Shown here: positions 1 to 64,000 of the stretch, in pieces | Layout of the letters: each line of letters starts with the position of its first letter | Position numbering within the stretch: position 1 is the stretch's first letter | Source: Pseudorhodobacter aquimaris | Lineage (GTDB): Bacteria; Pseudomonadota; Alphaproteobacteria; Rhodobacterales; Rhodobacteraceae | Length of the DNA stretch: 64,000 nucleotides | Direction of reading: 5' to 3' | Assembly: GCF_001202025.1 (NCBI RefSeq) | Contig: NZ_LGHS01000046.1 | Coordinates: 62,001-126,000 of the forward strand | The notes under the pieces: generated by a model | Told to the model about the DNA's origin: nothing | Databases searched by the model: none | What the model saw: only the letters and a program-made list of their open reading frames with translations | Program-made: the position numbers and the translations under genes

Positions 1-141
1 TTTGACTGCGATTTTGATCGAAGGGCCAATTTTGCGCGTCGGTCAGGTGTCAAACAGCCAATATATCGTTGCTCCTACACGGATGACCCATGTTGACCCG
101 ACAGGTTTTTTGCGCCCCCCAAAACGCTTGATCTGACCGTA

Positions 142-157
142 AGCCCGTAATCGGGCT
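142..157. promoter_or_regulatory. Short inverted repeat upstream of the copper operon
   Basis: AGCCCG, four bases, CGGGCT form a perfect 6-4-6 inverted repeat about 50 bases before the first gene of the copper operon. It could be an operator, or the terminator of a gene beyond the window edge. Nothing else is recognisable in the first 208 bases, and no MerR-type long-spacer promoter is evident. Confidence 0.25.
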
Positions 158-208
158 GACATTCTGCGCGCACAACGCGCACTCAGATCAACAATCGGGT
201 TAGACATA

Positions 209-430
209 ATGAAATCCAATATCCTTGCCGGGGCATCTGCCCTTGCGCTTGGCGCCTGTGCGTATACGCCCACGCCGCTTCCGGTCACGCTTGCCCAAAC
301 TGCACCGACTGATCCCACAATTGTCTCCAAGATGACCTATGGCGACCCGCTTGCGGGCTACACCTATCGCGGCCCGACAGGCCCGCGCGATTGGCGCGAA
401 GTCAATCAAGAACAGACGGAGGGCAATTGA
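209..430 (+). CDS. Small putative lipoprotein, first gene of copper operon
   Basis: This 73-residue protein starts with a lipoprotein signal: Lys-3, a hydrophobic stretch, and a lipobox L-G-A-C with Cys17 as the lipidation site. The mature part is short, Pro- and Thr-rich and matches no family I recognise; the C-terminus is polar (R-G-P-T-G-P-R-D-W-R-E). Its stop codon overlaps the ATG of the TolC-like gene (ATGA), so the two are translationally coupled. By position it is likely an outer-membrane accessory of the copper-handling operon. The function is inferred from context only. Confidence 0.7.
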   Translation: MKSNILAGASALALGACAYTPTPLPVTLAQTAPTDPTIVSKMTYGDPLAGYTYRGPTGPRDWREVNQEQTEGN

Positions 431-1890
431 TGAAATCCTCCAAATTCCCGCTTATTTTTGGGTTTCCACTGGTTTTAGGCGCGTGCTCCGGATTGGTGCC
501 AAGCGACTATACCGATGCCAAAGCCGGGTTTGCCAGCGTGTCGGGTCAAATATCAACGGCGATCGGCAAGCGCACGGTATTTGCCCAAACCCAAGCTGAA
601 AACGCGGCTTTGTCGCGCGAAGTTCACGGCATGGTTCACCAAAAGACCATATCAGCGGACACCGCCGTTCAAGTGGCTTTGTTGAATAACAAAGGCTTGC
701 AGGCGTCTTACGCGAATGTCGGGTTGTCGGCTGCCGAGGCTTGGCAGCAGGCGACCCCCGTAAACCCCATTGTGTCCATAGGGCTGCTGGGTATCGGCGC
801 GCCGGAACTTGGCGGGTATCGCGCCATTGAAGGGCTGGTGCGCGCCAATATTTTGGATGCGACCACCCGAAAACAACGCATGGCCCTTGCCGAGACAGGG
901 TTTCAAAAAGCGCAACTGACGGCAGTGAATGACACGCTGGCTTTGGCCAATCAAACACGGGCGGCATGGATCAATGCGGTTTCAGCGTTTGAGACTGTTG
1001 GCTACCTTAGCCGCGCCAAGCAGACCTCGGATGCAGGGTCAGAGCTTGCACGAAAACTGGGCGAAACAGGCGCGTTGAACAAAGCCGGACAAGCCCGCGA
1101 GCAGGCGTTCAATGCGGAACTAGCAGGGCAACTGGCGAAAGCCCGCCTGAATGCAGTGCGGACCAAGGAAGATCTGACGCGGCTGATGGGGTTGTGGGGC
1201 ACCGAGGTGGATTACACCGTGCCCAACGCCCTACCCGCCCTTCCGCGTTCGGTTGGTCGCATCGCGGGTATCGAGGCAAAGGCGCTTGGCAATCGGGTCG
1301 ATCTACGGATTGCAAAGCTGGGGCTTGATGCCCAAGCCAAAGCCTTTGGCCTGACCGATCAAACGCGCATCGTCAGTGATCTGGAGATCGTTGCCGGCGC
1401 CGAGTTGGAGCGTGAGGTCGATGCCGGAGGAGCTATCAAAACGGTTCCCACCCAGCAGGTCGAGCTTGAGTTTGCCATTCCGATCTTTGACAGCGGCAAA
1501 GCGCGGATGCGCAAGGCCGAGCTGATGTATCTGCAAGCCGCAAATGTGCTGGCGGAAAAGGCCGTGAACGTGCGGTCCGAGGCGCGGGTGGCCGAGACCT
1601 CCTATCACTCTGCCTATAAAATCGCGCGCCATTACCGCGATGTTCTGGTCCCCTTGCGGGCCACCGTCGAGGAAGAAGGCCTGCTGTCCTACAACGGCAT
1701 GATCACCAATACGTTCGAGCTGCTTACAGATGTGCGCGAAAAACTGAGCGCCGAACTGGAAGCCGCAAATGCAAAACGCGAATTCTACATGGCTCAGGCC
1801 GATCTGACCGCTGCGATTTATGGCGGCGGCGTAGGCAGTGCGGGCGGTGACACAGGTGCAGCAATCGCCGCTGGCGGCGCAGGGCATTGA
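430..1890 (+). CDS. TolC-family outer-membrane lipoprotein
   Basis: The 486-residue product has a lipobox (L-G-A-C, Cys19) and the long Ala-, Leu- and Glu-rich helical pattern of outer-membrane efflux proteins, including the repeated internal halves typical of TolC/CusC. I chose the ATG at 430 rather than the frame opening at 391, because it overlaps the previous stop and gives a proper signal peptide. Family members form trimeric channels spanning the outer membrane and periplasm, usually with an RND or ABC pump and a periplasmic adaptor. No pump or adaptor gene lies beside it; the neighbour is a multicopper oxidase. It probably serves copper export or oxidase secretion. Confidence 0.85.
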   Translation: MKSSKFPLIFGFPLVLGACSGLVPSDYTDAKAGFASVSGQISTAIGKRTVFAQTQAENAALSREVHGMVHQKTISADTAVQVALLNNKGLQASYANVGLSAAEAWQQATPVNPIVSIGLLGIGAPELGGYRAIEGLVRANILDATTRKQRMALAETGFQKAQLTAVNDTLALANQTRAAWINAVSAFETVGYLSRAKQTSDAGSELARKLGETGALNKAGQAREQAFNAELAGQLAKARLNAVRTKEDLTRLMGLWGTEVDYTVPNALPALPRSVGRIAGIEAKALGNRVDLRIAKLGLDAQAKAFGLTDQTRIVSDLEIVAGAELEREVDAGGAIKTVPTQQVELEFAIPIFDSGKARMRKAELMYLQAANVLAEKAVNVRSEARVAETSYHSAYKIARHYRDVLVPLRATVEEEGLLSYNGMITNTFELLTDVREKLSAELEAANAKREFYMAQADLTAAIYGGGVGSAGGDTGAAIAAGGAGH

Positions 1891-1903
1891 AAGGACTTAT
1901 GAT

Positions 1904-3265
1904 ATGTTGAACAGACGTCAATTGATCGGGGTTGGTGCGGGGGCTGCACTGGTTTCCACGCAAGCTTGGGGAAAAACGACCAACATGGGCCTGCCGGACG
2001 CTGCCGAAATGGACAGCGCGGCAACGCTTATTACACCGCGCCCAAGCTCGGGGCCGGATTACACGCCGGTTGTCACCCTGAACGGCTGGACGCTGCCGTT
2101 TCGGATGAACGGCAACGTCAAGGAATTTCACCTTGTTGCCGAACCGGTGGAGCGCGAACTGGCCGATGGTATGATCGCGCATCTTTGGGGCTATAACGGC
2201 CAATCGACAGGCCCGACGATTGAGGCGGTCGAAGGCGACCGTGTGCGCATTTACGTTACCAACCGCTTGCCCGAGCATACCACAGTGCATTGGCACGGGC
2301 TGATCCTGCCCTCGGGCATGGATGGCGTGGGCGGCTTGTCGCACCCCGGTATCCCGCCCGGCAAAACCTATGTGTATGAGTTTGACCTGACCAAATCCGG
2401 CACTTTCATGTATCACCCGCATGCAGATGAAATGGTGCAAATGGCAATGGGGATGATGGGGTTTTTCATCGTTCACCCCAAAGACCCAAACTTCATGCCC
2501 GTGGACCGCGATTTCCTGATCATGCTCAATGCATTCGACATTGATCCTGGCACTTACGTTCCACGCATCATGACGATGACGGACTTCAATCTGTGGACCT
2601 GGAACAGCCGTATTTTCCCCGACATCGACCCGCTGGTCGTGAACCGGGGCGATAAGGTGCGGGTGCGGGTCGGCAACCTGACCATGACCAACCACCCGAT
2701 CCACATGCACGGCTATGACTTCAAGGTGACCTGCACCGATGGTGGCTGGGTGCCGCCGTCTGCGCAATGGCCAGAGGTGTCCATCGACATTCCGGTAGGG
2801 GCGATGCGTGCCTATGAATTTGTGGCCGATCATCTGGGCGATTGGGCCATCCATTGCCATAAATCCCACCATACCATGAATGCGATGGGCCATGATGTTC
2901 CTACCTTTATCGGCGTCGATAAAAAGCCGCTGACCCAAAAAATCCGCCAGTTTCAGCCCGAATACATGCCGATGGGCACGGCAGGCATGGCCGACATGGG
3001 CACGATGGAAATGCCACTGCCCGACAACACCGTGCCAATGATGACCGGCTGGGGGCCATATGGCCCGATTGAAATGGGCGGCATGTTCTCGGTTGTTAAA
3101 GTCCGCGAAGGCATCGGCTCTGACGATTATTCCGACCCCGGCTGGTATGAAAACCCACCCGGCGAGCAAGCCTACGAATGGACAGGCGAGCTGCCGGAAT
3201 TTGCCACCAACACCAACCCGAAAACCCAAATTACCCCTCGGCCTGCGAATACCACCGAAGGCTAA
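1904..3265 (+). CDS. Multicopper oxidase (CopA/CueO type)
   Basis: This 453-residue periplasmic oxidase carries a twin-arginine signal (R-R-Q-L-I-G near residue 4). It has all four copper-binding blocks: H-W-H-G, Y-H-P-H-A-D, H-P-I-H-M-H-G and the C-terminal H-C-H-K-S-H-H-T-M type-1/trinuclear segment. A Met-rich stretch follows in the last quarter (M-P-M-G-T-A-G-M-A-D-M-G). Members oxidise Cu(I) to the less toxic Cu(II) using O2. I chose the ATG at 1904 because it gives the Tat signal and lies 13 bases after the TolC-like stop. A homologous laccase with another substrate is possible, but the operon partners favour copper detoxification. Confidence 0.92.
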   Translation: MLNRRQLIGVGAGAALVSTQAWGKTTNMGLPDAAEMDSAATLITPRPSSGPDYTPVVTLNGWTLPFRMNGNVKEFHLVAEPVERELADGMIAHLWGYNGQSTGPTIEAVEGDRVRIYVTNRLPEHTTVHWHGLILPSGMDGVGGLSHPGIPPGKTYVYEFDLTKSGTFMYHPHADEMVQMAMGMMGFFIVHPKDPNFMPVDRDFLIMLNAFDIDPGTYVPRIMTMTDFNLWTWNSRIFPDIDPLVVNRGDKVRVRVGNLTMTNHPIHMHGYDFKVTCTDGGWVPPSAQWPEVSIDIPVGAMRAYEFVADHLGDWAIHCHKSHHTMNAMGHDVPTFIGVDKKPLTQKIRQFQPEYMPMGTAGMADMGTMEMPLPDNTVPMMTGWGPYGPIEMGGMFSVVKVREGIGSDDYSDPGWYENPPGEQAYEWTGELPEFATNTNPKTQITPRPANTTEG

Positions 3266-3306
3266 CGTAACCACGGCGAAAAGCCGTATTGATACAGGAT
3301 ACCAAA

Positions 3307-3780
3307 ATGAAACTGATGACACTTGCAACACTCTTTGCCTTGTCCACTGGTGCAGCTTACGCGGGTGGAACCCATGGCGGCGGCCACGGCGAAATGATGG
3401 ACATTGGTATGGCAGGCCAAAAAAAATCAGGCATGCGCACCATCAACATCGAACTGTTGGAAACCGACGATGGCGAGATGCTGTTTGAACCCCGCGACTT
3501 GCAATTCAAGGCGGGTGAAACCGTTATTCTCGCGATCAAGAACATCGGTGAGAATGAGCATGAATTTGTGATGGACACGGTTCACGCCGTAGCAGAGCAC
3601 AAAGAACTGATGGCGAAATTTCCTGAAATGGAACACGACGACCCAAACGCCGTGCGTCTTCAACCCGGTGAAAGCGGCCAGATCATTTGGACCTTTGCCA
3701 ATGCTGGCACGTTCGAATTCGCATGCCTGATCCCCGGCCACTATGAGGCCGGAATGCACGGCGCCCTGACCGTAAACTGA
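3307..3780 (+). CDS. Periplasmic cupredoxin (plastocyanin/azurin-like)
   Basis: A 157-residue protein with a signal peptide ending near A-A-Y-A (residue 19), then a His/Gly/Met-rich N-terminus (G-G-T-H-G-G-G-H-G-E-M-M) that may bind extra copper. The type-1 copper ligands are visible: His in G-E-N-E-H-E-F, and Cys, His and Met in F-A-C-L-I-P-G-H-Y-E-A-G-M-H-G. It probably carries electrons or copper between the oxidase and other periplasmic partners. An in-frame TTG at 3289 would add six residues, but the ATG at 3307 fits the signal peptide better. Confidence 0.88.
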   Translation: MKLMTLATLFALSTGAAYAGGTHGGGHGEMMDIGMAGQKKSGMRTINIELLETDDGEMLFEPRDLQFKAGETVILAIKNIGENEHEFVMDTVHAVAEHKELMAKFPEMEHDDPNAVRLQPGESGQIIWTFANAGTFEFACLIPGHYEAGMHGALTVN

Positions 3781-3806
3781 ACCTCAAAAAATCAAAGGAA
3801 AACGCC

Positions 3807-4088
3807 ATGAAACTTCTGAAAACGCTATCGCTGGCAACAACTGTTTTGGTCGCATCATTGTCTTTTGCTTCGGCGGAGACTTTTACGAAAGGCACCATCA
3901 AGAAGCTGGATACCAAAGCTGGCAAGGTCACCATCATCCATGAGGAACTGGTGGATCTAGATATGCCAGCAATGACCATGGTGTTTCGCGCCGACAAGGA
4001 CATGATTGCCAAAATGGCTGAAGGGCAAGCGATCGAGTTTGTGGCAGACCGCGTGAATGGCAAGTTGACCGTCACTGCCCTGAAGTAA
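3807..4088 (+). CDS. CusF-like periplasmic copper-binding protein
   Basis: 93 residues with a cleavable signal (S-F-A-S-A-E). The short beta-barrel core carries the CusF/CopE-type motif H-E-E-L-V-D-L-D-M-P-A-M-T-M-V-F. The His and the two downstream Met residues match CusF Cu(I)/Ag(I) ligands, but the Trp that caps copper in E. coli CusF is replaced by Met here. A good ribosome site (AAAGGAA) precedes the ATG. CusF homologues chaperone copper in the periplasm for CusCBA pumps; here it sits with an oxidase and a cupredoxin instead. Confidence 0.85.
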   Translation: MKLLKTLSLATTVLVASLSFASAETFTKGTIKKLDTKAGKVTIIHEELVDLDMPAMTMVFRADKDMIAKMAEGQAIEFVADRVNGKLTVTALK

Positions 4089-4157
4089 ACCCATTGGGGC
4101 GTTGGCACATGCCTGCGCCCCAATTCCATGCACGCGTTAAGATCAGGAATATCACAT

Positions 4158-4592
4158 ATGAAACGAGCAGCTATAATATTTGTAGCCATCGCCATTGCGG
4201 CCGGTGCTTATGCCTTTACGCAATTCCAAACTCCGAGAATAGCCGATCAGGCCGAAGCGCCATTGCCCGACGATGCCCTTGTCTTTGTCGCAGAGCCAGC
4301 CACCCTTACCGAGCAAGAAAATATGGGGAAACGCGGCTTTGATGCCGTTTGCGCAGCATGTCACGGGACAAATGCACAAGGCAAGGACGGCGTCGCGCCT
4401 CCGCTCGTGCATCGGATTTACGAGCCAAGTCATCACGGCGATATGGCATTTGTTCTGGCCGCCAAGAATGGCGTTGCCGCCCACCATTGGCCCTTTGGAA
4501 ATATGCCTGCGGTTGAGGGCGTGACCGATGCCGATGTGTTGAACATCGTCACCTATGTGCGCGCCTTGCAAAGAGAAAATGGGATAGAGTGA
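4158..4592 (+). CDS. Membrane-anchored c-type cytochrome
   Basis: 144 residues: an N-terminal hydrophobic helix (signal or anchor) and a single class-I cytochrome c domain with the haem motif C-A-A-C-H and a likely distal Met in F-G-N-M-P-A-V. It closes the copper operon and may take electrons from the cupredoxin/oxidase system. I preferred the ATG at 4158 to the one at 4128 because it starts directly with K-R-A-A-I and the hydrophobic signal. No other haem motif is present. Confidence 0.85.
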   Translation: MKRAAIIFVAIAIAAGAYAFTQFQTPRIADQAEAPLPDDALVFVAEPATLTEQENMGKRGFDAVCAACHGTNAQGKDGVAPPLVHRIYEPSHHGDMAFVLAAKNGVAAHHWPFGNMPAVEGVTDADVLNIVTYVRALQRENGIE

Positions 4593-4634
4593 TTGAGGTT
4601 TTTAGGTGCCGATAACTTTGAATGACATCAGACT

Positions 4635-4649
4635 TGCACCATCGGTGCA
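4635..4649. terminator. Short hairpin after the copper operon
   Basis: TGCACC-ATC-GGTGCA is a perfect 6-3-6 inverted repeat about 40 bases after the cytochrome stop codon. There is no clean T tract, so termination is only a guess. Confidence 0.3.
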
Positions 4650-5341
4650 TCTGTTCGCCATTTGAGCTTATTCTTGATTGCCTCTTTTTGATTAGGGCAA
4701 GATCGCCATGGATAGCGTCTTAACCTCCGCACAGCCATGCTGGAGTTTTCACGGGGAAGGCTTCAAATTCGCAGGTCTACTCAAAATTGATGTGCGCGCT
4801 TGTATTGGCACCGTGAAAGCGCGCTTTGCCATGCGTCGGCGCCCATGATCGCAGTCGTGAGCATAAATTCAGCACGCTTTACCATTGATTTGCACTCAAA
4901 TTTATCCACAATGATCCTGGCCCAATCCGCGATGCGCTTCGTCAACACATAATCGAAACGAAAGCTATCGCCACATCACACAAAATTATTGGCGTCGCTG
5001 TAAGCCGCAATCCCATAAAGCCACGGAAAGTAGGAAAACAGCAAGGCTTTGATACTGTCGGGTTAGCCAACTTTCGCAAATTGCTTCGGACCTGTTCCAA
5101 CGATGTTAAATGTCGCCCTCGGGCGGTATTTTTCTTTGAACTTTCAATGGACAGGAACTGTGGGTTTAAGAAACAAGTTCGACGCCCACCGCGAGGTCGA
5201 TTCAATAATTATATAATAATTACAGAAACATATAAAAATGTTCAACTTATGGAATGGTCATCTTTTAGTGGGCGCGGCACCTAATTTCGAACATCATATA
5301 AAGGCAAGTATTTATGAAGTCGAGCTCGCGCAACCAACACT
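4650..5341. other. AT-rich accessory region, no recognisable gene
   Basis: Roughly 700 bases between the copper operon and the phage-like scar. Base composition is more AT-rich than in neighbouring operons and stop codons are frequent in all frames. The longest open frames are short and resemble no family I know. I read it as degraded island DNA. Confidence 0.5.
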
Positions 5342-5509
5342 ATTTTTGTTTTTCGCTGGGAGGTTGTTCTTGAGAGCCGATATCTTCAGGATATAGATGC
5401 TCAGAATGCGGTCGCATGTTATTTGAACGGTTTCTTTTCAAAGTGCGCGCAAATTGCTACACAAAATGCTACTCAATTCGCTACAGGCATGGATGGCATA
5501 ATTTTATAA
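5342..5509 (+). pseudogene. Possible C-terminal remnant of a tyrosine integrase
   Basis: An open stretch ending in Q-I-A-T-Q-N-A-T-Q-F-A-T before TAA (5507-5509). The A-T-Q repeat tail resembles what I recall of C-termini of some alphaproteobacterial phage integrases. No catalytic Arg/His/Tyr block is visible, and the start is lost. It lies 44 bases before a tRNA-like end, where an integrase is expected. This is a weak call. Confidence 0.2.
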
Positions 5510-5552
5510 GTGATTGTTACTTATGAGATATTATTTTTTTCTGCTTTAAGCT

Positions 5553-5573
5553 GACGAACTCTCGCTCCGCCAC
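5553..5573 (+). other. tRNA-Ser-like 3' end, possible attachment-site remnant
   Basis: GACGAACTCTCGCTCCGCCA has the form of a serine tRNA terminus: the 3' part of the T arm, the acceptor strand and CCA. No tRNA body precedes it. A weak hairpin and a T-run (ACAAGGCCCCAGTGTGGG then seven T, around 5601-5625) follow, as after a real tRNA gene. Integrating elements leave such tRNA 3' duplications as att sites. Confidence 0.3.
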
Positions 5574-5920
5574 AAACCATTCGCGAACCCGAGACAAGGC
5601 CCCAGTGTGGGTTTTTTTCTTTTTGGTTCAAAGGGGTTTAACGAGGCCATCCGACTTTCGGAGACTGGCCGTTTGCCGGAAATCGGTCTCTGAACGCCCC
5701 GCGTCTCCTTTCACCCGCCCTTCATCCAAATTGAGACGCATTCGGAAATGTATTTCTTTTCAGGTGCTTACCGAAAATGGATTGCGCCGCAGTTGAGGCA
5801 GGTTCGACCGCTATCGAAACGGTCAGAGACACCCGAAGGCGGCGTGGTTGTGCGGGGTGGTGCGAATGACCGCGAGAAGTCTTTGATAAAAAACAGACTT
5901 TCCGCTCATAGCCTGGCGGG
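5574..5920. other. Gene-free stretch before the phage scar
   Basis: About 350 bases with a short T-tract terminator-like element near 5606-5628 and no supported coding frame. It may hold the promoter of the truncated gene that begins at 5921. Confidence 0.4.
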
Positions 5921-6030
5921 ATGTCGAACGGGCCTTGGACAGATGAAGAAAACGACCTGATCGTCGCAGATTACTTTGCGATGCTGGCCGATGACATTTC
6001 TGGGCAACGCTATAACAAGGCTGGCAATGA
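5921..6030 (+). pseudogene. N-terminal fragment of an accessory-region protein
   Basis: The first about 35 codons read M-S-N-G-P-W-T-D-E-E-N-D-L-I-V and then A-D-Y-F-A-M-L-A-D-D-I-S-G-Q-R-Y-N-K-A. From memory this is the N-terminus of a widespread uncharacterised protein often near restriction or phage genes in alphaproteobacteria. After Y-N-K-A the similarity stops. The DNA runs directly into a phage methyltransferase-type C-terminus in another frame, so a deletion has joined two genes. Confidence 0.5.
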
Positions 6031-6035
6031 GCGCC

Positions 6036-6497
6036 GCGATGTGGCCAACGCCACAGACCGACAGTTTCCGGAGCCGGGGCGGTGCCCGAAAGCACGAGAA
6101 GGGGTTGGACGGGATGGCCCGGGACTGGCCGACGCCGATGGCGACGGACGGGAACAAGCCGAGCGCAGGCAATCGCAAGTCGGCCGACCTGACCCGCGCT
6201 AGTCAGATGTGGATGACGCCGACGGCGCGCGATCACAAGGATGGGGCAAGGAGCTTGGCGAACACACCGGTGAACGGCCTGCTTGGCCGCCAGGTCCTGG
6301 TGACGCCGATGGCTGAGAGCGATACCTCAGAGCAGCGCCGGACGCTGAACCCGCTGTTCGTCGAGGCGCTGATGGGCTGGCCCACCGGGTGGACCGGCTT
6401 CGCCTCTGTGGCAACGGCGTGGTTCCACTGGTTGCGGCGCATGCGCTGCGAACTCTCGCAGCTGAACTGCTGGCCGATGGATGAGGCGACCGGCTGA
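6036..6497 (+). pseudogene. C-terminal remnant of a phage DNA methyltransferase-type protein
   Basis: From about residue 21 of this frame the product shows repeated W-P-T-P motifs (W-P-T-P-Q-T-D, W-P-T-P-M-A-T-D, then M-T-P-T-A-R-D-H-K-D-G-A). It then has N-T-P-V-N-G-L-L-G-R-Q-V and the tail L-N-P-L-F-V-E-A-L-M-G-W-P-T-G-W-T. This pattern is typical, to my knowledge, of C-termini of phage-encoded cytosine methyltransferases and related proteins. No catalytic methyltransferase motifs precede it; the N-terminus has been replaced by another gene fragment. It is a prophage remnant. Confidence 0.55.
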
Positions 6498-6547
6498 AGC
6501 AGTCGCGCTTTATGTCGCTGGCCGAGGCCATCGCCACCGACGTTGTT
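6494..6547 (+). pseudogene. Start of a small phage membrane protein (DUF7220-like), truncated
   Basis: Overlapping the previous stop, the frame reads L-K-Q-S-R-F-M-S-L-A-E-A-I-A-T-D-V-V. This resembles the N-terminus of a small phage membrane protein family that commonly follows methyltransferase genes in prophages. The expected membrane segments are missing downstream. This is a recollection-based call. Confidence 0.3.
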
Positions 6548-6707
6548 AAACCAACCGCCGCCGCAAGAACTGGAGCAGATGTTGCATGTCGCCCTAAAAT
6601 TCGACGTGGCGGGTCGAGACGAACGCAACCGGGCCCTTGGCAGGGCGGGAGAAGAACGCGTTGTTGCACACGAGAAATCCGCGTTGAAGGTGGCCGGTCG
6701 AGATGAC

Positions 6708-7139
6708 CTAGCGCGCAAGGTGCGTTGGAGCCGATGCTGCCGTCGTTTTCGAACTGCTCACCGCAATAATGGACCGGATCCCCGCCCGAGAGCAGACATG
6801 CTCGTGGTAGGCACCTTCATCGGCGTCCTGAAACCGACCCCAGCGGCTCACGTCATAGATCAGAATGGCCTTGAAATCCGCTTGGCCGGTTCGGACCTCA
6901 GCCATCAGGTTCTGAAGCGCTTCGCGGCCGTCCAACCGCAACCCGGACCGCCCAGAGTCCTCGAACACGCGCAGGATCTGCAAACCCCGGGCGGAGGCGT
7001 AATTTCGAATGATGTCGAGTTGGTTCTCGGTCGAGTACTTCTGATGATCGGTCGACATCCGCACATAGGCGACTGCGGGCACATCCGTTTCAGGCGGCTC
7101 GTCGCTCTTGTCGGAATGGGCCACCCATCGACCAGTCAC
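6708..7139 (-). pseudogene. Serine recombinase (resolvase) N-terminal fragment, broken
   Basis: The frame encodes the catalytic N-terminal domain of a large serine recombinase: A-Y-V-R-M-S-T-D-H-Q-K-Y-S-T-E-N-Q with the nucleophilic Ser, and later Y-D-V-S-R-W-G-R-F with the conserved Arg. Near 6775 a one-base shift separates C-S-R-A-G-I from the expected V-H-Y-C-G-E-Q-F-E-N-D-G-S-I-G-S-N, which is present in the next frame. Homology ends about 6720. The recombinase and zinc-ribbon regions are absent, so the gene is frameshifted and truncated. Confidence 0.75.
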
Positions 7140-7233
7140 ATGCGTATCTCCTCATAATTCCAGGCAAATCCATCGCTCCCGTCGGAATCAACGGTTGAAT
7201 TCTGCGCATCAATGTAAAGCGAAGGAGTGTGGA

Positions 7234-7623
7234 ATGTCGTTTCCAAAAAAGGGCAAGTTCTTTCCAAAAGAAAACGGATATAATCGAAATGCTGTTCATC
7301 AGACGAGTGGATGCTTTGCCGAAGAAATCGCATCGGCGTTAAAACGGTCACTCGGCGACAGTAGGGCGGGTGTGAAAACGGTGGCGGCTTGGAAGGGTGC
7401 CAACGAGAAGACGGTGAAGAACTGGTTCTCGGGCACGTACGGTCCCAGCGGCGCGCACCTGATTGCGCTGGCGCGGCACTCTGTCGAGGTGCTGGGCACC
7501 TTCCTGGCGATGGCTGGGCGCGAGGATCTGATGGTGGCCATCAAGCTCGCGGCTGCCGAAGACGCGATTTCGGATTTGCTTGACGCCGTGCGTCAGCTTG
7601 GTGGCGACGATGTGGGCGACTGA
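7234..7623 (+). CDS. Phage-type helix-turn-helix regulator-like protein
   Basis: 129 residues from an ATG preceded by a strong site (GAAGGAGTG). The middle (K-T-V-A-A-W-K-G-A-N-E-K-T-V-K-N-W-F) looks like a helix-turn-helix. The C-terminal half is helical and acidic. From memory, similar small proteins are common in alphaproteobacterial prophages and islands. It is the only intact phage-like gene in the scar. DNA binding is inferred; targets are unknown. Confidence 0.6.
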   Translation: MSFPKKGKFFPKENGYNRNAVHQTSGCFAEEIASALKRSLGDSRAGVKTVAAWKGANEKTVKNWFSGTYGPSGAHLIALARHSVEVLGTFLAMAGREDLMVAIKLAAAEDAISDLLDAVRQLGGDDVGD

Positions 7624-7714
7624 TTGAGTCAGCGATTTGCAGAGGTCATACCGGAATTGCTTGGCTTGATTACGACTTTGCGATTGTGAATGGTGCTCGA
7701 AAAGTGGGCTCCAT

Positions 7715-7963
7715 TCACAACATCATGAAGCTGTGCTTCTTTCGGAAATGCTTCGCAAGGTTTTTGGATTTAACCTGAGTATTGCACTCTGGGCATTCGA
7801 TCATGTCGTCTTCGGGAAAGGTAAAGGTTTTCGGGAATTTGATTGGTGCCAGAATTTTGAATGAGTACATCTCATCCTCGATCCAGCGGACAAATGTACA
7901 TGCGGAGTCAAAAACCGCAATCCGGCCGACCAAGAATCCTGCGCTGTTCTTTATGAGCAGCAT
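7715..7963 (-). CDS. Small C2H2 zinc-finger-like protein
   Basis: 82 residues. The C-terminus carries C-P-E-C, eleven residues, H-F-R-K-K-H, a classical C2H2 spacing, followed by a basic tail. The N-terminus (M-L-L-I-K-N-S-A-G) is hydrophobic then mixed, with no family I recognise. The gene begins only five bases after the stop of an IS3 OrfA fragment, so its original promoter or N-terminus may have been replaced. It could be a genuine nucleic-acid-binding mini-protein or a remnant. Confidence 0.45.
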   Translation of the reverse strand: MLLIKNSAGFLVGRIAVFDSACTFVRWIEDEMYSFKILAPIKFPKTFTFPEDDMIECPECNTQVKSKNLAKHFRKKHSFMML

Positions 7964-7967
7964 AAAG

Positions 7968-8144
7968 TTATCTTATCCTTGGCGGTGTTGTCATGTTCTC
8001 TGGCGCCATGCGTTCCCATGTGTTTGTCTGGGTGGAATGGACGCCATATTTCTTGTACAAGCCCGCCAGCGTCATCTCTTTGCGGGTTGCTTCAAGCGCA
8101 CCCTTGGCTTTGAGCAAGGGCGAATGGTTCTTGCGTTTCTGCAT
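7968..8144 (-). pseudogene. IS3-family transposase OrfA, 5' fragment
   Basis: The frame starts at an ATG and reads M-Q-K-R-K-N-H-S-P-L-L-K-A-K-G-A-L-E-A, then M-T-L-A-G-L-Y-K-K-Y-G-V-H-S-T-Q. This is the OrfA helix-turn-helix of IS3/IS407-type elements. It ends after 58 codons, where about 90 to 120 are usual, and no OrfB follows. Confidence 0.7.
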
Positions 8145-8661
8145 TGGGGATCACTTCTTTCGCCATGCGATCCACCTTAACAACCGGTCCAAATTTCAGC
8201 GACCACCTCTGACTGATCCGGCCTGCGCCCTTTATACCAAAGACCTGCAGAGTGCCGAGACACAGCTTTATCGATGCCTATCTGCTTGTTGAGCAGTATT
8301 TTCCGGTTGGTTAGAAGCAGCCTCAGCCTTGCAATGACTTCGATTTGATATGGACTTTGGAGCATCCGTCGACGCGCATCGCCGCAGCGATAGTGCGGGC
8401 ATCGTTTTTGATCCGTCATCACCGGTATAATCTTCGTAAAGGCGCGATGCTTGCGCGGGTCGGCGCGAATAGCGTTCAGGCCTCCTTCGCGTATGGTCAG
8501 GCTCTCATTCTGAATAAGGGATCAGTGGGGGCAGTCATTATCTATGGCGCGCATCAGAACATGATTAACCGCAGTCTTGTCTATCCATTCATCATTTAGA
8601 AAATGGCAGACTTTGCTGATATTGCCGGTCCAAAAATCGGCCGCATAAATACTTGAGTATT
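8145..8661. mobile_element. Degraded insertion-sequence flank, no gene
   Basis: About 500 bases beyond the OrfA start with no supported coding frame. The stretch just before the ATG probably contains the IS left end, but I cannot identify a terminal inverted repeat by eye. Confidence 0.3.
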
Positions 8662-8675
8662 TTGATCAAGATCAA
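8662..8675. promoter_or_regulatory. Perfect FNR/FnrL-type box
   Basis: TTGATCAAGATCAA matches the FNR consensus TTGAT-N4-ATCAA at every fixed base. It lies 241 bases before the copper-receptor gene, in the same direction as the receptor-ABC-NnrS cluster. FNR/FnrL/Dnr proteins bind such sites when oxygen is low. Its presence before an nnrS-containing operon is consistent with anaerobic or denitrification control; the long leader to the first ATG is unusual. Confidence 0.7.
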
Positions 8676-8916
8676 ATTACGATGCCTTGGTTCCTGTTAA
8701 GTGTATCGCAGGATTCGATAGAAGGGCATTGTTCGGCCAAACCATTGGAAGCAAGTCTGGTTGTTTTACGCCTCGTCTGACGTTGCGTACATCTGGATGA
8801 AGGGAGGGCAGAGCAGCCAAGCCAGCAGGGAGGCCACACCGCCCGAGCTAGCCAGCACAAACCGAGATTTCGGGCCGATAACGCGGGCCTGCTAGCGCTG
8901 GAGACGGGCAATAATA
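8676..8916 (+). other. Long leader between FNR box and receptor gene
   Basis: No coding frame is supported. No T-box or riboswitch signature was recognised. A weak purine-rich stretch (CTGGAGACGGGC) lies shortly before the ATG at 8917. Confidence 0.4.
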
Positions 8917-10917
8917 ATGACCAAGCAAACCACCAATAGAGCAGGCTGCGTCAAGGCGCGCCTTGGTAGGACACTTATATTAACCATGGCATTTTCCCTT
9001 TGTGGCACGGCTATACTGGCGCAAACTGCCAGAGAGCCAAGCGATGCCGTAGCTGAGACAGCCACGATGACCGCCAAGCAGAAAAAACAGCAGCAGATGC
9101 GTAAGATGCAGGCGCAGATGGCGGCGAAAAAGCGCAATGCCACACCGCGCACTACGCCAATTTATAATCCCGCGGGCGGGTTTCAGGGCCACAACCTAAA
9201 ACGCGCCGATACCGCGACCTGTCTGCAGTGGCGCGGCGGCCCACAGGGCACTTTGATGCCGATGGGCATGACACCGTCGCCGGTGCCGGTGCAAGGCACC
9301 CATGGCGTTGTTGGGCTGTCCTATAACGCGGGTTGCGAACGTGCTGAAGCCTTTGCCAACGTTTCGACCCGTGTCGATAATTTTTTTCTTCGCGGCACGA
9401 TCTATTCTGAATCGCTCGGCAGTTACGACACGCCTGCCGGCGCAGCGGTCAATCAGGGCAGCGGCCGGCTTTCTTATGCTTTGGGGGCCGGTTATGTGGC
9501 CCCTGACGGCTCATATCTGACATTTGACGCGCGGCAGATGCGTCGCGACGAGATCCGGTTTCCCGGTGCCTCGGCCGATACAAGACAATTCGACGTTAAC
9601 AGTTACGACCTTGCGGGAAAGCTGATGTTGAACAGCCCGGGTCTGAAATCGCTCAGCTTCACGGGGAACTGGTCGGAAATGGACCGGACCAACGACAATT
9701 TCACCTATCGTACAGTTGCATCCCCGCCGACCGAGGTGCGCTTGCACCGTGAAACTGCCGATGCCCGCGTTGCGCTTGATGGTGGCGACAATGCGGTTTC
9801 ATGGGCGTTGGGGTTTGAATACAGCTTGGATCGGCGTGATGGGACCCGCTATCAAGGCGCGTCGCTTGTTGCACAATCGCCCAATTTTGCCGATGCCGAG
9901 GTATCCAGCTATGCATTTACTGCTGATGGTATCTGGGCCTTGGCGCAGGATCGGCGGATCAAAGCGGGGCTGCAACTTGATTATGTTGAGGCTTCGCTTG
10001 GCGGGATCGACCGGACCGGGCTTTTTACTGGCGGCGCAGCTACACCAACTCCGCGTCAGTTGTTTGCCGCGACCTATGGCTACACTGGCGACGGCACAAG
10101 CAGCGAAATCAACCCGAGCGCTTACTTGCGTTATGAACAAGATCTGGATCTGCAACAGGGCAAAGGGCAGTATTTCGCCGGGCTTTCGTACAAAAGCCGA
10201 ACTGCCTCACCATTCGAGCGTTATTTCACATCTTTCACCTCCACTTCGTCACCCGCTGTTTTGAACAGTTGGATCAGCAACCCTGATCTCGACCCTGAGC
10301 GCCATCTGATGATGGAGACAGGCGCGGGCATCCGAGGTGGTGCCTGGACATTGGCGGGGAGAGGGTATGCAGATTACGTCAAAGACTACATCCTCTGGGA
10401 TCGGGCGCGCGGACAGTCTGGTGTTGCACGAAGCGACGGCGCCAACATATTCCGCAATGTTGATGCTTTTATTGCCGGGATTGAAGCTTCAGCCAAATAT
10501 GAGTTCGGCAATGGATACTGGGCGGGCGCCGACCTGTGGCTGACACATGGCCAGAACACAACCGACGACCGCGCCATTGGCCAGATCGCCCCCGCAGAGG
10601 CTGCGCTCAAGCTTGGATGGAGCAAGGATAAATGGTCGGTTCAGGCCGATCTCCATTTGGTGGCCGCGTCAAGCAGGCTTGACGATGACATAACGACCGG
10701 TTCAGGCGTTGATGGTCTGTCCAGTGGCTATGGTGTTCTTGACCTTGAGGCGACATGGAAACCCAAGCCCAATGTGGCCATCCGTTTCGGCGCCGATAAC
10801 GTGCTCGACAAGGTGTACACGCCGCTCATCGAACGCCGCGACCTCAATGATCCGTTCTATGCCAATCTGGTTGCGCCCGGCCGTTCAGTTTGGGTCATGG
10901 CAACAATGCAGTTTTGA
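8917..10917 (+). CDS. OprC/NosA-type TonB-dependent copper receptor (atypical N-terminus)
   Basis: 666 residues. The C-terminal two thirds match TonB-dependent copper receptors: N-P-D-L-D-P-E-R-H, D-Y-I-L-W-D-R-A-R-G-Q, F-R-N-V-D-A, S-G-Y-G-V-L-D-L, and a terminal W-V-M-A-T-M-Q-F beta-signal. The N-terminus is odd. After a signal peptide (to about residue 36) comes a Lys/Gln/Met-rich linker (residues 50-73) and a segment with Cys, three Met and His (L-M-P-M-G-M). Barrel-like strands follow, with no recognisable plug signature. OprC/NosA relatives import copper across the outer membrane, and NosA supports N2O reductase. The neighbours are an ABC transporter and NnrS. Confidence 0.75.
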   Translation: MTKQTTNRAGCVKARLGRTLILTMAFSLCGTAILAQTAREPSDAVAETATMTAKQKKQQQMRKMQAQMAAKKRNATPRTTPIYNPAGGFQGHNLKRADTATCLQWRGGPQGTLMPMGMTPSPVPVQGTHGVVGLSYNAGCERAEAFANVSTRVDNFFLRGTIYSESLGSYDTPAGAAVNQGSGRLSYALGAGYVAPDGSYLTFDARQMRRDEIRFPGASADTRQFDVNSYDLAGKLMLNSPGLKSLSFTGNWSEMDRTNDNFTYRTVASPPTEVRLHRETADARVALDGGDNAVSWALGFEYSLDRRDGTRYQGASLVAQSPNFADAEVSSYAFTADGIWALAQDRRIKAGLQLDYVEASLGGIDRTGLFTGGAATPTPRQLFAATYGYTGDGTSSEINPSAYLRYEQDLDLQQGKGQYFAGLSYKSRTASPFERYFTSFTSTSSPAVLNSWISNPDLDPERHLMMETGAGIRGGAWTLAGRGYADYVKDYILWDRARGQSGVARSDGANIFRNVDAFIAGIEASAKYEFGNGYWAGADLWLTHGQNTTDDRAIGQIAPAEAALKLGWSKDKWSVQADLHLVAASSRLDDDITTGSGVDGLSSGYGVLDLEATWKPKPNVAIRFGADNVLDKVYTPLIERRDLNDPFYANLVAPGRSVWVMATMQF

Positions 10918-10962
10918 TTTTTCCTGAGCCAAACCCAGCCGGGAACTTACAAGGAGAACGAT

Positions 10963-11043
10963 ATGAACCTGAACCTTATGAAGTGCATCTGCCTCGCCGC
11001 GTTTCTGTCGGCCCCTATTCTGGCCCTTGGCAAAGCGGATTAG
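10963..11043 (+). CDS. 26-residue hydrophobic leader-like peptide
   Basis: A tiny frame with an excellent ribosome site (AAGGAGAACGAT) encodes M-N-L-N-L-M-K-C-I-C, then L-A-A-F-L-S-A-P-I-L-A-L-G-K-A-D. It looks like a bare signal peptide with two Cys. It could be a coupling leader for the next gene, a small exported peptide, or the start of a gene truncated by its TAG. No homology continues after the stop in this frame. Confidence 0.45.
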   Translation: MNLNLMKCICLAAFLSAPILALGKAD

Positions 11044-11056
11044 GGGCGCGTAACAA

Positions 11057-11464
11057 GTGGCAAAGTCGAAATCACTCCTAATCCATCTGGGCATTCTCGT
11101 CCTGCTTTGCGCGGCGGCGATTGCGCTGGCGACATGGCGTGGCGGGCTCTGGCCGTTTGAGCTGCGCTACTCGGTATTGGTGGCCGGGGCGGGGCTTGTG
11201 CTGTTGGTGCATGGATGGGGGTTGGTCTGGCTGGCACCTGTTGTGCTGGCAGCTTTGGTGAGGCCGCTTTCTGCGCGCATCGCGCTTTGGCCATTGGGGG
11301 TCTTGGGCTTTGTCGCGTTGCATTGGGCGTTTGGCCCGGGGCGCGGTTTTGCACCACTGAACGCACTGACATTCTTTGGCGGGGTAATTCTGTATCTCGC
11401 ACCCGTTGCACTGGCGCTGGTCGTTGGCTCAGCGGTTGGCACAGTTGCCCGCAAGACCTCATAG
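11057..11464 (+). CDS. Small integral membrane protein, unknown
   Basis: 135 residues from a GTG, with about four hydrophobic segments and almost no charged residues between them. I do not recognise a family. It lies between the copper-receptor gene and the ABC-transporter genes on the same strand. It is probably an accessory inner-membrane protein of this uptake system, by context only. Confidence 0.6.
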   Translation: MAKSKSLLIHLGILVLLCAAAIALATWRGGLWPFELRYSVLVAGAGLVLLVHGWGLVWLAPVVLAALVRPLSARIALWPLGVLGFVALHWAFGPGRGFAPLNALTFFGGVILYLAPVALALVVGSAVGTVARKTS

Positions 11465-11509
11465 GCAAACGCAGGCCAAGCCTGCTTCGCAAACGTAAAG
11501 GACTAACTC

Positions 11510-12502
11510 ATGACTTGTTTCCACCTGACACGCCGTAGCATCCTCGCAGGTGCCGCCGCCAGCCTTGCCCTTCCCGCCATTGCGCGCGCGAATATAGGAA
11601 GAATCGAAGCTCTGGGTCTTTGGGGGCCACCTGCCGGGCCCTCAATCACACTGTCGCACGCCGTCGCACAAGACATGTTCAAAGGCATCGCGACAGAGGC
11701 GACGATGAACGCCTGGCGCACACCTGACGAATTGCGGGCCGGGCTGACCTCGGGGCAGATGCTTCTGTCTGTGGTTCCGATCCAGGCGGCGGCTCGGCTC
11801 TACAACAAGGGTTTTCCGATCCGCTTGGCGAACGTCATGACCAACGGGTTGCTTTACATCCTGACAGGCAACGATAGCATCAACAGCATCTCTGACCTGA
11901 AGGGCAAGCATGTGGCTGTGCCGTTTCGTGGCGACGTGCCCGAGATCATCTTTGGCCAGCTTCTGACCCATCATGGCATTGAGGCTGAAGCTGACATCAA
12001 GCTGACCTATGCAGGCACCCCGATCGAGGCGATGCAACTCTTGTTGGCGGGCCGGGTCGATGCGGCGCTGACAGCGGAACCTGCCAGCACAGCCGGGATC
12101 ACCATGGCCAAACAGGCCGGCAAGGCGCTGCGCCGCGCGATCAACCTGCAAGAGGCGTTCGGCGAGATGACCGCCGGCTCTGCCGCTTTGCCACAAGCCG
12201 GGTTGGCAGTGATGCAGGGTTTTCTGGACAGCCACGGTGATGCACTGCCTGCTATCCTTGATGTGATCGCAGCCGCAACTGCCGAGGTGCTCGCCGATCC
12301 GGCGGCGGCCAATCTTTCCATCGCAACAAAACAGCTGGGGATGCCTGCGCCGCTTTTGGCCGGCTCTATCCCGCATTCAAACCTTGTTGCCCGCCCCGCG
12401 GTCGAGGCGCGTGGCGATGTGGAACAAATGCTGACGGCCATGGGCGCACCTGATTTTGCCAATCTAGGCGGGGGCTTGCCGAATGATGGCTTCTATCTCT
12501 GA
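11510..12502 (+). CDS. ABC transporter substrate-binding protein (NMT1/TauA-like)
   Basis: 330 residues with a twin-arginine type signal (T-R-R-S-I-L-A-G) and an Ala-rich cleavage region (A-I-A-R-A). The body has the periplasmic-binding fold landmarks of the TauA/SsuA/NMT1 group: D-L-K-G-K-H-V-A-V-P near residue 130 and A-G-R-V-D-A-A-L-T-A-E-P. Such proteins usually bind sulfonates, thiamine precursors or other small organics; in this setting an unknown metallophore or copper complex is a possible ligand. A good ribosome site (AAAGGACTAACTC) precedes the ATG. Confidence 0.8.
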   Translation: MTCFHLTRRSILAGAAASLALPAIARANIGRIEALGLWGPPAGPSITLSHAVAQDMFKGIATEATMNAWRTPDELRAGLTSGQMLLSVVPIQAAARLYNKGFPIRLANVMTNGLLYILTGNDSINSISDLKGKHVAVPFRGDVPEIIFGQLLTHHGIEAEADIKLTYAGTPIEAMQLLLAGRVDAALTAEPASTAGITMAKQAGKALRRAINLQEAFGEMTAGSAALPQAGLAVMQGFLDSHGDALPAILDVIAAATAEVLADPAAANLSIATKQLGMPAPLLAGSIPHSNLVARPAVEARGDVEQMLTAMGAPDFANLGGGLPNDGFYL

Positions 12503-12605
12503 GCGCGGCAACACTTCTGGCCGCCTGCATTGCGGGCGGACTTGCCTCACTTGTCGTACGAAACTGGCCACGGTACTGACGATCTAATCTAAGGAAAATG
12601 GCAAT

Positions 12606-13403
12606 ATGACACGCGCACACCGTATATTGGAATTTCTCTGGTCTGGCTGGTCCGGTCTGGCGGCGCTTTGCTTGCTGGCAGCTGTCTGGCAGGCTGGGCA
12701 CGAGGCTTACGGGCCTTTTATCCTCACCTCGCCTCTGGAAACGATACAAGCCATCGGCGTGCTGGCCAGCAGCCGTGAGGCCTGGGAAATCGCGGCGCTG
12801 ACACTGCAACGCGCGGTCAGCGGTTTTGCCTTGGTGGCGCTTGCAGGTACGGCACTTGGCGTCGCTGGCGGCTATTCGCCGGCCACAATGCGGTTGGTCA
12901 CACCGCTTATCACCGTGCTGATGGGGGTGCCGCCCATTGCCTGGATCGTCTTGGCGATGATCTGGTTTGGCGGTTCGGATGCCACGGTGCGGGTCGTGAT
13001 CGTGATCTCGGCGCTGCCCACCGTTTTTATGGGGGCGGCACGAGGGATTACCACGCGTGACCCTGTGCTTGACAAGATGTCGGAAGCGTTCGGCGCAGGG
13101 GCGGTGCGGCGGTTCTTCGGCATCGGGCTTAGGCAGACAACAACCACGCTCTTCCCGGCTTTTGCATTGGCACTGGGCACCTCGTTCAAAGTCGCAGTGA
13201 TGGCCGAGCTTTTGTCCAACGCGGGCGGCATTGGCGGCGCGCTGGCAATGGCGCGGATGAACCTTGATATCGCGCAGGCGCTGGCCTGGGTGAGCATTGC
13301 TGTGATCCTGCTGATCATGGTCGAATACACACTTGTCCAACCGGTCAAATCCGAAATTGACCGGTGGCGTCACGCGGCACAGCCATGGGGGGTCAAGCGA
13401 TGA
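12606..13403 (+). CDS. ABC transporter permease (TauC/SsuC-like)
   Basis: 265 residues, about six membrane helices, and the binding-protein-dependent permease loop E-A-F-G-A-G-A-V-R-R-F-F-G-I that docks the ATPase. Its stop overlaps the ATPase start (ATGA), so the two are coupled. It pairs with the substrate-binding protein at 11510 and the ATPase at 13400. The 100-base gap before it holds no clear gene. Confidence 0.85.
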   Translation: MTRAHRILEFLWSGWSGLAALCLLAAVWQAGHEAYGPFILTSPLETIQAIGVLASSREAWEIAALTLQRAVSGFALVALAGTALGVAGGYSPATMRLVTPLITVLMGVPPIAWIVLAMIWFGGSDATVRVVIVISALPTVFMGAARGITTRDPVLDKMSEAFGAGAVRRFFGIGLRQTTTTLFPAFALALGTSFKVAVMAELLSNAGGIGGALAMARMNLDIAQALAWVSIAVILLIMVEYTLVQPVKSEIDRWRHAAQPWGVKR

Positions 13404-14149
13404 ACGTGTTGGAACTTTCGAACGTTGGCCATGCTTATCTGGGCCGCACCATCCTGGAGGGCATCAACCTGCGCGTCGCCCCCGGTGAGATTGTTGCGCT
13501 TGTTGGTCCTTCCGGGTGCGGGAAATCCACCTTGGCCCACATCGCGGCGGGTCTGACCGCGGCGCGTTCGGGCCACATTACACGCGGCTATGCCCGCCAC
13601 GCGATGATCTTTCAGGATTCCGCATTGATGCCTTGGGCGACGGCGGCAGGCAATATCGACTATGCGCTGCGGCTGTCAGGTGCAAAACGGCGCGACCGGC
13701 ATGCGCGGCTGGTCGCGGTCGCGGACCATGTGGCGCTGACGTCCGAGGATCTGGCGAAATACCCTATTGAGCTGTCTGGCGGGATGCGTCAGCGCGTGGC
13801 CATCGCCCGCGCCCTCGCCATCCAGCCGGATTTCATGTATTTTGATGAGCCGTTCACGGCGCTTGATGTTGCGCTCAGACGCAGAATGCAGGATCTGGTG
13901 ATCGAAACCTGCGCCGATGGAAACCTCTCGGGTCTTTTCATCACCCATGATCTGAATGAGGCCGCCCGTATTGCACATAGGGTTGCCATTCTGGACACGC
14001 GTGGCAACGGTATTCTTGGTCATCGCAGCCCACCCGGCAGCCCACGCACGCGAACGGATACGCAGGTTTTTGATTGGGTGCAGAACGCGTTGCAGGGTGA
14101 CCCGATCTTTCGCCATATCCACGATGTTGATGAAAGGCAGATCGCATGA
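13400..14149 (+). CDS. ABC transporter ATP-binding protein (TauB/SsuB-like)
   Basis: 249 residues with Walker A G-P-S-G-C-G-K-S-T, signature L-S-G-G-M-R-Q-R, Walker B F-M-Y-F-D-E-P-F and the H-loop I-T-H-D-L. I took the ATG at 13400, in the ATGA overlap with the permease, rather than one at 13364 inside it. Its own stop overlaps the nnrS start by four bases, so transporter and NnrS are made from one message. Confidence 0.9.
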   Translation: MNVLELSNVGHAYLGRTILEGINLRVAPGEIVALVGPSGCGKSTLAHIAAGLTAARSGHITRGYARHAMIFQDSALMPWATAAGNIDYALRLSGAKRRDRHARLVAVADHVALTSEDLAKYPIELSGGMRQRVAIARALAIQPDFMYFDEPFTALDVALRRRMQDLVIETCADGNLSGLFITHDLNEAARIAHRVAILDTRGNGILGHRSPPGSPRTRTDTQVFDWVQNALQGDPIFRHIHDVDERQIA

Positions 14150-15414
14150 CATATCCTTCGGCAGCCACGCGGCCATTTGACGCCAAGCTCCCCAATCGGA
14201 TTACGGACCTTTCGCACGAGGGGTTCCGTTTGTTCTTTCCAATCTCGGCGCTCTATCTCGCGCTGTTTCCGTTGCTTTGGGTGCTGGCGTGGGATTTCGA
14301 CTTGCCACTGGCGCGTACAGTGCCACCCGCGCTCTGGCATGCGCATGAAATGCTGATCGGCGGTTTTGGCGCGGCGCTTTTGGGGTTCATTACCACCGCA
14401 GCACCCGAATGGACCGACACCGAACCACCACGCGGTCGTCCGCTTTGGGCGCTGGCGGGGCTTTGGGCCATTGGCCGGATCGTGGGCCTGTTGGGCTGGG
14501 ACGGGTTGGGCCTGTTGGGGGCGGTGGCCGATCTGGGCTGGATGGTGGCCCTGCCGGTCTGGCTTTTGTGGTCGTCGTGGCAAAAGCGCACCGACCGGCT
14601 GTTGCCCTTTGTCTTCTGGATCCTTGTGCTGATCTGTTGCACCGCAACCGCGCGCGCGGGCTTTGTTCTGGGTAAGCTTGAGATGGCAACGCAGGCTATT
14701 CACCTTGCAGGCTTTGCTTTCCTTGGCCTTTTGGGATTGGCCCTGTCGCGCATCACCGTGCCTGTCACCAACCAGATTCTTGACCCGAGCGAGCGTACCT
14801 CTCCCTTCCGACCCCACCCCGGACGTAAGAACCTTGCGCCGGGGCTGGTTCTGGTGGCGATGGCAGGCGATGTGGCAGGGCTTAGTCCGGCTGTCACGGC
14901 CTATCTTTTTCTGGCCGCTGGTGCCGCTTTCATGGACCGTGTGGCCGAGGCGTTCATCGGGCGCGCTGCACTACGCGCGGAAATCCTGATGTTGGCGGGA
15001 TCCAGCCTACTGGCAGGCATCGGGCTTTTGATGGTTGGAGCGGCGCGACTTGAGGCGCCTTGGTCCGAGGTGGCGGGGCTGCATGTGGCGTTGATGGGCG
15101 GGCTGGGGCTGGGTGTTTTAGCGGTTTTCTGCATCGCGGGCCTTTTGCACAGCGGTCGCAGTTTGGGCGTGCCTGCGGTGGCACGCGCGGGTGCTGTGAT
15201 TATGGTGGCGGCGGTTGCGCTAAGGGTGCTACCCGATCTGGGCATCGACCTGCCGGGGCCGCTGCATGCGCTGGCGTCACTGGCGTGGGGTGCCGGTTTT
15301 CTCATGTGGCTATGGACCTTCTGGCCCTTCCTGTCTGTGGTAGAAGAGGAGGACGCAAAAAATTCAATCACGCCCGATCTTAAAGCGCCCATTGTAACTG
15401 ATAAGGCCGCATAG
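14146..15414 (+). CDS. nnrS: NnrS family haem/copper membrane protein
   Basis: 422 residues with about twelve membrane helices. The family-typical block W-H-A-H-E-M-L-I-G-G-F-G, then A-P-E-W-T and R-G-R-P-L-W-A-L-A-G-L-W, lies at residues 64-110. NnrS was described in Rhodobacter as a haem- and copper-containing membrane protein linked to nitric-oxide metabolism and denitrification. Its translational coupling to the ABC ATPase is notable: it suggests the imported compound or metal serves the same response. The upstream FNR box fits that role. Confidence 0.88.
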   Translation: MTYPSAATRPFDAKLPNRITDLSHEGFRLFFPISALYLALFPLLWVLAWDFDLPLARTVPPALWHAHEMLIGGFGAALLGFITTAAPEWTDTEPPRGRPLWALAGLWAIGRIVGLLGWDGLGLLGAVADLGWMVALPVWLLWSSWQKRTDRLLPFVFWILVLICCTATARAGFVLGKLEMATQAIHLAGFAFLGLLGLALSRITVPVTNQILDPSERTSPFRPHPGRKNLAPGLVLVAMAGDVAGLSPAVTAYLFLAAGAAFMDRVAEAFIGRAALRAEILMLAGSSLLAGIGLLMVGAARLEAPWSEVAGLHVALMGGLGLGVLAVFCIAGLLHSGRSLGVPAVARAGAVIMVAAVALRVLPDLGIDLPGPLHALASLAWGAGFLMWLWTFWPFLSVVEEEDAKNSITPDLKAPIVTDKAA

Positions 15415-15503
15415 CGCCGGAAATGACAAGGCAGTCGCGTTGATCTGGCCTGATCGGTCGAGGGCGTTTTCTGAACGCGAAAAGGTGGATTGATAATAAT
15501 GGT

Positions 15504-16205
15504 TCAGGCGACTGCGATGATCGAATAGTCTGGCGTGCCGTCCCAAACCAGATCCCAGGACGCGCCCGGGCGGACATTCTGGATGGCGCGGGGCTCAAAA
15601 CACACGAGGCAGTTACCGCCCGGCGTCGGCGCGCGGACCGATGGATAGATCAAACCGCGTGAGCCTTTACGCTGCAGGTGGTGGGCAAGGCTTTGGCCCT
15701 CGGGATATCCGACATCGGGATTGGCACCCAGTGCCGGATGATCTGGTTCGTCGGTAATATCATCAAAAACCCCGATGAAGTCGGCCAGCAACTCGACATA
15801 GCGGGTGTTATCTTCAAAGCAGCCCGTGTAGCCAAGCTCTCGCGTCCTGTGCCACGCCACTTCACTTACGGAGACCATGACGTTCCAGGCACAATACCAC
15901 GCACCACGATTGCCGGAGTTGAAGCGGTTCCCACCCGCCCGCGTGTAGGTGAAGGCCGCATTAACGTGGCTCTCGCCATAAATACGCAGGTCTTGACTTC
16001 GCCGCTGCCAGGCAAGCTCGCGCGGATCCAGATGTGGGTTCCGACCCCGCTCAGCCTGAAGACGCCCACTGGTCAAACCTTCGATCTGGGCGAGGATTTC
16101 AAGTTGATCATCCGTATCGACCAGACCCCGCAGCGCGGGTGGCTTGTGATACGTTGCGGGCAAGAGCCGAACGAGACCGCGATCAGAAATCTCGGTTTGT
16201 TTCAT
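15504..16205 (-). CDS. RES-domain toxin
   Basis: 233 residues with the RES family layout: an Arg early (R-L-L-P-A-T-Y-H), a Glu in Y-G-E-S-H-V-N-A-A-F, and a Ser near the C-terminus (Y-P-S-V-R). RES toxins such as MbcT, ParT and Res deplete or use NAD+. Its start overlaps the upstream antitoxin stop (ATGA), the usual arrangement with the antitoxin first. Confidence 0.82.
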   Translation of the reverse strand: MKQTEISDRGLVRLLPATYHKPPALRGLVDTDDQLEILAQIEGLTSGRLQAERGRNPHLDPRELAWQRRSQDLRIYGESHVNAAFTYTRAGGNRFNSGNRGAWYCAWNVMVSVSEVAWHRTRELGYTGCFEDNTRYVELLADFIGVFDDITDEPDHPALGANPDVGYPEGQSLAHHLQRKGSRGLIYPSVRAPTPGGNCLVCFEPRAIQNVRPGASWDLVWDGTPDYSIIAVA

Positions 16206-16591
16206 GCGCCACCGCGCAGGGCGTCGAGATAAGTCCGAATGACAAGGATCTGGGGCAAGCCGCCCTCGATTGCTGTCTCAACGGGACGTTGGCCACCGAA
16301 CAAGGGGCCCGCGTTCGGCCGCGTAAACCAGCTTCTCGCGAGGGGTTCGGAAAAATAGAGCTCGAGCGACTTATAGATGCCGATCACCGCGCTGAGGCGC
16401 AGAAGCTGATCCTTGGTCAGTTCTCCCGCAAAATCGGGCTTCTTGGCGCGTTTCCATGTGCTGTCGGACATATCCGCAAGGCCTGCAGCATCCTTCAGGC
16501 TGAGGGCCCAAGCATCGACAATGCGCGCATAAGCTTTGAGCGCAACGGCGTTGATCTGAGCGGGTTCGCAGGTCTTGGCGACAACTTGCAT
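16202..16591 (-). CDS. Xre/MbcA/ParS-type antitoxin
   Basis: 129 residues from an ATG preceded by AAGGAGA. It has a helix-turn-helix-like N-terminus (D-A-A-G-L-A-D-M-S-D-S-T-W-K-R) and the DUF2384-type C-terminal domain with the G-G-Q-R-P-V-E-T-A-I-E-G-G segment that plugs the toxin. It neutralises the RES protein and probably represses its own promoter. An upstream in-frame ATG would add 18 residues but lacks a good ribosome site. Confidence 0.85.
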   Translation of the reverse strand: MQVVAKTCEPAQINAVALKAYARIVDAWALSLKDAAGLADMSDSTWKRAKKPDFAGELTKDQLLRLSAVIGIYKSLELYFSEPLARSWFTRPNAGPLFGGQRPVETAIEGGLPQILVIRTYLDALRGGA

Positions 16592-16999
16592 CGAGGGTCT
16601 CCTTTGCATCAATAATAGCTCATATGGACTGAATGTAAAGATCATATGAACTTACTGGGCGCACAAGCAGACAGCAGGGCACTGGCTCGTTTTATCGTCA
16701 TCCGAACCGGCGCCCTGCGTCAGAGATGATCGCGAAAGATCAGACCGGGCTAGGGCCGTCTTGCGGCCTCAGCGTTGCGTATTGGCGCAACTGACGGTGC
16801 AGTTCTGATCCACCGAATGCCACGGAATTCTCTTTTCAGCAGAGGTGATCGGTGCGCCTTGAGGTGCGACAATAGCGGCCATGTTCCGGGCCATACTCTT
16901 GCTGGTGCGTCGCACCATCGTAACTCATTGGGATTGAGCAAGATAACGCCGCTTAACACAGGCTGAAAAGTGAAAACCAAAGGGGTCTGACCCTTGGGG
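16592..16999. other. Intergenic region, no supported gene
   Basis: About 400 bases between the toxin-antitoxin promoter and the MBL-fold gene end. Short open frames exist on both strands but none has a good ribosome site or a family I know. The antitoxin promoter and operator are expected near 16600-16650. Confidence 0.4.
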
Positions 17000-17869
17000 T
17001 CATCGGCTCTCGAAATAGTCCAGTGGGATCTTCAAGTAAGAGCGCCCGTTGTCTTCGGGCGGAGGCATGCGACCTCCACGAATATTGATCTGCAAGGCCG
17101 CCAGCATTAATTTCGGCAGGCTTAGCGTCGCATCGCGGGCATCGCGTACGGCACGGTATTCGGCCTTCGAAGGGTTGCCCTTCCAGTGGATATTGGTTGT
17201 GCGATGCTCGGCGACTGTCGCTTCGCACGCGGCTTGACGGTCTGGAGCGTAATCATGGCCGACAAATACCCGTGTCTTTTCTGGTAGATCCAGAATGGAC
17301 GCAATGCTCTCATAGAGTTGTGCCGAGCTGCCGCCCGGAAAGTCAGCCCGCGAGCTGCCGCTGTCGGGCATCATCAACGTGTCATGCACAAAGGCCGCAT
17401 CACCTGCGATATAGGTGATCGACGCCAATGTATGACCCGGGGAAAACATGACCTTTACCGGCACATTGCCCACCATGAAGTCCTCGCCATCGGCAAACAG
17501 GCGGTCCCATTGGCGACCGTCAGTGGGGAAGTCGTCTGGCAGATTGTAAATGCCCTGCCAGAGGGTTTGCACAGCGGTGACCTTTTCCCCGATGGCGGTT
17601 GGCGCCCCTGTCTGCTGCTTCAACCAAGGCGCTGCCGAGAAATGATCGGCATGGGGGTGGGTGTCGAGAATCCAGACCAGCGCGATCCCCTTTTCCTGCA
17701 CATAAGCAAGAAGCCTTTCTGCGTTTTTGGTGGATGTCGCCCCCGCCAGCGGATCGTAATCCAGTACGGGGTCGACGATTGCCCCTTTCATGGTCTCGGG
17801 GTCGTGGAACACATATTGCCAGCTTCCGGTTGGTTCATCCCAAAAGCCTTTTACGATTGGATTACTCAT
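17000..17869 (-). CDS. MBL-fold hydrolase, persulfide-dioxygenase/ETHE1-like
   Basis: 289 residues. The metal-binding motif is T-H-P-H-A-D-H-F near residue 71. Further ligands are His in F-S-P-G-H-T, and D-S-G-S-S-R-A-D-F-P-G-G and V-G-H-D-Y further on. The layout matches glyoxalase-II-like ETHE1/persulfide dioxygenase proteins, which oxidise glutathione persulfide. The C-terminal extension (I-P-L-D-Y-F) is common in the bacterial subgroup. Dps and a peroxiredoxin lie upstream on the same strand, which suggests a sulfur/oxidative-stress block. Confidence 0.78.
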   Translation of the reverse strand: MSNPIVKGFWDEPTGSWQYVFHDPETMKGAIVDPVLDYDPLAGATSTKNAERLLAYVQEKGIALVWILDTHPHADHFSAAPWLKQQTGAPTAIGEKVTAVQTLWQGIYNLPDDFPTDGRQWDRLFADGEDFMVGNVPVKVMFSPGHTLASITYIAGDAAFVHDTLMMPDSGSSRADFPGGSSAQLYESIASILDLPEKTRVFVGHDYAPDRQAACEATVAEHRTTNIHWKGNPSKAEYRAVRDARDATLSLPKLMLAALQINIRGGRMPPPEDNGRSYLKIPLDYFESR

Positions 17870-17895
17870 TCATTTTCTCCTGATACTTGGGGGGT

Positions 17896-17917
17896 GGCCA
17901 AGCCCGCAGGCTTGGCC
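17896..17917 (-). terminator. Hairpin after the dps gene
   Basis: GGCCAAGC-CCGCAG-GCTTGGCC is a perfect 8-6-8 inverted repeat just past the Dps stop codon and 27 bases before the MBL-fold start. It has no strong T-run, but the stem is GC-rich. Confidence 0.55.
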
Positions 17918-17925
17918 GTCAAGGT

Positions 17926-18369
17926 TCAGTTCCTGCTTGCTTTCATCATCCACAGCTCTTTCTCATGCCACTCAAGACGGTCGGTCAAGATACCGGCAGA
18001 AACCTCATCGCCTGCCTCCCCGTTCGCGGCGATCGCATCGCGAAGGGTCTTGGCAAGGGCCTCATGCCCCGCGATCAACTTTACTATCATCTCATCCGCT
18101 GATTGCGCGGCGGTGTCCTCGGGGCGGGCCAATGCCATCAGATCGGCAACCGTTCCGGGCGCATAGGCCCCTTGGGTACGGATGCGTTCGGCGATCTCGT
18201 CCAGTGCTGCCCAGAGGTTTTGATATTGCTCTTCAAACATCACATGCAATTGGCGAAAGTTCGGCCCCTCGACATTCCAGTGATAGCCGTGGGTCTGGAC
18301 ATAAAGGCGGAAAGTTTCGCCCAAAACGGCATTCAGGGCGGCGATGTTTGTTTGCGATGCGGTGGACAT
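17926..18369 (-). CDS. dps: Dps-type ferritin-like DNA-protection protein
   Basis: 147 residues. The ferroxidase motif region H-G-Y-H-W-N-V-E-G-P-N-F-R-Q-L-H lies at about residues 27-42, followed by D-E-I-A-E-R-I-R, the classic Dps pattern. Dodecameric Dps oxidises Fe2+ with peroxide and stores iron. I chose the ATG at 18369 (ribosome site AGGAGA) over an upstream one. The start gives M-S-T-A-S-Q as in relatives. Confidence 0.9.
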   Translation of the reverse strand: MSTASQTNIAALNAVLGETFRLYVQTHGYHWNVEGPNFRQLHVMFEEQYQNLWAALDEIAERIRTQGAYAPGTVADLMALARPEDTAAQSADEMIVKLIAGHEALAKTLRDAIAANGEAGDEVSAGILTDRLEWHEKELWMMKASRN

Positions 18370-18434
18370 GAAAAGTCTCCTGTTGTTACACGCGAAAATG
18401 TAAGAAGTACTTGTTTTTGAACTAAGTATTGTTT

Positions 18435-18455
18435 GGCAGGCCACAAGGGCCTGCC
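18435..18455 (-). terminator. Hairpin after the peroxiredoxin gene
   Basis: GGCAGGCC-ACAAG-GGCCTGCC is a perfect 8-5-8 inverted repeat directly beyond the peroxiredoxin stop codon. It likely ends that transcript. Confidence 0.6.
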
Positions 18456-18462
18456 CCCTGCG

Positions 18463-19107
18463 TCAAAGCGCGCGCGTTGAGAAATACCAATCAACCGTGT
18501 CATAGCCTTCACCGGCGCGGGCCATTGCCGCCTCGGGCGTGGCCGGAGTTGGCACGATCACCGGATCACCGGGTTTCCAGTTCTCTGGCATCGCGCATTT
18601 GTTCTCATCTGCTGTCTGCATGGCGACCAGCAGACGGTAGATCTCGTCCACCGAGCGTCCCGCGTTCATTGGATAATAAACCATCGCACGCAACACGCCC
18701 TCAGGATCGATCAAGAAGGTTGCACGAACAGCGGCCGTGTCGGATGCGCCGGGCTGGATCATGCCATAAGCCTGTGCAACCGCCATGTTGAGGTCGGCAA
18801 TGATCGGAAACTTGATCTCAACGCCAAATTTTTCCTTGATGTTCAACATCCACGCGATGTGGCTGTAATGGCTGTCGATGGACAAGCCCAAAAGTTCAGT
18901 GTTGAGAGCATTGAAATCGGACTGTTTTTTGGCAAAGGCAATGAATTCGGTTGTGCAGACAGGGGTGAAGTCAGCCGGGTGGGAAAACAGAACAAGCCAT
19001 TTGCCGCGGTAGTCTTGCAGCGTTTTGCGACCATGGGTGGTTGGGGCGTCAAATGCGGGCGCGGGCTCGTTCAAACGGGCGCCGGCGGCGTTGATCTGAT
19101 CGGTCAT
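18463..19107 (-). CDS. 1-Cys peroxiredoxin (Prx6-like)
   Basis: 214 residues from an ATG at 19107. The peroxidatic cysteine is in P-A-D-F-T-P-V-C-T-T-E-F, about residue 50. The extended C-terminal domain (W-K-P-G-D-P-V-I-V-P) is typical of Prx6-type enzymes, which reduce peroxides with an external thiol. A longer frame upstream is not supported. Confidence 0.9.
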   Translation of the reverse strand: MTDQINAAGARLNEPAPAFDAPTTHGRKTLQDYRGKWLVLFSHPADFTPVCTTEFIAFAKKQSDFNALNTELLGLSIDSHYSHIAWMLNIKEKFGVEIKFPIIADLNMAVAQAYGMIQPGASDTAAVRATFLIDPEGVLRAMVYYPMNAGRSVDEIYRLLVAMQTADENKCAMPENWKPGDPVIVPTPATPEAAMARAGEGYDTVDWYFSTRAL

Positions 19108-19396
19108 GTTTTGTGTCCTTCTTGGCAACATTTCGATGACACATCGATAGCGGCTGCACACAAATAGGGGAAATTGAATATAATTATAAAAATAATAGGA
19201 AAAATCTATAAGTGCTTGCCTGAGGCAGAAGTGCCACGACCAAAAAGAGCGGGAATCCGGATACAGTCGACATCCCTGTGAAACCTTGCGAGGTTGCCAT
19301 GTGTTGATGGTGCGCTTTGTTGCCCTTGCCGGTTTGACCATGGCGCATTCTTTTTGATACGCTAACCGGAGAAATCACCTCTTGAAAGGAGCACCC

Positions 19397-19786
19397 ATGT
19401 GCCGTGTTTTTATCGGTGCTGACCCGAGCCTTTGGGAAAGCACCACGCGATCGTTTCGGATGGACGGCATGGTCACAAGTGTGCGCCTTGAGGCCATGTT
19501 CTGGAACGCGCTGGAAGATATTGCGTCGCGTCAGGATTTGAACATGCCGCAGCTTTTGCACCAGCTTTACAATGAATCCATTGATGAGGGCCATGATTTA
19601 GGGAACTTTACGTCGTTCCTTCGGGTCTGCTGCATGCGCTTTCTTGATTTGCAACTGACCGGCTTGTTGCCAACCGATACCACCACCGATTTCGAGGCGC
19701 TGCCAGCCGAGGATCTTTTGACCCGTGAGCGTGCCTTTCGGGCAAAAGCCGCCACCCATCGGGCGGTTCATTCCAAGCAGCACTGA
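19397..19786 (+). CDS. Ribbon-helix-helix domain protein
   Basis: 129 residues with a GAAAGGAGC ribosome site. Residues 15-70 (T-R-S-F-R-M-D-G-M-V-T-S-V-R-L-E, then F-W-N-A-L-E-D-I-A) match the RHH_4 arylsulfotransferase-like ribbon-helix-helix fold common in alphaproteobacteria. Presumably a DNA-binding regulator; the target is unknown. Confidence 0.75.
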   Translation: MCRVFIGADPSLWESTTRSFRMDGMVTSVRLEAMFWNALEDIASRQDLNMPQLLHQLYNESIDEGHDLGNFTSFLRVCCMRFLDLQLTGLLPTDTTTDFEALPAEDLLTRERAFRAKAATHRAVHSKQH

Positions 19787-19790
19787 CGTG

Positions 19791-19822
19791 AGGCCCGGCA
19801 TGGACAGCTCCACGCCGGGCCT
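19791..19822. terminator. Bidirectional terminator
   Basis: AGGCCCGGC, 14 bases, GCCGGGCCT form a perfect 9-bp stem with TTC after it. It sits between the converging RHH gene and the decayed GMC gene. Confidence 0.7.
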
Positions 19823-19840
19823 TCGTTCGCTATGGGCAGG

Positions 19841-21412
19841 TCAAAGGTTGCCTTTGCCCATTTCCGCAGCAATGTGATCTGCCTGACGAATGGCCAGCGC
19901 GACGATTGTCAGTGTCGGATTTTCTGATGCACCCGTTGTGAATTGCGACCCGTCCGAGACAAAGAGGTTCGCGATGTCATGGGTTTGCCCCCAACGGTTC
20001 ACGACACCATCGCGTGCATTTTCTGACATCCGGTTGGTGCCAAGGTTATGCGTCGACGGGTAGGGAGGTGTCGGCAATGTGCGCGTGGCCCCGACCGCGT
20101 CATAGATTGCCTGCCCGCGATCATAGGCGTGGGCGCGCATGGCCTTGTCGTTTTCATGGTCCGAATAATGCACATTGGGCACCGGCATGCCATATTGATC
20201 CAGTACATCGGTATTCAACTTTACGCGGTTGGTTTCCTGCGGCATATCCTCGCCGACGATCCACAAACCGGCCATGTTTTCGTAGTGGTCAAGGGCGGTG
20301 GTAAACTCACGCCCCCATCCTCCCGGATCAAGGAAAGCCGCCATGAACGGCAGACCAAGGCTAAGCGTCTCAAGCTCATACCCGCCGACAAATCCGCGTG
20401 ACGGATCATGCCGCGCTTCGTCTTGCATGATGCCGGCCATCGTTGTGCCGCGCCACATTTTGACGGGTTTATCAAAGATACCGTAAACCGATCCTGTCAG
20501 GTGACGCATATAATTGCGACCGACCTGACCGGATGAATTGGCCATACCGTCAGGCTACATCGAGGATGCAGAGTTCAACAGCAAGCGCGGGCTCTCGATA
20601 GAGTTCCCCGCGACACAAACCACCCGTGCCTTTTGCATCTGTTCTTTGCCGTTGGCATCCATATAGACAACGCCGGTGACCTTGCCGGTCTTGTCATGTT
20701 CAATCCGTAGAACATGCGCTTTTTCGCGAACCTCAAGGTTGCCCGTCGCTTCGCCCGCCGGAATATCCGTATAGGCGGAAGACCATTTGGCCCCCCATTT
20801 ACAGCCTTGGAAACAAAAGCCGGTTTGCTGGCACGCCATACGATCCTTGGTCTCGGCTGAATTGATTGCCATGCGCCCGGTATGGACATCCTTATACCCA
20901 AGCGCTTTGGCGCCTGCCTCAAAAACCTTGTAGTTATTGCTTCCCGGCAGGCCCGCATTGCCGTTGGTGCGGGTGACGTTCAACTTTTTCTCGGCCTTGT
21001 CATAATAGGGGGCCATTTCGGTCCCATCGATTGGCTAGTCCAAAAGGTTCGCACCCTTGACCTCGCCATAGTTCGTTTTGGCCTTCCATTCATGATCCTG
21101 AAACCGCAGCGACGCGCCCGCCCAATGGGTCGTTGTGCCGCCGACCGCCTTGACGATCCACGCAGGCAAGCCCGAAAAATCATTGGCCACGCGCCAGTCG
21201 CCCGATGTGGTTCTTCCGTCCAGCCATGCTAGCTGCCCGAAACTGTCCCATTCATCATTGATATAATCGTCAGGTAGGTACCGCCCGCCTGCTTCCAGGG
21301 CTACAACGCTGACGCCTTTCTGGGCCAGTTCATTGGCCAGAACGCCGCCGCCTGCGCCGGTTCCGATGATAACGACCACACTGTCGTCGGTGAGGTTAAA
21401 AGGTGCCGTCAT
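19841..21412 (-). pseudogene. GMC-type FAD dehydrogenase, two in-frame TAG stops
   Basis: One continuous frame of 523 codons encodes a glucose-methanol-choline oxidoreductase. It has the FAD motif G-T-G-A-G-G-G-V at the N-terminus, G-G-T-T-T-H-W-A-G near residue 90, and the C-terminal H-N-L-G-T-N-R-M and N-P-T-L-T-I-V-A-L segments. Two TAG codons interrupt it (21035-21037, between L-L-D and P-I-D-G-T-E; 20555-20557, between A-S-S-M and P-D-G-M-A-N). There is no frameshift. The first stop is most simply TGG to TAG. It pairs with the equally interrupted subunit-3 gene upstream. Confidence 0.8.
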
Positions 21413-21427
21413 GGTGCCGTCCCTCCC

Positions 21428-21946
21428 TTATATCCAATTGATGTCGTTGAAACCGCGATTGATATAGCCGCCCTGACTAAAGCTCTCGCCCTCATAGCCA
21501 AAGATCGGCCAGATTTCTTTTTGGTTATAAAGCCCCGTCACCAAACCGCCGCGCACCTTTTGAAAAAAGACCGTGTCCTCCATACTGGTCAAGATCGCCA
21601 CGCGGTCTTTTTCTCAACCGGTTTTGATGTAACTGTCGAAGCCAGCAGCGCGCGCTGCCTCATCCAGCGCCAGAATGCCGGCCTCGGTTTCATCCACCGC
21701 CTCGGGCACATCATAACGTTTGACCGCAATCGCATAAAACTGGTCTGCGACCTGATCGTGCGGATAGATATCGCGCGCCATCTGGACCTATGTGGCCATT
21801 GTTTCAGGTTTCAGTGCATCCATGGTTTGTGCCCATGCCGCGTCGTGCCCCGCAATAAAGCCGGGTCCGACAACGATCGCGGCACTTGCCGCAACGCTTC
21901 GCGACAACAATTGCCGCCGTGTCATCGTCTTCAATGTTTGTGTCAT
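21428..21946 (-). pseudogene. Gluconate 2-dehydrogenase subunit-3 family, two in-frame stops
   Basis: A 173-codon frame starts with a twin-arginine signal (T-R-R-Q-L-L-S-R-S), a good ribosome site (AGGGAGGACG) and A-W-A-Q. It is interrupted by TAG at 21788-21790 (M-A-T, stop, V-Q-M-A-R-D) and TGA at 21614-21616 (I-K-T-G, stop, E-K-D-R-V). Otherwise it reads through to a normal end (F-N-D-I-N-W-I). This small subunit helps export or mature the GMC subunit. Both genes are decaying together by point mutation. Confidence 0.75.
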
Positions 21947-21980
21947 TTTCGTCCTCCCTAAGTCGTCTTTATTTATAGCT

Positions 21981-22376
21981 TTATTTATAGCGGCCATGCC
22001 TTTGCATAACTTCTATCTCATATCCGTCCGGATCCTTCACAAAGAAGAACCGGGCCAGTAGCCCCCCATCTTTATTGAAATCCACGATCTTGCGCGGCGC
22101 CAGGCCGGCCGCTGTAAACCGCGCATGTTCTGCGTTCAGATCCTCGACGGTAACCGCCAGATGCCCGTAACCATCGCCCAGATCGTAGGGCTCCGTGCGG
22201 TCTTTGTTTATGGTGAGTTCCAGTTCAAAACCGGTCTCGGAGTTTGAAAGATAGACTAACGTAAACGTGTCAAAATCCAGCCGTTCCGCGACCGTCAGCC
22301 CGAGTGCTGTTTCGTAAAATTCGACTGAGCGCTTCTCTTCAAGAACGCGGATCATTGAGTGAATTGCCTTGGCCAT
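21981..22376 (-). CDS. Glyoxalase I family (lactoylglutathione lyase-like)
   Basis: 131 residues with the VOC fold. The pattern includes H-S-M-I-R-V-L near the start, E-F-Y-E-T-A-L-G-L, F-E-L-E-L-T, G-Y-G-H-L-A-V-T-V and the closing D-P-D-G-Y-E-I-E. The metal residues His, Glu, His and Glu are all present, as in GloA. It detoxifies methylglyoxal or acts on a related thiohemiacetal. It lies 34 bases upstream of the decayed dehydrogenase pair on the same strand. Confidence 0.85.
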   Translation of the reverse strand: MAKAIHSMIRVLEEKRSVEFYETALGLTVAERLDFDTFTLVYLSNSETGFELELTINKDRTEPYDLGDGYGHLAVTVEDLNAEHARFTAAGLAPRKIVDFNKDGGLLARFFFVKDPDGYEIEVMQRHGRYK

Positions 22377-22648
22377 CGGTTTCTCCTGCTATAAGCAACT
22401 GCCAGTCGCTCTTGATAGCGCATTGGAAACCGGAACGGGTATTAACGCGTTACTACGTCGGGCCTTGGCCGTTGCCGGATGACTGAGGCGCCGCTAGGTT
22501 TGTAGACGGTTTACTTGGTAAATTTTGGAGCCAAGGAAAGACGGATATGAAGAAGGGCATTCGGTTTACGAAAAAGGCAGGCTCAGAACCCCTTAATTTA
22601 TTTGCGGTTATCTGGTCTGTATTATTCGAACTCTCAAATTGAGGGGGT
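22377..22648. other. IS-rich gap, possible IS3 start fragment
   Basis: No intact gene. Around 22547 an ATG begins M-K-K-G-I-R-F-T-K-K, slightly like the start of some IS3 OrfA proteins, but it breaks at once. The remainder is unassigned. Confidence 0.25.
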
Positions 22649-22735
22649 TTGATAAGCAATCTTTACTGGCTGAACGAGGAACAGATGGCGCGGCTTCGGG
22701 CTTGTTTTCCGAAGAGCCTAGCAAAATACGGTGTC
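22649..22735 (+). mobile_element. IS5-family transposase N-terminal fragment
   Basis: The frame reads S-N-L-Y-W-L-N-E-E-Q-M-A-R-L-R and F-P-K-S-L-A-K-Y-G-V, the N-terminus of IS5/IS427-type transposases. Similarity stops after about 28 codons. Confidence 0.6.
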
Positions 22736-22794
22736 GTCGTCATGCAAGGGATGGTTCAGTTTGGACGTATGATAACCAGCTTTGATGAAGCCGC

Positions 22795-23250
22795 GGCTGG
22801 CCTACCCGCGCAAATACTGAGCCTTTGCCGCGCATACATTGGTCGGATCGCTCTTTTTGACGACAGGATTGGCGCGCTGGATCAGAGATCAAAGGCCGGG
22901 CAAAAACAGATGACGCAACATAACGGATCATGACGACCCCCAGGGTTGGGCCTATGTATGCCACGACCATTCCGGCCTTTGCGCCGCCGATAGAAAAATT
23001 TTCTAACGGCCGAGAATTTGCAGCCTGGGTCGCGGGCTTGTACCAAAGCAGACGTCGACCGGTAAGCGACAAACCTTGGGTCGAACCTCAAAAATGAGAC
23101 AGTGCGATATAAGGCGATTGCTAATTTCAGGCGCGTCGTGCGAATGTACGCCTCCGGCGTGATAGCCGTCGTCCGTTTGGCCATCCGGAAAGCTCCACCA
23201 CCTAAATCATGGCTTGCCAGGATGCTTGCGCGCAAGCGTGGTAACAACCT
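22795..23250 (+). mobile_element. IS110-family transposase C-terminal remnant
   Basis: In shifting frames the DNA encodes G-P-M-Y-A-T-T-I-P, F-S-N-G-R-E-F-A-A-W-V, K-M-R-Q-C-D-I-R-R-L-L-I-S-G-A and W-L-A-R-M-L-A-R-K. These correspond in order to the C-terminal IS116/IS110/IS902 transposase domain. Several frameshifts and stops are present, so it is inactive. Confidence 0.6.
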
Positions 23251-23278
23251 CGGCGAATGAAGGGTTGGCATATCAGTG

Positions 23279-23881
23279 CTACGGCCGCCGCATCTGAAAC
23301 AAGGTGTCGATCACTGCGTAGTCCTGATAGCCAAGCCGTGTCAGCGGTTTGTAGCGCAACACATCAAAACGGCCTTCTTCGGTCAGGCAGTCATCGCGCA
23401 GATGGATCGCCTCGACGCGGGCAAGGATCATCAAATTCCCCTGTCCCTCAAGATCAATCGCCTGCGTCAGGCGGCATTCCAATACCGCCGGGGCGTCCTT
23501 GAGGCGGGGACAGTCGATAGTTTCGCATTCAGCGATCGTTAGCCCCAAAGCGTTGAATTCGCTTTGATCCGCAGGATAGCCCGCCGATGAGGCATTGAGT
23601 GCCTCGCGATCCGCAAATCCCGCGATGTTAATGCTGAACACGCCAGTTTCCAGTATGTGGCTATAGCTGTCCTTGCCCTTGGCCCGGTCCGGTTTGCCAC
23701 CGATGGATGAGACAATGACTTGCGGTGGGGTATAGGCGACGGCGTTGAAAAACGAATAGGGTGCGAGGTTCGTCGCGCCATTCGCGCCACGCGTTGAAAT
23801 CCAAGCGATCGGGCGCGGCGACACAAGCGCGGCGAATGGATCACGCGGCAGGCCAGAGCCCTCTTTCGTCAGATAGAACAT
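23279..23881 (-). CDS. Flavin reductase-like domain protein
   Basis: 200 residues with the FMN-binding split-barrel of the flavin reductase family: P-R-P-I-A-W-I-S-T, N-L-A-P-Y-S-F-F-N-A-V and K-D-S-Y-S-H-I-L-E-T-G. Such proteins either supply reduced flavin to monooxygenases or are flavoredoxin-like. It lies downstream of the FAD monooxygenase and ABC operon on the same strand, but with a gap of about 310 bases, so co-transcription is uncertain. Confidence 0.8.
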   Translation of the reverse strand: MFYLTKEGSGLPRDPFAALVSPRPIAWISTRGANGATNLAPYSFFNAVAYTPPQVIVSSIGGKPDRAKGKDSYSHILETGVFSINIAGFADREALNASSAGYPADQSEFNALGLTIAECETIDCPRLKDAPAVLECRLTQAIDLEGQGNLMILARVEAIHLRDDCLTEEGRFDVLRYKPLTRLGYQDYAVIDTLFQMRRP

Positions 23882-24194
23882 CGCTTTCTCCCTTACAACG
23901 CCGGCCCTTACGCCATTATCTCACCAAGGCCCTGAAAACTCTGCGACCAGAGCAACAAGGAGCCCGGGCCGCCATTTACGAAACTGCCGACACTGAATAC
24001 AATAGATGCGTCATCTGTAAATAGGGTGCGCGCAACCTATCCATTGCCAACCTGCGCGCACATCATTGCCGCAGCGAGCGGGTCAAAGACTGCAACCGCC
24101 AATGCAGTTGCAAAAAAGGGCGGCGCAATGCGCACGCCACCCTGATCAAAAAGCCCAACCCCAGAGTGAAGGCCGGAAGTGTTTACAAGTTGAA
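23882..24194. other. Intergenic region without a supported gene
   Basis: About 310 bases between the monooxygenase stop and the flavin-reductase start. It probably holds the promoter of the flavin-reductase gene. I saw no copy of the 23-bp site found before the ABC and nicE operons. Confidence 0.4.
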
Positions 24195-25397
24195 TTATTG
24201 CGCGTTCTCAACGGCGCGTACAGAGAACTTGCGAGGGTCGTAGTCGTAAACCCAATCGGTGTTGATGCCTGTGGTGCGCGGGTCTTCTTTGGCGCGCCGG
24301 GCATATTCTGCGTCACGAATTGCCATCTCTTCTTCTGACGGAAGGTGATAGGTGCGGCCCCGCTCACGGGCCTCCAGTTGGACGCGGGCAGTGCGTGGCA
24401 ATCTTTCACCCTCATAGGCGCCAAGCGCCACAGCCAGATCGTCAGGGCTTTGTTCCAGCGCTTTGGCCAGCACATAGGCGTCCTCAATCGCCATGGCCGC
24501 ACCTTGCGACAAGAAAGGCAGCATCGGATGACAGGCGTCGCCCAAAAGGGTGACCGCACCCTTTGACCAGGTTTCCATCGGATCGTGATCGAACAGACCC
24601 CAATTGAACACCTCTCCGACGCCGGAAAACAGCTTTTGCAGATCGGGGTGCCAATCTTGGAAATCGCTCAGCATGGCGTCTACCGATGCGCGGGTGCTCC
24701 AGCTTTCATCGACCCATTCGGGGGCCTCAGTCACTGCCACAATGTTCACCGCATCGCCGCCTTTGACGTAATAAGTAACGACATGGGCTTTGGGCCCCAT
24801 CCAAAAGGCGCTTTCAGGGGCGACATGATCAACAACACCCCCCGTCGGCACCAGCGCACGATAGCATTGATGACCCGTCCAACGCAGATTGTCGTCACCA
24901 AAAATAGCTTTGCGCACGACCGACCGGACGCCATCGGCACCAATCACAAGATCAGCGTCAAAGTGGCTTCCGTCTTCGAATGTTGCGCGGGCACCGTTTT
25001 CGGTTTGCTCCACCCCTGTGCACGCCATGTTGAATTTGCACACGCCTTTGGGCAACGCATTCACAAAAACATCCAGAAGGTCGGCACGATGCACGTGAAT
25101 GAACGGCGCATCATAATGGGCGCGAAACTCATCGCCAAGATCAATGCGGAAGTTTTCACGCCCCGTTTTCCAGTGCCGACCCGTTACCGCCTGCGGGTAA
25201 AACGCGCTGTCGAACAATTTTTCCGCCAGGCCCAGTCCTTTCAGCGCTTTGACCGCGTTGGGTGTGATCTGAACGCCGGCGCCCACTTCACCAAAGGCAG
25301 GCGCCTTTTCAAAGATTGTTACGTCAAATCCCTTTTGGAGAAGGGCGTGAGCAGTCGCGGTGCCACCAATGCCACCGCCGATGATTGCGATTTTCAT
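24195..25397 (-). CDS. FAD-dependent monooxygenase, candidate 6-hydroxynicotinate hydroxylase
   Basis: 400 residues of the salicylate/3-hydroxybenzoate hydroxylase family: N-terminal G-G-G-I-G-G-T-A-T-A FAD motif, D-L-V-I-G-A-D-G-V-R-S near residue 150, and L-L-G-D-A-C-H-P-M near residue 280. Its start is 34 bases after the permease stop, so it ends the ABC operon. NicC (6-hydroxynicotinate 3-monooxygenase) belongs to this family and makes 2,5-dihydroxypyridine, the substrate of NicX encoded 9 kb away. Sequence alone would equally allow salicylate or hydroxybenzoate; the assignment rests on the neighbourhood and the shared operator. Confidence 0.7.
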   Translation of the reverse strand: MKIAIIGGGIGGTATAHALLQKGFDVTIFEKAPAFGEVGAGVQITPNAVKALKGLGLAEKLFDSAFYPQAVTGRHWKTGRENFRIDLGDEFRAHYDAPFIHVHRADLLDVFVNALPKGVCKFNMACTGVEQTENGARATFEDGSHFDADLVIGADGVRSVVRKAIFGDDNLRWTGHQCYRALVPTGGVVDHVAPESAFWMGPKAHVVTYYVKGGDAVNIVAVTEAPEWVDESWSTRASVDAMLSDFQDWHPDLQKLFSGVGEVFNWGLFDHDPMETWSKGAVTLLGDACHPMLPFLSQGAAMAIEDAYVLAKALEQSPDDLAVALGAYEGERLPRTARVQLEARERGRTYHLPSEEEMAIRDAEYARRAKEDPRTTGINTDWVYDYDPRKFSVRAVENAQ

Positions 25398-25431
25398 GTT
25401 AGTCTCCTTGATTTTTTGTCAGAGCCAGCTG

Positions 25432-26238
25432 TCAGTCGCGCCAGCGGGTCAGTCGCTTTTCCAGTCTTCCCAAAACGCCCAACTCCAGAAGCTGCATGGC
25501 AATGATGAAGATGATTGCGATGGCCGCCACTTCCCGCATCCGAAGCAATCGGAAGCTGTGGAAAATGTCGGCGCCGATACCGTTTGGCTGGCCAATAGCC
25601 TCCACAACAACGACCAGTTTCCACGAAAGAGCGAAGGAAAAGCGGATTGCCGTCAAGAGGGCAGGCACCATTTGGGGTGCAAGAACAGTCGTTAAACGCA
25701 CATTGCGTGGCAGGTGGTAAATCTGGGCCATTTCATCAAGTGACTTGTCACGGGCGTGGATATTCGAGCGCACGATGTTTGTGACAAAAGGCGTCACAGC
25801 GACCGTCAGTGCGACAAAGCCAGCGGCCTCTCCGGTGCCAAGCGCCAGGATGGCAAAGATAATATAGACCGGATCGGGCACAGCCAATGCAAGCGCAAGA
25901 AGCGGTTGAAAGAAGGCTTCGGCACGTTCGCTCAGCCCGATTGTCAGCCCCAGTGCCGTACCGACAAATGTTGCACAGATGAAGGCCATCAAGATGCGAC
26001 CAAGCGTGATAAAGAAACTGTCCCAGAACTGGCCTGAGCCAAGCTTGTCAACCATGGCAATTGCCGTAGCATCAATGCTGGGCACCCAAGGCCGAAAGTA
26101 AATTGACATGATATACCAAAGGACAAGCATGGTCCCCAAGGCAATCACGGCAGCCCTAAGCCTCAGTGAGCCTGTGAATCGGGCGAGCGGACCAACAGTC
26201 ACGCCGTTCAGTTGCGGTGAGATATCCGAATTATGCAA
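25432..26238 (-). CDS. ABC transporter permease (NitT/TauT type)
   Basis: About 268 residues from a TTG at 26238 that overlaps the ATPase stop. The in-frame extension further upstream lies inside the ATPase gene and is less likely. Six membrane helices are apparent, with the docking loop D-E-M-A-Q-I-Y-H-L-P. The sequence is related to the second, broken permease upstream, so the transporter may have used two different permeases. Confidence 0.8.
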   Translation of the reverse strand: MHNSDISPQLNGVTVGPLARFTGSLRLRAAVIALGTMLVLWYIMSIYFRPWVPSIDATAIAMVDKLGSGQFWDSFFITLGRILMAFICATFVGTALGLTIGLSERAEAFFQPLLALALAVPDPVYIIFAILALGTGEAAGFVALTVAVTPFVTNIVRSNIHARDKSLDEMAQIYHLPRNVRLTTVLAPQMVPALLTAIRFSFALSWKLVVVVEAIGQPNGIGADIFHSFRLLRMREVAAIAIIFIIAMQLLELGVLGRLEKRLTRWRD

Positions 26239-27028
26239 CGTCCCGGCCCTCGCTTTTGGCAAGACCCCAAGGTGTCTGAACGCGCGCGATGATATCTCCC
26301 TCAATCTCAGAAATACGCGGGTCATCATAGTCGCGGGGCCGCTCAAGCGGAACCTTATAGTTTTCATGGACACGTCCGGGGCCGCGTGACAGGATCAGGA
26401 TACGATCAGCCAGATAGACCGCTTCGCGGATCGAATGGGTTACAAAAACAACCGTAACGCCAGTGCGTTGGCAAATGCCGGTCAGCTCTTGCCGAAGAGA
26501 GCGCGCAGTTACCTCATCGAGCGTCGACAGCGGCTCATCCATAAGGATATACGACGGATCGACCACAAGCGCGCGCGCAATGGAAACACGCTGACGCTGG
26601 CCGCCCGACAATCGCATCGGCCAAGAATCCTTGAATTGGTCAATGTGCAGGATGCTCAGAATTTCGTCAATTTTTGCATCCCACTCGGCGCGGGGCACCC
26701 CGGAAGGGGCCAACGCTATTTCAAGGTTCTGGCGCACGGTCCGCCATGGCAACAAGCGGTGCGACTGGAACACATAGCCAAGACGCGGCGCCTTTGACTG
26801 AGGGGTGAACAATTCCTCGCCTTCGACATAGACCCGCCCACGCGTAGGCGCCCTCAGGCCGGAAATCACATTCAGCATTGAGGATTTACCACAGCCGGAT
26901 GGCCCGAGGATCGCGACAAATTCGCCGCGCTGGATGTCAAAATCCAGCTTGGAAACCGCTTCATATGTACCGTATGAAACACCGAGGTCTTCAACCTTCA
27001 GCACCGAGTTTTTTACTTCTGAAGTCAT
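26231..27028 (-). CDS. ABC transporter ATP-binding protein (NitT/TauT type)
   Basis: 265 residues: Walker A G-P-S-G-C-G-K-S-S, signature L-S-G-G-Q-R-Q-R, Walker B Y-I-L-M-D-E-P-L and H-loop V-T-H-S-I-R-E-A. The Thr/Ser pattern is normal. It energises import of the compound bound by the protein at 27824. Confidence 0.9.
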   Translation of the reverse strand: MTSEVKNSVLKVEDLGVSYGTYEAVSKLDFDIQRGEFVAILGPSGCGKSSMLNVISGLRAPTRGRVYVEGEELFTPQSKAPRLGYVFQSHRLLPWRTVRQNLEIALAPSGVPRAEWDAKIDEILSILHIDQFKDSWPMRLSGGQRQRVSIARALVVDPSYILMDEPLSTLDEVTARSLRQELTGICQRTGVTVVFVTHSIREAVYLADRILILSRGPGRVHENYKVPLERPRDYDDPRISEIEGDIIARVQTPWGLAKSEGRDVA

Positions 27029-27060
27029 TGTATTGTACCTTATTCAAACAGTGAGGCCGC

Positions 27061-27803
27061 TTAGCGCCAGCGGAAGGTAAACTTTTCCAGATTACGGATA
27101 AGGCCGTATTCAGCGATGAGAACGATGAGCATGAAAACGAGCAGCCAGAGGTGGACTTCGATCATAATCATGTATTCCCAAGCGTGTTCGAACCGTGCAC
27201 CGAACCCTGATCGCGCAGCGCCAAAAATTTCGGCGACGACAATCACTTTCCACGACAGGGCATGGGCGTTGCGCAGGGCCGAGAAAATATAGGGTGCCAC
27301 AAAGGGAGCCAGATATTGCGCACCTGTGCGAACAGATTCAGATGATAGATCTGGGCCATCTCATCCAGTTCGTGATCCGCACTGTTAAGCCCATCCCGCA
27401 TGCCGATCGCCATGTAGGGGAACGTGATGAACGCAACCACAAGGATGTAGCCCGCTTCGGAGCCTTTGAAAATTGCCAGACCAAGGATCGCAGCAATCGC
27501 GCTTGGCGTTCGAAGGGCTGCGATGACGTAATACGTCAGAACGTAACCCATGAACTTCGATCTGGACATGACGAAGGCGGCGATAACGCCCGCGACGATC
27601 CCTATGGCAAGTCCGATAACCACCCGCAGCAAAGTAATTCCAATATTGGTCCAGGTATCTCCTTGGGCCAAAAAGTGGGGCAGAGCGCGCAAAACATCAT
27701 CGGGGCGTTCGATAAAAGTTGCGCGGTCGGCTGCAAAATACCATAGCGGGATGAGGAGAAGGAGGGCCGCTGAAGCCCAGGTTAATCTTTCTATCCGGGA
27801 CAT
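27061..27803 (-). pseudogene. ABC transporter permease, single-base frameshift
   Basis: Two overlapping frames together make one permease of about 247 residues. The N-terminal part (M-S-R-I-E-R to V-R-N-I-W-L-P) ends in an alternative frame; the C-terminal part resumes as F-V-A-P-Y-I-F-S-A-L-R-N-A-H-A-L-S-W-K. The shift lies at about 27300-27315, where one base seems lost in the CTCCCTTTGTGG run. The rest is intact, so it is either a very recent mutation or a sequencing error. Loss would leave the related permease at 25432 as the only membrane subunit. Confidence 0.8.
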
Positions 27804-27823
27804 GGCTGCCCTCCTTTTTTGGC

Positions 27824-28822
27824 TTAGGGCCGCGGGCCGATTGCATCTTCGAGGGTGACCATGATGCCTTCGGGCACGTTCTGAATGACCGACCCCTCTT
27901 TTGCGAGCTTCTCAAGGAATGCCTGCGCAGCGTCGCGTTTGTCTTCGGACCAATCGTTGCCGAAGTAGCCATAGGTATTGCCATTCTCTATGATCTGATC
28001 GAGGACCGCTTCACTGGTAATTCCTAGCTTTTCAACGATATATGGCTTGCGAAGAATTTCGTAGTTGCTTTCTTCCAGAAGGGCAATTGCCTCATCATAG
28101 GCATCGCGGACGGCATAGGCCGTTGCCGGATTGTCCTGCATCCAGTCGTCATGCATCACGATATTGGTGATCCAAGGCGCAAAGCCGCCGGTGAATTTGG
28201 AATAATCCGCATAGGCCTGCAACAGGTAACGACCGTCGGTTGCGACCATCGCCTCGGAGATGAAGGACTCAAAATTGAAGATCGCGTCAACTTCGCCCTG
28301 TGCCAGCAATTGGACCAATGCCGCCGGACCAACTTGGGACATGTCGTATTCTTCCAGAACATCGAAGCCATACATCTCTTGGACGATCAAGCGAATGAAG
28401 GAGGTGGTGCCGGAATCCGCGCCGAAATGTCCGACACGCTTGCCGCGCAAATCCTCAGGGGTCTGGGCGTCTGATGTTCCGGGAACAACGATGCCAAGAT
28501 AAAGGTTGCCTACAGGGTAGATTGCAGAAACCTCGAACCCTTCTTCGCGGGCAATGGCAACGCCGAGCATGTCGTTATCCATCGACACATCGGAATTTCC
28601 GATTAGAAAATTCTGAAAAAGGCCGTCGCTGGAGAGGTATTCGAACGTCCCCTCAAATCCATATTTTTCGTCAAGGTTCTCACCTTCGATAATCATCATT
28701 GGCACGCCGCCGATGCTTCCTGCGACTGCCTGAAGGGTCACAGATGTGTCTTCGGCGGCGACTGGCAGTGCGACCGCCACCAATCCAGCGGCAAATAAAC
28801 TACGTTTTGAAGTCTTCTTCAT
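27824..28822 (-). CDS. ABC transporter substrate-binding protein (NMT1/TauA-like)
   Basis: 332 residues with a signal peptide (to about A-A-E, residue 24) and the NMT1-type body: V-A-G-S-I-G-G-V-P near the start, D-L-R-G-K-R-V-G-H-F, and G-E-V-D-A-I-F-N-F-E-S. It leads the operon permease-ATPase-permease-monooxygenase. The likely ligand is the N-heterocyclic or aromatic acid metabolised by the region, such as nicotinate or 6-hydroxynicotinate, inferred from the monooxygenase and the shared operator. Confidence 0.82.
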   Translation of the reverse strand: MKKTSKRSLFAAGLVAVALPVAAEDTSVTLQAVAGSIGGVPMMIIEGENLDEKYGFEGTFEYLSSDGLFQNFLIGNSDVSMDNDMLGVAIAREEGFEVSAIYPVGNLYLGIVVPGTSDAQTPEDLRGKRVGHFGADSGTTSFIRLIVQEMYGFDVLEEYDMSQVGPAALVQLLAQGEVDAIFNFESFISEAMVATDGRYLLQAYADYSKFTGGFAPWITNIVMHDDWMQDNPATAYAVRDAYDEAIALLEESNYEILRKPYIVEKLGITSEAVLDQIIENGNTYGYFGNDWSEDKRDAAQAFLEKLAKEGSVIQNVPEGIMVTLEDAIGPRP

Positions 28823-28877
28823 GGGTCCATCCTGTTGTGTTGTTTCTTTTGTTAGGAATCACTTTATCGAGCGAGAC

Positions 28878-28900
28878 AATTAATCAAGTGTATAATTAAT
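28878..28900. promoter_or_regulatory. 23-bp operator candidate, copy A
   Basis: AATTAATCAA, GTGTA, TAATTAAT. It lies between the ABC operon (minus) and a TetR gene (plus). The outer ATTAAT units form an inverted repeat. Copy B at 33007-33029 is identical except within the five central bases. A TetR-type regulator from the adjacent genes is the likely binder. Confidence 0.65.
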
Positions 28901-29041
28901 ATTTCTTCAAGGGCTCGACAGCTAGGCAAAACAGTCTAGAGAAAGATCGGTGACCGACGCGTCACGCGACTTTATCTGCGTGATTATTGAAAACACCGGC
29001 TTGGCAAGCCATGGTTATTATGAGGATTAGTGGGTATCATT

Positions 29042-29713
29042 ATGTCCCGTTCAGCTAACAAAAAGGCGCTTGAAGCGCGCCGCCCCGGTCGGCCGGAAGG
29101 TCAGACAAACTTGTCCGAAGGCATTCTTGATGCCGCCGAAGTCTTATTTGCAGAGCGGGGATACGCCGGTACCACCTTGCGTCAGGTAGCAGAGCAGCTG
29201 GATGTCAATCCTGCGATGGTGGCTTACTACTTTAAAAACAAGGATAATCTTTTCAGAGAAGTCGTTACACGCCGCGGCTATGCCATTTCCGCCGAGAGGA
29301 TGGAACGCCTTGCCACGCTAAAGGCGCGCGGCGGGTATGATGTGCGCGATCTGGTGGCGGCATTCATCGAGCCGGCGGCAGCTTTGTGGTCTGATGCGCA
29401 GGGGCGCGCGTTTTTGCGTCTGCACGCGCGATTGCACATGGAACCTGCCGAACTGTCATTTGAATTGCGCCGTATGGTTCACAACGAATCAACCCATGCC
29501 TATGCCAATGCTTTTGCAGAATTGCTGCCCGACGCGCCCCTGCGTAAAGTTTATCAAAGGGTCACATTGCTGGTGGGTGCCTATCTTTACGCATTTTCCG
29601 GAACGAGCCGCCTTGGCGAACTGTTGGTTGAAGGAGAAGAAACCCCGATGTACGATCTTTTGGAAACGACGATCTCCTTCGGAACCGCTGGCATGTATGG
29701 TCCTCGACCCTAG
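29042..29713 (+). CDS. TetR-family transcriptional regulator
   Basis: 223 residues. The N-terminal helix-turn-helix is canonical: I-L-D-A-A-E-V-L-F-A-E-R-G-Y, T-T-L-R-Q-V-A-E-Q-L and A-M-V-A-Y-Y-F-K-N-K. The C-terminal ligand domain is helical. It diverges from the ABC/monooxygenase operon with operator copy A between them. In Pseudomonas a TetR (NicS) takes part in nicotinate control, and this gene or its neighbour may play that part. I took the ATG at 29042; a GTG at 29030 is possible. Confidence 0.88.
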   Translation: MSRSANKKALEARRPGRPEGQTNLSEGILDAAEVLFAERGYAGTTLRQVAEQLDVNPAMVAYYFKNKDNLFREVVTRRGYAISAERMERLATLKARGGYDVRDLVAAFIEPAAALWSDAQGRAFLRLHARLHMEPAELSFELRRMVHNESTHAYANAFAELLPDAPLRKVYQRVTLLVGAYLYAFSGTSRLGELLVEGEETPMYDLLETTISFGTAGMYGPRP

Positions 29714-29757
29714 ATTGATGTGGATACTCATAACGTAACTTTGCCAAGGCGCCGCCT

Positions 29758-30510
29758 ATGACAAAACAATCGACGTCTTCAGATAAAAGCAGCGGTGCCA
29801 ACACAGCGAGGCGGTCGAGAAAAGGGGATGCGGTTGCCACTGCCGACAAGCGAGGGCCCGGGCGACCCGCACAAGACAAGGACTTGCGAGCGGCGATCCT
29901 TGACAGTGCCGGCATCACCTTCGCCGAAAAGGGTTTTGCGGGCGCCCGCATTCGAGAGATCGCAGCACTATCAGGTGTCAATCAGGCGCTTATCAACTAT
30001 TATTTTCATTCAAAACAGCAGCTCTTTGATCAGGTATTCCTGAGCTTGGGTCGCGAAATCACAAGTCAGCGGGAAAAATTGCTGGATGAATTGCTGACTA
30101 AATCAACGCCTCCAACGGTTGAGTGCCTCGTGACTGCCTATCTAAGGCCGCAATGGGAAATGAAGCACAGTGGCCCGCGGGGTGCAGCATTCGTGAAATT
30201 GCAGGCGCGGATGCACGCAGAGCCTGACGAACATGCGATCCGGCTGCGGCGAGAGGTGTATGACCGATCGACAAAGCGCTATCTCAGAGCGCTAAACGAC
30301 AGTCTGCCACATCTGTCGGAACGCACAGTTGGTCTTCGGTTAGCGTTTATGATCGGAACATATCTGTTCATGCTGAACGACCTGGGCCGCATCAGTGATC
30401 TGACAGAAACGCGCGTGGACGTAATCAGCAAGACTGAAATGATGAACAATCTTATCAAGTTTCTCTGTACCGGTTTTGCCGCGCCAGAAGTGGATGATGC
30501 CTTCGGCTAG
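29758..30510 (+). CDS. TetR-family transcriptional regulator, second copy
   Basis: 250 residues, 44 bases after the first TetR. A basic, Ser-rich N-terminal tail of about 35 residues precedes the helix-turn-helix (I-L-D-S-A-G-I-T-F-A-E-K-G-F, R-I-R-E-I-A, Q-A-L-I-N-Y-Y-F-H-S-K). The two proteins are related along their length, which suggests duplication and possible heterodimers or divided control. Confidence 0.86.
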   Translation: MTKQSTSSDKSSGANTARRSRKGDAVATADKRGPGRPAQDKDLRAAILDSAGITFAEKGFAGARIREIAALSGVNQALINYYFHSKQQLFDQVFLSLGREITSQREKLLDELLTKSTPPTVECLVTAYLRPQWEMKHSGPRGAAFVKLQARMHAEPDEHAIRLRREVYDRSTKRYLRALNDSLPHLSERTVGLRLAFMIGTYLFMLNDLGRISDLTETRVDVISKTEMMNNLIKFLCTGFAAPEVDDAFG

Positions 30511-30661
30511 CCCTTCTATATGCGTACGCCTAATGGTTGGACCGAAAACGGCGCAACCAATGGGGCGCAGGCCGTCAAGCAGTATCCATGTCCCAGTTGC
30601 TTGACCGCTTCGGTGGGGCGTTCCAAAACACGGCGGATAGTGAAATCAATGGCCGCCGAGC

Positions 30662-31426
30662 CTAGCGTTGATGGCGCCATTCAGTTGGCGTCATCCCGCT
30701 TTGTCTGCGGAAGGCCGCGACAAACGCCGATGGGCTGGAGTAGCCCAAAGACACGGCAATATCCGTGCTGCCTTTACCCGCTTGCAACCCCTCCAAGGAG
30801 AGGACGAAGCGCAACCTGTCGCGCCAGTCCCGCCATGTCATTCCGGTTTCAGTCAGGAAAAGCCGACTGAGGGTGCGCTCGCTAGAGCCGATGGTCCGTG
30901 CGAGCTGGCTTAGACTGGCAGCCCTGCGCGGGTCGGCCATCACATGCGCCATCACAGCAGATACGCGTGCATCATCGCTGCCAGGTAAGTGGAGGTTCGG
31001 CCTTTCCAATCGCGCAATTTCGTCCAATGCGACCCAGCCTAGTCGGCGTTGCTGTGCGACGGTCAAAGGGGCGGGTTGTGTAAGCCGGCGGGCGATACCG
31101 CGGATCAAAGGCGTGGCGCGCAATACGGTCGGCTGCTGTGGCATGGCAATGCGCGCGTCGAACTTGGGGTGCAACTGAAACGCCTGAAACTCAATATCGT
31201 CAGATGTTTTGACCCGCGGCACAGTGCCTGCAGGTATCCAGATGCCGTAGCGGTCGGGGATAAACCAGCGATCCTCATCCACCTCGACCCGCATCAATCC
31301 GTCAAAGCAAAACAGCACCATTGCCTGACCGCTGTGTGCGGGCAGTTGAGTGTCCTTGGGCAAAGGGCCGGACCACGCGACGACAGGTAACAGCCCGTTT
31401 GGCGGAAAAGCGACATGAATTGGCAT
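30662..31426 (-). CDS. AraC-family transcriptional regulator
   Basis: 254 residues. The N-terminal cupin-like sensor is followed by two C-terminal helix-turn-helix units: S-L-S-Q-L-A-R-T-I-G-S-S-E-R-T-L-S-R and S-T-D-I-A-V-S-L-G-Y-S-S-P-S-A-F-V-A-A-F-R. It is divergent from the SLC13-type transporter gene and probably activates it. Confidence 0.87.
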   Translation of the reverse strand: MPIHVAFPPNGLLPVVAWSGPLPKDTQLPAHSGQAMVLFCFDGLMRVEVDEDRWFIPDRYGIWIPAGTVPRVKTSDDIEFQAFQLHPKFDARIAMPQQPTVLRATPLIRGIARRLTQPAPLTVAQQRRLGWVALDEIARLERPNLHLPGSDDARVSAVMAHVMADPRRAASLSQLARTIGSSERTLSRLFLTETGMTWRDWRDRLRFVLSLEGLQAGKGSTDIAVSLGYSSPSAFVAAFRRQSGMTPTEWRHQR

Positions 31427-31492
31427 TATGTCGTTCTATTGCAAGCCGTCGACCTTTGGTAGCCCATAGAGCAATTAAACGGAGTCCCTTCT

Positions 31493-32866
31493 ATGACCTT
31501 CATGAAAGAAACCATCTTTGCGCTGGCGCTTGTGTTGGCCACATGGGCGGCGCTCGCGCTTCCGGTTGGGATGTCAGCCGATCAAGGCCTGACCTTTGGC
31601 ATCGTGCTGATTACATTGGCGCTTTGGGGTACTGGTCTTGTTCCGGGTTATGTGGCGTCAACCTTTCTGTTTGTCGCGCTGATCCTGACGGGATTATCCG
31701 GCCCGCAGGAGGTTTTCTCAAGCTTTTCATCCTCTGCGATTTGGTTGGTCGTGGCGGGGTTTGTTATAGGCGCGGCGATCACCCATTCAGGGCTGGGCGC
31801 GCGTCTGGGAACTTTGGCGCGTCCGCATCTTTCCAAGAGTTACGCCGCCTTGATTGCGGGGCTGATGGTTTTGGGGATGGCACTGGGATTTGTGATGCCG
31901 TCATCGCTGGGGCGTGCGGCGGTGCTTGTGCCGGTCGGTATGGCGCTTGCGGATTTGCTGGGATTGCAGAGGGGGTCGCTGGGGCGCACCGGCGTTGCTG
32001 TGATCATTGCGATCGGGACGAATATGCCAAGTTTTGCCATTCTACCCTCAAACATCCCGAACATCATCTTGTCGGGCGTGGCCGAGCAATCATTGGGCGT
32101 GCAATTCAGCTATGCTGACTATTTGCTGCTGCACTATCCGGTTTTGGGTCTGCTGAAGTCGGCGTTCATCGTTGGTCTTGTACTGTATTTCTTTCCCGCC
32201 CGAGTCTCAGCTTCTGTCGCCACGCCCGTTTCGGCCAGTGGGTCCAGCCGCCGCCAATGGGCGCTGTTGGTTATCTTGCTGGTGACTTTGGGATTTTGGT
32301 CGACTGATCAAATCCATGGGATCAATGCCGCATGGATCGGGCTGGCGGCGTCGTTGGTGCTGATGATACCTAAGCTTGGTTTTGTTCCACCACCCGTTTT
32401 CAAATCCTCGGTCGACTTTTCAATGATCCTGTTTGTCGCGGGGGCCCTGACGCTTGGAACAGTCGTTAACGCCAGCGGCTTGGGCGACATAATTGCGCAT
32501 ATGGTATTGGCAGCTTTGCCTTTTGAAGTGGGCAACGACTTCCTCAACTTCATTTCTCTGTCCTTGCTGGGCATAGGCACATCGGTGTTCACGACAGCAC
32601 CGGGCATGCCTGCCGTGTTGACACCGCTCGCGGCGGAATTGGCCCAGACCACCGGTTTTTCCGTAAACACGGTTTTGATGACACAGGTTATCGGGTTTTC
32701 GACCATTTTGTTCCCGTATCAGGTCGGCCCATTGATCGTCGCGATGGGCCTTGCAGGCGAAAGCACGCGGCCCCTGTTAAAGATCACGCTGTCATTGTTT
32801 GTGGTCACTTTGCTGGTTTTGCTGCCGCTTGATTTTCTCTGGTGGAAACTCTTGGGCCAGCTTTGA
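31493..32866 (+). CDS. SLC13-type anion/dicarboxylate transporter
   Basis: 457 residues with about twelve membrane segments and the SLC13 pattern: S-S-S-A-I-W-L-V-V-A-G-F, M-P-S-S-L-G-R-A near residue 135, and T-A-P-G-M-P-A-V-L-T in the second half. Members carry dicarboxylates or sulfate with Na+ or H+. Beside the maleate/fumarate-forming nic genes it could move maleate, fumarate or a pyridine carboxylate. The substrate is not shown by sequence. Confidence 0.8.
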   Translation: MTFMKETIFALALVLATWAALALPVGMSADQGLTFGIVLITLALWGTGLVPGYVASTFLFVALILTGLSGPQEVFSSFSSSAIWLVVAGFVIGAAITHSGLGARLGTLARPHLSKSYAALIAGLMVLGMALGFVMPSSLGRAAVLVPVGMALADLLGLQRGSLGRTGVAVIIAIGTNMPSFAILPSNIPNIILSGVAEQSLGVQFSYADYLLLHYPVLGLLKSAFIVGLVLYFFPARVSASVATPVSASGSSRRQWALLVILLVTLGFWSTDQIHGINAAWIGLAASLVLMIPKLGFVPPPVFKSSVDFSMILFVAGALTLGTVVNASGLGDIIAHMVLAALPFEVGNDFLNFISLSLLGIGTSVFTTAPGMPAVLTPLAAELAQTTGFSVNTVLMTQVIGFSTILFPYQVGPLIVAMGLAGESTRPLLKITLSLFVVTLLVLLPLDFLWWKLLGQL

Positions 32867-32894
32867 GATAGGGTGAATGTGGCCATGTGAGGTG

Positions 32895-32947
32895 GCCCGC
32901 CAGATGCAGCGGTAGCGGCGCAAGTGCGGGCGCTGCATCTGGCGGGC
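32895..32947. terminator. Perfect 17-bp hairpin
   Basis: Arms GCCCGCCAGATGCAGCG (32895-32911) and CGCTGCATCTGGCGGGC (32931-32947) are exact complements, with a 19-base loop. It sits 29 bases after the transporter stop codon. No T-run follows, so it may be a terminator without a U tract, an RNA-stability element, or a protein site. Confidence 0.6.
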
Positions 32948-33006
32948 AGCCAGGCATTTTCGAGCTTTGCAACAGAACGGGGAGGTCGGGGGAAAGTTCC
33001 GCTTGT

Positions 33007-33029
33007 AATTAATCAATCGTTTAATTAAT
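33007..33029. promoter_or_regulatory. 23-bp operator candidate, copy B
   Basis: AATTAATCAA, TCGTT, TAATTAAT. It ends 29 bases before the nicE start codon, where a repressor would block transcription. See copy A at 28878-28900, which differs in only three central bases. Confidence 0.65.
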
Positions 33030-33058
33030 CATGGGGACAGCAGCAACGGAGAATCAGC

Positions 33059-33808
33059 ATGAAGACCTTTCGCGTGGGCCAGATTGTGCCCAGTTCAAAT
33101 GTAACGATGGAAACAGAGATACCTGCCCTTTTGACTGCACGCGGGCAGGTTCATCCAGAAAAATTCACTTATCATTCATCGCGGATGCGGATGAAAAAAG
33201 TGACCGCAGAAGAGCTGAAAGCCATGGATGCCGATAGCGATCGGTGCGCGCTTGAATTAAGCGATGCGCGGGTCGACGTGCTTGGTTATGCGTGTCTTGT
33301 TGCAATCATGTCGATGGGCGAGGGTTATCACTGCACATCAGCGCAACGGCTTGGTCAGGTGACAAAGGATAATGACGCCGAGGCACCCGTCATTACATCG
33401 GCGGGTGCGCTGGTTGATGGGCTTCGGGCAATGGGCGCCAAGAAAATTGCGCTGGTCGCCCCCTATATGAAGCCGCTGACAGAGATGGTGGTGAATTACA
33501 TCCGTGCCGAAGGGATTGAGGTCACGGTCTGGAAGGCGCTTGAGATCAGCGACAACCTTGCAGTTGCAGCGCATGATCCGATGAACCTGCCGGGAATTGT
33601 TGCCGAGATGGACACCAGCGATGTTGATGCCGTGGTGTTGTCTGCCTGTGTGCAAATGCCGTCTTTGCGTGCGGTCCCTGCCGCCGAGGCGGTGACGGGC
33701 AAACCCGTCGTGACCGCAGCCATCGCAACAACATGGGCGATGCTGAAAGCACTTGATCTCGACACATTGGTGCCCGGCGGTGGCGCGCTTTTATCAGGCA
33801 AATACTGA
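33059..33808 (+). CDS. nicE: Maleate cis-trans isomerase
   Basis: 249 residues of the Asp/Glu racemase superfamily. The start R-V-G-Q-I-V-P-S-S-N-V-T-M-E-T-E-I-P matches, from memory, Pseudomonas putida NicE. The two catalytic cysteines are in G-Y-A-C-L-V-A-I-M and V-L-S-A-C-V-Q-M, and the C-terminus T-A-A-I-A-T-T-W-A-M-L-K-A-L-D-L also fits. It converts maleate to fumarate, the last step of the maleamate branch. It heads the four-gene operon. Confidence 0.9.
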   Translation: MKTFRVGQIVPSSNVTMETEIPALLTARGQVHPEKFTYHSSRMRMKKVTAEELKAMDADSDRCALELSDARVDVLGYACLVAIMSMGEGYHCTSAQRLGQVTKDNDAEAPVITSAGALVDGLRAMGAKKIALVAPYMKPLTEMVVNYIRAEGIEVTVWKALEISDNLAVAAHDPMNLPGIVAEMDTSDVDAVVLSACVQMPSLRAVPAAEAVTGKPVVTAAIATTWAMLKALDLDTLVPGGGALLSGKY

Positions 33809-33819
33809 AGGAGGTCCCT

Positions 33820-34608
33820 ATGTCTCGCGGTTACAATCTGCATGCAAATGGCATTCGGCAGCATTTGCTCCACTATGCGGGGGAGGGGCCCCAGATGCTT
33901 CTTATCCCCGGTATAACCTCGCCTGCGATCACCTGGGGCTTCATCGCGGAACACTTGGCCGAAAAGTTTGATGTCCATGTTCTAGATGTGCGCGGTCGCG
34001 GCCTTAGTCAGGCTGGCGATCTCGATTATTCTTTGGATGCTATGGCAGATGACGCGCTTGGTGTGATTGATGCCGCAGGTCTGGATAAGCCGGTCATTCT
34101 TGGCCACTCGATGGGGGCAAGGAATGCCATTCGCGCCGCGCGCAAAGACGGTGCGGCAATGTCAGGCCTGATACTTGTAGACCCACCTGTGAGTGGGCCG
34201 GGGCGGCGTGAATATCCCGCTAAATGGTCATGGTACGAAGATTCGATTATTGCCGCGACCAAAGGCTGTTCTGCCAAGGATATGCGGGCATTTTGCCCCA
34301 CATGGACCGACAATCAGGTCGCTTTACGGGCTGAATGGCTGCACAGCTGTCAGCTTGATGCAATCAAAACGGCGTTTGATGGTTTTCATACCGATGACAT
34401 ACATGCCGACCTGTTGCACCTCAAACTGCCGATGCGACTGCTGAAGGCGGGCGATGCGCCGGTGATCGGCGAGGATGACATCGCAGAACTCAAGGCGTTG
34501 GCACCACATCTCGATGTGAAAACCGTCCCGAACGCGGGACATATGATCCCTTGGGATAACCTCGAGGGTTTTCTGGACGCTGTTATGGATTTTGACGCGC
34601 GCGCTTAA
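33820..34608 (+). CDS. nicD: N-formylmaleamate deformylase (alpha/beta hydrolase)
   Basis: 262 residues with the alpha/beta-hydrolase core: oxyanion region L-L-I-P-G-I-T-S-P-A, nucleophile elbow G-H-S-M-G-A-R-N with Ser, V-D-P-P-V for the acid side, and the catalytic His in N-A-G-H-M-I-P-W-D. NicD hydrolyses N-formylmaleamate to maleamate and formate. It is placed 11 bases after nicE with a good ribosome site (GAAGGAGG), between NicE and NicX homologues. Confidence 0.88.
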   Translation: MSRGYNLHANGIRQHLLHYAGEGPQMLLIPGITSPAITWGFIAEHLAEKFDVHVLDVRGRGLSQAGDLDYSLDAMADDALGVIDAAGLDKPVILGHSMGARNAIRAARKDGAAMSGLILVDPPVSGPGRREYPAKWSWYEDSIIAATKGCSAKDMRAFCPTWTDNQVALRAEWLHSCQLDAIKTAFDGFHTDDIHADLLHLKLPMRLLKAGDAPVIGEDDIAELKALAPHLDVKTVPNAGHMIPWDNLEGFLDAVMDFDARA

Positions 34609-34626
34609 AGAAGAGGGAGTTACAAA

Positions 34627-35658
34627 ATGGACCACGAGAGTTTCACGCAGATCTGCCTGCATCAGCTTAAAATGTCGGGCGTACATGAGGGCGAAAAGCT
34701 TGTTGTACTGACACAAGGCAATGAGCGCCTTGACTATGCAGATGCCTTTATGGCCGCCGGTGCGCGATTGGGTGCGAATATGTATCACATGCGCTTGCCC
34801 GCGCCTTCGGCGGCCGGTGGGTGGAATGTCGGCGTGACCGGCCTTGCCGCCATACCTGACGCTGTTGAGGCGCTCAAAGCCTGCGATATGCTAATTGACT
34901 GTGTATTCTTGCTGTTTTCACCCGAGCAGTTCGCCATTCAGGAGGCTGGAACGCGTATCCTGACCGCGGTGGAGCCGCCTGAACTGCTTGCGCGGATGCT
35001 TCCTTCACAGGAACTGCGCGAGAAGGTCGAGATCGGCGCCGAGCTTTTGTCCAAGGCCAAAGTAATGCGTATCACGTCGCCGCATGGCACCGATGTTACC
35101 TATAAGCTGAATACCTATCCTACGGTTGCCGAATATGCCTGCACGGATCAGCCGGGCCGCTGGGATCACTGGCCATCGGGTTTTGTCTTTACGGGGGGTG
35201 ACGATGATGGCGTTGACGGCCAGATTGTTGTGGCACCTGGCGATGTTTTGTTGCCGCAGAATATGTATGTTCGCGACCCGATCATTTACACGATCAAAAA
35301 GGGCTTTATCACCGATATGCGCGGCGGCCTCGATTGCGAACTGGTCAAATCCTATATGGACAGCTTCAATGATGAGCGCGGCAAAGGCATGAGCCACGTC
35401 GGCTGGGGCATGAACCCGGACGCGAAATGGCACCGGATGACACCGGGTGAATTCCCCGGCGGCATGGGTATGGAACCGCGGAGCTTTTACGGAAACGTCA
35501 TGTTTTCAACAGGCCCCAACAATGAGCTTGGTGGACCCAATGATACCGACTGCCATTTGGATATCCCGATGCGGAACTGCTCGCTGTTCCTTGATGATGA
35601 ACCCATCGTGATCGACGGGGGTATTGTCGTGAAGGAAATGCAGATGGATCGCGGTTAA
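34627..35658 (+). CDS. nicX: 2,5-dihydroxypyridine 5,6-dioxygenase
   Basis: 343 residues. The blocks T-R-I-L-T-A-V-E-P-P-E-L-L-A-R-M-L-P, Q-P-G-R-W-D-H-W-P-S-G-F, M-S-H-V-G-W-G and D-C-H-L-D-I-P-M-R-N-C match NicX. The iron ligands are expected to be the His of S-H-V-G-W-G and His and Asp of C-H-L-D. The enzyme opens the ring of 2,5-dihydroxypyridine to N-formylmaleamate. Database annotations often mislabel it as an M29-type aminopeptidase. Confidence 0.9.
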   Translation: MDHESFTQICLHQLKMSGVHEGEKLVVLTQGNERLDYADAFMAAGARLGANMYHMRLPAPSAAGGWNVGVTGLAAIPDAVEALKACDMLIDCVFLLFSPEQFAIQEAGTRILTAVEPPELLARMLPSQELREKVEIGAELLSKAKVMRITSPHGTDVTYKLNTYPTVAEYACTDQPGRWDHWPSGFVFTGGDDDGVDGQIVVAPGDVLLPQNMYVRDPIIYTIKKGFITDMRGGLDCELVKSYMDSFNDERGKGMSHVGWGMNPDAKWHRMTPGEFPGGMGMEPRSFYGNVMFSTGPNNELGGPNDTDCHLDIPMRNCSLFLDDEPIVIDGGIVVKEMQMDRG

Positions 35659-35682
35659 CCGCACCGCAAAGAGGATAGTGAT

Positions 35683-36303
35683 ATGAGTCAGGATCAAACC
35701 TACAAAAATGCGGGTTTCGGGGGGCAAGTCCCCCGGGGTCCGAACCCCGCGCTGATCGTCATTGATTTCAGTTATGGTTTCACCGATCTTTCATACCCCA
35801 CGGCATCTGATGCCGATGCGCAGATTGCGGTCACCAATACGCTTATCGCCGCCGCTCGCAAAAAGTCTGTTCCGGTGATTTTCACGGTTATCTCCTTCAA
35901 TGAAAGAGAGCTGGACACACTTGCCTGGCTAAAGAAAGCGGCAGGAATGAAAGCGCTTGTTGATGGTAGCCGCCATGTCGAAATCGATGACAGGCTGGAC
36001 CGGCAGCCGGGGGATGTGGTTATCGTCAAAAAAGGCGCGTCGGGCTTTTTCGGGACGAACCTTGCAGCTCATCTTGTCGGGGCTGGTGTGGACACCATTG
36101 TCTTGACCGGGGCGACAACATCAGGCTGTATCCGCGCTTCGGCGGTTGATGGGGTGCAAAGTGGCTTTAACGTTTTGGTGGCAAGCGATGCCTGCGCGGA
36201 CCGTGCGCAGCCCCCACACGATGCCGCATTGTACGACATTCAGCAAAAATACGGCGATGTGGTCACATCTTCGGAGATCTTAACCTACCTTGAGTCTATA
36301 TAA
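35683..36303 (+). CDS. nicF: Maleamate amidohydrolase (isochorismatase family)
   Basis: 206 residues. The cysteine-hydrolase triad is visible: Asp in A-L-I-V-I-D-F-S, Lys in V-I-V-K-K-G-A-S-G-F-F, and Cys in T-T-S-G-C-I-R-A-S-A-V-D. NicF turns maleamate into maleate and ammonia. The start of the gene is GC-rich with two small overlapping hairpins. It ends the operon. Confidence 0.88.
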   Translation: MSQDQTYKNAGFGGQVPRGPNPALIVIDFSYGFTDLSYPTASDADAQIAVTNTLIAAARKKSVPVIFTVISFNERELDTLAWLKKAAGMKALVDGSRHVEIDDRLDRQPGDVVIVKKGASGFFGTNLAAHLVGAGVDTIVLTGATTSGCIRASAVDGVQSGFNVLVASDACADRAQPPHDAALYDIQQKYGDVVTSSEILTYLESI

Positions 36304-36440
36304 TTTTTCGGCTCTGCCGTGAATTTCCTCGGGCGTCCGAATGTTGCGCATTGATGGAAAGAGGCGGTTGCGGAGTTTTAACTTTATCTGAGGTAAACCC
36401 GTGTTTGGAATGTGGGCTCCAACCTTTAGGAAACGGGTAA

Positions 36441-36469
36441 CCCAGCTCTTACTATTTGAAAGAGCTGGG
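36441..36469. terminator. Bidirectional terminator
   Basis: CCCAGCTCTT, nine bases, AAGAGCTGGG form a perfect 10-bp stem. It lies between the converging nicF and cytochrome c genes. Confidence 0.75.
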
Positions 36470-36497
36470 CTGTTGCTGGCCGTTAATCCTGTCATCC

Positions 36498-37823
36498 CTA
36501 CTGCCCCCGAATACCTGCCACATCACTTTGTGATACCGACGATGCGTTATTGCCCCAGGCGGACCGGATGAAACTGGCAAGCTCGGCCACCTCAGCGTCA
36601 TCCAGACGATCCGCGTAACCTTGCATAACCAGATGTGCGGGTCGTTTTCGCGTAGAGGGAATATCCGCCCCATTCAGGATGATCGAGATCAGGGGTTTGA
36701 CCTCTGACCCTGTGACAAGCGGATTCCCCGCAAGTGGCGGAAAGATTTCTGGCGCGCCTTGCCCGGTCACAAAGTGACAGCCGGAGCAGTTATCGAGGTA
36801 CAGACGCGGTCCCAGATCCATGTCCGGCGATGCTTGGGTAAGCATTTGCGCAGTTGCCTCGCCCGCTTTGTTTGCAGGCGCGTCGGGCATGCTTTTGAAC
36901 TCGGCAGATTCGATCACCTCGCCGTCTTCACCCTTCAGATAGGAGGCGATGGCGATATTATCCTCATCCGTCAGGTATTGCAGCGAATGTTGCACCACGA
37001 GGCCCATTTCGCCATTTGCACCGGCATGTGTGTTACGGCCTGTGGCAAGGTAGTCGGCGGTTTCTGCCACGCTCCAATTTGCCACGGCAGAGTTATCGCC
37101 GGTAAGGGGTGGGGCGTTCCAGCCACCAATGACACCCCCGCTGAGGAAGTTCTTATCCCCGTCCTGCACGCCGTCTTGGGTCATGAAGTCGGTGCGCGGG
37201 CTGTGACACGCCGCACAATGGCCCGGACCTTCGACCAGGTATTGACCACGATCCTGCAACTCGGATGTGCCCGCAGCAGCAAAGCCGGGACCGTGGCGGA
37301 GCGCCAGCCAGTTCCATGCCCGAATGCCCCACCGCAAGTTGAAGGGGAAGGGCAGGCCTGTTTCCTGCACGGTGTTTTTCACTGGTTCAACATTGTTTAT
37401 CAGATGGTGGTAGAGGGCAGCGATATCCTCTTCTGACAAAATACGGTAATTTTCGTAGGGCATCGCAGGATAGAGATGCGTGCCATCAGCGGCGATACCG
37501 TCGATCATTGCGCCCCGGAAATCATCCAGCGACCAGTCACCAATCCCAGTCTGGGTATCAGGGGTGATGTTGGTTGACCAAATTGTGCCCATGGGGCTGC
37601 TGATCGGGCGCCCACCGGCAAGCGGAGCGCCACCTTCGGCGGTATGACAGGCCACGCAATCCGAGGCATGCATCACATATTCACCCTGACCCTCGGCCGG
37701 TTGCCAGTCTGCGGCCAGTTGCTGGGCCGGTTGGCTGCGCTGCAGGGGCACAAAGATAAAGGCCAAAAGGCCCGCGATGCCAAGCAGCACCAGCCCGGTA
37801 ATGATACGGAGAAAGGTATTCAT
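36498..37823 (-). CDS. Three-haem cytochrome c subunit of a membrane dehydrogenase
   Basis: 441 residues, an N-terminal membrane anchor and three haem motifs: C-V-A-C-H near residue 57, C-A-A-C-H near 205 and C-S-G-C-H near 345. This is the layout of cytochrome subunits of gluconate, sorbitol and alcohol dehydrogenases, which pass electrons to ubiquinone. It is the last gene of a three-gene operon with the GMC and subunit-3 genes. Confidence 0.9.
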   Translation of the reverse strand: MNTFLRIITGLVLLGIAGLLAFIFVPLQRSQPAQQLAADWQPAEGQGEYVMHASDCVACHTAEGGAPLAGGRPISSPMGTIWSTNITPDTQTGIGDWSLDDFRGAMIDGIAADGTHLYPAMPYENYRILSEEDIAALYHHLINNVEPVKNTVQETGLPFPFNLRWGIRAWNWLALRHGPGFAAAGTSELQDRGQYLVEGPGHCAACHSPRTDFMTQDGVQDGDKNFLSGGVIGGWNAPPLTGDNSAVANWSVAETADYLATGRNTHAGANGEMGLVVQHSLQYLTDEDNIAIASYLKGEDGEVIESAEFKSMPDAPANKAGEATAQMLTQASPDMDLGPRLYLDNCSGCHFVTGQGAPEIFPPLAGNPLVTGSEVKPLISIILNGADIPSTRKRPAHLVMQGYADRLDDAEVAELASFIRSAWGNNASSVSQSDVAGIRGQ

Positions 37824-37835
37824 TTTCAGCTCTCC

Positions 37836-39605
37836 TTATACCAGTGGACGTGGGTTGGACAAATATTGGGTCCTGATCGCGTTGACCGTATGATAGGCCA
37901 GCCCGCCAAGCAGGCCCGTGGGGTTGTATTGGGTGTTTTGCACAAAGTTGCCTGCGCCCATGGCAAAGACATTATGCGCCTTCCATGTCTGGCTGTACTT
38001 GTTGACCACCCCGTCTTGTGGCGCCTCGGACATGGAATGGCCGCCGGTGTTATGCGTGGTTTGATAGGGCCGCACATCGTAATGTGCGCCAATGCCCTTG
38101 AATCCTGATTGCATGATGTCGGGGTTCATAGAGGCCGCAAGCGGTTCCATTTGCGACTTCATGTATTCGTTCATGCGCAGGTCATTGTCTTGCCAGTCAA
38201 ACGTCATGCGCATCATCGGACGGCCGTGACGGTCGGTATAGGTCGGGTCAAGATCGAGATGGTTGTTCCTATAGGCCATATGGGAACCGTGCGACCCGAT
38301 CGACATCGCGTGGCCGTACCACTCGCCGACGCCTTTCTTCCACCCCGCACCCCATGACGGCGTGCCTCTGGGCAGAGGCATGTTGCGGATCGGCTGGCCA
38401 TTAAAGGTACCCGAACGCCAATAGGACCCGCCGATAAACCCGAGCGCACCAAAATCGTTCTGGTTCACCGAGAAATCATCAATGGCAACGCCGTTCGCGC
38501 CGTGGCCCACAAAGGGGTTAAACTCCGCGTCCTTGAAGAACATCGAAACGCCACCGTTCATCTGATAGGCATAGTTCTTGCCCAAAGTGCCAGTGCCGGT
38601 CAGCGGGTTGTAAATCTCTCCCAGGCCCGAAAGCATCATCAGGTGGACGTTGTTCAACTGATAGGACGACAGGATCACGATATCTGCGGGCTGAAAGACC
38701 TCTTCCTGTGCCTTTTCATCCCAATAAGTGACGCCGGTTGCGGTCTTGCCATCGGCGGCCATTTCGACGCGCAACACTTCGGATTCCGTGCGGTATTCGA
38801 AATTCGGCATCATCTTTAGCGCGTCAAGGATCGTCGTTTGCGGTGAGGATTTGGAATATTGATAGCAGCCAAAGCGCTCACAAAAGCCGCAATAGTTACA
38901 CGGCCCCATCTGCATCCCATACGGGTTCACATAGGCCGTGGAGGCGATACCCGCAGGCGCTTGAAACGGGTGATAACCGGCGGCAAGACAGGCCTCGCGG
39001 AACTTGGCGCTGTCATAGGTCGTCTTTTGCGGAGGCATCGGATAGTCTTCCGACCGCCAGCCCTCAAATGGGTTGCCGCCTTCTTGGATCTGCCCGTTCA
39101 GGTTACCCGCCTTGCCCGCGATACCTGCCACCTTTTCGAAGTAGGTAAAGAAGGGTTCCAGCTCATCGTAGGTGACGGGATAATCACCAAGGTCCATCCC
39201 TTCGGGAATAATCTCTTCGCCCCAGTTTTCGGTAACATAGGACCGCAGGCGCAATTCTTCGGGCTGTGGCCGCCAGTTCAGGCCGTTCCAGTGGGTGCCC
39301 GCGCCGCCAACGCCATTGCCGGGCAAGAAGGACCCAAGCGCGCGGTAGGGCAGGGCGGTTTCGCCGGCATTGCGCCGTACCGTCAGCGTTTGCTGCGACG
39401 GCTTTTGCATCATCTTCAACCGGACGCCGTATTTCAATTCGTCAATCTGGTTGGGGTATTTGAAGTCCGGAACCGTTGCCTGATCGTGACCGCGCTCCAG
39501 CGCCAGAACGTCGAGCCCTTCGCGCGCCAGTTCGATCCCCGCGATGGAGCCCGTCCAGCCAAGACCGACGATGACGACGTCTTTTTTCTTTTCCTGACGT
39601 GCCAT
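37836..39605 (-). CDS. GMC-type FAD dehydrogenase, large subunit
   Basis: 589 residues: G-L-G-W-T-G-S-I-A-G FAD motif at residue 15, G-G-A-G-T-H-W-N-G-L near residue 100, the Cys-rich C-N-Y-C-G-F-C-E-R-F-G-C (possible iron-sulfur ligands) near residue 236, and the C-terminal T-T-H-N-T-G-G-H-S-M active-site His region. It resembles gluconate/2-keto-gluconate/fructose dehydrogenase large subunits. The substrate is not evident. Confidence 0.9.
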   Translation of the reverse strand: MARQEKKKDVVIVGLGWTGSIAGIELAREGLDVLALERGHDQATVPDFKYPNQIDELKYGVRLKMMQKPSQQTLTVRRNAGETALPYRALGSFLPGNGVGGAGTHWNGLNWRPQPEELRLRSYVTENWGEEIIPEGMDLGDYPVTYDELEPFFTYFEKVAGIAGKAGNLNGQIQEGGNPFEGWRSEDYPMPPQKTTYDSAKFREACLAAGYHPFQAPAGIASTAYVNPYGMQMGPCNYCGFCERFGCYQYSKSSPQTTILDALKMMPNFEYRTESEVLRVEMAADGKTATGVTYWDEKAQEEVFQPADIVILSSYQLNNVHLMMLSGLGEIYNPLTGTGTLGKNYAYQMNGGVSMFFKDAEFNPFVGHGANGVAIDDFSVNQNDFGALGFIGGSYWRSGTFNGQPIRNMPLPRGTPSWGAGWKKGVGEWYGHAMSIGSHGSHMAYRNNHLDLDPTYTDRHGRPMMRMTFDWQDNDLRMNEYMKSQMEPLAASMNPDIMQSGFKGIGAHYDVRPYQTTHNTGGHSMSEAPQDGVVNKYSQTWKAHNVFAMGAGNFVQNTQYNPTGLLGGLAYHTVNAIRTQYLSNPRPLV

Positions 39606-39607
39606 GG

Positions 39608-40309
39608 TTATGCCCTCTCGCCGTTAATGGAAACCGGACCAAGTGGATACTTGATGTTGTGACGTTCCGGCCATTCGCGGTAGGCCGCGCGCGCGCCGGG
39701 AAACCCGATGTAGGACCAGGCCTGCATCTGGTGGTTGCCGCCATACATCGGGTCGGCGAAATAGCCTTCTTTGGTATTGGCAAGAAGGATCGTAAAGAAG
39801 TCCCGCAGTTCGGCATCCAGCGCGACGTCACCGGCCTGTAGCGCGGTCAGGGCCTCGTCTTGTTGTGCAGCGTCCAGCCGGACAAAGGCCACCCCATAGG
39901 TTTCTGTGCACCATGTGTCAAAGGCAGGGATGGCCGCGCGGTAGATCTGCGCAGGGCTCAAGGGGCTTTGCCAGCCAAGTTGAAAATCTGCATTCGCGTC
40001 ATGCGGACCTTCCATATACCAGTCATCCGCAGTCCCGTAATCGCCGGCAAGCTGAAGGTCGATAAACACCGGAACGCGTGCCTCAAGGGCACCGGGGCCA
40101 TCGCCCTCTGACGGGATCAGGCGTGCTGTTGCTGCCATGACAAACGCCCATTCCTCGGCCTTGAGGTATGCAGGGGAATAGTCTTCAAGAGCGGGCAGGG
40201 GCATCGCGTCCTGTGCAGTCGCAGCGCTTGCAATCCCCGACAATGCAACGCCTGCGGCGGATGCCTTCAAGAAGCCACGCCTGTTGGGATATTTCGGATG
40301 ATGTGACAT
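39608..40309 (-). CDS. Gluconate 2-dehydrogenase subunit-3 family protein
   Basis: 233 residues with a twin-arginine signal (N-R-R-G-F-L-K-A-S-A-A-G-V-A). The body has the family pattern W-A-F-V-M-A-A-T-A-R-L-I-P and Y-G-G-N-H-Q-M-Q-A-W. It is probably exported together with the GMC subunit by Tat and is needed for assembly. It is the first gene of the operon, two bases before the GMC gene. Confidence 0.88.
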   Translation of the reverse strand: MSHHPKYPNRRGFLKASAAGVALSGIASAATAQDAMPLPALEDYSPAYLKAEEWAFVMAATARLIPSEGDGPGALEARVPVFIDLQLAGDYGTADDWYMEGPHDANADFQLGWQSPLSPAQIYRAAIPAFDTWCTETYGVAFVRLDAAQQDEALTALQAGDVALDAELRDFFTILLANTKEGYFADPMYGGNHQMQAWSYIGFPGARAAYREWPERHNIKYPLGPVSINGERA

Positions 40310-40556
40310 AGTTTACCTACCTTTATGGGTGGGGGACGCTGCCTGCGTCATATCCAATTCGTAGAACGTCGGGCTGATGAAAACAAGGACGTCGAAAAAA
40401 ACCTTTTAAATTCAATAGGTTTTCAAGACCTTTCCTGACCGGCGAAAGCCGTGGCTGGCGATAGTCGATAACAGGCGGGCTTTGCGTTTTCGTTCCCACG
40501 GCCGTGCCGTCATGCGGGTTGACGGGCCGTCGGGCGTGGCTATAGATAAGGGCAGA

Positions 40557-40643
40557 TAACCAGGGGTGCTCTGACCAGAGCTGAGATGCGCGATACCGCG
40601 TGAACCCTTCACAGCTGATCCGGATAATACCGGCGGAGCGAGG
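40557..40643 (+). promoter_or_regulatory. TPP riboswitch (THI element)
   Basis: The conserved THI-box sequences are in order: CAGGGGTGCT (40561-40570), GCTGAGATG (40580-40588), GTGAACCCTT (40600-40609) and GCTGATCCGGATAATACCGG (40614-40633), then CGGAGCGAGGGA. The purine-rich 3' end (GCGAGGGA) also serves as the ribosome site for the ATG at 40648, so thiamine diphosphate probably blocks translation directly. Confidence 0.93.
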
Positions 40644-40647
40644 GAAA

Positions 40648-41259
40648 ATGTTTATAGGCGCGCAAGTGTCACTTTATCCGATGACGTCTGATTTCGTTGG
40701 CGTTATCACTTCGGGGCTGGCAGCCCTTACACCCTATCAAGACAAGCTTCGGATCGAGACGGACGATATGTCGACCTTGATGGTCGGTGCGCCTGATCCG
40801 CTGATCGATGCGGTCCGTGATTTGTTTGCGGCGACCGCGCGCTTGCCCGATCATGTCACGATGCACGTTACCCTGTCGCGTGGTTGTCCCGGAGAGCCTG
40901 ACGATCCAAGCTGCCGTTGTGACACGCTGGCCCGTGCGCAGGGCCAACCCCTCAAGGAACGCCAGGCGCTTGCGCTTGCGGCCGTTCGCGCGGCCCCTGA
41001 TCTGGCCGCCCCGATCGATGTGCAGTTCTCGCTTTATGTGCTGGGGCAGGACAGGCATATGGATGAAATCTATGGCTGTATTGATTTCCTCAAAGAGTCG
41101 GGTACGTTCCTGAAATCCAAGAACTTCTGTACGCGCCTTCGTGGTGATGCGGGCGTGGTGTTTGAGACTGTGCGGCAAGCGTTCTTGCGGTTCGGTCCTG
41201 CCGAAGGTCATGTCACGATCGATCTGACGGCCTCGGCCAACAGTCCCAGCCTCGGTTAA
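40648..41259 (+). CDS. YkoF-type thiamine/HMP-binding protein
   Basis: 203 residues from the ATG just after the riboswitch; an upstream GTG/ATG frame lies inside the riboswitch and is rejected. The sequence has two tandem ferredoxin-like halves, G-A-Q-V-S-L-Y-P-M and V-Q-F-S-L-Y-V-L-G, each followed by a similar strand pattern, as in YkoF. YkoF binds thiamine or its pyrimidine moiety in the cytoplasm and accompanies the YkoEDC/ThiXYZ transporters. Confidence 0.85.
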   Translation: MFIGAQVSLYPMTSDFVGVITSGLAALTPYQDKLRIETDDMSTLMVGAPDPLIDAVRDLFAATARLPDHVTMHVTLSRGCPGEPDDPSCRCDTLARAQGQPLKERQALALAAVRAAPDLAAPIDVQFSLYVLGQDRHMDEIYGCIDFLKESGTFLKSKNFCTRLRGDAGVVFETVRQAFLRFGPAEGHVTIDLTASANSPSLG

Positions 41260-41298
41260 TTCCCAATCAGCCGAGTCTGGACCGCGTTCGGAGGCGTC

Positions 41299-42066
41299 AT
41301 GCATTTTATGCGACAAATTCTGCCGACCATTCTGCTTGCAGCGGCGCTTTTGCTGGCGTGGCAAACCTATTGCCTGCTGGCCGCAGTGTTGCCGTTGCTT
41401 TTGCCCGCGCCGACTGATGTTGTGGGTGCGCTGTTTGCAGAGCGGGCCCAGATCGGTCCCCATGCGCTGAGCACGATCAAGGTCGCGACGCTTGGCTTTT
41501 CAACCTCTGTAATGTTTGCTTTTGTGGCCTCGGTAGCGCTGCATTTTAGTCCATGGTTGCAACGGGGACTGATGCCGCTGCTTGTCGTCAGCCAGACCAT
41601 CCCGCTTGTCGCGCTGGCACCGCTTATGATCCTTTGGTTCGGTTTCGGTTTGCTGCCCAAGGTCCTGCTGGTCATTCTCGTTACGTTCTTTCCTGTCCTT
41701 ATCAGCCTGCTTTCAGGCTACGGTCAGGTTCCGCAGGCCTATCTGGATCTGTTGCATTCCATGCGGGCGGGCAAATGGCAGATATTTCGCCGTGCAACCT
41801 TGCCGATGGCGCGAGCCTCCTTTTTCGCGGGGCTCAAGATTTCGGCGACCTATGCCATCGTTGCTACGATTTTTGCTGAATATGCCGGGGCACGGCAGGG
41901 CTTGGGCATCTATATCCTGACCGCCAAGAATAGCTTTCGCGCTGATCTGGTTCTTGCGGCTGTTGTCGTCTCTGCGGGGCTGACCTTGCTTTTGCTGGCG
42001 GGGCTGCGGCTGATTGAACGGCTGACGGCGCATGGTTATCGGGGGGGGCGCAATGCTGTGCGTTGA
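41299..42066 (+). CDS. thiX: ThiX-like ABC permease (thiamine precursor)
   Basis: 255 residues, about six membrane helices, with the permease loop S-M-R-A-G-K-W-Q-I-F-R-R-A-T-L-P. It is encoded between the YkoF and ATPase genes in the TPP-riboswitch operon. ThiXYZ imports N-formyl-4-amino-5-aminomethyl-2-methylpyrimidine (a thiamine salvage product) or HMP. Confidence 0.8.
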   Translation: MHFMRQILPTILLAAALLLAWQTYCLLAAVLPLLLPAPTDVVGALFAERAQIGPHALSTIKVATLGFSTSVMFAFVASVALHFSPWLQRGLMPLLVVSQTIPLVALAPLMILWFGFGLLPKVLLVILVTFFPVLISLLSGYGQVPQAYLDLLHSMRAGKWQIFRRATLPMARASFFAGLKISATYAIVATIFAEYAGARQGLGIYILTAKNSFRADLVLAAVVVSAGLTLLLLAGLRLIERLTAHGYRGGRNAVR

Positions 42067-42787
42067 GAGGCTTACACTTGATGTCGGCGGACGTGTGCTG
42101 GTTGCAGGGTTTTCCTGCACGCTGAAAACAGGAGAGATTACCTGTCTGATCGGCCCGTCGGGGTGCGGTAAAACATCGGTGGTAAAGTGGTTGGCGGGCA
42201 TTCTGTCTGCCGAGGTAGATGCGCAGGGAAGCGCCACAATCGACGGCGTCCCGATCGGCTGTCCGCATCCCGATATTGCTTATCAGCCGCAAAGTGACGC
42301 GTTGTTTCCCTGGCTCACGATTGCGGGCAATGCCGCGCTGGGGCTTGAGATGGCCGGGATGACCACGGCGGCGGCACATAGAGCGGTTGTGGCGCATTTT
42401 GATACATTCGGCCTTTCTGGTTGTGAAGGCCTTTACCCTGAACAGATTTCGGGGGGTATGCGACAACGCGCGGCGTTTTTGCGAACCATGGCACAAGACA
42501 GCCGCTTTGTTCTGTTGGATGAGCCGTTCTCGGCCTTGGATGCGGTGACACGTCTGCGGATGCAGGATTGGCTTTGCACCCGTTTGGCGGCAACACCGCG
42601 CGGGGTCCTATTGGTTACGCATGACCTGCATGAGGCCACGCAGATGGCCGATCGTATCCTTGTGATGTCGGCCGGGCCGGGCCCCCTTGCTGCCAATATC
42701 CCCATCACCACCCCCCGCCCGCACCGCACCGAGGCCGCGCTGGCCGATATTCGCACAACGTTGAAAACCCTGCTTTTGGAGAATTGA
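42053..42787 (+). CDS. thiZ: ThiZ-like ABC ATP-binding protein
   Basis: 244 residues from the ATG that overlaps the permease end by 14 bases. Walker A is G-P-S-G-C-G-K-T-S, signature I-S-G-G-M-R-Q-R, Walker B F-V-L-L-D-E-P-F and H-loop V-T-H-D-L-H. It provides the energy for the thiamine-precursor importer. Confidence 0.87.
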   Translation: MLCVERLTLDVGGRVLVAGFSCTLKTGEITCLIGPSGCGKTSVVKWLAGILSAEVDAQGSATIDGVPIGCPHPDIAYQPQSDALFPWLTIAGNAALGLEMAGMTTAAAHRAVVAHFDTFGLSGCEGLYPEQISGGMRQRAAFLRTMAQDSRFVLLDEPFSALDAVTRLRMQDWLCTRLAATPRGVLLVTHDLHEATQMADRILVMSAGPGPLAANIPITTPRPHRTEAALADIRTTLKTLLLEN

Positions 42788-42791
42788 TTAT

Positions 42792-43772
42792 ATGTTCCGG
42801 CCATTGTTGCTTGCTGTTTGCCTGACCTTGCCAATCGCGGCTGAAGCCCGTGAAAAGGTAACCATCGCCCTGGATTGGGTGCTGAACACCAACCATATCG
42901 GCCTGATCGCCGCGCGTGACCAAGGGCTTTATGAAAAAGTTGGGCTGGAGGTAGAGATACTGCCCTATTCCGATACCAGTTCCACCGCGTTGTTGGCCGC
43001 TGGCGTTGCGGATTTCGCCTATATGACCTCGCTTGGTTTCATGAGCGCACGCGGTGCTGGGGCTGATATCACGGCGCTTTGGGCCACGATGCAACATGAA
43101 AACGGACGGCTGGTATATAATAGCAGCAATAAAGAGATTACCCGTCCTGCCGATCTGTCTGGCAAGACCTACGCAGGTTTTGGCAGCGCATGGGAGGATG
43201 CGCTGATCGGCACGATGATCCGTAACGATGGTGGTGATCCGACTTATGACACGGTGACGCTTGGCACTGGTGCCTATGAGGCCTTGGCGGCGGGCCGGGT
43301 GGATTTCACCCTTGAGGTAGCGACTTGGGAGGGGGTGAACGGTGTTCTTTTGGGGCGTCAGCAATCCTTTTTCACCTATGCTGATTATGGCATTCCTGAC
43401 CAGCAAAACGGCTATATCGGCACCCGTGCCGCTGTGTTGCAAGAAGATTCCGAAATGGTGAGCGCCTTTATGAAGGCAACGCAGCAGGGGTATGAATGGG
43501 CTGCCGACCATCCGCAGCAGGCGGCGGATTTGTTGATCGCGGCGGGCGAGTTTCCGAATCCGGCCCTGGTTGGCGCCTCTCTCGAAAGTATTGTCGCGGG
43601 TGGCTATTTGCGCGATGGCGATACGGCGGTCGGAAAGATTGATGCGGATCGTTTTGCCGCCATGGCGCGGTTCCTTTTTGACAGCGGTGTCTTGAAGGAT
43701 GCGCAGGGCGCGCCGTTGCAATGGCCGGGGGATGTTTCGGCTTGGTTTGATCAAAGCTGGCTGGTTGAATAA
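42792..43772 (+). CDS. thiY: ThiY-like substrate-binding protein
   Basis: 326 residues with a signal peptide (to A-E-A-R). The NMT1/Thi5 hallmark is at the N-terminus: I-A-L-D-W-V-L-N-T-N-H-I-G-L, with G-L-Y-E-K-V-G-L-E-V-E following. Such proteins bind HMP or formyl-aminopyrimidine. The gene starts four bases after the ATPase stop. Confidence 0.88.
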   Translation: MFRPLLLAVCLTLPIAAEAREKVTIALDWVLNTNHIGLIAARDQGLYEKVGLEVEILPYSDTSSTALLAAGVADFAYMTSLGFMSARGAGADITALWATMQHENGRLVYNSSNKEITRPADLSGKTYAGFGSAWEDALIGTMIRNDGGDPTYDTVTLGTGAYEALAAGRVDFTLEVATWEGVNGVLLGRQQSFFTYADYGIPDQQNGYIGTRAAVLQEDSEMVSAFMKATQQGYEWAADHPQQAADLLIAAGEFPNPALVGASLESIVAGGYLRDGDTAVGKIDADRFAAMARFLFDSGVLKDAQGAPLQWPGDVSAWFDQSWLVE

Positions 43773-43780
43773 AACCGCGC

Positions 43781-43804
43781 ACGGCCCTGCACGCGCGGGG
43801 CCGT
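43781..43804. terminator. Hairpin between thiY and merR
   Basis: ACGGCCC, ten bases, GGGCCGT form a perfect 7-bp GC-rich stem between two converging genes. Confidence 0.55.
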
Positions 43805-43820
43805 CCGAACATCGGGCGCG

Positions 43821-44237
43821 TCAGTGGTCCTTGTCACAAAGACCGTGGTCGGCCAAAGAGGCAAGCACATAGCAATTTTCCAGCGCGCCATCCCCGCTAC
43901 AGCCTTTGGTAATCCGGGCAAGCTCTTTTTCCAGTGTCTTCAGCCGTTTGATCTTTTCGCGCACATGGGCAAGTTGCAAGGATGCGATTTGATTGGCGGC
44001 CTCACATGATCTGTCGGGATGCTCTTGTAGCTCGATCAGGGACAGGATCGCCTCTATCGAGAACCCCAGATCGCGGGCATGCCGGATAAAGCTCAGCCGT
44101 TCCAGACCAGCCTTGTCGTATCGCCGCTGGTTCCCCGCTGTGCGCTGGGCCTGCGTCATCAGCCCCATATCCTCATAGTAGCGGATCGTTGGCACCTTGA
44201 CCTTGGTGCGTTTTGAAAGCGCGCCGATGGAATACAC
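43821..44237 (-). CDS. MerR-family metal-responsive regulator (ZntR-like)
   Basis: 138 residues. The N-terminal MerR helix-turn-helix is intact (V-P-T-I-R-Y-Y-E-D-M-G-L). Metal-type cysteines are present: one in D-R-S-C-E-A-A at the position of ZntR Cys79, and a pair in C-S-G-D-G-A-L-E-N-C. CueR has Ser rather than Cys at the first position, so a divalent metal (Zn, Cd, Pb) is favoured over copper. The MerR-type promoter of the P-type ATPase at 54162 is a likely target. Confidence 0.82.
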   Translation of the reverse strand: MYSIGALSKRTKVKVPTIRYYEDMGLMTQAQRTAGNQRRYDKAGLERLSFIRHARDLGFSIEAILSLIELQEHPDRSCEAANQIASLQLAHVREKIKRLKTLEKELARITKGCSGDGALENCYVLASLADHGLCDKDH

Positions 44238-44409
44238 AAAAAGGCCCTTACCTATGTTTTATAGAGGTTTTAAGCGGGAATTGGTCCGGACTCAAGCCTG
44301 CGTCACTCCACGCAGTCGCTTTGCGCAATGAATGCTCTGGTCATAGGTTGGGCTGTCTGTGTATAGAGGTGCAAAGGTTCGTAAACTTGTGTAGACTTGG
44401 GTTCGGTGT

Positions 44410-44868
44410 ATGATTTCCATCGCGACAGAAAGCCCCACGGGCAAGGATCTGGCATTGTTGATGTCCCGTCACACGGCGGATATGCATGCGGATACCCCTC
44501 CTGAGAGCAATCACATGATGGATGCCGACCAGCTCGCGGTGCCCGAGGTGTCCTTTTTCGTGATGCGTGACACGGGCGTTCCGGTCGGTATGGGGGCCTT
44601 CAAGCGGATTGACAGTACCCATGCCGAGATAAAATCAATGCATATTCTGGCCGAAGCCCGCGGTCGTGGCCTGTCCAAACGCATGCTGTCGCATTTGGTG
44701 GATGAAGCGCGGGCAAGCGGTTTTCGCAGGCTTAGCCTTGAAACCGGCATCCAGCCTACCTTTGTCGCCGCACGCGCCCTATATGAAAAGGCGGGCTTTG
44801 ACCTGTGCCCCCCGTTTGGGGGTTATCGCGAAGACCCCAACAGCGTTTTTCTGACGCTTATGCTTTGA
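44410..44868 (+). CDS. GNAT-family N-acetyltransferase
   Basis: 152 residues with the acetyl-CoA motif A-E-A-R-G-R-G-L-S-K-R-M-L and the closing Y-E-K-A-G-F. It resembles the PhnO/YsnE small-molecule group. No operon partner is evident. Confidence 0.82.
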   Translation: MISIATESPTGKDLALLMSRHTADMHADTPPESNHMMDADQLAVPEVSFFVMRDTGVPVGMGAFKRIDSTHAEIKSMHILAEARGRGLSKRMLSHLVDEARASGFRRLSLETGIQPTFVAARALYEKAGFDLCPPFGGYREDPNSVFLTLML

Positions 44869-45130
44869 TACATCAAAATTGAGGGTTTGTCTGCCTGCAC
44901 CAAATTCAGGCTTGCCCACTCGCGTCCTGAAAAACTGTTACGCCTATGTTTCAGGGTTTAAGCAGGCCGCGACAGCGTTTGATTATTATGCGCATTTTTT
45001 TGCCATAGTTTCCTCGCAAATGTGCAATAATTTCCTATTACCCTATCTCTTGCGGGAAACGGAACAATCTTATCGAATCGTGCCGGTTGCGGCGATGAAC
45101 TAGAAACCATGGACTTGTCAGGTAAAAAAT
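44869..45130. other. Likely promoter region of the Dlt-like operon
   Basis: 262 bases without a supported coding frame. They precede the first gene of the 45-54 kb operon. Confidence 0.4.
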
Positions 45131-46144
45131 ATGGTTATGAATATGAATGGCGATTTCCAATTTGAGCGCCTTACCTTTGCCGACACGCCACAAATTGCGG
45201 AGTTGCTTAATAGGGCTTGGCCAACATTATATGGTGCAACTGGCTGTCCTGTTTTTACGCATGACTATTTGAACTGGCTTTATGGTGGGCCGCAAAGCGA
45301 TCAACACATGATTCTCGGAGTGCGCCGCGAAGGGGAATTGATCGCCCTGAAGGCCGCACTTTATCGTAAATTGTCCGATGGCACCGAAACATATTCTGCC
45401 CACATCGCGACCCATCTTACAATCGAGCCCGCTTTGGACCTTGGCACCCGTTTGGCCCTGGCGTCGATGCTGGCGCAAAATCATACGCTTGGACGGGAAA
45501 ATGAGTTCGATATTCTCAGTGACCTCTCGATTGCATTTTTCGAAAAAGATAAGGGCCTGTCGCGGAGCACGAAAAAACTGGCTGCTGCGCAATCCATTGT
45601 TGTGGACCAGCTAGAGTTTCGGCAGGCAATCGTGAACGCGCATAAGGCCAGAACGCTTGCGCAATCGGTTGAGGGGGTGGTGGTACGCCCGGCTCAAAAA
45701 TCGGATATGGATGGGGTGCAAGGCTTGCTGCGTGACATGGGCGCCTCACTCTTTCTTGCGCCCTCCCCGGAAGCGGCATGGCATCATTTTTCAAATGCGC
45801 CGGACGCCGTTTGTCTGGTCGCAGAACGGGATTCGCAAATGGTGGGATTTATCTCAACCTATGTTCTGGACTGGATCAAGGAGGGTCAGGTTTCACGCAA
45901 TGTTATTGCCGAGGTTATTTTGGGGAAGGAGCCGGACGAGCTGGCAATGCTTTTGGCCCATGCGCTGACAGCCGCGCAATATGCGGGCGCGCGCGGGATT
46001 GTACTGGACAATATCAATTACATAGATGATACGGTTGCTCGAAAGGCCGGCCTGACTTTGATCCCCAAAGAAATGACTATGGCCATCCGATCTGTTTCGC
46101 AGATGAGTTGTGTGAAGGGTTCTTTTCTGATTGACGTAAAGTAG
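45131..46144 (+). CDS. Double-GNAT-like acyltransferase, first gene of Dlt-like operon
   Basis: 337 residues. Two acetyltransferase-like halves are suggested: residues 10-130, and a second from V-V-V-R-P-A-Q-K-S-D-M-D-G-V (about 190) to the end. The second half has the A-A-Q-Y-A-G-A-R-G-I-V-L and T-V-A-R-K-A-G-L pattern of GNAT C-termini. The first half lacks a clear Q/R-x-x-G-x-G/A motif and may be inactive. GNAT-like genes are also known beside carrier/ligase sets in exosortase loci. The gene starts the operon and is followed by a small frame six bases later. Confidence 0.6.
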   Translation: MVMNMNGDFQFERLTFADTPQIAELLNRAWPTLYGATGCPVFTHDYLNWLYGGPQSDQHMILGVRREGELIALKAALYRKLSDGTETYSAHIATHLTIEPALDLGTRLALASMLAQNHTLGRENEFDILSDLSIAFFEKDKGLSRSTKKLAAAQSIVVDQLEFRQAIVNAHKARTLAQSVEGVVVRPAQKSDMDGVQGLLRDMGASLFLAPSPEAAWHHFSNAPDAVCLVAERDSQMVGFISTYVLDWIKEGQVSRNVIAEVILGKEPDELAMLLAHALTAAQYAGARGIVLDNINYIDDTVARKAGLTLIPKEMTMAIRSVSQMSCVKGSFLIDVK

Positions 46145-46150
46145 TTGGTT

Positions 46151-46345
46151 ATGCTGGATCGCGGAAAAGCTGATAGAAATAGAATTTCCTTTACAGATGT
46201 GACGCTTTTGGCTGCCGCAGCTTTCGCTTACTTTTGCCGAAGCTTTGTAAAGACTGCCAGTCGGGCATTTGCCGTTGATAATAATATGTTTTTCTGGCGC
46301 GCGATGGCGACCCGGTCTGTTGGTTTTAGTGGGGTGCGAATGTGA
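46151..46345 (+). CDS. Possible 64-residue linker protein
   Basis: A small frame with an ATG at 46151 whose TGA overlaps the GTG start of the SGNH gene. It has one hydrophobic run (V-T-L-L-A-A-A-A-F-A-Y-F). No family is recognised. The overlap and the tight 6-base gap before it favour a real gene, but the ribosome site is weak. Confidence 0.35.
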   Translation: MLDRGKADRNRISFTDVTLLAAAAFAYFCRSFVKTASRAFAVDNNMFFWRAMATRSVGFSGVRM

Positions 46346-47484
46346 AGTCCGACAATCAACCCCCACCGATTTCTGGCACCGGCACCAATAGATTCCGCGC
46401 CGGTGCCACTGCGTTCTGGTCAGGATTTATTGAACTGTCCCGTGCAGCATTCGTGTCGATGATTGTTACGGCCTCGCTAGTGCTTGCGGCGGTGGTCTGG
46501 CTTTTTTCGCCTTCGGGTTTGACGGGCCCGTTGGGGGATTATGCGGCGCGCTCGGCACGGGATGCGGCAGCCTTTGCGACGGTCGAGGTGTTGCGCCTTG
46601 CACATAGTGAGCAGGAGCACCCGCGGTTGCTGTTGCTTGGCACCTCAACGATCGCACAGGCATTTGGCGACCCGCAGGCGCTTGAAAAACATCTCGACGG
46701 CAGCCCCTTTGCGGCGGATTGGGATGTTCACATGCTAGCGACGCCCTTGCAGACCAGGCTGGACCAACTCACCCTGATCGAGAACGCGGTTCGCAACCGC
46801 AGGCCGGACGATCCGCCCTTGGTGATTGCCATTGGTGTCGGGATTCACCGGCTGGCCACAAATGAGTCCAGATTGATAGAGCTGGAGCAGATGGGCCGTC
46901 TTGGTGTCCGGTCGGATTGGGCGGATGAGGCGATGCTGCAAATGGGCGCTTCGCCGCGGCCACGGTCAGGTCTTTCTGTTGTCGAGAACTTCAATTTCGT
47001 GGTGCAGCAAACGCCAGTGACCCTTGCGAGGATGGCGGTGTTGCGACCGGCCAGATGTAACTTTGCCAGCTACGCATCGGGGCCGGCGGTGCCTGTCGAG
47101 GCCCGCAACCGCGATGCTGCAAAGGCATGGATCGAGGCGGGCTATGCGGCACCGGATTATACGGAGTTTCTCGATGCGCTGTACGGGCGTTTGTCCGGCA
47201 TGCCGAACGTGCATCTTGTACTGTTCGACGAAAGGCTCTCTCCTGCTTTTATTTCGGAATACGGGTTTGCGGGGCTGAGCGATGAAATTTATGCGCGTTT
47301 TGCCGATCACGCGTCACGGAATGGTTCGGTCTTTATCCCGGCGATGAAGAATGCCGCACTGGGGACCGAGGATTATCATGACGACTATCACATCAAAATT
47401 GGCGTTCCTCAAGAACGGGTCAGGGCCGCCTTTGCAACGCAATTCATTAAGTTTGCAGAAGAAATTGATGGCGTGGTGAAATGA
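46342..47484 (+). CDS. Membrane-anchored SGNH/DltD-like protein
   Basis: 380 residues from a GTG. A transmembrane helix near residues 38-55 puts the rest in the periplasm. The domain begins L-L-L-L-G-T-S-T-I-A (block-I-like, Ser in G-T-S) and ends with D-Y-H-D-D-Y-H-I-K, which holds the D-x-x-H of SGNH hydrolases. DltD has the same topology and acts with the MBOAT DltB. Its stop overlaps the microprotein start at 47481 (ATGA). The domain is too diverged for a firm family name. Confidence 0.65.
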   Translation: MKSDNQPPPISGTGTNRFRAGATAFWSGFIELSRAAFVSMIVTASLVLAAVVWLFSPSGLTGPLGDYAARSARDAAAFATVEVLRLAHSEQEHPRLLLLGTSTIAQAFGDPQALEKHLDGSPFAADWDVHMLATPLQTRLDQLTLIENAVRNRRPDDPPLVIAIGVGIHRLATNESRLIELEQMGRLGVRSDWADEAMLQMGASPRPRSGLSVVENFNFVVQQTPVTLARMAVLRPARCNFASYASGPAVPVEARNRDAAKAWIEAGYAAPDYTEFLDALYGRLSGMPNVHLVLFDERLSPAFISEYGFAGLSDEIYARFADHASRNGSVFIPAMKNAALGTEDYHDDYHIKIGVPQERVRAAFATQFIKFAEEIDGVVK

Positions 47485-47630
47485 GCGGAACCTTGGAGAA
47501 ACCTTCGAAAATGCGTACGACCGGCAGGGTGACGCGTGGGGTGCTGATCGGGCTGTTCCTCGTGCCCGCCTGCTGTGGGCTGATTGCAATTCTCGGCAAT
47601 ATTTCGGCCTTTGCCTATCAGGGGTATTGA
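47481..47630 (+). CDS. DltX-like 49-residue membrane microprotein
   Basis: The frame starts in the ATGA overlap with the DltD-like gene and ends 27 bases before the MBOAT gene. It has a basic N-terminus, one transmembrane helix (residues 20-40) and a C-terminus I-S-A-F-A-Y-Q-G-Y. That ending recalls the conserved F-x-Y-x-x-F tail of DltX, which is also a microprotein of about 50 residues encoded beside dltA/dltB and needed for acyl transfer. Its position next to the MBOAT supports the comparison. Confidence 0.6.
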   Translation: MSGTLEKPSKMRTTGRVTRGVLIGLFLVPACCGLIAILGNISAFAYQGY

Positions 47631-47657
47631 TTATGTACAGCAGGTTGAGACGGTAAC

Positions 47658-48857
47658 ATGATTCAATATGAAATATGGTGGCTCTACCTTATTGCCGCTC
47701 CGACGATTTACTGGCTCATTCCTGCCGCCTACCGGGCATGGTTTTTAAGCGCCATTAGCCTTGTTTTGCTGGCATATTTTGCAAAGCTCGATTTGGTTTT
47801 GATGTGCGGCCTTGCGCTTGTCGTGTTTTACGGGCGCGGGCTGGATGAAAAGCGTTGGCCGGAATGGGCCGTCAGGGCGGGCAAATCAACCGCGCTGGCT
47901 TGGTTGGTTTTTATCTATTTCATTGTTTCCAAATACATTCCAACAATTGCTAAAATGGTTGCCGGGCAGGCGAGCTTTATCGATTTTGCAGTGCCGTTGG
48001 GGGTAAGTTACTTCAGCTTCAAGCTATTGCATTATGCGATTGAAAACCGGCGCGGGAACCTGCCGGCGCATGGGTTGGATGATTTTATCTCTTGGTTGTT
48101 CCTCGCCCCGATTTTCACTGCCGGGCCGATCGAGCGTTTTGATCATTTCCTGCATAATCGCGAAGTTGTGACATTTAAATTCAAGTTTATTCGCGAAGGG
48201 GTTGAGCGAATAGCCGTTGGTCTGGTCAAGAAATATATGCTTGGCATGCTGGTTTTGGAAGCGATGCAGCAAATGGGCAGCCCAAGCATTTTCGCGATGG
48301 CAAGGCACCTGGACGACTTTAGCGTTTTGCAGATCTGGGGGCTGTTGTTTCTGTCCTTCCTTTACCTGTATCTGGATTTTTCGGCATATTCGGATATTGC
48401 AATCGGGTCGTCGCGGTTGTTCGGCCTAAGAATTATGGAGAACTTCAACCTCCCGTTCCTTGCAACATCACTGCCGGATTTTTGGCAACGCTGGCATATG
48501 ACTTTGGCACAATGGGTGCGAACCTATATCTATATGTCGATTATCGGGTTGACGCGAAACCCTTATTGGGCGGTCATTATCTCATTTACCATGATGGGGC
48601 TGTGGCATGCCGCGTCGCCGCATTGGGCTGCTTGGGGTATGTGGCATGGTGTGGGGCTTGCCATATTTGTAATGTGGCACAGATATGCAACCCGCCATAA
48701 GGTTCGGTTTTTTAAAACACGGATTGGTGGAATTTCAGCCCGTATTTTGACACTTTCCTATGTTTCTTTGGGCGGTGCGTTTACCGGGCTATACCAGCAT
48801 GGCTCTATTTGGGATTCCTTTAGAATTATGCTGCATGCCTTTGGTATTCGTGTCTGA
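47658..48857 (+). CDS. MBOAT-family O-acyltransferase (DltB/AlgI-like)
   Basis: 399 residues with about ten to eleven membrane helices. The MBOAT landmarks are all present: F-W-Q-R-W-H-M-T-L-A-Q-W, M-M-G-L-W-H-A-A with the catalytic His, and W-G-M-W-H-G. MBOATs move acyl groups across or onto the far face of the membrane; DltB takes D-alanine from DltC, and AlgI takes acetyl for alginate. With a carrier protein and ligase in the same operon, a DltB-like role is favoured here. Confidence 0.88.
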   Translation: MIQYEIWWLYLIAAPTIYWLIPAAYRAWFLSAISLVLLAYFAKLDLVLMCGLALVVFYGRGLDEKRWPEWAVRAGKSTALAWLVFIYFIVSKYIPTIAKMVAGQASFIDFAVPLGVSYFSFKLLHYAIENRRGNLPAHGLDDFISWLFLAPIFTAGPIERFDHFLHNREVVTFKFKFIREGVERIAVGLVKKYMLGMLVLEAMQQMGSPSIFAMARHLDDFSVLQIWGLLFLSFLYLYLDFSAYSDIAIGSSRLFGLRIMENFNLPFLATSLPDFWQRWHMTLAQWVRTYIYMSIIGLTRNPYWAVIISFTMMGLWHAASPHWAAWGMWHGVGLAIFVMWHRYATRHKVRFFKTRIGGISARILTLSYVSLGGAFTGLYQHGSIWDSFRIMLHAFGIRV

Positions 48858-48870
48858 CAGGAATATGAGG

Positions 48871-48889
48871 GCCGGTTCACAAAACCGGC
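48871..48889. other. Hairpin downstream of the MBOAT gene
   Basis: GCCGGTT-CACAA-AACCGGC is a perfect 7-5-7 inverted repeat 14 bases after the MBOAT stop. It lacks a T-run and may slow transcription into the second half of the operon. Confidence 0.4.
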
Positions 48890-48926
48890 GCAAGATAACG
48901 ATGATGATACAAAGCTATATTCTGAA

Positions 48927-48955
48927 TTGACACTGTCTCGTTCCTGGGGTGCTAA
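48927..48955 (+). promoter_or_regulatory. Possible internal promoter
   Basis: TTGACA (48927-48932) and TGCTAA (48950-48955) with 17 bases between them resemble a sigma-70-type promoter, 35 bases before the carrier-protein gene. Confidence 0.3.
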
Positions 48956-48990
48956 CAAGGCACCGAGTTTCAAAACTATGTGAGGTAAGT

Positions 48991-49233
48991 ATGATTGACG
49001 AAACATCCCTTAAGGCCTTCTTGGAGGATGAACTTGGGGCCGACCTTGCCGAGGTCGAAAATGACAGCCTTTTGTTCAGCACCGGCATTATTGACAGTTT
49101 TGCCTTGGTGAACATGATGATGTTCTTGGAAACCGAAGGCGGGTTCCGGATCAGCCCGGCTGACGTAAACCTTGAAAACCTCGATAGTATCGACCGTATT
49201 CTTGCCTTTGTAAAAAGAAGCAAAGAGGGATGA
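48991..49233 (+). CDS. Acyl/aminoacyl carrier protein (DltC-like)
   Basis: 80 residues, acidic and helical. The phosphopantetheine site is the Ser of G-I-I-D-S-F-A-L-V, with the expected Asp before it. The protein would hold the activated acyl or aminoacyl group as a thioester. I took the ATG at 48991 with a GAGGTAAG ribosome site. The stop overlaps the decarboxylase start (ATGA). Confidence 0.85.
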   Translation: MIDETSLKAFLEDELGADLAEVENDSLLFSTGIIDSFALVNMMMFLETEGGFRISPADVNLENLDSIDRILAFVKRSKEG

Positions 49234-50483
49234 CGGAACATCTTCTCAAGGCGGCAAACACTTTTGGAACGCCAGCATACCTCTATGATCTTGACGCAAT
49301 TTGTCAGCGCATAGAGGTGTTGCGTGATCTGTTCGATGGGCGCTTTGGCATCAGCTATGCCATCAAGGCAAATCCCAACCCGGCCCTTCTGGCTGCAATC
49401 AAACCTTTGCTCAGCACCTTTGACGCATCCTCGATTGCCGAGGTGCACCGTGCGCTTGATGCGGGCATGGATGCCGACCGGATCACTTTTTCGGGCCCCG
49501 CAAAACGGCTGCCCGAAATCACTGGCGCGATTGATGTCGGCGTGGGTGAACTGGTCATCGAAAACCTGCATGAAGCGCGGCAGGCCAGCGATTATGCGAC
49601 ACGGATGGGGGTGGAACAAACCATCCTTGTCCGGCTCAATCCGTTGGAGGTTCCGCGCAAATTCGGAGCCTCGATGGGGGGCACGTCAAGCCAGTTCGGG
49701 ATCGACGAAGAGAGCATGGAAGTGGATCTTCCCGCCCTGCAATCACTGCCGGGATTGAAGCTGGTCGGGTTCCATATCTATTCCGGCACCAATTGCCTGA
49801 ACTCTGAGGCCATTGCTGAAAATTTCGGGCTTTTTGCCGCGATCTTCCGCAAGGCACAAAAGATCACCGGGATCAGCCCCGAACGGCTGGTGTTCGGTTC
49901 CGGTTTCGGGGTGCCCTATCTGCCCGGTGAGGCAGAGCTGGATCACGCAGCATTGCCTGCCCTGATCAACCCGATCATCGACGATCTGCTGGCCGAGCCG
50001 GCCTTTGCAAATGCCTCATGCAATCTGGAACTGGGGCGCTGGCTTGTCGGGCTCTGCGGCTGGTTGTTGACGACGGTGGTTTCGCAAAAAACCTCTCGGG
50101 GTCGTGAAATCCGGATGTGCGACGCCGGTTTCAACAATCATCTGGCGGCTTGCGGGATGATGGGGTCGGTTTTGCGGCGCAATTGGATTTATGAGAATAT
50201 CAGCAACAAGACGGGTACGACCGCACCCTATACGCTGGTCGGCCCGCTTTGCACCACAATCGACAGGTTGGCACTGGATGTGGAACTTGCCGAAGTACGG
50301 GTCGGTGATGTGATCGCGGTCGCCTCTTCTGGTGCCTATGGGCTGACAGCGTCACCCTCGCAGTTCATCTCACATCCCTATCCCAGCGAGGTGGTCATCC
50401 AAAACGGCGAGATGCGCGAAGCGACAGAGCCGTTGCGCTATCACTCCTTTGACCGCAGCAACCCAAGGGGGGCAGAGCGATGA
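49230..50483 (+). CDS. Fold-type III PLP-dependent decarboxylase
   Basis: 417 residues with the alanine-racemase-type N-terminal barrel: A-Y-L-Y-D-L-D and the PLP-lysine in Y-A-I-K-A-N-P-N-P near residue 47. The substrate-binding Cys-Asp region is C-D-A-G-F-N-N-H, and the C-terminal S-S-G-A-Y-G follows. It belongs to the group containing diaminopimelate and ornithine decarboxylases and the decarboxylase linked to exosortase systems. Its amino-acid substrate is unknown. It may make an amine or a modified amino acid for the ligase/carrier pair. Confidence 0.82.
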   Translation: MTEHLLKAANTFGTPAYLYDLDAICQRIEVLRDLFDGRFGISYAIKANPNPALLAAIKPLLSTFDASSIAEVHRALDAGMDADRITFSGPAKRLPEITGAIDVGVGELVIENLHEARQASDYATRMGVEQTILVRLNPLEVPRKFGASMGGTSSQFGIDEESMEVDLPALQSLPGLKLVGFHIYSGTNCLNSEAIAENFGLFAAIFRKAQKITGISPERLVFGSGFGVPYLPGEAELDHAALPALINPIIDDLLAEPAFANASCNLELGRWLVGLCGWLLTTVVSQKTSRGREIRMCDAGFNNHLAACGMMGSVLRRNWIYENISNKTGTTAPYTLVGPLCTTIDRLALDVELAEVRVGDVIAVASSGAYGLTASPSQFISHPYPSEVVIQNGEMREATEPLRYHSFDRSNPRGAER

Positions 50484-51397
50484 AAAGCAAAAATACGCGC
50501 TATGTTGTCCTTGGCTTTCCACGCTCTGGGACAACGCTTCTGGCCCGGCTTTTGAACGGGCATCCCGATGTTTCCTGTCCGCCGGAGACTTTCTCCTTTG
50601 CTGCGGCGGGCAAATTTCTGTCGGAGCAAACCCGTGTCGAAGGGCCACATATCGGGGTTCTTTCGGGTTTGGGCATGTTGGGGTTTGCCGCCGAGGAGGT
50701 CATGGCCCCTTTGCGGGATACGGTCTTCGGGTTTCAAGAAAAGCTCGCAGGCGAACGCCCTATCTGGGTCGAGAAAACCGCGACGAACATCTTTCATATC
50801 GAAACGTTGGAGCCCTTTCTGGCGGGCCATGTCCGCTACATTTATATTGTGCGCAATCCGCTTGACGTTGTGGCTTCAAACATGGATCTGGCCAGCAACA
50901 TGGGGGCGCAGCTGTCGGATCTTCATGCCTTGACGCAAGGGTCTGATATTTCTCAAGAAGGCCTGATGCGCGCGTGGATTGACCGCACCAAGGTGCTGGA
51001 TGAATTTGCAGGCCGCCACGGCGCGGATTGCCATTATCTGCGCTATGAGGATCTGACCGAGAATCCGGCAGAATCCTTGGGTGCGATCATGAAATTTATG
51101 GGCGTCGAGGCGGATATAGAGCAGCAGATTTCAGCCGCATTTTCGCAAACTGGCCGGATTGGCCTTGGTGATTTTCGTATTGATGAAACGACGAGTATCC
51201 GAACGCCCAAAAAGGATGGCTGGCGCAAACGTCTGCCGCGTACAATGGCATCGCGGATTATCCCTCTGGCAGCTGAGCTGATGGAAAAACACGGCTATGC
51301 GGTGCCAAAGGTTCCGAAGTTGCCAGATCGTGAGACCGCCATACGGCAGTTTTTGATGGCGGCAGAGTTAAAGCGCAATTCGGCGAAAAACAACTAG
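50480..51397 (+). CDS. PAPS-dependent sulfotransferase
   Basis: 305 residues. The 5'-phosphosulfate loop is G-F-P-R-S-G-T-T-L-L at residue 12, and the 3'-phosphate site is V-R-N-P-L-D-V-V-A-S near residue 130, the two motifs of the Sulfotransfer family. It overlaps the decarboxylase by four bases. It may sulfate a small precursor or an envelope glycan. PAPS-synthesis genes are not in the window. Confidence 0.85.
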   Translation: MKSKNTRYVVLGFPRSGTTLLARLLNGHPDVSCPPETFSFAAAGKFLSEQTRVEGPHIGVLSGLGMLGFAAEEVMAPLRDTVFGFQEKLAGERPIWVEKTATNIFHIETLEPFLAGHVRYIYIVRNPLDVVASNMDLASNMGAQLSDLHALTQGSDISQEGLMRAWIDRTKVLDEFAGRHGADCHYLRYEDLTENPAESLGAIMKFMGVEADIEQQISAAFSQTGRIGLGDFRIDETTSIRTPKKDGWRKRLPRTMASRIIPLAAELMEKHGYAVPKVPKLPDRETAIRQFLMAAELKRNSAKNN

Positions 51398-51405
51398 GGC
51401 ACATT

Positions 51406-52893
51406 ATGTCATTCCAAGCCTGGCTTACCTTTCAAAACATTGTACGGGCCGCACCGACACAGCCTGCGGTCTTGCACGGCGCTTCGACCTATAGCTTTGC
51501 TGAGTTGGAAGAGCTGGCGCTTTGCTGGGCTGCGACCTTGAATGCAAAACCGGGCGAGCGGGTTCTTTTATATGCCGAAAATACGGCAACGACAGCTGCG
51601 GCTGTTTTGGGGATCTGGCGCTTGGGGGCGGTGCCGGTCTGGATCAATTCGGCAGCACCGCTAGACCATGTAAGGCTGGCCTTGGAAGAGACGAGCGCGG
51701 TTGCAATTGTCGCTTCAGCCCTAGAGGATTCGGGATTGTCTTGCCCGGTCTACCGCGCGCCCGAGTCTGGTGGGGCGCTGGAACTGCCCCAACCTGAAGG
51801 GGATGGCAGCAGTCTCGGCTCGATCGTTTATACGTCCGGCTCTACCGGGCGGCCCAAGGGGGTGGTCCAAAAGGCCGAAACGCTGATCGACGGGGCGCGG
51901 CGGGTTGCCGATACGTTTGGCTACCGCGCGCAGGACCGCATTCTTTGCCCGGTTCCTTTCGCGTTCGATTATGGCTGGGGACAGCTGTTGTCGATGCTGT
52001 TAACCGGTGTCACTCTGGTGCTGCCCGAACCGCAGAATGCTTTTGGCCTTTGCGACGCGATCACGCGACATCGCCCGACAGTCTTTGCGGGCGTGCCTGC
52101 GGTTTTTGCAAATCTGCTTAGCGGACTGTCCCCCATCCGCGAAACGGATTGCAGCTCGGTTCGGCTGATCACCAATACGGGCTCCCGCTTGCCCGAAACC
52201 GTACAAGAGCAACTTTGGCAGACCTTCCCAACGGCCGCGCTGTCGCTGAACTATGGTTTGACCGAGACCTACCGTTCTGCATCCCTGCCGGTGGCATTAG
52301 CCAAGGCAAAGCCCCATTCAGTCGGCCCCGCCTTTCCGGGGGCACAGATCATTATTCTTGATGAGGACGGGGTGCCATGCCCCCCCAATGTCACCGGCGA
52401 GATCATCCATCGGGGCGCGGGGATATTTGAGCGGTATTGGAATGATCCCGAACGCACCGCCTTGGTGCGCAGGCCCGATCCGCTGGATCCCGGCTCTGGT
52501 CGGGTGGCGGTATATACCGGTGATCTTGGTCATCTGGATGAGGAGGGGCATCTGGTCATCACAGGACGTCGGGACCGTCAGATGAAGTCGATGGGGGTGC
52601 GCGTTTCACCTGATGAGGTCGAAGATATTCTGGCCGCCACCGGTTTGATGGCGGAGGTGGCAATCACCTCACGGCGCGATGACACCATCGGGGATATGAT
52701 CGTTGCATTTGTCGTCGGCCACCCGAACGCTGATCATAAGGCCGACCTTAAGGCGCTGAAACAAAAGGCACGTGATTGCCTTAGCCCCTATATGATGCCA
52801 CGATTGTTTTTTCTTCTGGATGCCTTGCCCCGAAATCCGAATAAAAAGGTTGATTATGTTTCCCTTAAAAAACGTGCAGCCGCAGAAATATGA
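51406..52893 (+). CDS. AMP-forming acyl/aminoacyl ligase (DltA-like)
   Basis: 495 residues with the adenylation core motifs Y-T-S-G-S-T-G-R-P-K-G-V near residue 145, N-Y-G-L-T-E-T-Y (A5), Y-T-G-D-L-G (A7), G-R-R-D-R-Q-M-K-S-M-G-V-R-V (A8) and the catalytic Lys in N-P-N-K-K-V-D-Y. It activates a carboxylic or amino acid as its adenylate and loads the carrier. The closest family memory is the ligase of exosortase-associated loci and DltA; the pocket residues do not tell me the substrate. Confidence 0.85.
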   Translation: MSFQAWLTFQNIVRAAPTQPAVLHGASTYSFAELEELALCWAATLNAKPGERVLLYAENTATTAAAVLGIWRLGAVPVWINSAAPLDHVRLALEETSAVAIVASALEDSGLSCPVYRAPESGGALELPQPEGDGSSLGSIVYTSGSTGRPKGVVQKAETLIDGARRVADTFGYRAQDRILCPVPFAFDYGWGQLLSMLLTGVTLVLPEPQNAFGLCDAITRHRPTVFAGVPAVFANLLSGLSPIRETDCSSVRLITNTGSRLPETVQEQLWQTFPTAALSLNYGLTETYRSASLPVALAKAKPHSVGPAFPGAQIIILDEDGVPCPPNVTGEIIHRGAGIFERYWNDPERTALVRRPDPLDPGSGRVAVYTGDLGHLDEEGHLVITGRRDRQMKSMGVRVSPDEVEDILAATGLMAEVAITSRRDDTIGDMIVAFVVGHPNADHKADLKALKQKARDCLSPYMMPRLFFLLDALPRNPNKKVDYVSLKKRAAAEI

Positions 52894-52974
52894 CGCGGGG
52901 CGATGTTAATATGTGCACAGGGCGTCGATAGCTTCGATGTTGGCGAACCCTTATTATTTTATAGGAGGGGTTTT

Positions 52975-54116
52975 ATGACACGTGACCCAGAACCATTTAT
53001 TGCCGCAGCACGCAATCTGTCCGAAAGCTGCGGCGTAAAACCAGAAAACGGGCAGGAACGGAAGTTTACAGACGCGCTTTTGGCGCAAATGCGCGTGGAT
53101 AATTTGTTATCGGTTGCAATGTCGCCGCAATATGGCGGGCCAGGCTTGGCGCTTGCCGATATAGCGCGGATCACCTTTGAAATCGGAAAGCAAGACGGAT
53201 CTGCTGGCTTGATATATGCGATGCACAGCAGCCAGGCCCTATGCGTCGCGCATCATGGTAGGGGCGCATATTTCAACGTACTTTGCGCCAGAATTGTGGA
53301 TGATGAGCTGTTGATCGCCTCGGGTACCTCGGAAAAGGGCCGGGCGGTGATATTCTGAACTCGCTTTGTTCAGTGGACGGGCCTGCCGATGGGCCAAAGA
53401 CAATCACCAAATCCAGCCCCAATATTTCTTATATCAATCATGCCGACCTGATTCTGGTCACCGCCAATGGCACAGATACGTCAGGTCGCAAAAGACAGCG
53501 TCTTGTTGCCGCAAAGGTGGACAGGGATGCCTTCATCTCTGCCCATGAGACCAAAATGCTGGGCATGCGCGGTATTTTGAATGCGCCTTGGGATTTCACG
53601 GTGCGCTTTGGCAATGAGGCGATTTTCGATGAGGATTTTGCCGTGATTGCACGGTCGACCATGACGCCGGCAATTCAAATCCTCTGGGCGGCGCTTTGGT
53701 CAGGCATTGCAGATCATGCCCTTGGCAAAGCACGCAATTTTATCGCCACACAGTTAAAGCCCGATGATGAGGCCACGCAGTTCGCACGTCATGACCTAAC
53801 GCGGCTGATTAGCAAACACCAGATGATGAACGCCCTGATTTCCGAGGCACTTCGGGGTTATGAAAAAGGGGGGCAGGCTGTGGGCTTTACCCAATCGGCG
53901 CGCATTAACCGGCTTAAGGTGACGTGTTCCGAGCTGTTGATCACAATATGCCAGGGTGCTTTGCAGATCATCGGGCTACGAGGCTATGTGATGGGGGGCC
54001 CATTCACGGTGGCACAGCCTTTGGCCGATGCATTGTCCGGCCCGATAATGGTCTCTAATTACCGGTTGTCATTGAATACGATGAAGGTTGAAAACTATGT
54101 CAGTGAGGGGATTTAG
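52975..54116 (+). pseudogene. Acyl-CoA dehydrogenase, single-base frameshift
   Basis: A strong ribosome site (AGGAGGGG) precedes the ATG at 52975. Two frames together form an acyl-CoA dehydrogenase of about 380 residues. The N-terminal part ends in the wrong frame after S-G-T-S-E-K-G; the C-terminal part begins G-G-D-I-L-N-S-L-C and runs to Y-V-S-E-G-I. One base is missing near 53340-53345. The expected catalytic Glu region is not clear by eye. Homologues oxidise carrier-bound prolyl groups in pyrrole pathways; here a similar oxidation of the carrier-bound substrate is conceivable. Confidence 0.78.
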
Positions 54117-54156
54117 GGGCTTTGGCCGCGACTGGCCGACCTGAGTAAAAAAACTC

Positions 54157-54187
54157 TTGAACCTCTAGTTCCTAGAGGCGTTAGGCA
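54157..54187 (+). promoter_or_regulatory. MerR-type promoter of the P-type ATPase gene
   Basis: TTGAAC (54157-54162) and TAGGCA (54182-54187) are separated by 19 bases. The spacer contains the perfect palindrome CCTCTAG-TTC-CTAGAGG (54162-54178). An overlong spacer with a central palindrome is the signature of MerR-family activated metal promoters. The ATPase start lies 44 bases further on. Confidence 0.75.
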
Positions 54188-54230
54188 TAAGACTCAATGC
54201 GAACGATGCCTGACATTTCCGGAGAACCCA

Positions 54231-56411
54231 ATGGCCAAACCCATGCTTGAACAGACCCCGACGCGGCGCGAATGGACAGTTACCGGCATGGATTGTGGGT
54301 CATGTGCCAGCAAGATCAGGAATGCCGTGGGACGGCTGGCGGGCGTTTCTGATATCAACGTGGCCTTGATGACCGAACGGTTGAGCCTGTCACTGGACGC
54401 GGCACAGACGTCGCCTGCCAAGGTCGAAGAGGTGGTTACATCGCTTGGCTATGGGATTGTGGCCAAAGGCGCGGCACCGACGCACAACGCCCAGCAGGAA
54501 AACCAAGACCATTCCCAAAGGCATCAGCGCTGGTATCAAACGGCCAAGGGCCGCTTGGCAACCGTTACGGGAACCCTCTTATGTCTGGCGTGGGGCGTTG
54601 ATTTGCTGACCTCTTCACAAATTGGTCATTGGGCCTTTGTCGTCGCCTGTTTGATCGGGGTGACACCGGTGGCCATCCGTGCCTATGCCGCATTGCGGCT
54701 TGGTCAGCCCTTTACCATCGAAGGTTTGATGACGATTGCGGCACTTGGCGCCTTGTTCATCAATGAGGCTGAAGAGGCGGCGCTGGTTGTGTTCCTTTTT
54801 GCCGTGGGCGAGATGCTGGAAGGTGTCGCTGCCAGCAAGGCCCGCAATGGTATTCGCGCGCTGGCAGACCTTGTCCCTAAAACCGCCTTGTTAGAGGAAG
54901 ACGGGGCAACAAGCGAGGTGCCCGCCGCGCGTTTGGCCGTGGGGCAGGTCATAGTCGTGCGACCGGGTGATCGAATTCCGGCGGATGGCAATATCGTATC
55001 GGGCACCAGCGGGGTGGATGAAAGCCCCGTGACGGGCGAAAGCGTGCCGCGCAGCAAAGGGCCGGGCGACGCTGTTTTTGCAGGCTCTATCAATACCGAG
55101 GCTGTTTTGCGGGTCGCGGTGACCAAAGCCGCGCAAGACAACACGATCTCTCGTATCATCCAACTGGTCGAAGAGGCCGAGGATGCCCGCGCCCCGACCG
55201 AACGTTTCATCGACCGCTTCAGCCGGTGGTATATGCCCGCGATCGTGGGGCTTGCGGCCTTGGTCATCGTGCTGCCACCCCTTGTATTCGGTCAGCTTTG
55301 GGAGACGTGGATCTATCGCGGCCTCGCCCTTCTCTTGATCGGTTGCCCTTGCGCGTTGGTCATTTCGGTGCCCGCTTCGATCGCTTCGGCCTTGTCGGCG
55401 GGTGCGCGTCGCGGGTTGTTGATGAAGGGCGGAGCGGTGATTGAGGCGGCAGCAAAGACGACCCATGTTGCCTTTGACAAGACAGGCACCCTGACCTCTG
55501 GCCGTCCGGTGGTGACGGATGTGGTTGTCTTGGGCGATTTGGACGAACGCAAGGTTCTATCGCTTGCCGCTGCCGTAGAGGCCGGCTCCAGTCATCCCCT
55601 TGCCGCTGCCATCCGCGCGCAGGCGGCGGATACCCCCGTGATGACGGCAACGGAATCGCGACTGATCCCCGGTCGGGGCGTAGAGGCGGTGGTCGATGGC
55701 ATTAAAACCTGGGTCACCAATCCAAAATACGCGGCAGAGCATGGTGGTCTGGATGCAGTTGGATCAATGCGGGCAACGGCCCTCGAACAAGAGGGCAAGA
55801 CCGTTGCCGTATTGTACCGCGCCGACAGCCCCCTCGCCCTGTTCGCGCTGCGTGATGAGCCACGCAAGGACGCAGCAGACGCCATGCGTCAGTTGCGGGC
55901 CATGGGGATCACGCCGATTATTCTGACAGGCGACAATCCCCGCACAGCCGCCGCTATTGCGGGCGGTCTGGGTATCGCGTTTCAGGCAGAAATGATGCCC
56001 GAAACCAAATTGGCGGCGATCAAGGCCATGGGTCAATCGGGTCATGTGATGATGGTCGGAGACGGCATCAACGATGCACCAGCGCTTAAACAGGCCAGCG
56101 TCGGGGTGGCAATGGGGTCAGGCACCGACGTGGCGTTGGAAACGGCCGACGCGGCCATCTTGCGCGATCGCGTCACTGATGTACCTGCGCAAATTCGGCT
56201 GGCGCGGGGGGCGATGGCCAATATCCGTCAGAACGTCATATTGGCATTGGGGTTGAAGGCGGTGTTCCTTGTTACATCGGTTCTGGGGATTACGGGGCTT
56301 TGGATTGCCATCATGGCCGATACCGGCGCGACTGTTCTGGTGACGCTGAACGCTTTGCGCCTGTTGCGTTTGGACCCGACCCGAGAGGCCAACGACCGGA
56401 TCAGCCCTTAA
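54231..56411 (+). CDS. zntA: Zn/Cd/Pb-translocating P-type ATPase (ZntA-like)
   Basis: 726 residues: an N-terminal heavy-metal domain (G-M-D-C-G-S-C near residue 20), a T-G-E-S phosphatase loop, the membrane C-P-C in I-G-C-P-C-A-L-V, the phosphorylated D-K-T-G-T, and G-D-G-I-N-D-A-P. The last helix has A-D-T-G-A-T-V-L-V-T-L-N, the Asp of the zinc-type P1B-2 group, rather than copper-type residues. It exports divalent heavy metals from the cytoplasm. Its 3' end overlaps the converging acetyltransferase by 11 bases. Confidence 0.92.
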   Translation: MAKPMLEQTPTRREWTVTGMDCGSCASKIRNAVGRLAGVSDINVALMTERLSLSLDAAQTSPAKVEEVVTSLGYGIVAKGAAPTHNAQQENQDHSQRHQRWYQTAKGRLATVTGTLLCLAWGVDLLTSSQIGHWAFVVACLIGVTPVAIRAYAALRLGQPFTIEGLMTIAALGALFINEAEEAALVVFLFAVGEMLEGVAASKARNGIRALADLVPKTALLEEDGATSEVPAARLAVGQVIVVRPGDRIPADGNIVSGTSGVDESPVTGESVPRSKGPGDAVFAGSINTEAVLRVAVTKAAQDNTISRIIQLVEEAEDARAPTERFIDRFSRWYMPAIVGLAALVIVLPPLVFGQLWETWIYRGLALLLIGCPCALVISVPASIASALSAGARRGLLMKGGAVIEAAAKTTHVAFDKTGTLTSGRPVVTDVVVLGDLDERKVLSLAAAVEAGSSHPLAAAIRAQAADTPVMTATESRLIPGRGVEAVVDGIKTWVTNPKYAAEHGGLDAVGSMRATALEQEGKTVAVLYRADSPLALFALRDEPRKDAADAMRQLRAMGITPIILTGDNPRTAAAIAGGLGIAFQAEMMPETKLAAIKAMGQSGHVMMVGDGINDAPALKQASVGVAMGSGTDVALETADAAILRDRVTDVPAQIRLARGAMANIRQNVILALGLKAVFLVTSVLGITGLWIAIMADTGATVLVTLNALRLLRLDPTREANDRISP

Positions 56412-57009
56412 AGAAATGCGCGACCCTTTGCCTGATGAGCTCTGGTTCCATCGCGGGGTCATATCCCCCTTTGCGGGCCTCGATCATGGCGCGCCAAGGA
56501 TAGCTGAAATTGCGCTTTTCAAGGATGGCCATATGCTCTTCCATCGTTCTGATCTTGCGCGGCGGATTGCCGGCATAGACGGCCCCCCCCTCAACCGGAC
56601 CGCTGACCACGCTGCCGGCGCCGATTATGGTGTTGGGCCCGATATTCGTTCCCGGAAGGATACAAGTGCCCACCCCGATAAACACGTTGTCACCGATAAC
56701 AACAGGCCCGACGGCATCAAACGTGGTTCCATGCGCCTGATTGAGCATAATCGCCGAGCCATCGTGGCCCGACACAAAGCCGCCCGCGATCCAGACGTTA
56801 TTTCCGATCCTTGTCAGATGCGGATCCGTAAAAACAGCCGCGGGATTAATAGAGCAGTTGTCGCCCATGCTTTCAAAACCGGCATGGCGGCGCATATATT
56901 CTGTCCAGTCATCCAAAGACGGATTGCCAAATTTGCGCCAAATCTTGACATATTTTCCGTGCTCGATCGCTGATCGTCGCAAAAACTTAATCAGTAATTC
57001 TCGTAGCAT
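56401..57009 (-). CDS. Left-handed beta-helix (hexapeptide) acyltransferase
   Basis: 202 residues from an ATG at 57009. Hexapeptide repeats run from I-G-N-N-V-W-I-A-G through V-V-I-G-D-N-V-F-I-G-V-G-T-C-I-L-P-G-T-N-I-G to T-I-I-G-A-G-S-V-V, then the typical Y-A-G-N-P-P-R-K-I-R. The fold is that of O-acetyltransferases for polysaccharide or LPS sugars. It faces the zntA gene and is not clearly part of the Dlt-like operon. Confidence 0.82.
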   Translation of the reverse strand: MLRELLIKFLRRSAIEHGKYVKIWRKFGNPSLDDWTEYMRRHAGFESMGDNCSINPAAVFTDPHLTRIGNNVWIAGGFVSGHDGSAIMLNQAHGTTFDAVGPVVIGDNVFIGVGTCILPGTNIGPNTIIGAGSVVSGPVEGGAVYAGNPPRKIRTMEEHMAILEKRNFSYPWRAMIEARKGGYDPAMEPELIRQRVAHFFKG

Positions 57010-57308
57010 TCGTGTAATTCCCCAGTTTGGAGAACAGTATCGGCCCAAGGAAACATCCTCAAGTTACGCGTTAAAAACACATGCTTATTTAGGCACTTTC
57101 ACGCCCATGTCGGATATTATAAGCGCGTGGCAGTTTAATAATCGGGATATTTGCAGGTATTATTATGATGGTTCGGCTTTAAAATTCCCGTGAGGGTTTA
57201 ATTGCATTTAGCCGCCGTTATTGCAGCGGTTATGAGCGGGCCTTTGGGCTGGAAACCCCGGAAAACGGCGCGACTCCGAGATTGGCTGTGTCTGACGGCG
57301 GGTGCGCG

Positions 57309-59006
57309 TCAGGCAGGCCCGAGGCTGGGCATCAGGTCGATCAGCTCTTGGGTATAGGCGTTTTGCGGGGTTTCGAACAGCCGTTCCGTTTCCGACAACT
57401 CGCAGATCTGGCCCTTTTGCATCACGGCCACACGGTCACACATCTGGCGCACAACCGGAAGATCATGGCTGATAAACAGCACGGTCAGGTCCAAGGCATC
57501 GCGCAGATCCTTGAGCAGGTTCAGGATCTGCGCCTGAATTGAGACATCCAGCGCCGAGGTCGGCTCATCACAGATCAAAAACCTTGGCCGCGTGGCCAGC
57601 GCCCGCGCGATGGAAATCCGCTGACGTTGGCCGCCCGAAAACTCATGCGGGAATCTATCCCCTGCCGCCGCCCCCAGCCCGACAATCGTCAGCAGATCAC
57701 CGACGATCTTTTGCGTCTCGGCCCCCGAGCCTGCAAGGCGGTTGTGGTGGATCGGCTCGGCCACAATATCACGCACCCGCATCCGCGGATTGAGCGAGGA
57801 GAACGGGTCCTGAAAAATCATCTGGATCTGACGGCGCAGCGCCTGCCGGTCGTGTGACCCTTGCCGCGCGGCGATATCCTGCCCGTCGAACAGAATCTGC
57901 CCGGTATCGGGGGGATGGATGCCCGCAATCATCCGCGCAACGGTGGATTTGCCGCTGCCGGATTCACCCACAAGGCCCAGCACCTCACCGCGCGCAATGT
58001 CAAAAGTGACCCCCTTGACCGCATCGACATAGCGCCGGTTGCGCGGCAGGATCGCGTTTTTGGTCAGGAACCGAATGCCAAGGCCCTTGACCGACAGCAG
58101 CGGTTTTGTGCTTGCACCCGTCCCGACGTCCGGTGCCTTGCTGCGCAGCCATGTGCTTGTAAGGGAAAGGTCGGGCGCGGTTTGCACATCTGCCCCTATG
58201 GGCGCATAGCTCAGGCTTGGAAAGCGGTCCAGCTTGCGATCCCCGCGCGGGACGGCGGCCAGCAGGCTTTGGGTATAGGCATGGCGCGGCGCGTGGATGA
58301 TCTGCTGGGTTGGCCCTTCCTCGACGACCTCGCCGTGATACATCACCGCCACGCGGTCGGCAGTCTGGGCGATCACCCCCATGTCATGGGTCACAAGGAT
58401 AACGCCCACGCCGCGCTCCTTCACCAGATTGCACAGCAGGTCAAGGATCTGCGCCTGAACCGAGACATCCAGTGCCGTTGTCGGCTCATCCGCGATGATC
58501 AGATCGGGGTCGGAGCAAAGCGCCAGCGCGATCACTACCCGCTGCCGCATCCCGCCGGAAAACTGATGCGGATATTGGTCGACACGGGTTTCAGGCTCCC
58601 GGATGCCGACCTGATCCAGCAGGTCAACCGCCTTGCCCCGCGCCTCGGGCGGGGTCAGGCGGTGATGGGTGCGCAGGGTTTCAACCAGCTGCTGCCCGAC
58701 GGTATAAAGCGGGTTGAGACTGGTCAGCGGGTCCTGGAAAATCATCGAGACCCGCGCCCCCAGCAGATCGGGGATGGATGTGGTATCCGTCCCGTCCAAG
58801 AGGATACGCCCGCCCGCAACATGGCCCGGCCGGTCCAAAAGCCCCATGATCGCGGTGCCGATGGTGGATTTCCCCGCGCCCGATTCCCCGACCAGCCCGA
58901 GGATCTCACCGCGTTCCAGCGTCAGGGTCACATCGCGCACGGCGGTGAAGGTCGCTTTGCGGCCGGGGTATTCAACCGTCAGGTTCTGGATGGAAAGCAA
59001 TGTCAT
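57309..59006 (-). CDS. Fused double ABC ATPase (DppD-DppF type)
   Basis: 565 residues, two complete ATPase domains. The first has G-E-S-G-A-G-K-S-T, F-S-G-G-M-R-Q-R and L-I-I-A-D-E-P-T; the second, from about residue 305, has G-E-S-G-S-G-K-S-T, F-S-G-G-Q-R-Q-R and L-I-C-D-E-P-T. Each ends with an oligopeptide-type extension. It powers the dipeptide-type permeases upstream. In E. coli the two units are separate genes; the fusion is common in alphaproteobacteria. Confidence 0.92.
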   Translation of the reverse strand: MTLLSIQNLTVEYPGRKATFTAVRDVTLTLERGEILGLVGESGAGKSTIGTAIMGLLDRPGHVAGGRILLDGTDTTSIPDLLGARVSMIFQDPLTSLNPLYTVGQQLVETLRTHHRLTPPEARGKAVDLLDQVGIREPETRVDQYPHQFSGGMRQRVVIALALCSDPDLIIADEPTTALDVSVQAQILDLLCNLVKERGVGVILVTHDMGVIAQTADRVAVMYHGEVVEEGPTQQIIHAPRHAYTQSLLAAVPRGDRKLDRFPSLSYAPIGADVQTAPDLSLTSTWLRSKAPDVGTGASTKPLLSVKGLGIRFLTKNAILPRNRRYVDAVKGVTFDIARGEVLGLVGESGSGKSTVARMIAGIHPPDTGQILFDGQDIAARQGSHDRQALRRQIQMIFQDPFSSLNPRMRVRDIVAEPIHHNRLAGSGAETQKIVGDLLTIVGLGAAAGDRFPHEFSGGQRQRISIARALATRPRFLICDEPTSALDVSIQAQILNLLKDLRDALDLTVLFISHDLPVVRQMCDRVAVMQKGQICELSETERLFETPQNAYTQELIDLMPSLGPA

Positions 59007-59015
59007 GGTCTCTCC

Positions 59016-59945
59016 TCAACGCAGTTTCGGATCAAGCACATCACGCAGCCAATCCCCCAGAAGGTTGACCGAAAGCACCAGAAGCGCCAGCGTCAGCCCC
59101 GGATAGATCAGCATCCAGCGTTCGCCCGAAAAGATGAAATCATTGCCGATGCGAATGAGCGTGCCCAGCGACGGCTCCCCCGCCGGAATACCAAGGCCAA
59201 GAAAGCTGAGCGTGGCCTCGCCCAAAATCGCCACACCAAGGTTGATCGTGGCGATCACTAGGACCGGCCCCATTACATTGGGCAGGATATGACGCGCCAA
59301 AATCGCGCCCGATCCACGCCCAATGACCTGTGCCGCCAAAACATATTCGCGGCTTTTCTCAACCATGGTAGAGGCGCGCACGGTCCGGGCTACCTGTGGC
59401 CAGATCGACAGGGCCATCGCGATGATGATCACGACGATGGCCATCTCGCTATGCTGGTCGCGGGTCATGAAACTGCGGGTGACGCCGTCGATCAGAAGGG
59501 CCACCATAATGGCGGGAAAGGTCATCTGGATATCGACGATCCGCATGATGACCGCATCCACCAGCCCGCCGAAATAGCCCGCGATCAGGCCAAAGGTCAC
59601 CCCCGCACAAACCGCCAGCGCAACCGAGATTGCGCCGACAAAAACCGAGGTGCGCGTACCGTAAAGGATGGTGGAGAACAGATCCCGCCCCTGATCATCG
59701 GTGCCCAGCAAAAACGCCGGATCGCCGCCGCTTTGCCACGCAGGCGGAATCAGCGCGTTGAACAGATCAATCGAGGCCTTGTCGAACGGATCAAAGGGCG
59801 CAATCCACGGCGCCAGCATTGCTGCACCGATCATCAGCACCAGTATGAGCCCCGCAAGGACCGTCAGCGGCGAGCGGCGGAATTTATAGCCCGCGTCGCT
59901 GTCATAGGCGCGCAGGAACAGGTTGGGGCGTTGCTCAGGTGTCAT
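59016..59945 (-). CDS. Dipeptide-type ABC permease (DppC-like)
   Basis: 309 residues, N-terminal OppC_N segment and about six helices; the permease motif is E-Y-V-L-A-A-Q-V-I-G-R-G-S-G-A-I-L-A-R-H. It lies six bases after the DppB-like gene and nine before the double ATPase. Confidence 0.9.
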   Translation of the reverse strand: MTPEQRPNLFLRAYDSDAGYKFRRSPLTVLAGLILVLMIGAAMLAPWIAPFDPFDKASIDLFNALIPPAWQSGGDPAFLLGTDDQGRDLFSTILYGTRTSVFVGAISVALAVCAGVTFGLIAGYFGGLVDAVIMRIVDIQMTFPAIMVALLIDGVTRSFMTRDQHSEMAIVVIIIAMALSIWPQVARTVRASTMVEKSREYVLAAQVIGRGSGAILARHILPNVMGPVLVIATINLGVAILGEATLSFLGLGIPAGEPSLGTLIRIGNDFIFSGERWMLIYPGLTLALLVLSVNLLGDWLRDVLDPKLR

Positions 59946-59951
59946 GTCGCC

Positions 59952-60923
59952 TCACTTGGATGACATCCGCAAACGCGGATCGACAAGGAAATACAACAGA
60001 TCGACCAAGAGGTTGATCGAGACGAAAATCAGCGCGACCAGCAAAAGATAGGCTGACATAACCGGAATATCGACGGTGGAGATCGCCTGAATGAACAACA
60101 GCCCGATGCCCGGCCATTGAAACACGCTTTCGGTGACGATGCCAAAGGCGATGATCGACCCCAGTTGCAGCCCCGCGATGGTCATCACCGGCACAAGTGT
60201 ATTTTTCAGGGCATGACCGTAATGGATGCGGGTCTTGGAGATGCCCCGCGCACGGGCGAACTTGATGTAATCGCTGCGCATGACCTCCAGTATCTCGGCC
60301 CGCACCAGACGCATGATAAAGGTCATCTGGAACAGCCCCAACGTGCAGGCGGGCAGGATGATGGAATGCCAGCCCGAGGGGGTCAAAAGCCCCGTGGTCC
60401 ACCAGCCCAGATCAACGGTATCGCCGCGCCCGAAGGTGGGAAAGGCGCCCAGCTCCACCCCAAAAATCAGGATCAGCATGATGCCGATGAAAAACGTCGG
60501 CAAGGAGATCCCCGCCAGCGAAAAGATCAAGAACGCCCGCGACAGCCAGCTTTCGGGTTTTAGCCCCGCATAGACCCCCATCGGAATCCCAACCAGAAGC
60601 GCCAGCCCGAAGGCGATCAGGCTCAGCTCTATCGAGGCAGGCAGCCGGTCGGCCAGAAGGGCTGCAACGGGGCGGCCCAACTGATAGGAGAGGCCGAAAT
60701 CGCCGTGTAGCGCGCGCATCACGAATTGCGCGAATTGCGTAGGCAGGGGATCGTTCAGCCCCAAGGCCTCTCGCAGGGCGGTGCGATCCTCCATCGTGGT
60801 GTCGATGCTGACCATCTGCGCCACGGGATCACCGGCGAAACGGAACATGACAAAGGCAAGGAAGGCGACCACAAGCAACAGCAATGCGGCCTGCAAAAGG
60901 CGTTCCAGCAAGAAGCGGATCAT
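59952..60923 (-). CDS. Dipeptide-type ABC permease (DppB-like)
   Basis: 323 residues. The start R-F-L-L-E-R-L-L-Q-A and F-R-F-A-G-D-P-V-A-Q are typical of DppB/OppB, as is D-Y-I-K-F-A-R-A-R-G-I-S. It pairs with the DppC-like protein. Confidence 0.9.
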   Translation of the reverse strand: MIRFLLERLLQAALLLLVVAFLAFVMFRFAGDPVAQMVSIDTTMEDRTALREALGLNDPLPTQFAQFVMRALHGDFGLSYQLGRPVAALLADRLPASIELSLIAFGLALLVGIPMGVYAGLKPESWLSRAFLIFSLAGISLPTFFIGIMLILIFGVELGAFPTFGRGDTVDLGWWTTGLLTPSGWHSIILPACTLGLFQMTFIMRLVRAEILEVMRSDYIKFARARGISKTRIHYGHALKNTLVPVMTIAGLQLGSIIAFGIVTESVFQWPGIGLLFIQAISTVDIPVMSAYLLLVALIFVSINLLVDLLYFLVDPRLRMSSK

Positions 60924-60984
60924 GGGGTTCTCCGGGACATCAGGCGGCCCGCAAAACAGATGCGGGCCGCGATTGAAGGGGCGG

Positions 60985-62616
60985 TTACTCTGGCATCACG
61001 ACATAGCGCCAGTCAAAGACGTTATCGGCACGGATCTGAAGGTCGACCTTGTCGCGGATCCCCCAAGCGGCCCATGTCTGATGCAGTGGCAGATAGGCGA
61101 CATCCTCGGTGGTGATGGTCCATGCCTCGTTGATCAGGGCGTTGCGCTTGTCCTCATCCGTCTCGATCAGGATCTCATTGGCAAGGCGATCGATCTCGGG
61201 GTTGCAATAGCCGCCGAAATTAGATTTACCGGCGATGATCTGGCCCTGATCCTCGGGCGCCCAGATGGCGCTGTTTTCATCGGCGCGCGGGCACATATGT
61301 AGCGAATAAAGCGCGATATGGCTGTCGAGGCTGGCGGGCGTGGTGCCCAGCATCGCCATGCCGAAATCCATATTGGGGGCCAGGATCGCCTCCAGATATT
61401 GCGCCTTGGCCTGCACATTGGCCTGCGCATCAATGCCCACCTTGGCCAGCATATTTGACACGGCAAGACAGATCGCCTCATCGTTCACATACATGTTGTT
61501 GGAACATTGGAAAGTAAAGGAGAACCCGTCGGCATAGCCCGCCTCGGCCAGCAGTTCCTTTGACCGTTCAACATCATAGTCATAGCGTTTGAACGTATCG
61601 GAATAGCCGTTCACACCGGGGGCAACCATCAGGGCTGCGGGCGTGGCCCGACCGCGCAGGATACGGGCGTGGATCGTTTCAATGTCAATCGCGCGGTAGA
61701 TCGCCTCACGCACGCGGCGATCCTTGAGGGGGTTTTCCTCCAGACCCGAACCCGGCAGGGTGTCGCGCCACTGGTTCATCGTCAGATACATGGTGCGCAC
61801 TTCCGGTCCGGCCTTGATGCCTGCATTGGGCGCGGCCTCGATCCGGGCGATATCCTGTACCGAGATCGGGAAGACCACATCAAGCTGTTCGGACAAAAGG
61901 GCGGCCACCCGTGTCGCGGCATTGGGGACGGGGGTATATTCCACATCCGAAATATTCATCGGCACGCTGCCCTTGCCCCACCAGCCGTCATAGGCGGTCA
62001 GCGTGGTTTTTACGCCCGGCTCACGGGTTTCAACCCGAAAGGGGCCGGTGCCGTTTTCATGCAGGGTGGCATAGCTTTCCTCGGCGGCGGCCTTATCGGC
62101 ATTGCCGATATTGTTCGCCTCGGCCCAATCGCGGTTCATGATGTACCAGTTGGCCCAGGTGTAATGCAGGATCGGGTTCGGCTCGGTGGTGATGAAATCA
62201 ACGGTGTGATCATCGACGGCAACCACCTCGGTATCCGCGGCCAGACGGTTCTTGAAATCGGAGGCGCCTGCGCGCACCCGCTCGGCACTGTAAATCACGT
62301 CATCGGCGGTAAAGGGGGTGCCGTCGTGGAAGGTCACATCCTTGCGCAGGTGGAACCGCCAGTGTGTGGGGGAGAGCAGCTCCCAGCTTTCGGCCAATGC
62401 GGGCTGGATCGACAGGTCCGGCGCGCGGCGGATCAGCCCTTCATAGACATTGCCCAGAAACCCCGAGGTAAAGACCTCTTCGACCACATAGGGGTCCATC
62501 GTTACCGCATCCCCCTGTGCCGCGAACCGCAGGGTCTGCGCGCTTGACGCAAATGGGACAAGCGCCAGCGCAGTTACGAGGCAAAGTGACGAGAGGGGTT
62601 TGTGGGTCATAAGCAT
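60985..62616 (-). CDS. Extracellular solute-binding protein family 5 (DppA-like)
   Basis: 543 residues with a signal peptide (F-A-S-S-A-Q). The SBP_bac_5 landmarks are V-Y-E-G-L-I-R, L-A-E-S-W and the characteristic F-H-L-R-K-D-V-T-F-H-D-G-T-P-F-T-A-D-D-V. It is the first gene of the ABC operon. Divergent amino-sugar kinase and SIS genes suggest an amino-sugar, chitooligosaccharide or muropeptide ligand; sequence alone would say peptide or sugar. Confidence 0.88.
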   Translation of the reverse strand: MLMTHKPLSSLCLVTALALVPFASSAQTLRFAAQGDAVTMDPYVVEEVFTSGFLGNVYEGLIRRAPDLSIQPALAESWELLSPTHWRFHLRKDVTFHDGTPFTADDVIYSAERVRAGASDFKNRLAADTEVVAVDDHTVDFITTEPNPILHYTWANWYIMNRDWAEANNIGNADKAAAEESYATLHENGTGPFRVETREPGVKTTLTAYDGWWGKGSVPMNISDVEYTPVPNAATRVAALLSEQLDVVFPISVQDIARIEAAPNAGIKAGPEVRTMYLTMNQWRDTLPGSGLEENPLKDRRVREAIYRAIDIETIHARILRGRATPAALMVAPGVNGYSDTFKRYDYDVERSKELLAEAGYADGFSFTFQCSNNMYVNDEAICLAVSNMLAKVGIDAQANVQAKAQYLEAILAPNMDFGMAMLGTTPASLDSHIALYSLHMCPRADENSAIWAPEDQGQIIAGKSNFGGYCNPEIDRLANEILIETDEDKRNALINEAWTITTEDVAYLPLHQTWAAWGIRDKVDLQIRADNVFDWRYVVMPE

Positions 62617-62912
62617 ATTCCCTGTGCTGTTGGTCGATTGGGATTATCTGTGGTTACGGTGATTTGCATCGTCAATTTTTTAGGGATGGTCAATGCCAAG
62701 GGGCAATTCCAATCGGAAGGACGGCTATGTTTCACTATATTGACTTGATAGTGATTGAAACGGCAGAATTCAAGGCAGCAATGTTTTGAGTGCTAGAGGC
62801 CGGGCATCTGTGATCGGGGGCTTGGATTTCATTTTCGGCGATTTACGCGGCTGTGTTGACGCAATACCTATTGGGATGACGTGCGGGCAAATAGATATGC
62901 TGGGGGTATCCT
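62617..62912. promoter_or_regulatory. Divergent promoter region
   Basis: 296 bases between the solute-binding protein (minus) and the kinase (plus). It is more AT-rich than its surroundings, as expected for two promoters. No clear operator was identified. Confidence 0.4.
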
Positions 62913-63806
62913 ATGGGGATTGTTGAAGAAGGCTGCGTCATCGGGGTCGATGGCGGTGGAACCGGCTGCCGCGCAGGAATTGCGACGCTTGACGGGCGCG
63001 TGCTTGCAACCGCAACGGCCGGTCCCGCAAATTTTTCCACCGACCCGGATCAGACAAGGGCCAATGTGATTTCCGCAATCGGCAAGGCGGCCGCGCGTTT
63101 GGGCATAGATCCCGCGCAGCTCTATGATTGCGCCATCCATTTCGGGCTGGCCGGTATCATGCAAGAGGCTGACGCCGCACGGTTTCGGGCCGTTTTGCCC
63201 TTTGCGCGGGCGGTTGTGACGGATGACCGGCCCACCGCTTTTGCGGGGGCCTTGGGGGAGGGCGACGGCGTGCTGGCCGCTGTCGGGACAGGCACTTTGG
63301 TTGCCGCACATTTTGGCCGGACCCGCCGGTATTTCTGCGGCTGGGGCTTTGATCTGTCGGATCAGGCCTCGGGCGCGTGGTTGGGGCGGGGTGCTTTGAT
63401 GCGCTGCCTGCTGGCCTATGACGGGTTGGCGCAAGACAGCGTCCTGACACGTGCGATCATGGCGCAATTCGCGGATGTGCCGACGGCGCTGGTTGAATTC
63501 GCACGCACCGCCCTGCCTGCCGATTATGCGACATTCGCACCCCAAGTCATAAGGGCCGCCGAGGCAGGTGATGAAACCGCCTGTGATCTGATGCGACAGG
63601 GTGCGGCCTATTTGAACGGCTGTTTTGCAGCGCTGCCCGTGGCGCAATCTGGCCCGCTTTGCCTGTCGGGCGGGGTCGGCCCGCATTATGCGCTTTATCT
63701 TGAACCCCGGTTTCGGGACCGTTTGGTCGCCCCGCTTGGCACCGCCCTTGACGGTGCGTTGTTTCTGGCGCGCGAGGCGCATAAGAATATGGAAACGCCG
63801 CCATGA
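62913..63806 (+). CDS. BadF/BadG-type amino-sugar kinase (N-acetylglucosamine kinase-like)
   Basis: 297 residues of the ASKHA fold: phosphate-1 motif I-G-V-D-G-G-G-T-G-C-R, the V-G-T-G-T phosphate-2 loop near residue 125, G-W-G-F-D-L-S-D-Q-A-S-G-A-W, and the adenosine loop L-S-G-G-V-G. Relatives phosphorylate N-acetylglucosamine or MurNAc-type sugars. The SIS gene follows 17 bases later. Confidence 0.85.
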   Translation: MGIVEEGCVIGVDGGGTGCRAGIATLDGRVLATATAGPANFSTDPDQTRANVISAIGKAAARLGIDPAQLYDCAIHFGLAGIMQEADAARFRAVLPFARAVVTDDRPTAFAGALGEGDGVLAAVGTGTLVAAHFGRTRRYFCGWGFDLSDQASGAWLGRGALMRCLLAYDGLAQDSVLTRAIMAQFADVPTALVEFARTALPADYATFAPQVIRAAEAGDETACDLMRQGAAYLNGCFAALPVAQSGPLCLSGGVGPHYALYLEPRFRDRLVAPLGTALDGALFLAREAHKNMETPP

Positions 63807-63823
63807 AGGTTAAAGGAGTGAAC

Positions 63824-64000
63824 ATGCCCCATCAAACCCATATGCGGCGAGAGATCCTTGAAATTCCCGATGTTGTCGAAACTCTGCTGACACAGGGAAA
63901 GCCCGGTATGGAGGCGGCTGCCGGTGCTCTGGCGGCCTGTGACCCACGGTTTATCGTTTCGGTCGCGCGGGGGTCGTCGGATCATGCCGCCACCTATTTC
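63824..64000 (+). CDS. SIS-domain protein, N-terminal part (cut by window end)
   Basis: 59 codons are visible, with an AAGGAG ribosome site before the ATG. The text M-R-R-E-I-L-E-I-P-D-V-V and V-A-R-G-S-S-D-H-A-A is typical of SIS proteins such as glucosamine-6-phosphate deaminase/isomerase homologues. The remainder lies outside the window. Confidence 0.8.
   Translation, partial: MPHQTHMRREILEIPDVVETLLTQGKPGMEAAAGALAACDPRFIVSVARGSSDHAATYF

Follow-up and report, generated by a model that had tools for sequence, protein, structure and literature searches.

The operon at positions 46342 to 54116 of the window, the whole 64,000-nucleotide stretch of Pseudorhodobacter aquimaris DNA analysed here, probably encodes (we put this at roughly 60%) a two-part system for envelope acylation, in which an acyl group would be synthesized on an acyl carrier protein (ACP) and then passed on by a Dlt-type transfer. 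This reading was built on the gene set, its recurrence in other genomes, the family relationships and the conservation of residues predicted to be catalytic, all of which were found in the sequences compared. An earlier sequence-only reading had proposed counterparts of five Dlt components (ligase, carrier, MBOAT, SGNH protein and microprotein), and each was found where it had been placed.

Organization of the operon and its transfer genes

All genes lay on the plus strand, with intergenic spacings from the SGNH gene to the acyl-CoA-dehydrogenase-like (ACAD-like) gene of -4, 27, 133, -4, -4, 8 and 9 bp, in that order. Because of these spacings and overlaps, the operon was tight, as had been claimed, apart from the 133-bp gap upstream of the ACP gene. 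The seven genes other than the ACAD-like gene were open in the ORF list of the window. The first of them (46342..47484, GTG start) encodes a 380-aa SGNH/DltD-like membrane-anchored transferase with predicted catalytic residues Ser102 (in GTS), Asp347 and His350. This protein matched no Pfam family and was assigned from conserved residues together with a fold match. Its AF2 model was weak (pLDDT 50.8); on this model, VIA-align retrieved GDSL/SGNH hydrolases at up to Z 11.2, DltD (6o93) at Z 10.0 over 209 residues, and designed scaffolds at Z 11.0-12.3, and Foldseek returned nothing at E<=1e-3.

The gene for the DltX-like microprotein (47481..47630), which overlaps the SGNH gene by 4 bp (ATGA), encodes 49 aa with a single hydrophobic stretch. 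Its C-terminus is FAYQGY, in which Tyr46 is the predicted acyl carrier and the final residue is Y, not F; in five other loci the corresponding ends were FKYQGF, FRYQVF, FRYAGF, FRYQNF and FRYQGF. The DltX shuttle motif is given as FXYXXF in an excerpt of PMC12148441. The sequence-only reading had made its case depend on a Ser/His pair in the SGNH protein and on a conserved microprotein, and both were upheld, with Ser102, Asp347 and His350 of the former and F44 and Y46 of the latter invariant in all six loci.

The DltB-type MBOAT (47658..48857; 399 aa; Pfam MBOAT 2.8e-20) scored 164.5 bits against the NCBIfam DltB model TIGR04091, under the cut-off of 375, and its profile (A1) matched DltB structures in the PDB (8jem, E 5.9e-36; 6bug, E 1.2e-35). 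His280 and His317 were invariant in 6/6 loci. The six MBOATs from such loci formed one clade (SH-aLRT 98), separate from 80 MBOATs bearing their own shuttle and from five Gram-positive DltBs, in a tree that left out Dickeya-type DltB. An own C-terminal shuttle motif was absent from the window MBOAT and from the five others of its clade. Strict-motif microproteins were found near 16 of the 28 MBOATs without such a motif, namely the six of the clade, five from Gram-positive dlt loci and five others, and near 0/80 of those with one.

Enzymes predicted to build the acyl group

The AMP-forming ligase (51406..52893; 495 aa; AMP-binding 6.1e-70), which probably loads an amino acid onto the ACP, had NRPS adenylation domains as its best PDB matches, with D-Ala ligases lower in the list. 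Its score against the exosortase-A-associated model TIGR03098 (336.9 bits, cut-off 592.35) exceeded those against the DltA models TIGR01734 (147.8 bits, cut-off 559.85) and NF003417 (154.5 bits, cut-off 476). Asp188 and Arg290 were invariant in the five ligases aligned. The segments FDYGWGQ and YGLTETYRS of the window ligase contain the patterns FD(Y/F)G and YGLTE..RS, which were also present in genomes G747, G155, G286 and Thioploca; a decarboxylase accompanied four of these five ligases, and the contig of the fifth, G155, is cut off. The second pattern had no match in G657, whose locus had no decarboxylase match. The ACP (48991..49233; 80 aa; PP-binding 1.5e-4) carries the predicted phosphopantetheine serine in a DSF motif found in 5/5 ACPs inspected from the clade's loci, and it scored 28.1 bits against the DltC model NF003464 (cut-off 68) and 16.3 bits against TIGR01688 (cut-off 52.35).

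A fold-III PLP decarboxylase and a sulfotransferase had also been claimed, and Pfam matches to Orn_Arg_deC_N (1.4e-27) and Sulfotransfer_3 (1.2e-24) bore out both. The decarboxylase (49230..50483; 417 aa) has the predicted PLP lysine in AIKANPN, and its nearest solved relative was BtrK (2j66/7ru7; E 4e-54 by single sequence, 6e-95 by profile), ahead of the best DAPDC (1.8e-42 and 1.5e-65). BtrK is a remote relative, and identity to the other relatives compared was 43-66%. The enzyme is without the LysA-type GPxCES, having GPLCTTID at the position of GPICESGD in the genome's LysA, which scored over its cut-off and is encoded elsewhere. Against the exosortase-A-associated model TIGR03099, the decarboxylase reached 323.5 bits, under the cut-off of 478.45. 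According to an excerpt of PMC7857480, the substrate of BtrK is glutamate carried on BtrI.

The sulfotransferase (50480..51397; 305 aa) contains PRSGTT and R...S, presumably its PAPS-binding motifs; PRSG(T/S)T, R125 and S133 were kept in 5/5 sequences, and homologues occurred in G747, G286, G657 and G759. An APS-kinase match over its cut-off was found in the genome. The nearest solved sulfotransferases were 4gox, which we take to be the OLS enzyme (4.7e-9 by single sequence, 2e-21 by profile), and CurM ST (4gbm; 1e-6 and 6e-19), with protein-tyrosine sulfotransferases matching the profile less well (1.3e-15). According to excerpted text of PMC3903477, PAPS is the donor with which OLS and CurM ST sulfonate substrates of the beta-hydroxyacyl type. 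The likeness of the two tailoring enzymes to a BtrK-type decarboxylase and to 4gox/CurM ST had not been named in the earlier reading.

The claimed acyl-CoA dehydrogenase did match ACAD-like families (Acyl-CoA_dh_N 4.7e-7; Acyl-CoA_dh_1 2.2e-6), and a frameshift in the present assembly had been overlooked, since its N-terminal (52903..53358) and C-terminal (53373..54116) parts are two ORFs in different frames. The first ends early by a frame change near 53335-53345, and alignment suggested that the true start is possibly the ATG at 52975. An intact copy, a single 379-aa ORF in locus L147, was 57% identical to the N-terminal and 51% to the C-terminal part; the gene had no match in loci L118, L146, L148 or L021. 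The gene at 45131, described earlier as a double-GNAT-like member of the operon, was rejected as a member of the set. Its match to Acetyltransf_1 (GNAT) was sub-threshold (E 0.048; 14.4 bits, cut-off 20.7), and no match to it was found in L021, L118, L146, L147 and L148 or, in a search run without a positive control, in 16 genomes including G155 and G286.

Recurrence of the gene set

The search for co-occurrence that the earlier reading called for located the set in other genomes in differing gene orders, and by recurring in this way the set indicated more than chance. All eight genes, the ACAD-like gene intact, were found in G747. The orders elsewhere were ACP-decarboxylase-sulfotransferase-ligase-SGNH-microprotein-MBOAT in G286, SGNH-microprotein-MBOAT-ligase-GNAT-ACP-decarboxylase in Thioploca, ligase-SGNH-microprotein-MBOAT-ACAD on the 4164-bp contig of G155, and SGNH-microprotein-MBOAT-ligase-ACP-sulfotransferase in G657. 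The 16-kb Thioploca locus had no sulfotransferase match and the 19.5 kb of G657 no decarboxylase match; therefore, either the loci differ in their acyl group or the two enzymes can be dispensed with. Relatives of the locus genes were found in Thioploca and Paracoccus, and related ACP-ligase-decarboxylase trios also turned up in different contexts, among them Paracoccus plasmid loci that carry GT61 and serine acetyltransferase genes.

Proposed mechanism, alternatives and known systems

In the proposed mechanism, the ligase would activate an amino acid that is most likely acidic (glutamate or aspartate, for example) and load it onto the ACP, after which the BtrK-type decarboxylase would strip the alpha-carboxyl to leave a GABA-like omega-amino-acyl-ACP. 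While on the ACP, the acyl group would probably be sulfated by the sulfotransferase with PAPS, and it may be oxidised by the ACAD-like flavoenzyme where that is intact. The MBOAT would then move the acyl group from the ACP onto Tyr46 of the microprotein, which would shuttle it to Ser102 of the SGNH protein, and the latter, on the outer side of the inner membrane, would esterify an acceptor of the envelope that is probably a glycan. The system would function like Dlt, yet its proteins missed the Dlt equivalog cut-offs and no partner for glycan synthesis was identified beside the operon. We infer the amino acid substrate, the tailoring order, the acceptor, and that it is the acyl group, not this acceptor, that is sulfated. 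The earlier proposal of a Dlt-like carrier-to-envelope relay with another acyl group withstood both the search of other genomes and the residue comparison, with acyl group and acceptor remaining its conjectural parts. Only tentatively do we go further and suggest that a sulfated omega-amino-acyl group, built on a carrier and exported by a Dlt-type Tyr/Ser relay, marks a distinct family of Gram-negative systems.

The sulfotransferase could instead act on a cytoplasmic glycan or lipid precursor, with the relay adding a plain omega-amino-acyl group to give a zwitterionic polymer. NoeE, a nodulation protein, sulfates a glycan, and the window enzyme matched its NCBIfam model below threshold (45.2 bits, cut-off 500); the Thioploca locus, which retains relay and decarboxylase, also fits. 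We consider precursor sulfation somewhat unlikely, however, as the closest solved relatives are 4gox and CurM ST, the gene adjoins that of the ACP, decarboxylase or ligase in G286, G747 and G657, and no glycosyltransferase family was matched by any of the ten window ORFs scanned with Pfam. The same scan of ten ORFs returned no KS, condensation, thioesterase or exporter family, which argues against the operon making a small diffusible molecule or lipid that the MBOAT-SGNH pair would acylate in place of an envelope polymer. The families of the decarboxylase, ligase, sulfotransferase and ACAD-like enzyme are ones typically seen in natural-product clusters, and the Paracoccus trios point the same way, but the transfer half has the components of the acyl-Tyr relay that is known for envelope polymers (PMC12148441, in excerpt), making a natural product an improbable outcome.

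An ordinary dlt operon that D-alanylates LPS beside unrelated neighbours would account for a counterpart of each of the five Dlt functions, and dlt genes are reported from the Gram-negatives Dickeya and Pectobacterium in an excerpt of PMC5541007. This was judged very improbable, as the equivalog cut-offs of DltA, DltB and DltC were all missed, TIGR03098 outscored the DltA models for the ligase, the MBOATs stood apart from the five Gram-positive DltBs (Dickeya-type DltB left out), and decarboxylase and/or sulfotransferase genes recur beside the relay in other loci. Decay in this genome, with the operon being lost from the genus, is rather unlikely. It would explain the ACAD-like frameshift, the presence of the MBOAT in 1/9 genomes from the genus, the one being that of the window, and the state of G204, where the operon is missing but for the ACAD 3' end; yet the other seven genes are open, the frameshift may be a sequencing error or a -1 slip, and the ACAD-like gene may be dispensable because it is unmatched in L118, L146 and L021 as well.

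Compared with known systems, the locus shares with Dlt the ligase, carrier protein, MBOAT, FXYXX(F/Y) shuttle microprotein and membrane-anchored SGNH-type protein with Ser/Asp/His, and differs in its added decarboxylase, sulfotransferase and ACAD-like enzyme. Dlt places D-Ala on teichoic acids, whereas nothing found at the locus points to either. Dlt operons are already on record from a few Gram-negative bacteria, so what is new here is the tailoring set. As excerpted, PMC12148441 describes MBOAT-SGNH pathways of two sorts, those supplied with carrier-bound D-Ala (Dlt) and those supplied with acyl-CoA that have neither carrier nor microprotein (PatAB and others). PatA/PatB and related Gram-negative pairs share the MBOAT, the SGNH protein and an acyl-Tyr relay motif, but carry the motif, as in AlgIJ, on the MBOAT's own C-terminus, in place of the separate microprotein and carrier protein of the window. 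BtrI/BtrK of butirosin offers the nearest solved decarboxylase with a small ACP gene adjoining, but its product goes into an antibiotic, whereas the neighbours here form a transfer relay. TIGR03098 and TIGR03099, the best NCBIfam models for ligase and decarboxylase, recall the exosortase-A-associated pair, but the window genes are linked to MBOAT, SGNH and microprotein genes. Unlike the OLS and CurM domains, the sulfotransferase stands alone; no PKS or thioesterase was found among the ORFs scanned, so nothing suggests that an alkene is formed.

A relay that is fed from a carrier and comes with the enzymes for building its acyl group would show that the Dlt chassis can serve in general for exporting custom acyl groups, and the reading predicts an envelope ester open to mass spectrometry. 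It would also provide a testable link between the aminoacyl-ACP chemistry of antibiotic synthesis and the control of surface charge. If the group is indeed a sulfated omega-amino-acyl, zwitterionic or anionic, the system would act on the envelope glycan in the opposite electrostatic sense to D-alanylation, or as a tunable form of it.

Gene set, flanks and recurrence

Eight closely spaced genes (window ORFs) were found on the + strand at 46342-54116, where the sequence-only reading had placed a Dlt-like operon. In order, they encode an SGNH-type protein, a 49-aa microprotein, an MBOAT, an ACP, a fold-III PLP decarboxylase, a sulfotransferase, an AMP-forming ligase and an ACAD-like protein, with intergenic distances of -4, 27, 133, -4, -4, 8 and 9 bp. 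Promoter-like sites (10, versus 7.5, sd 2.4, in shuffles) and terminator-like sites (15 versus 12.7, sd 4.2) were about as numerous as in shuffled sequence. We propose that an amino acid would be loaded on the ACP and decarboxylated there, that the bound acyl group may be sulfated and redox-tailored, and that it would be exported from the MBOAT to the Tyr of the microprotein, the Ser of the SGNH protein and an envelope acceptor. We give the relay architecture a probability of about 0.85; a decarboxylated amino-acyl-ACP is likely, and sulfation of the acyl group is a tentative proposal.

The GNAT-like gene at 45131, previously counted as an operon member, lies 197 bp upstream of the set and was set aside for its sub-threshold match to the GNAT model and because it was not seen in the company of the set in other genomes. 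Its single-sequence AF2 model was too poor to use (pLDDT 37.2), and a PDB sequence search up to E 10 gave no match. The operon is flanked by a MerR-type regulator gene (43821-44237), a small GNAT gene (44410-44868) and a metal-ATPase gene (54231-56411), all named from their translations rather than by family search; a palindrome, ACCTCTAGTTCCTAGAGGC, lies near 54161, directly upstream of the metal-ATPase gene. A genome of the same genus (G204) has the MerR, GNAT and ATPase neighbours in identical order with the operon missing: 49 bp replace window 44869-54008, the ACAD-like gene survives as its final 108 bp, and the flanks carry two further deletions. This remnant 3' end suggests that the G204 lineage formerly had at least the ACAD-like gene, probably the operon as well, and that a deletion removed it.

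The gene set recurred in other genomes, as the sequence-only reading had proposed to check. Genome G747 (L147) holds every gene; SGNH-microprotein-MBOAT runs divergently from ACP-decarboxylase-sulfotransferase-ligase-ACAD, whose genes share a strand. Partial or reordered sets were found in G286 (L118; ACP-decarboxylase-sulfotransferase-ligase-SGNH-microprotein-MBOAT), which belongs to the window's phylum and lies outside its class, in Thioploca (L021; SGNH-microprotein-MBOAT-ligase-GNAT-ACP-decarboxylase), in G155 (L002 and L134, a 4164-bp contig; ligase-SGNH-microprotein-MBOAT-ACAD) and in G657 (L146, 6261-9011; SGNH-microprotein-MBOAT-ligase-ACP-sulfotransferase). Given these varied orders, two sub-modules, synthesis and transfer, each hold together while their order varies. 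The set is present only in part in three other loci (L119, L121 and L122), and in L148 (G759) a ligase, a sulfotransferase and an MBOAT were found and no strict-motif microprotein. Among the 99 loci L002-L100, at E<=1e-4, a decarboxylase matched in one (Thioploca) and a sulfotransferase in none, many of these genome-search loci being only about 4 kb, so that an absent neighbour carries little weight.

The distribution of the system is rare and patchy. At E below 1e-100, and in overlapping samples, the window MBOAT matched 1 of 197 other genomes of the family sample (G155), and a profile of its clade (the clade being the six MBOATs with such a locus) matched none of the 8 others in the genus, 1 of 397 others in the phylum sample (G286) and 2 of 389 others in the order sample (G657 and G747). 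A sample of 48 genomes of G286's class yielded G286 and one weaker match (G242, 1e-64), whose locus, L122, places it outside the clade. Plasmid records with an MBOAT match numbered 133, all under 60% identity and at 25-32% among the 30 matches listed, and decarboxylase matches of 46-47% were found in five Paracoccus records. In the two examined (L101 and L102), a ligase-ACP-BtrK-type decarboxylase trio lies beside GT61 glycosyltransferase and serine-acetyltransferase-like genes, and no MBOAT was among the neighbours listed in an incomplete gene table; L101 additionally has a CE2/GDSL-type SGNH gene near the trio. The trio may represent another route by which the same acyl group is placed. These relatives in Thioploca and Paracoccus are in keeping with the Gram-negative alphaproteobacterial host inferred earlier.

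Proposed synthesis of the acyl group

The nearest solved relative of the decarboxylase was BtrK, both for the single sequence (E 4e-54, versus 1.8e-42 for the best DAPDC) and for a five-sequence profile (6e-95 versus 1.5e-65). BtrK has been described as decarboxylating glutamate while it is attached to BtrI, a small carrier, to yield gamma-aminobutyryl-BtrI (PMC7857480). A role as a DAPDC in lysine synthesis was set aside, as a LysA above its cut-off sits elsewhere in the genome; at the position of GPICESGD in that LysA, the decarboxylases of four clade loci read GPLC(T/S).ID.

The top-scoring solved relatives of the ligase were NRPS adenylation domains, with D-alanine ligases lower down. In adenylation domains an Asp holds the amino group of the substrate. 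Asp188 and Arg290 were invariant in five aligned ligases; by analogy, Asp188 would hold the substrate amino group, and Arg290, positioned in the pocket region, may point to an acidic substrate. The patterns FD(Y/F)G and YGLTE..RS were present in the ligases of five clade loci, in four of which the decarboxylase was seen, the G155 contig being cut off.

For the sulfotransferase, the nearest solved structures were 4gox (4.7e-9), which we take to be the OLS enzyme (entry title 'Polyketide synthase'), and the CurM sulfotransferase 4gbm (1e-6). With a profile these rose to 2e-21 and 6e-19, ahead of protein-tyrosine sulfotransferases (1.3e-15). The OLS and CurM sulfotransferases have been reported to sulfonate beta-hydroxyacyl substrates with PAPS as donor (PMC3903477). 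The genome also has an APS-kinase match above its cut-off.

An acyl-CoA dehydrogenase had been listed among the tailoring genes; a gene resembling that family is present, and it is split over two frames, a frameshift in this assembly. The intact G747 copy is 379 aa, and with it a PDB sequence search up to E 1e-5 gave no match. A heptamer in phase for a -1 slippery site, A AAG GGC, coincides with the frame change (53320-53360), and a -1 slip there would yield the residues of the G747 copy. Five other genes, 1999 codons in all, contained 10 in-phase XXXYYYZ heptamers, so the heptamer may be there by chance, and the break may be a plain deletion or sequencing error. A GPGSQK repeat lies at the corresponding place in the G155 gene.

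Against a uniform product stand the lack of a sulfotransferase match in the Thioploca locus and of a decarboxylase match in that of G657, and an ACAD-like gene in only three clade loci (window, G747 and G155). The relay of G657 probably carries another acyl group; the G657 ligase is more distant (25% identity to that of the window), and YGLTE..RS was unmatched in it.

Proposed transfer relay and the DltX-type microprotein

In Dlt systems, D-Ala is described as moving from the carrier through DltB to the invariant Tyr of DltX, in FXYXXF, and then to a Ser of DltD (PMC12148441). The microprotein ends in FAYQGY. Gram-negative MBOATs such as PatA are described as ending in the motif themselves and using acyl-CoA as donor (PMC12148441), whereas the window MBOAT is without it. 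The sequence-only reading would have been refuted by an SGNH protein devoid of catalytic Ser/His geometry together with an unconserved microprotein. The predicted catalytic residues S102, D347 and H350 of the SGNH protein and F44 and Y46 of the microprotein were invariant across the six loci compared, as were H280 and H317 of the MBOAT.

The SGNH protein had no Pfam family, and its fold assignment depends on a weak AF2 model (pLDDT 50.8). Foldseek placed mostly GDSL/SGNH hydrolases on top and DltD (6o93) ninth, none at E<=1e-3. VIA-align with this weak model gave Z up to 11.2 against GDSL hydrolases, 11.0-12.3 against designed scaffolds and 10.0 over 209 residues against DltD 6o93. A PDB sequence search with the SGNH alignment A2, up to E 1, gave no match.

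Our proposed system would work like Dlt, yet it misses the NCBIfam cut-offs for DltA, DltB and DltC, and plain Gram-negative D-alanylation was set aside on that ground. Occurrence in a Gram-negative bacterium is not in itself new, because dlt genes have been reported in a few of these, Dickeya and Pectobacterium (PMC5541007). No publication on this gene combination was found in the open-licence literature, judged by titles and abstract openings, which leaves its absence unproven.

A non-random census covered 108 MBOAT loci (the window, L002-L100 chosen by MBOAT similarity, and eight hand-chosen loci) and counted strict-motif microproteins within 4 kb on the same strand among ORFs up to 130 aa. 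The motif was the MBOAT's own in 80 of the 108, none of which had such a microprotein nearby; 16 of the 28 MBOATs without it did, namely the six of the clade, five dlt loci of Gram-positive bacteria and five more. The G747 microprotein entered as a 117-aa ORF owing to an upstream start, and a strict-motif ORF on the opposite strand in L122 was left out. An earlier count, with a less stringent motif and an ORF limit of 90 aa, covered 99 loci and excluded the window; 79 of its MBOATs had the motif themselves and 20 lacked it. It turned up three loose matches beside MBOATs of the first kind (L068, L078 and L084), none of which passes the strict motif.

In a tree of the 108 MBOATs, from a quick maximum-likelihood search with SH-aLRT support only, some long branches and Dickeya-type DltB left out, the six of the clade grouped together (SH-aLRT 98); the five DltBs of Gram-positive bacteria (100) and the 80 MBOATs with a motif of their own (99) fell outside this group. 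An MBOAT with a separate shuttle microprotein was also observed in L022, L026, L035, L040 and L120 (Lacunisphaera, Melainabacteria, a bacterium, Eremiobacterota and genome G245), and in the first four a loose pattern also picked out an SGNH-like neighbour; the window ligase and decarboxylase had no match nearby in any of the five. DltX-type microproteins thus seem to be more widespread than the Dlt pathway.
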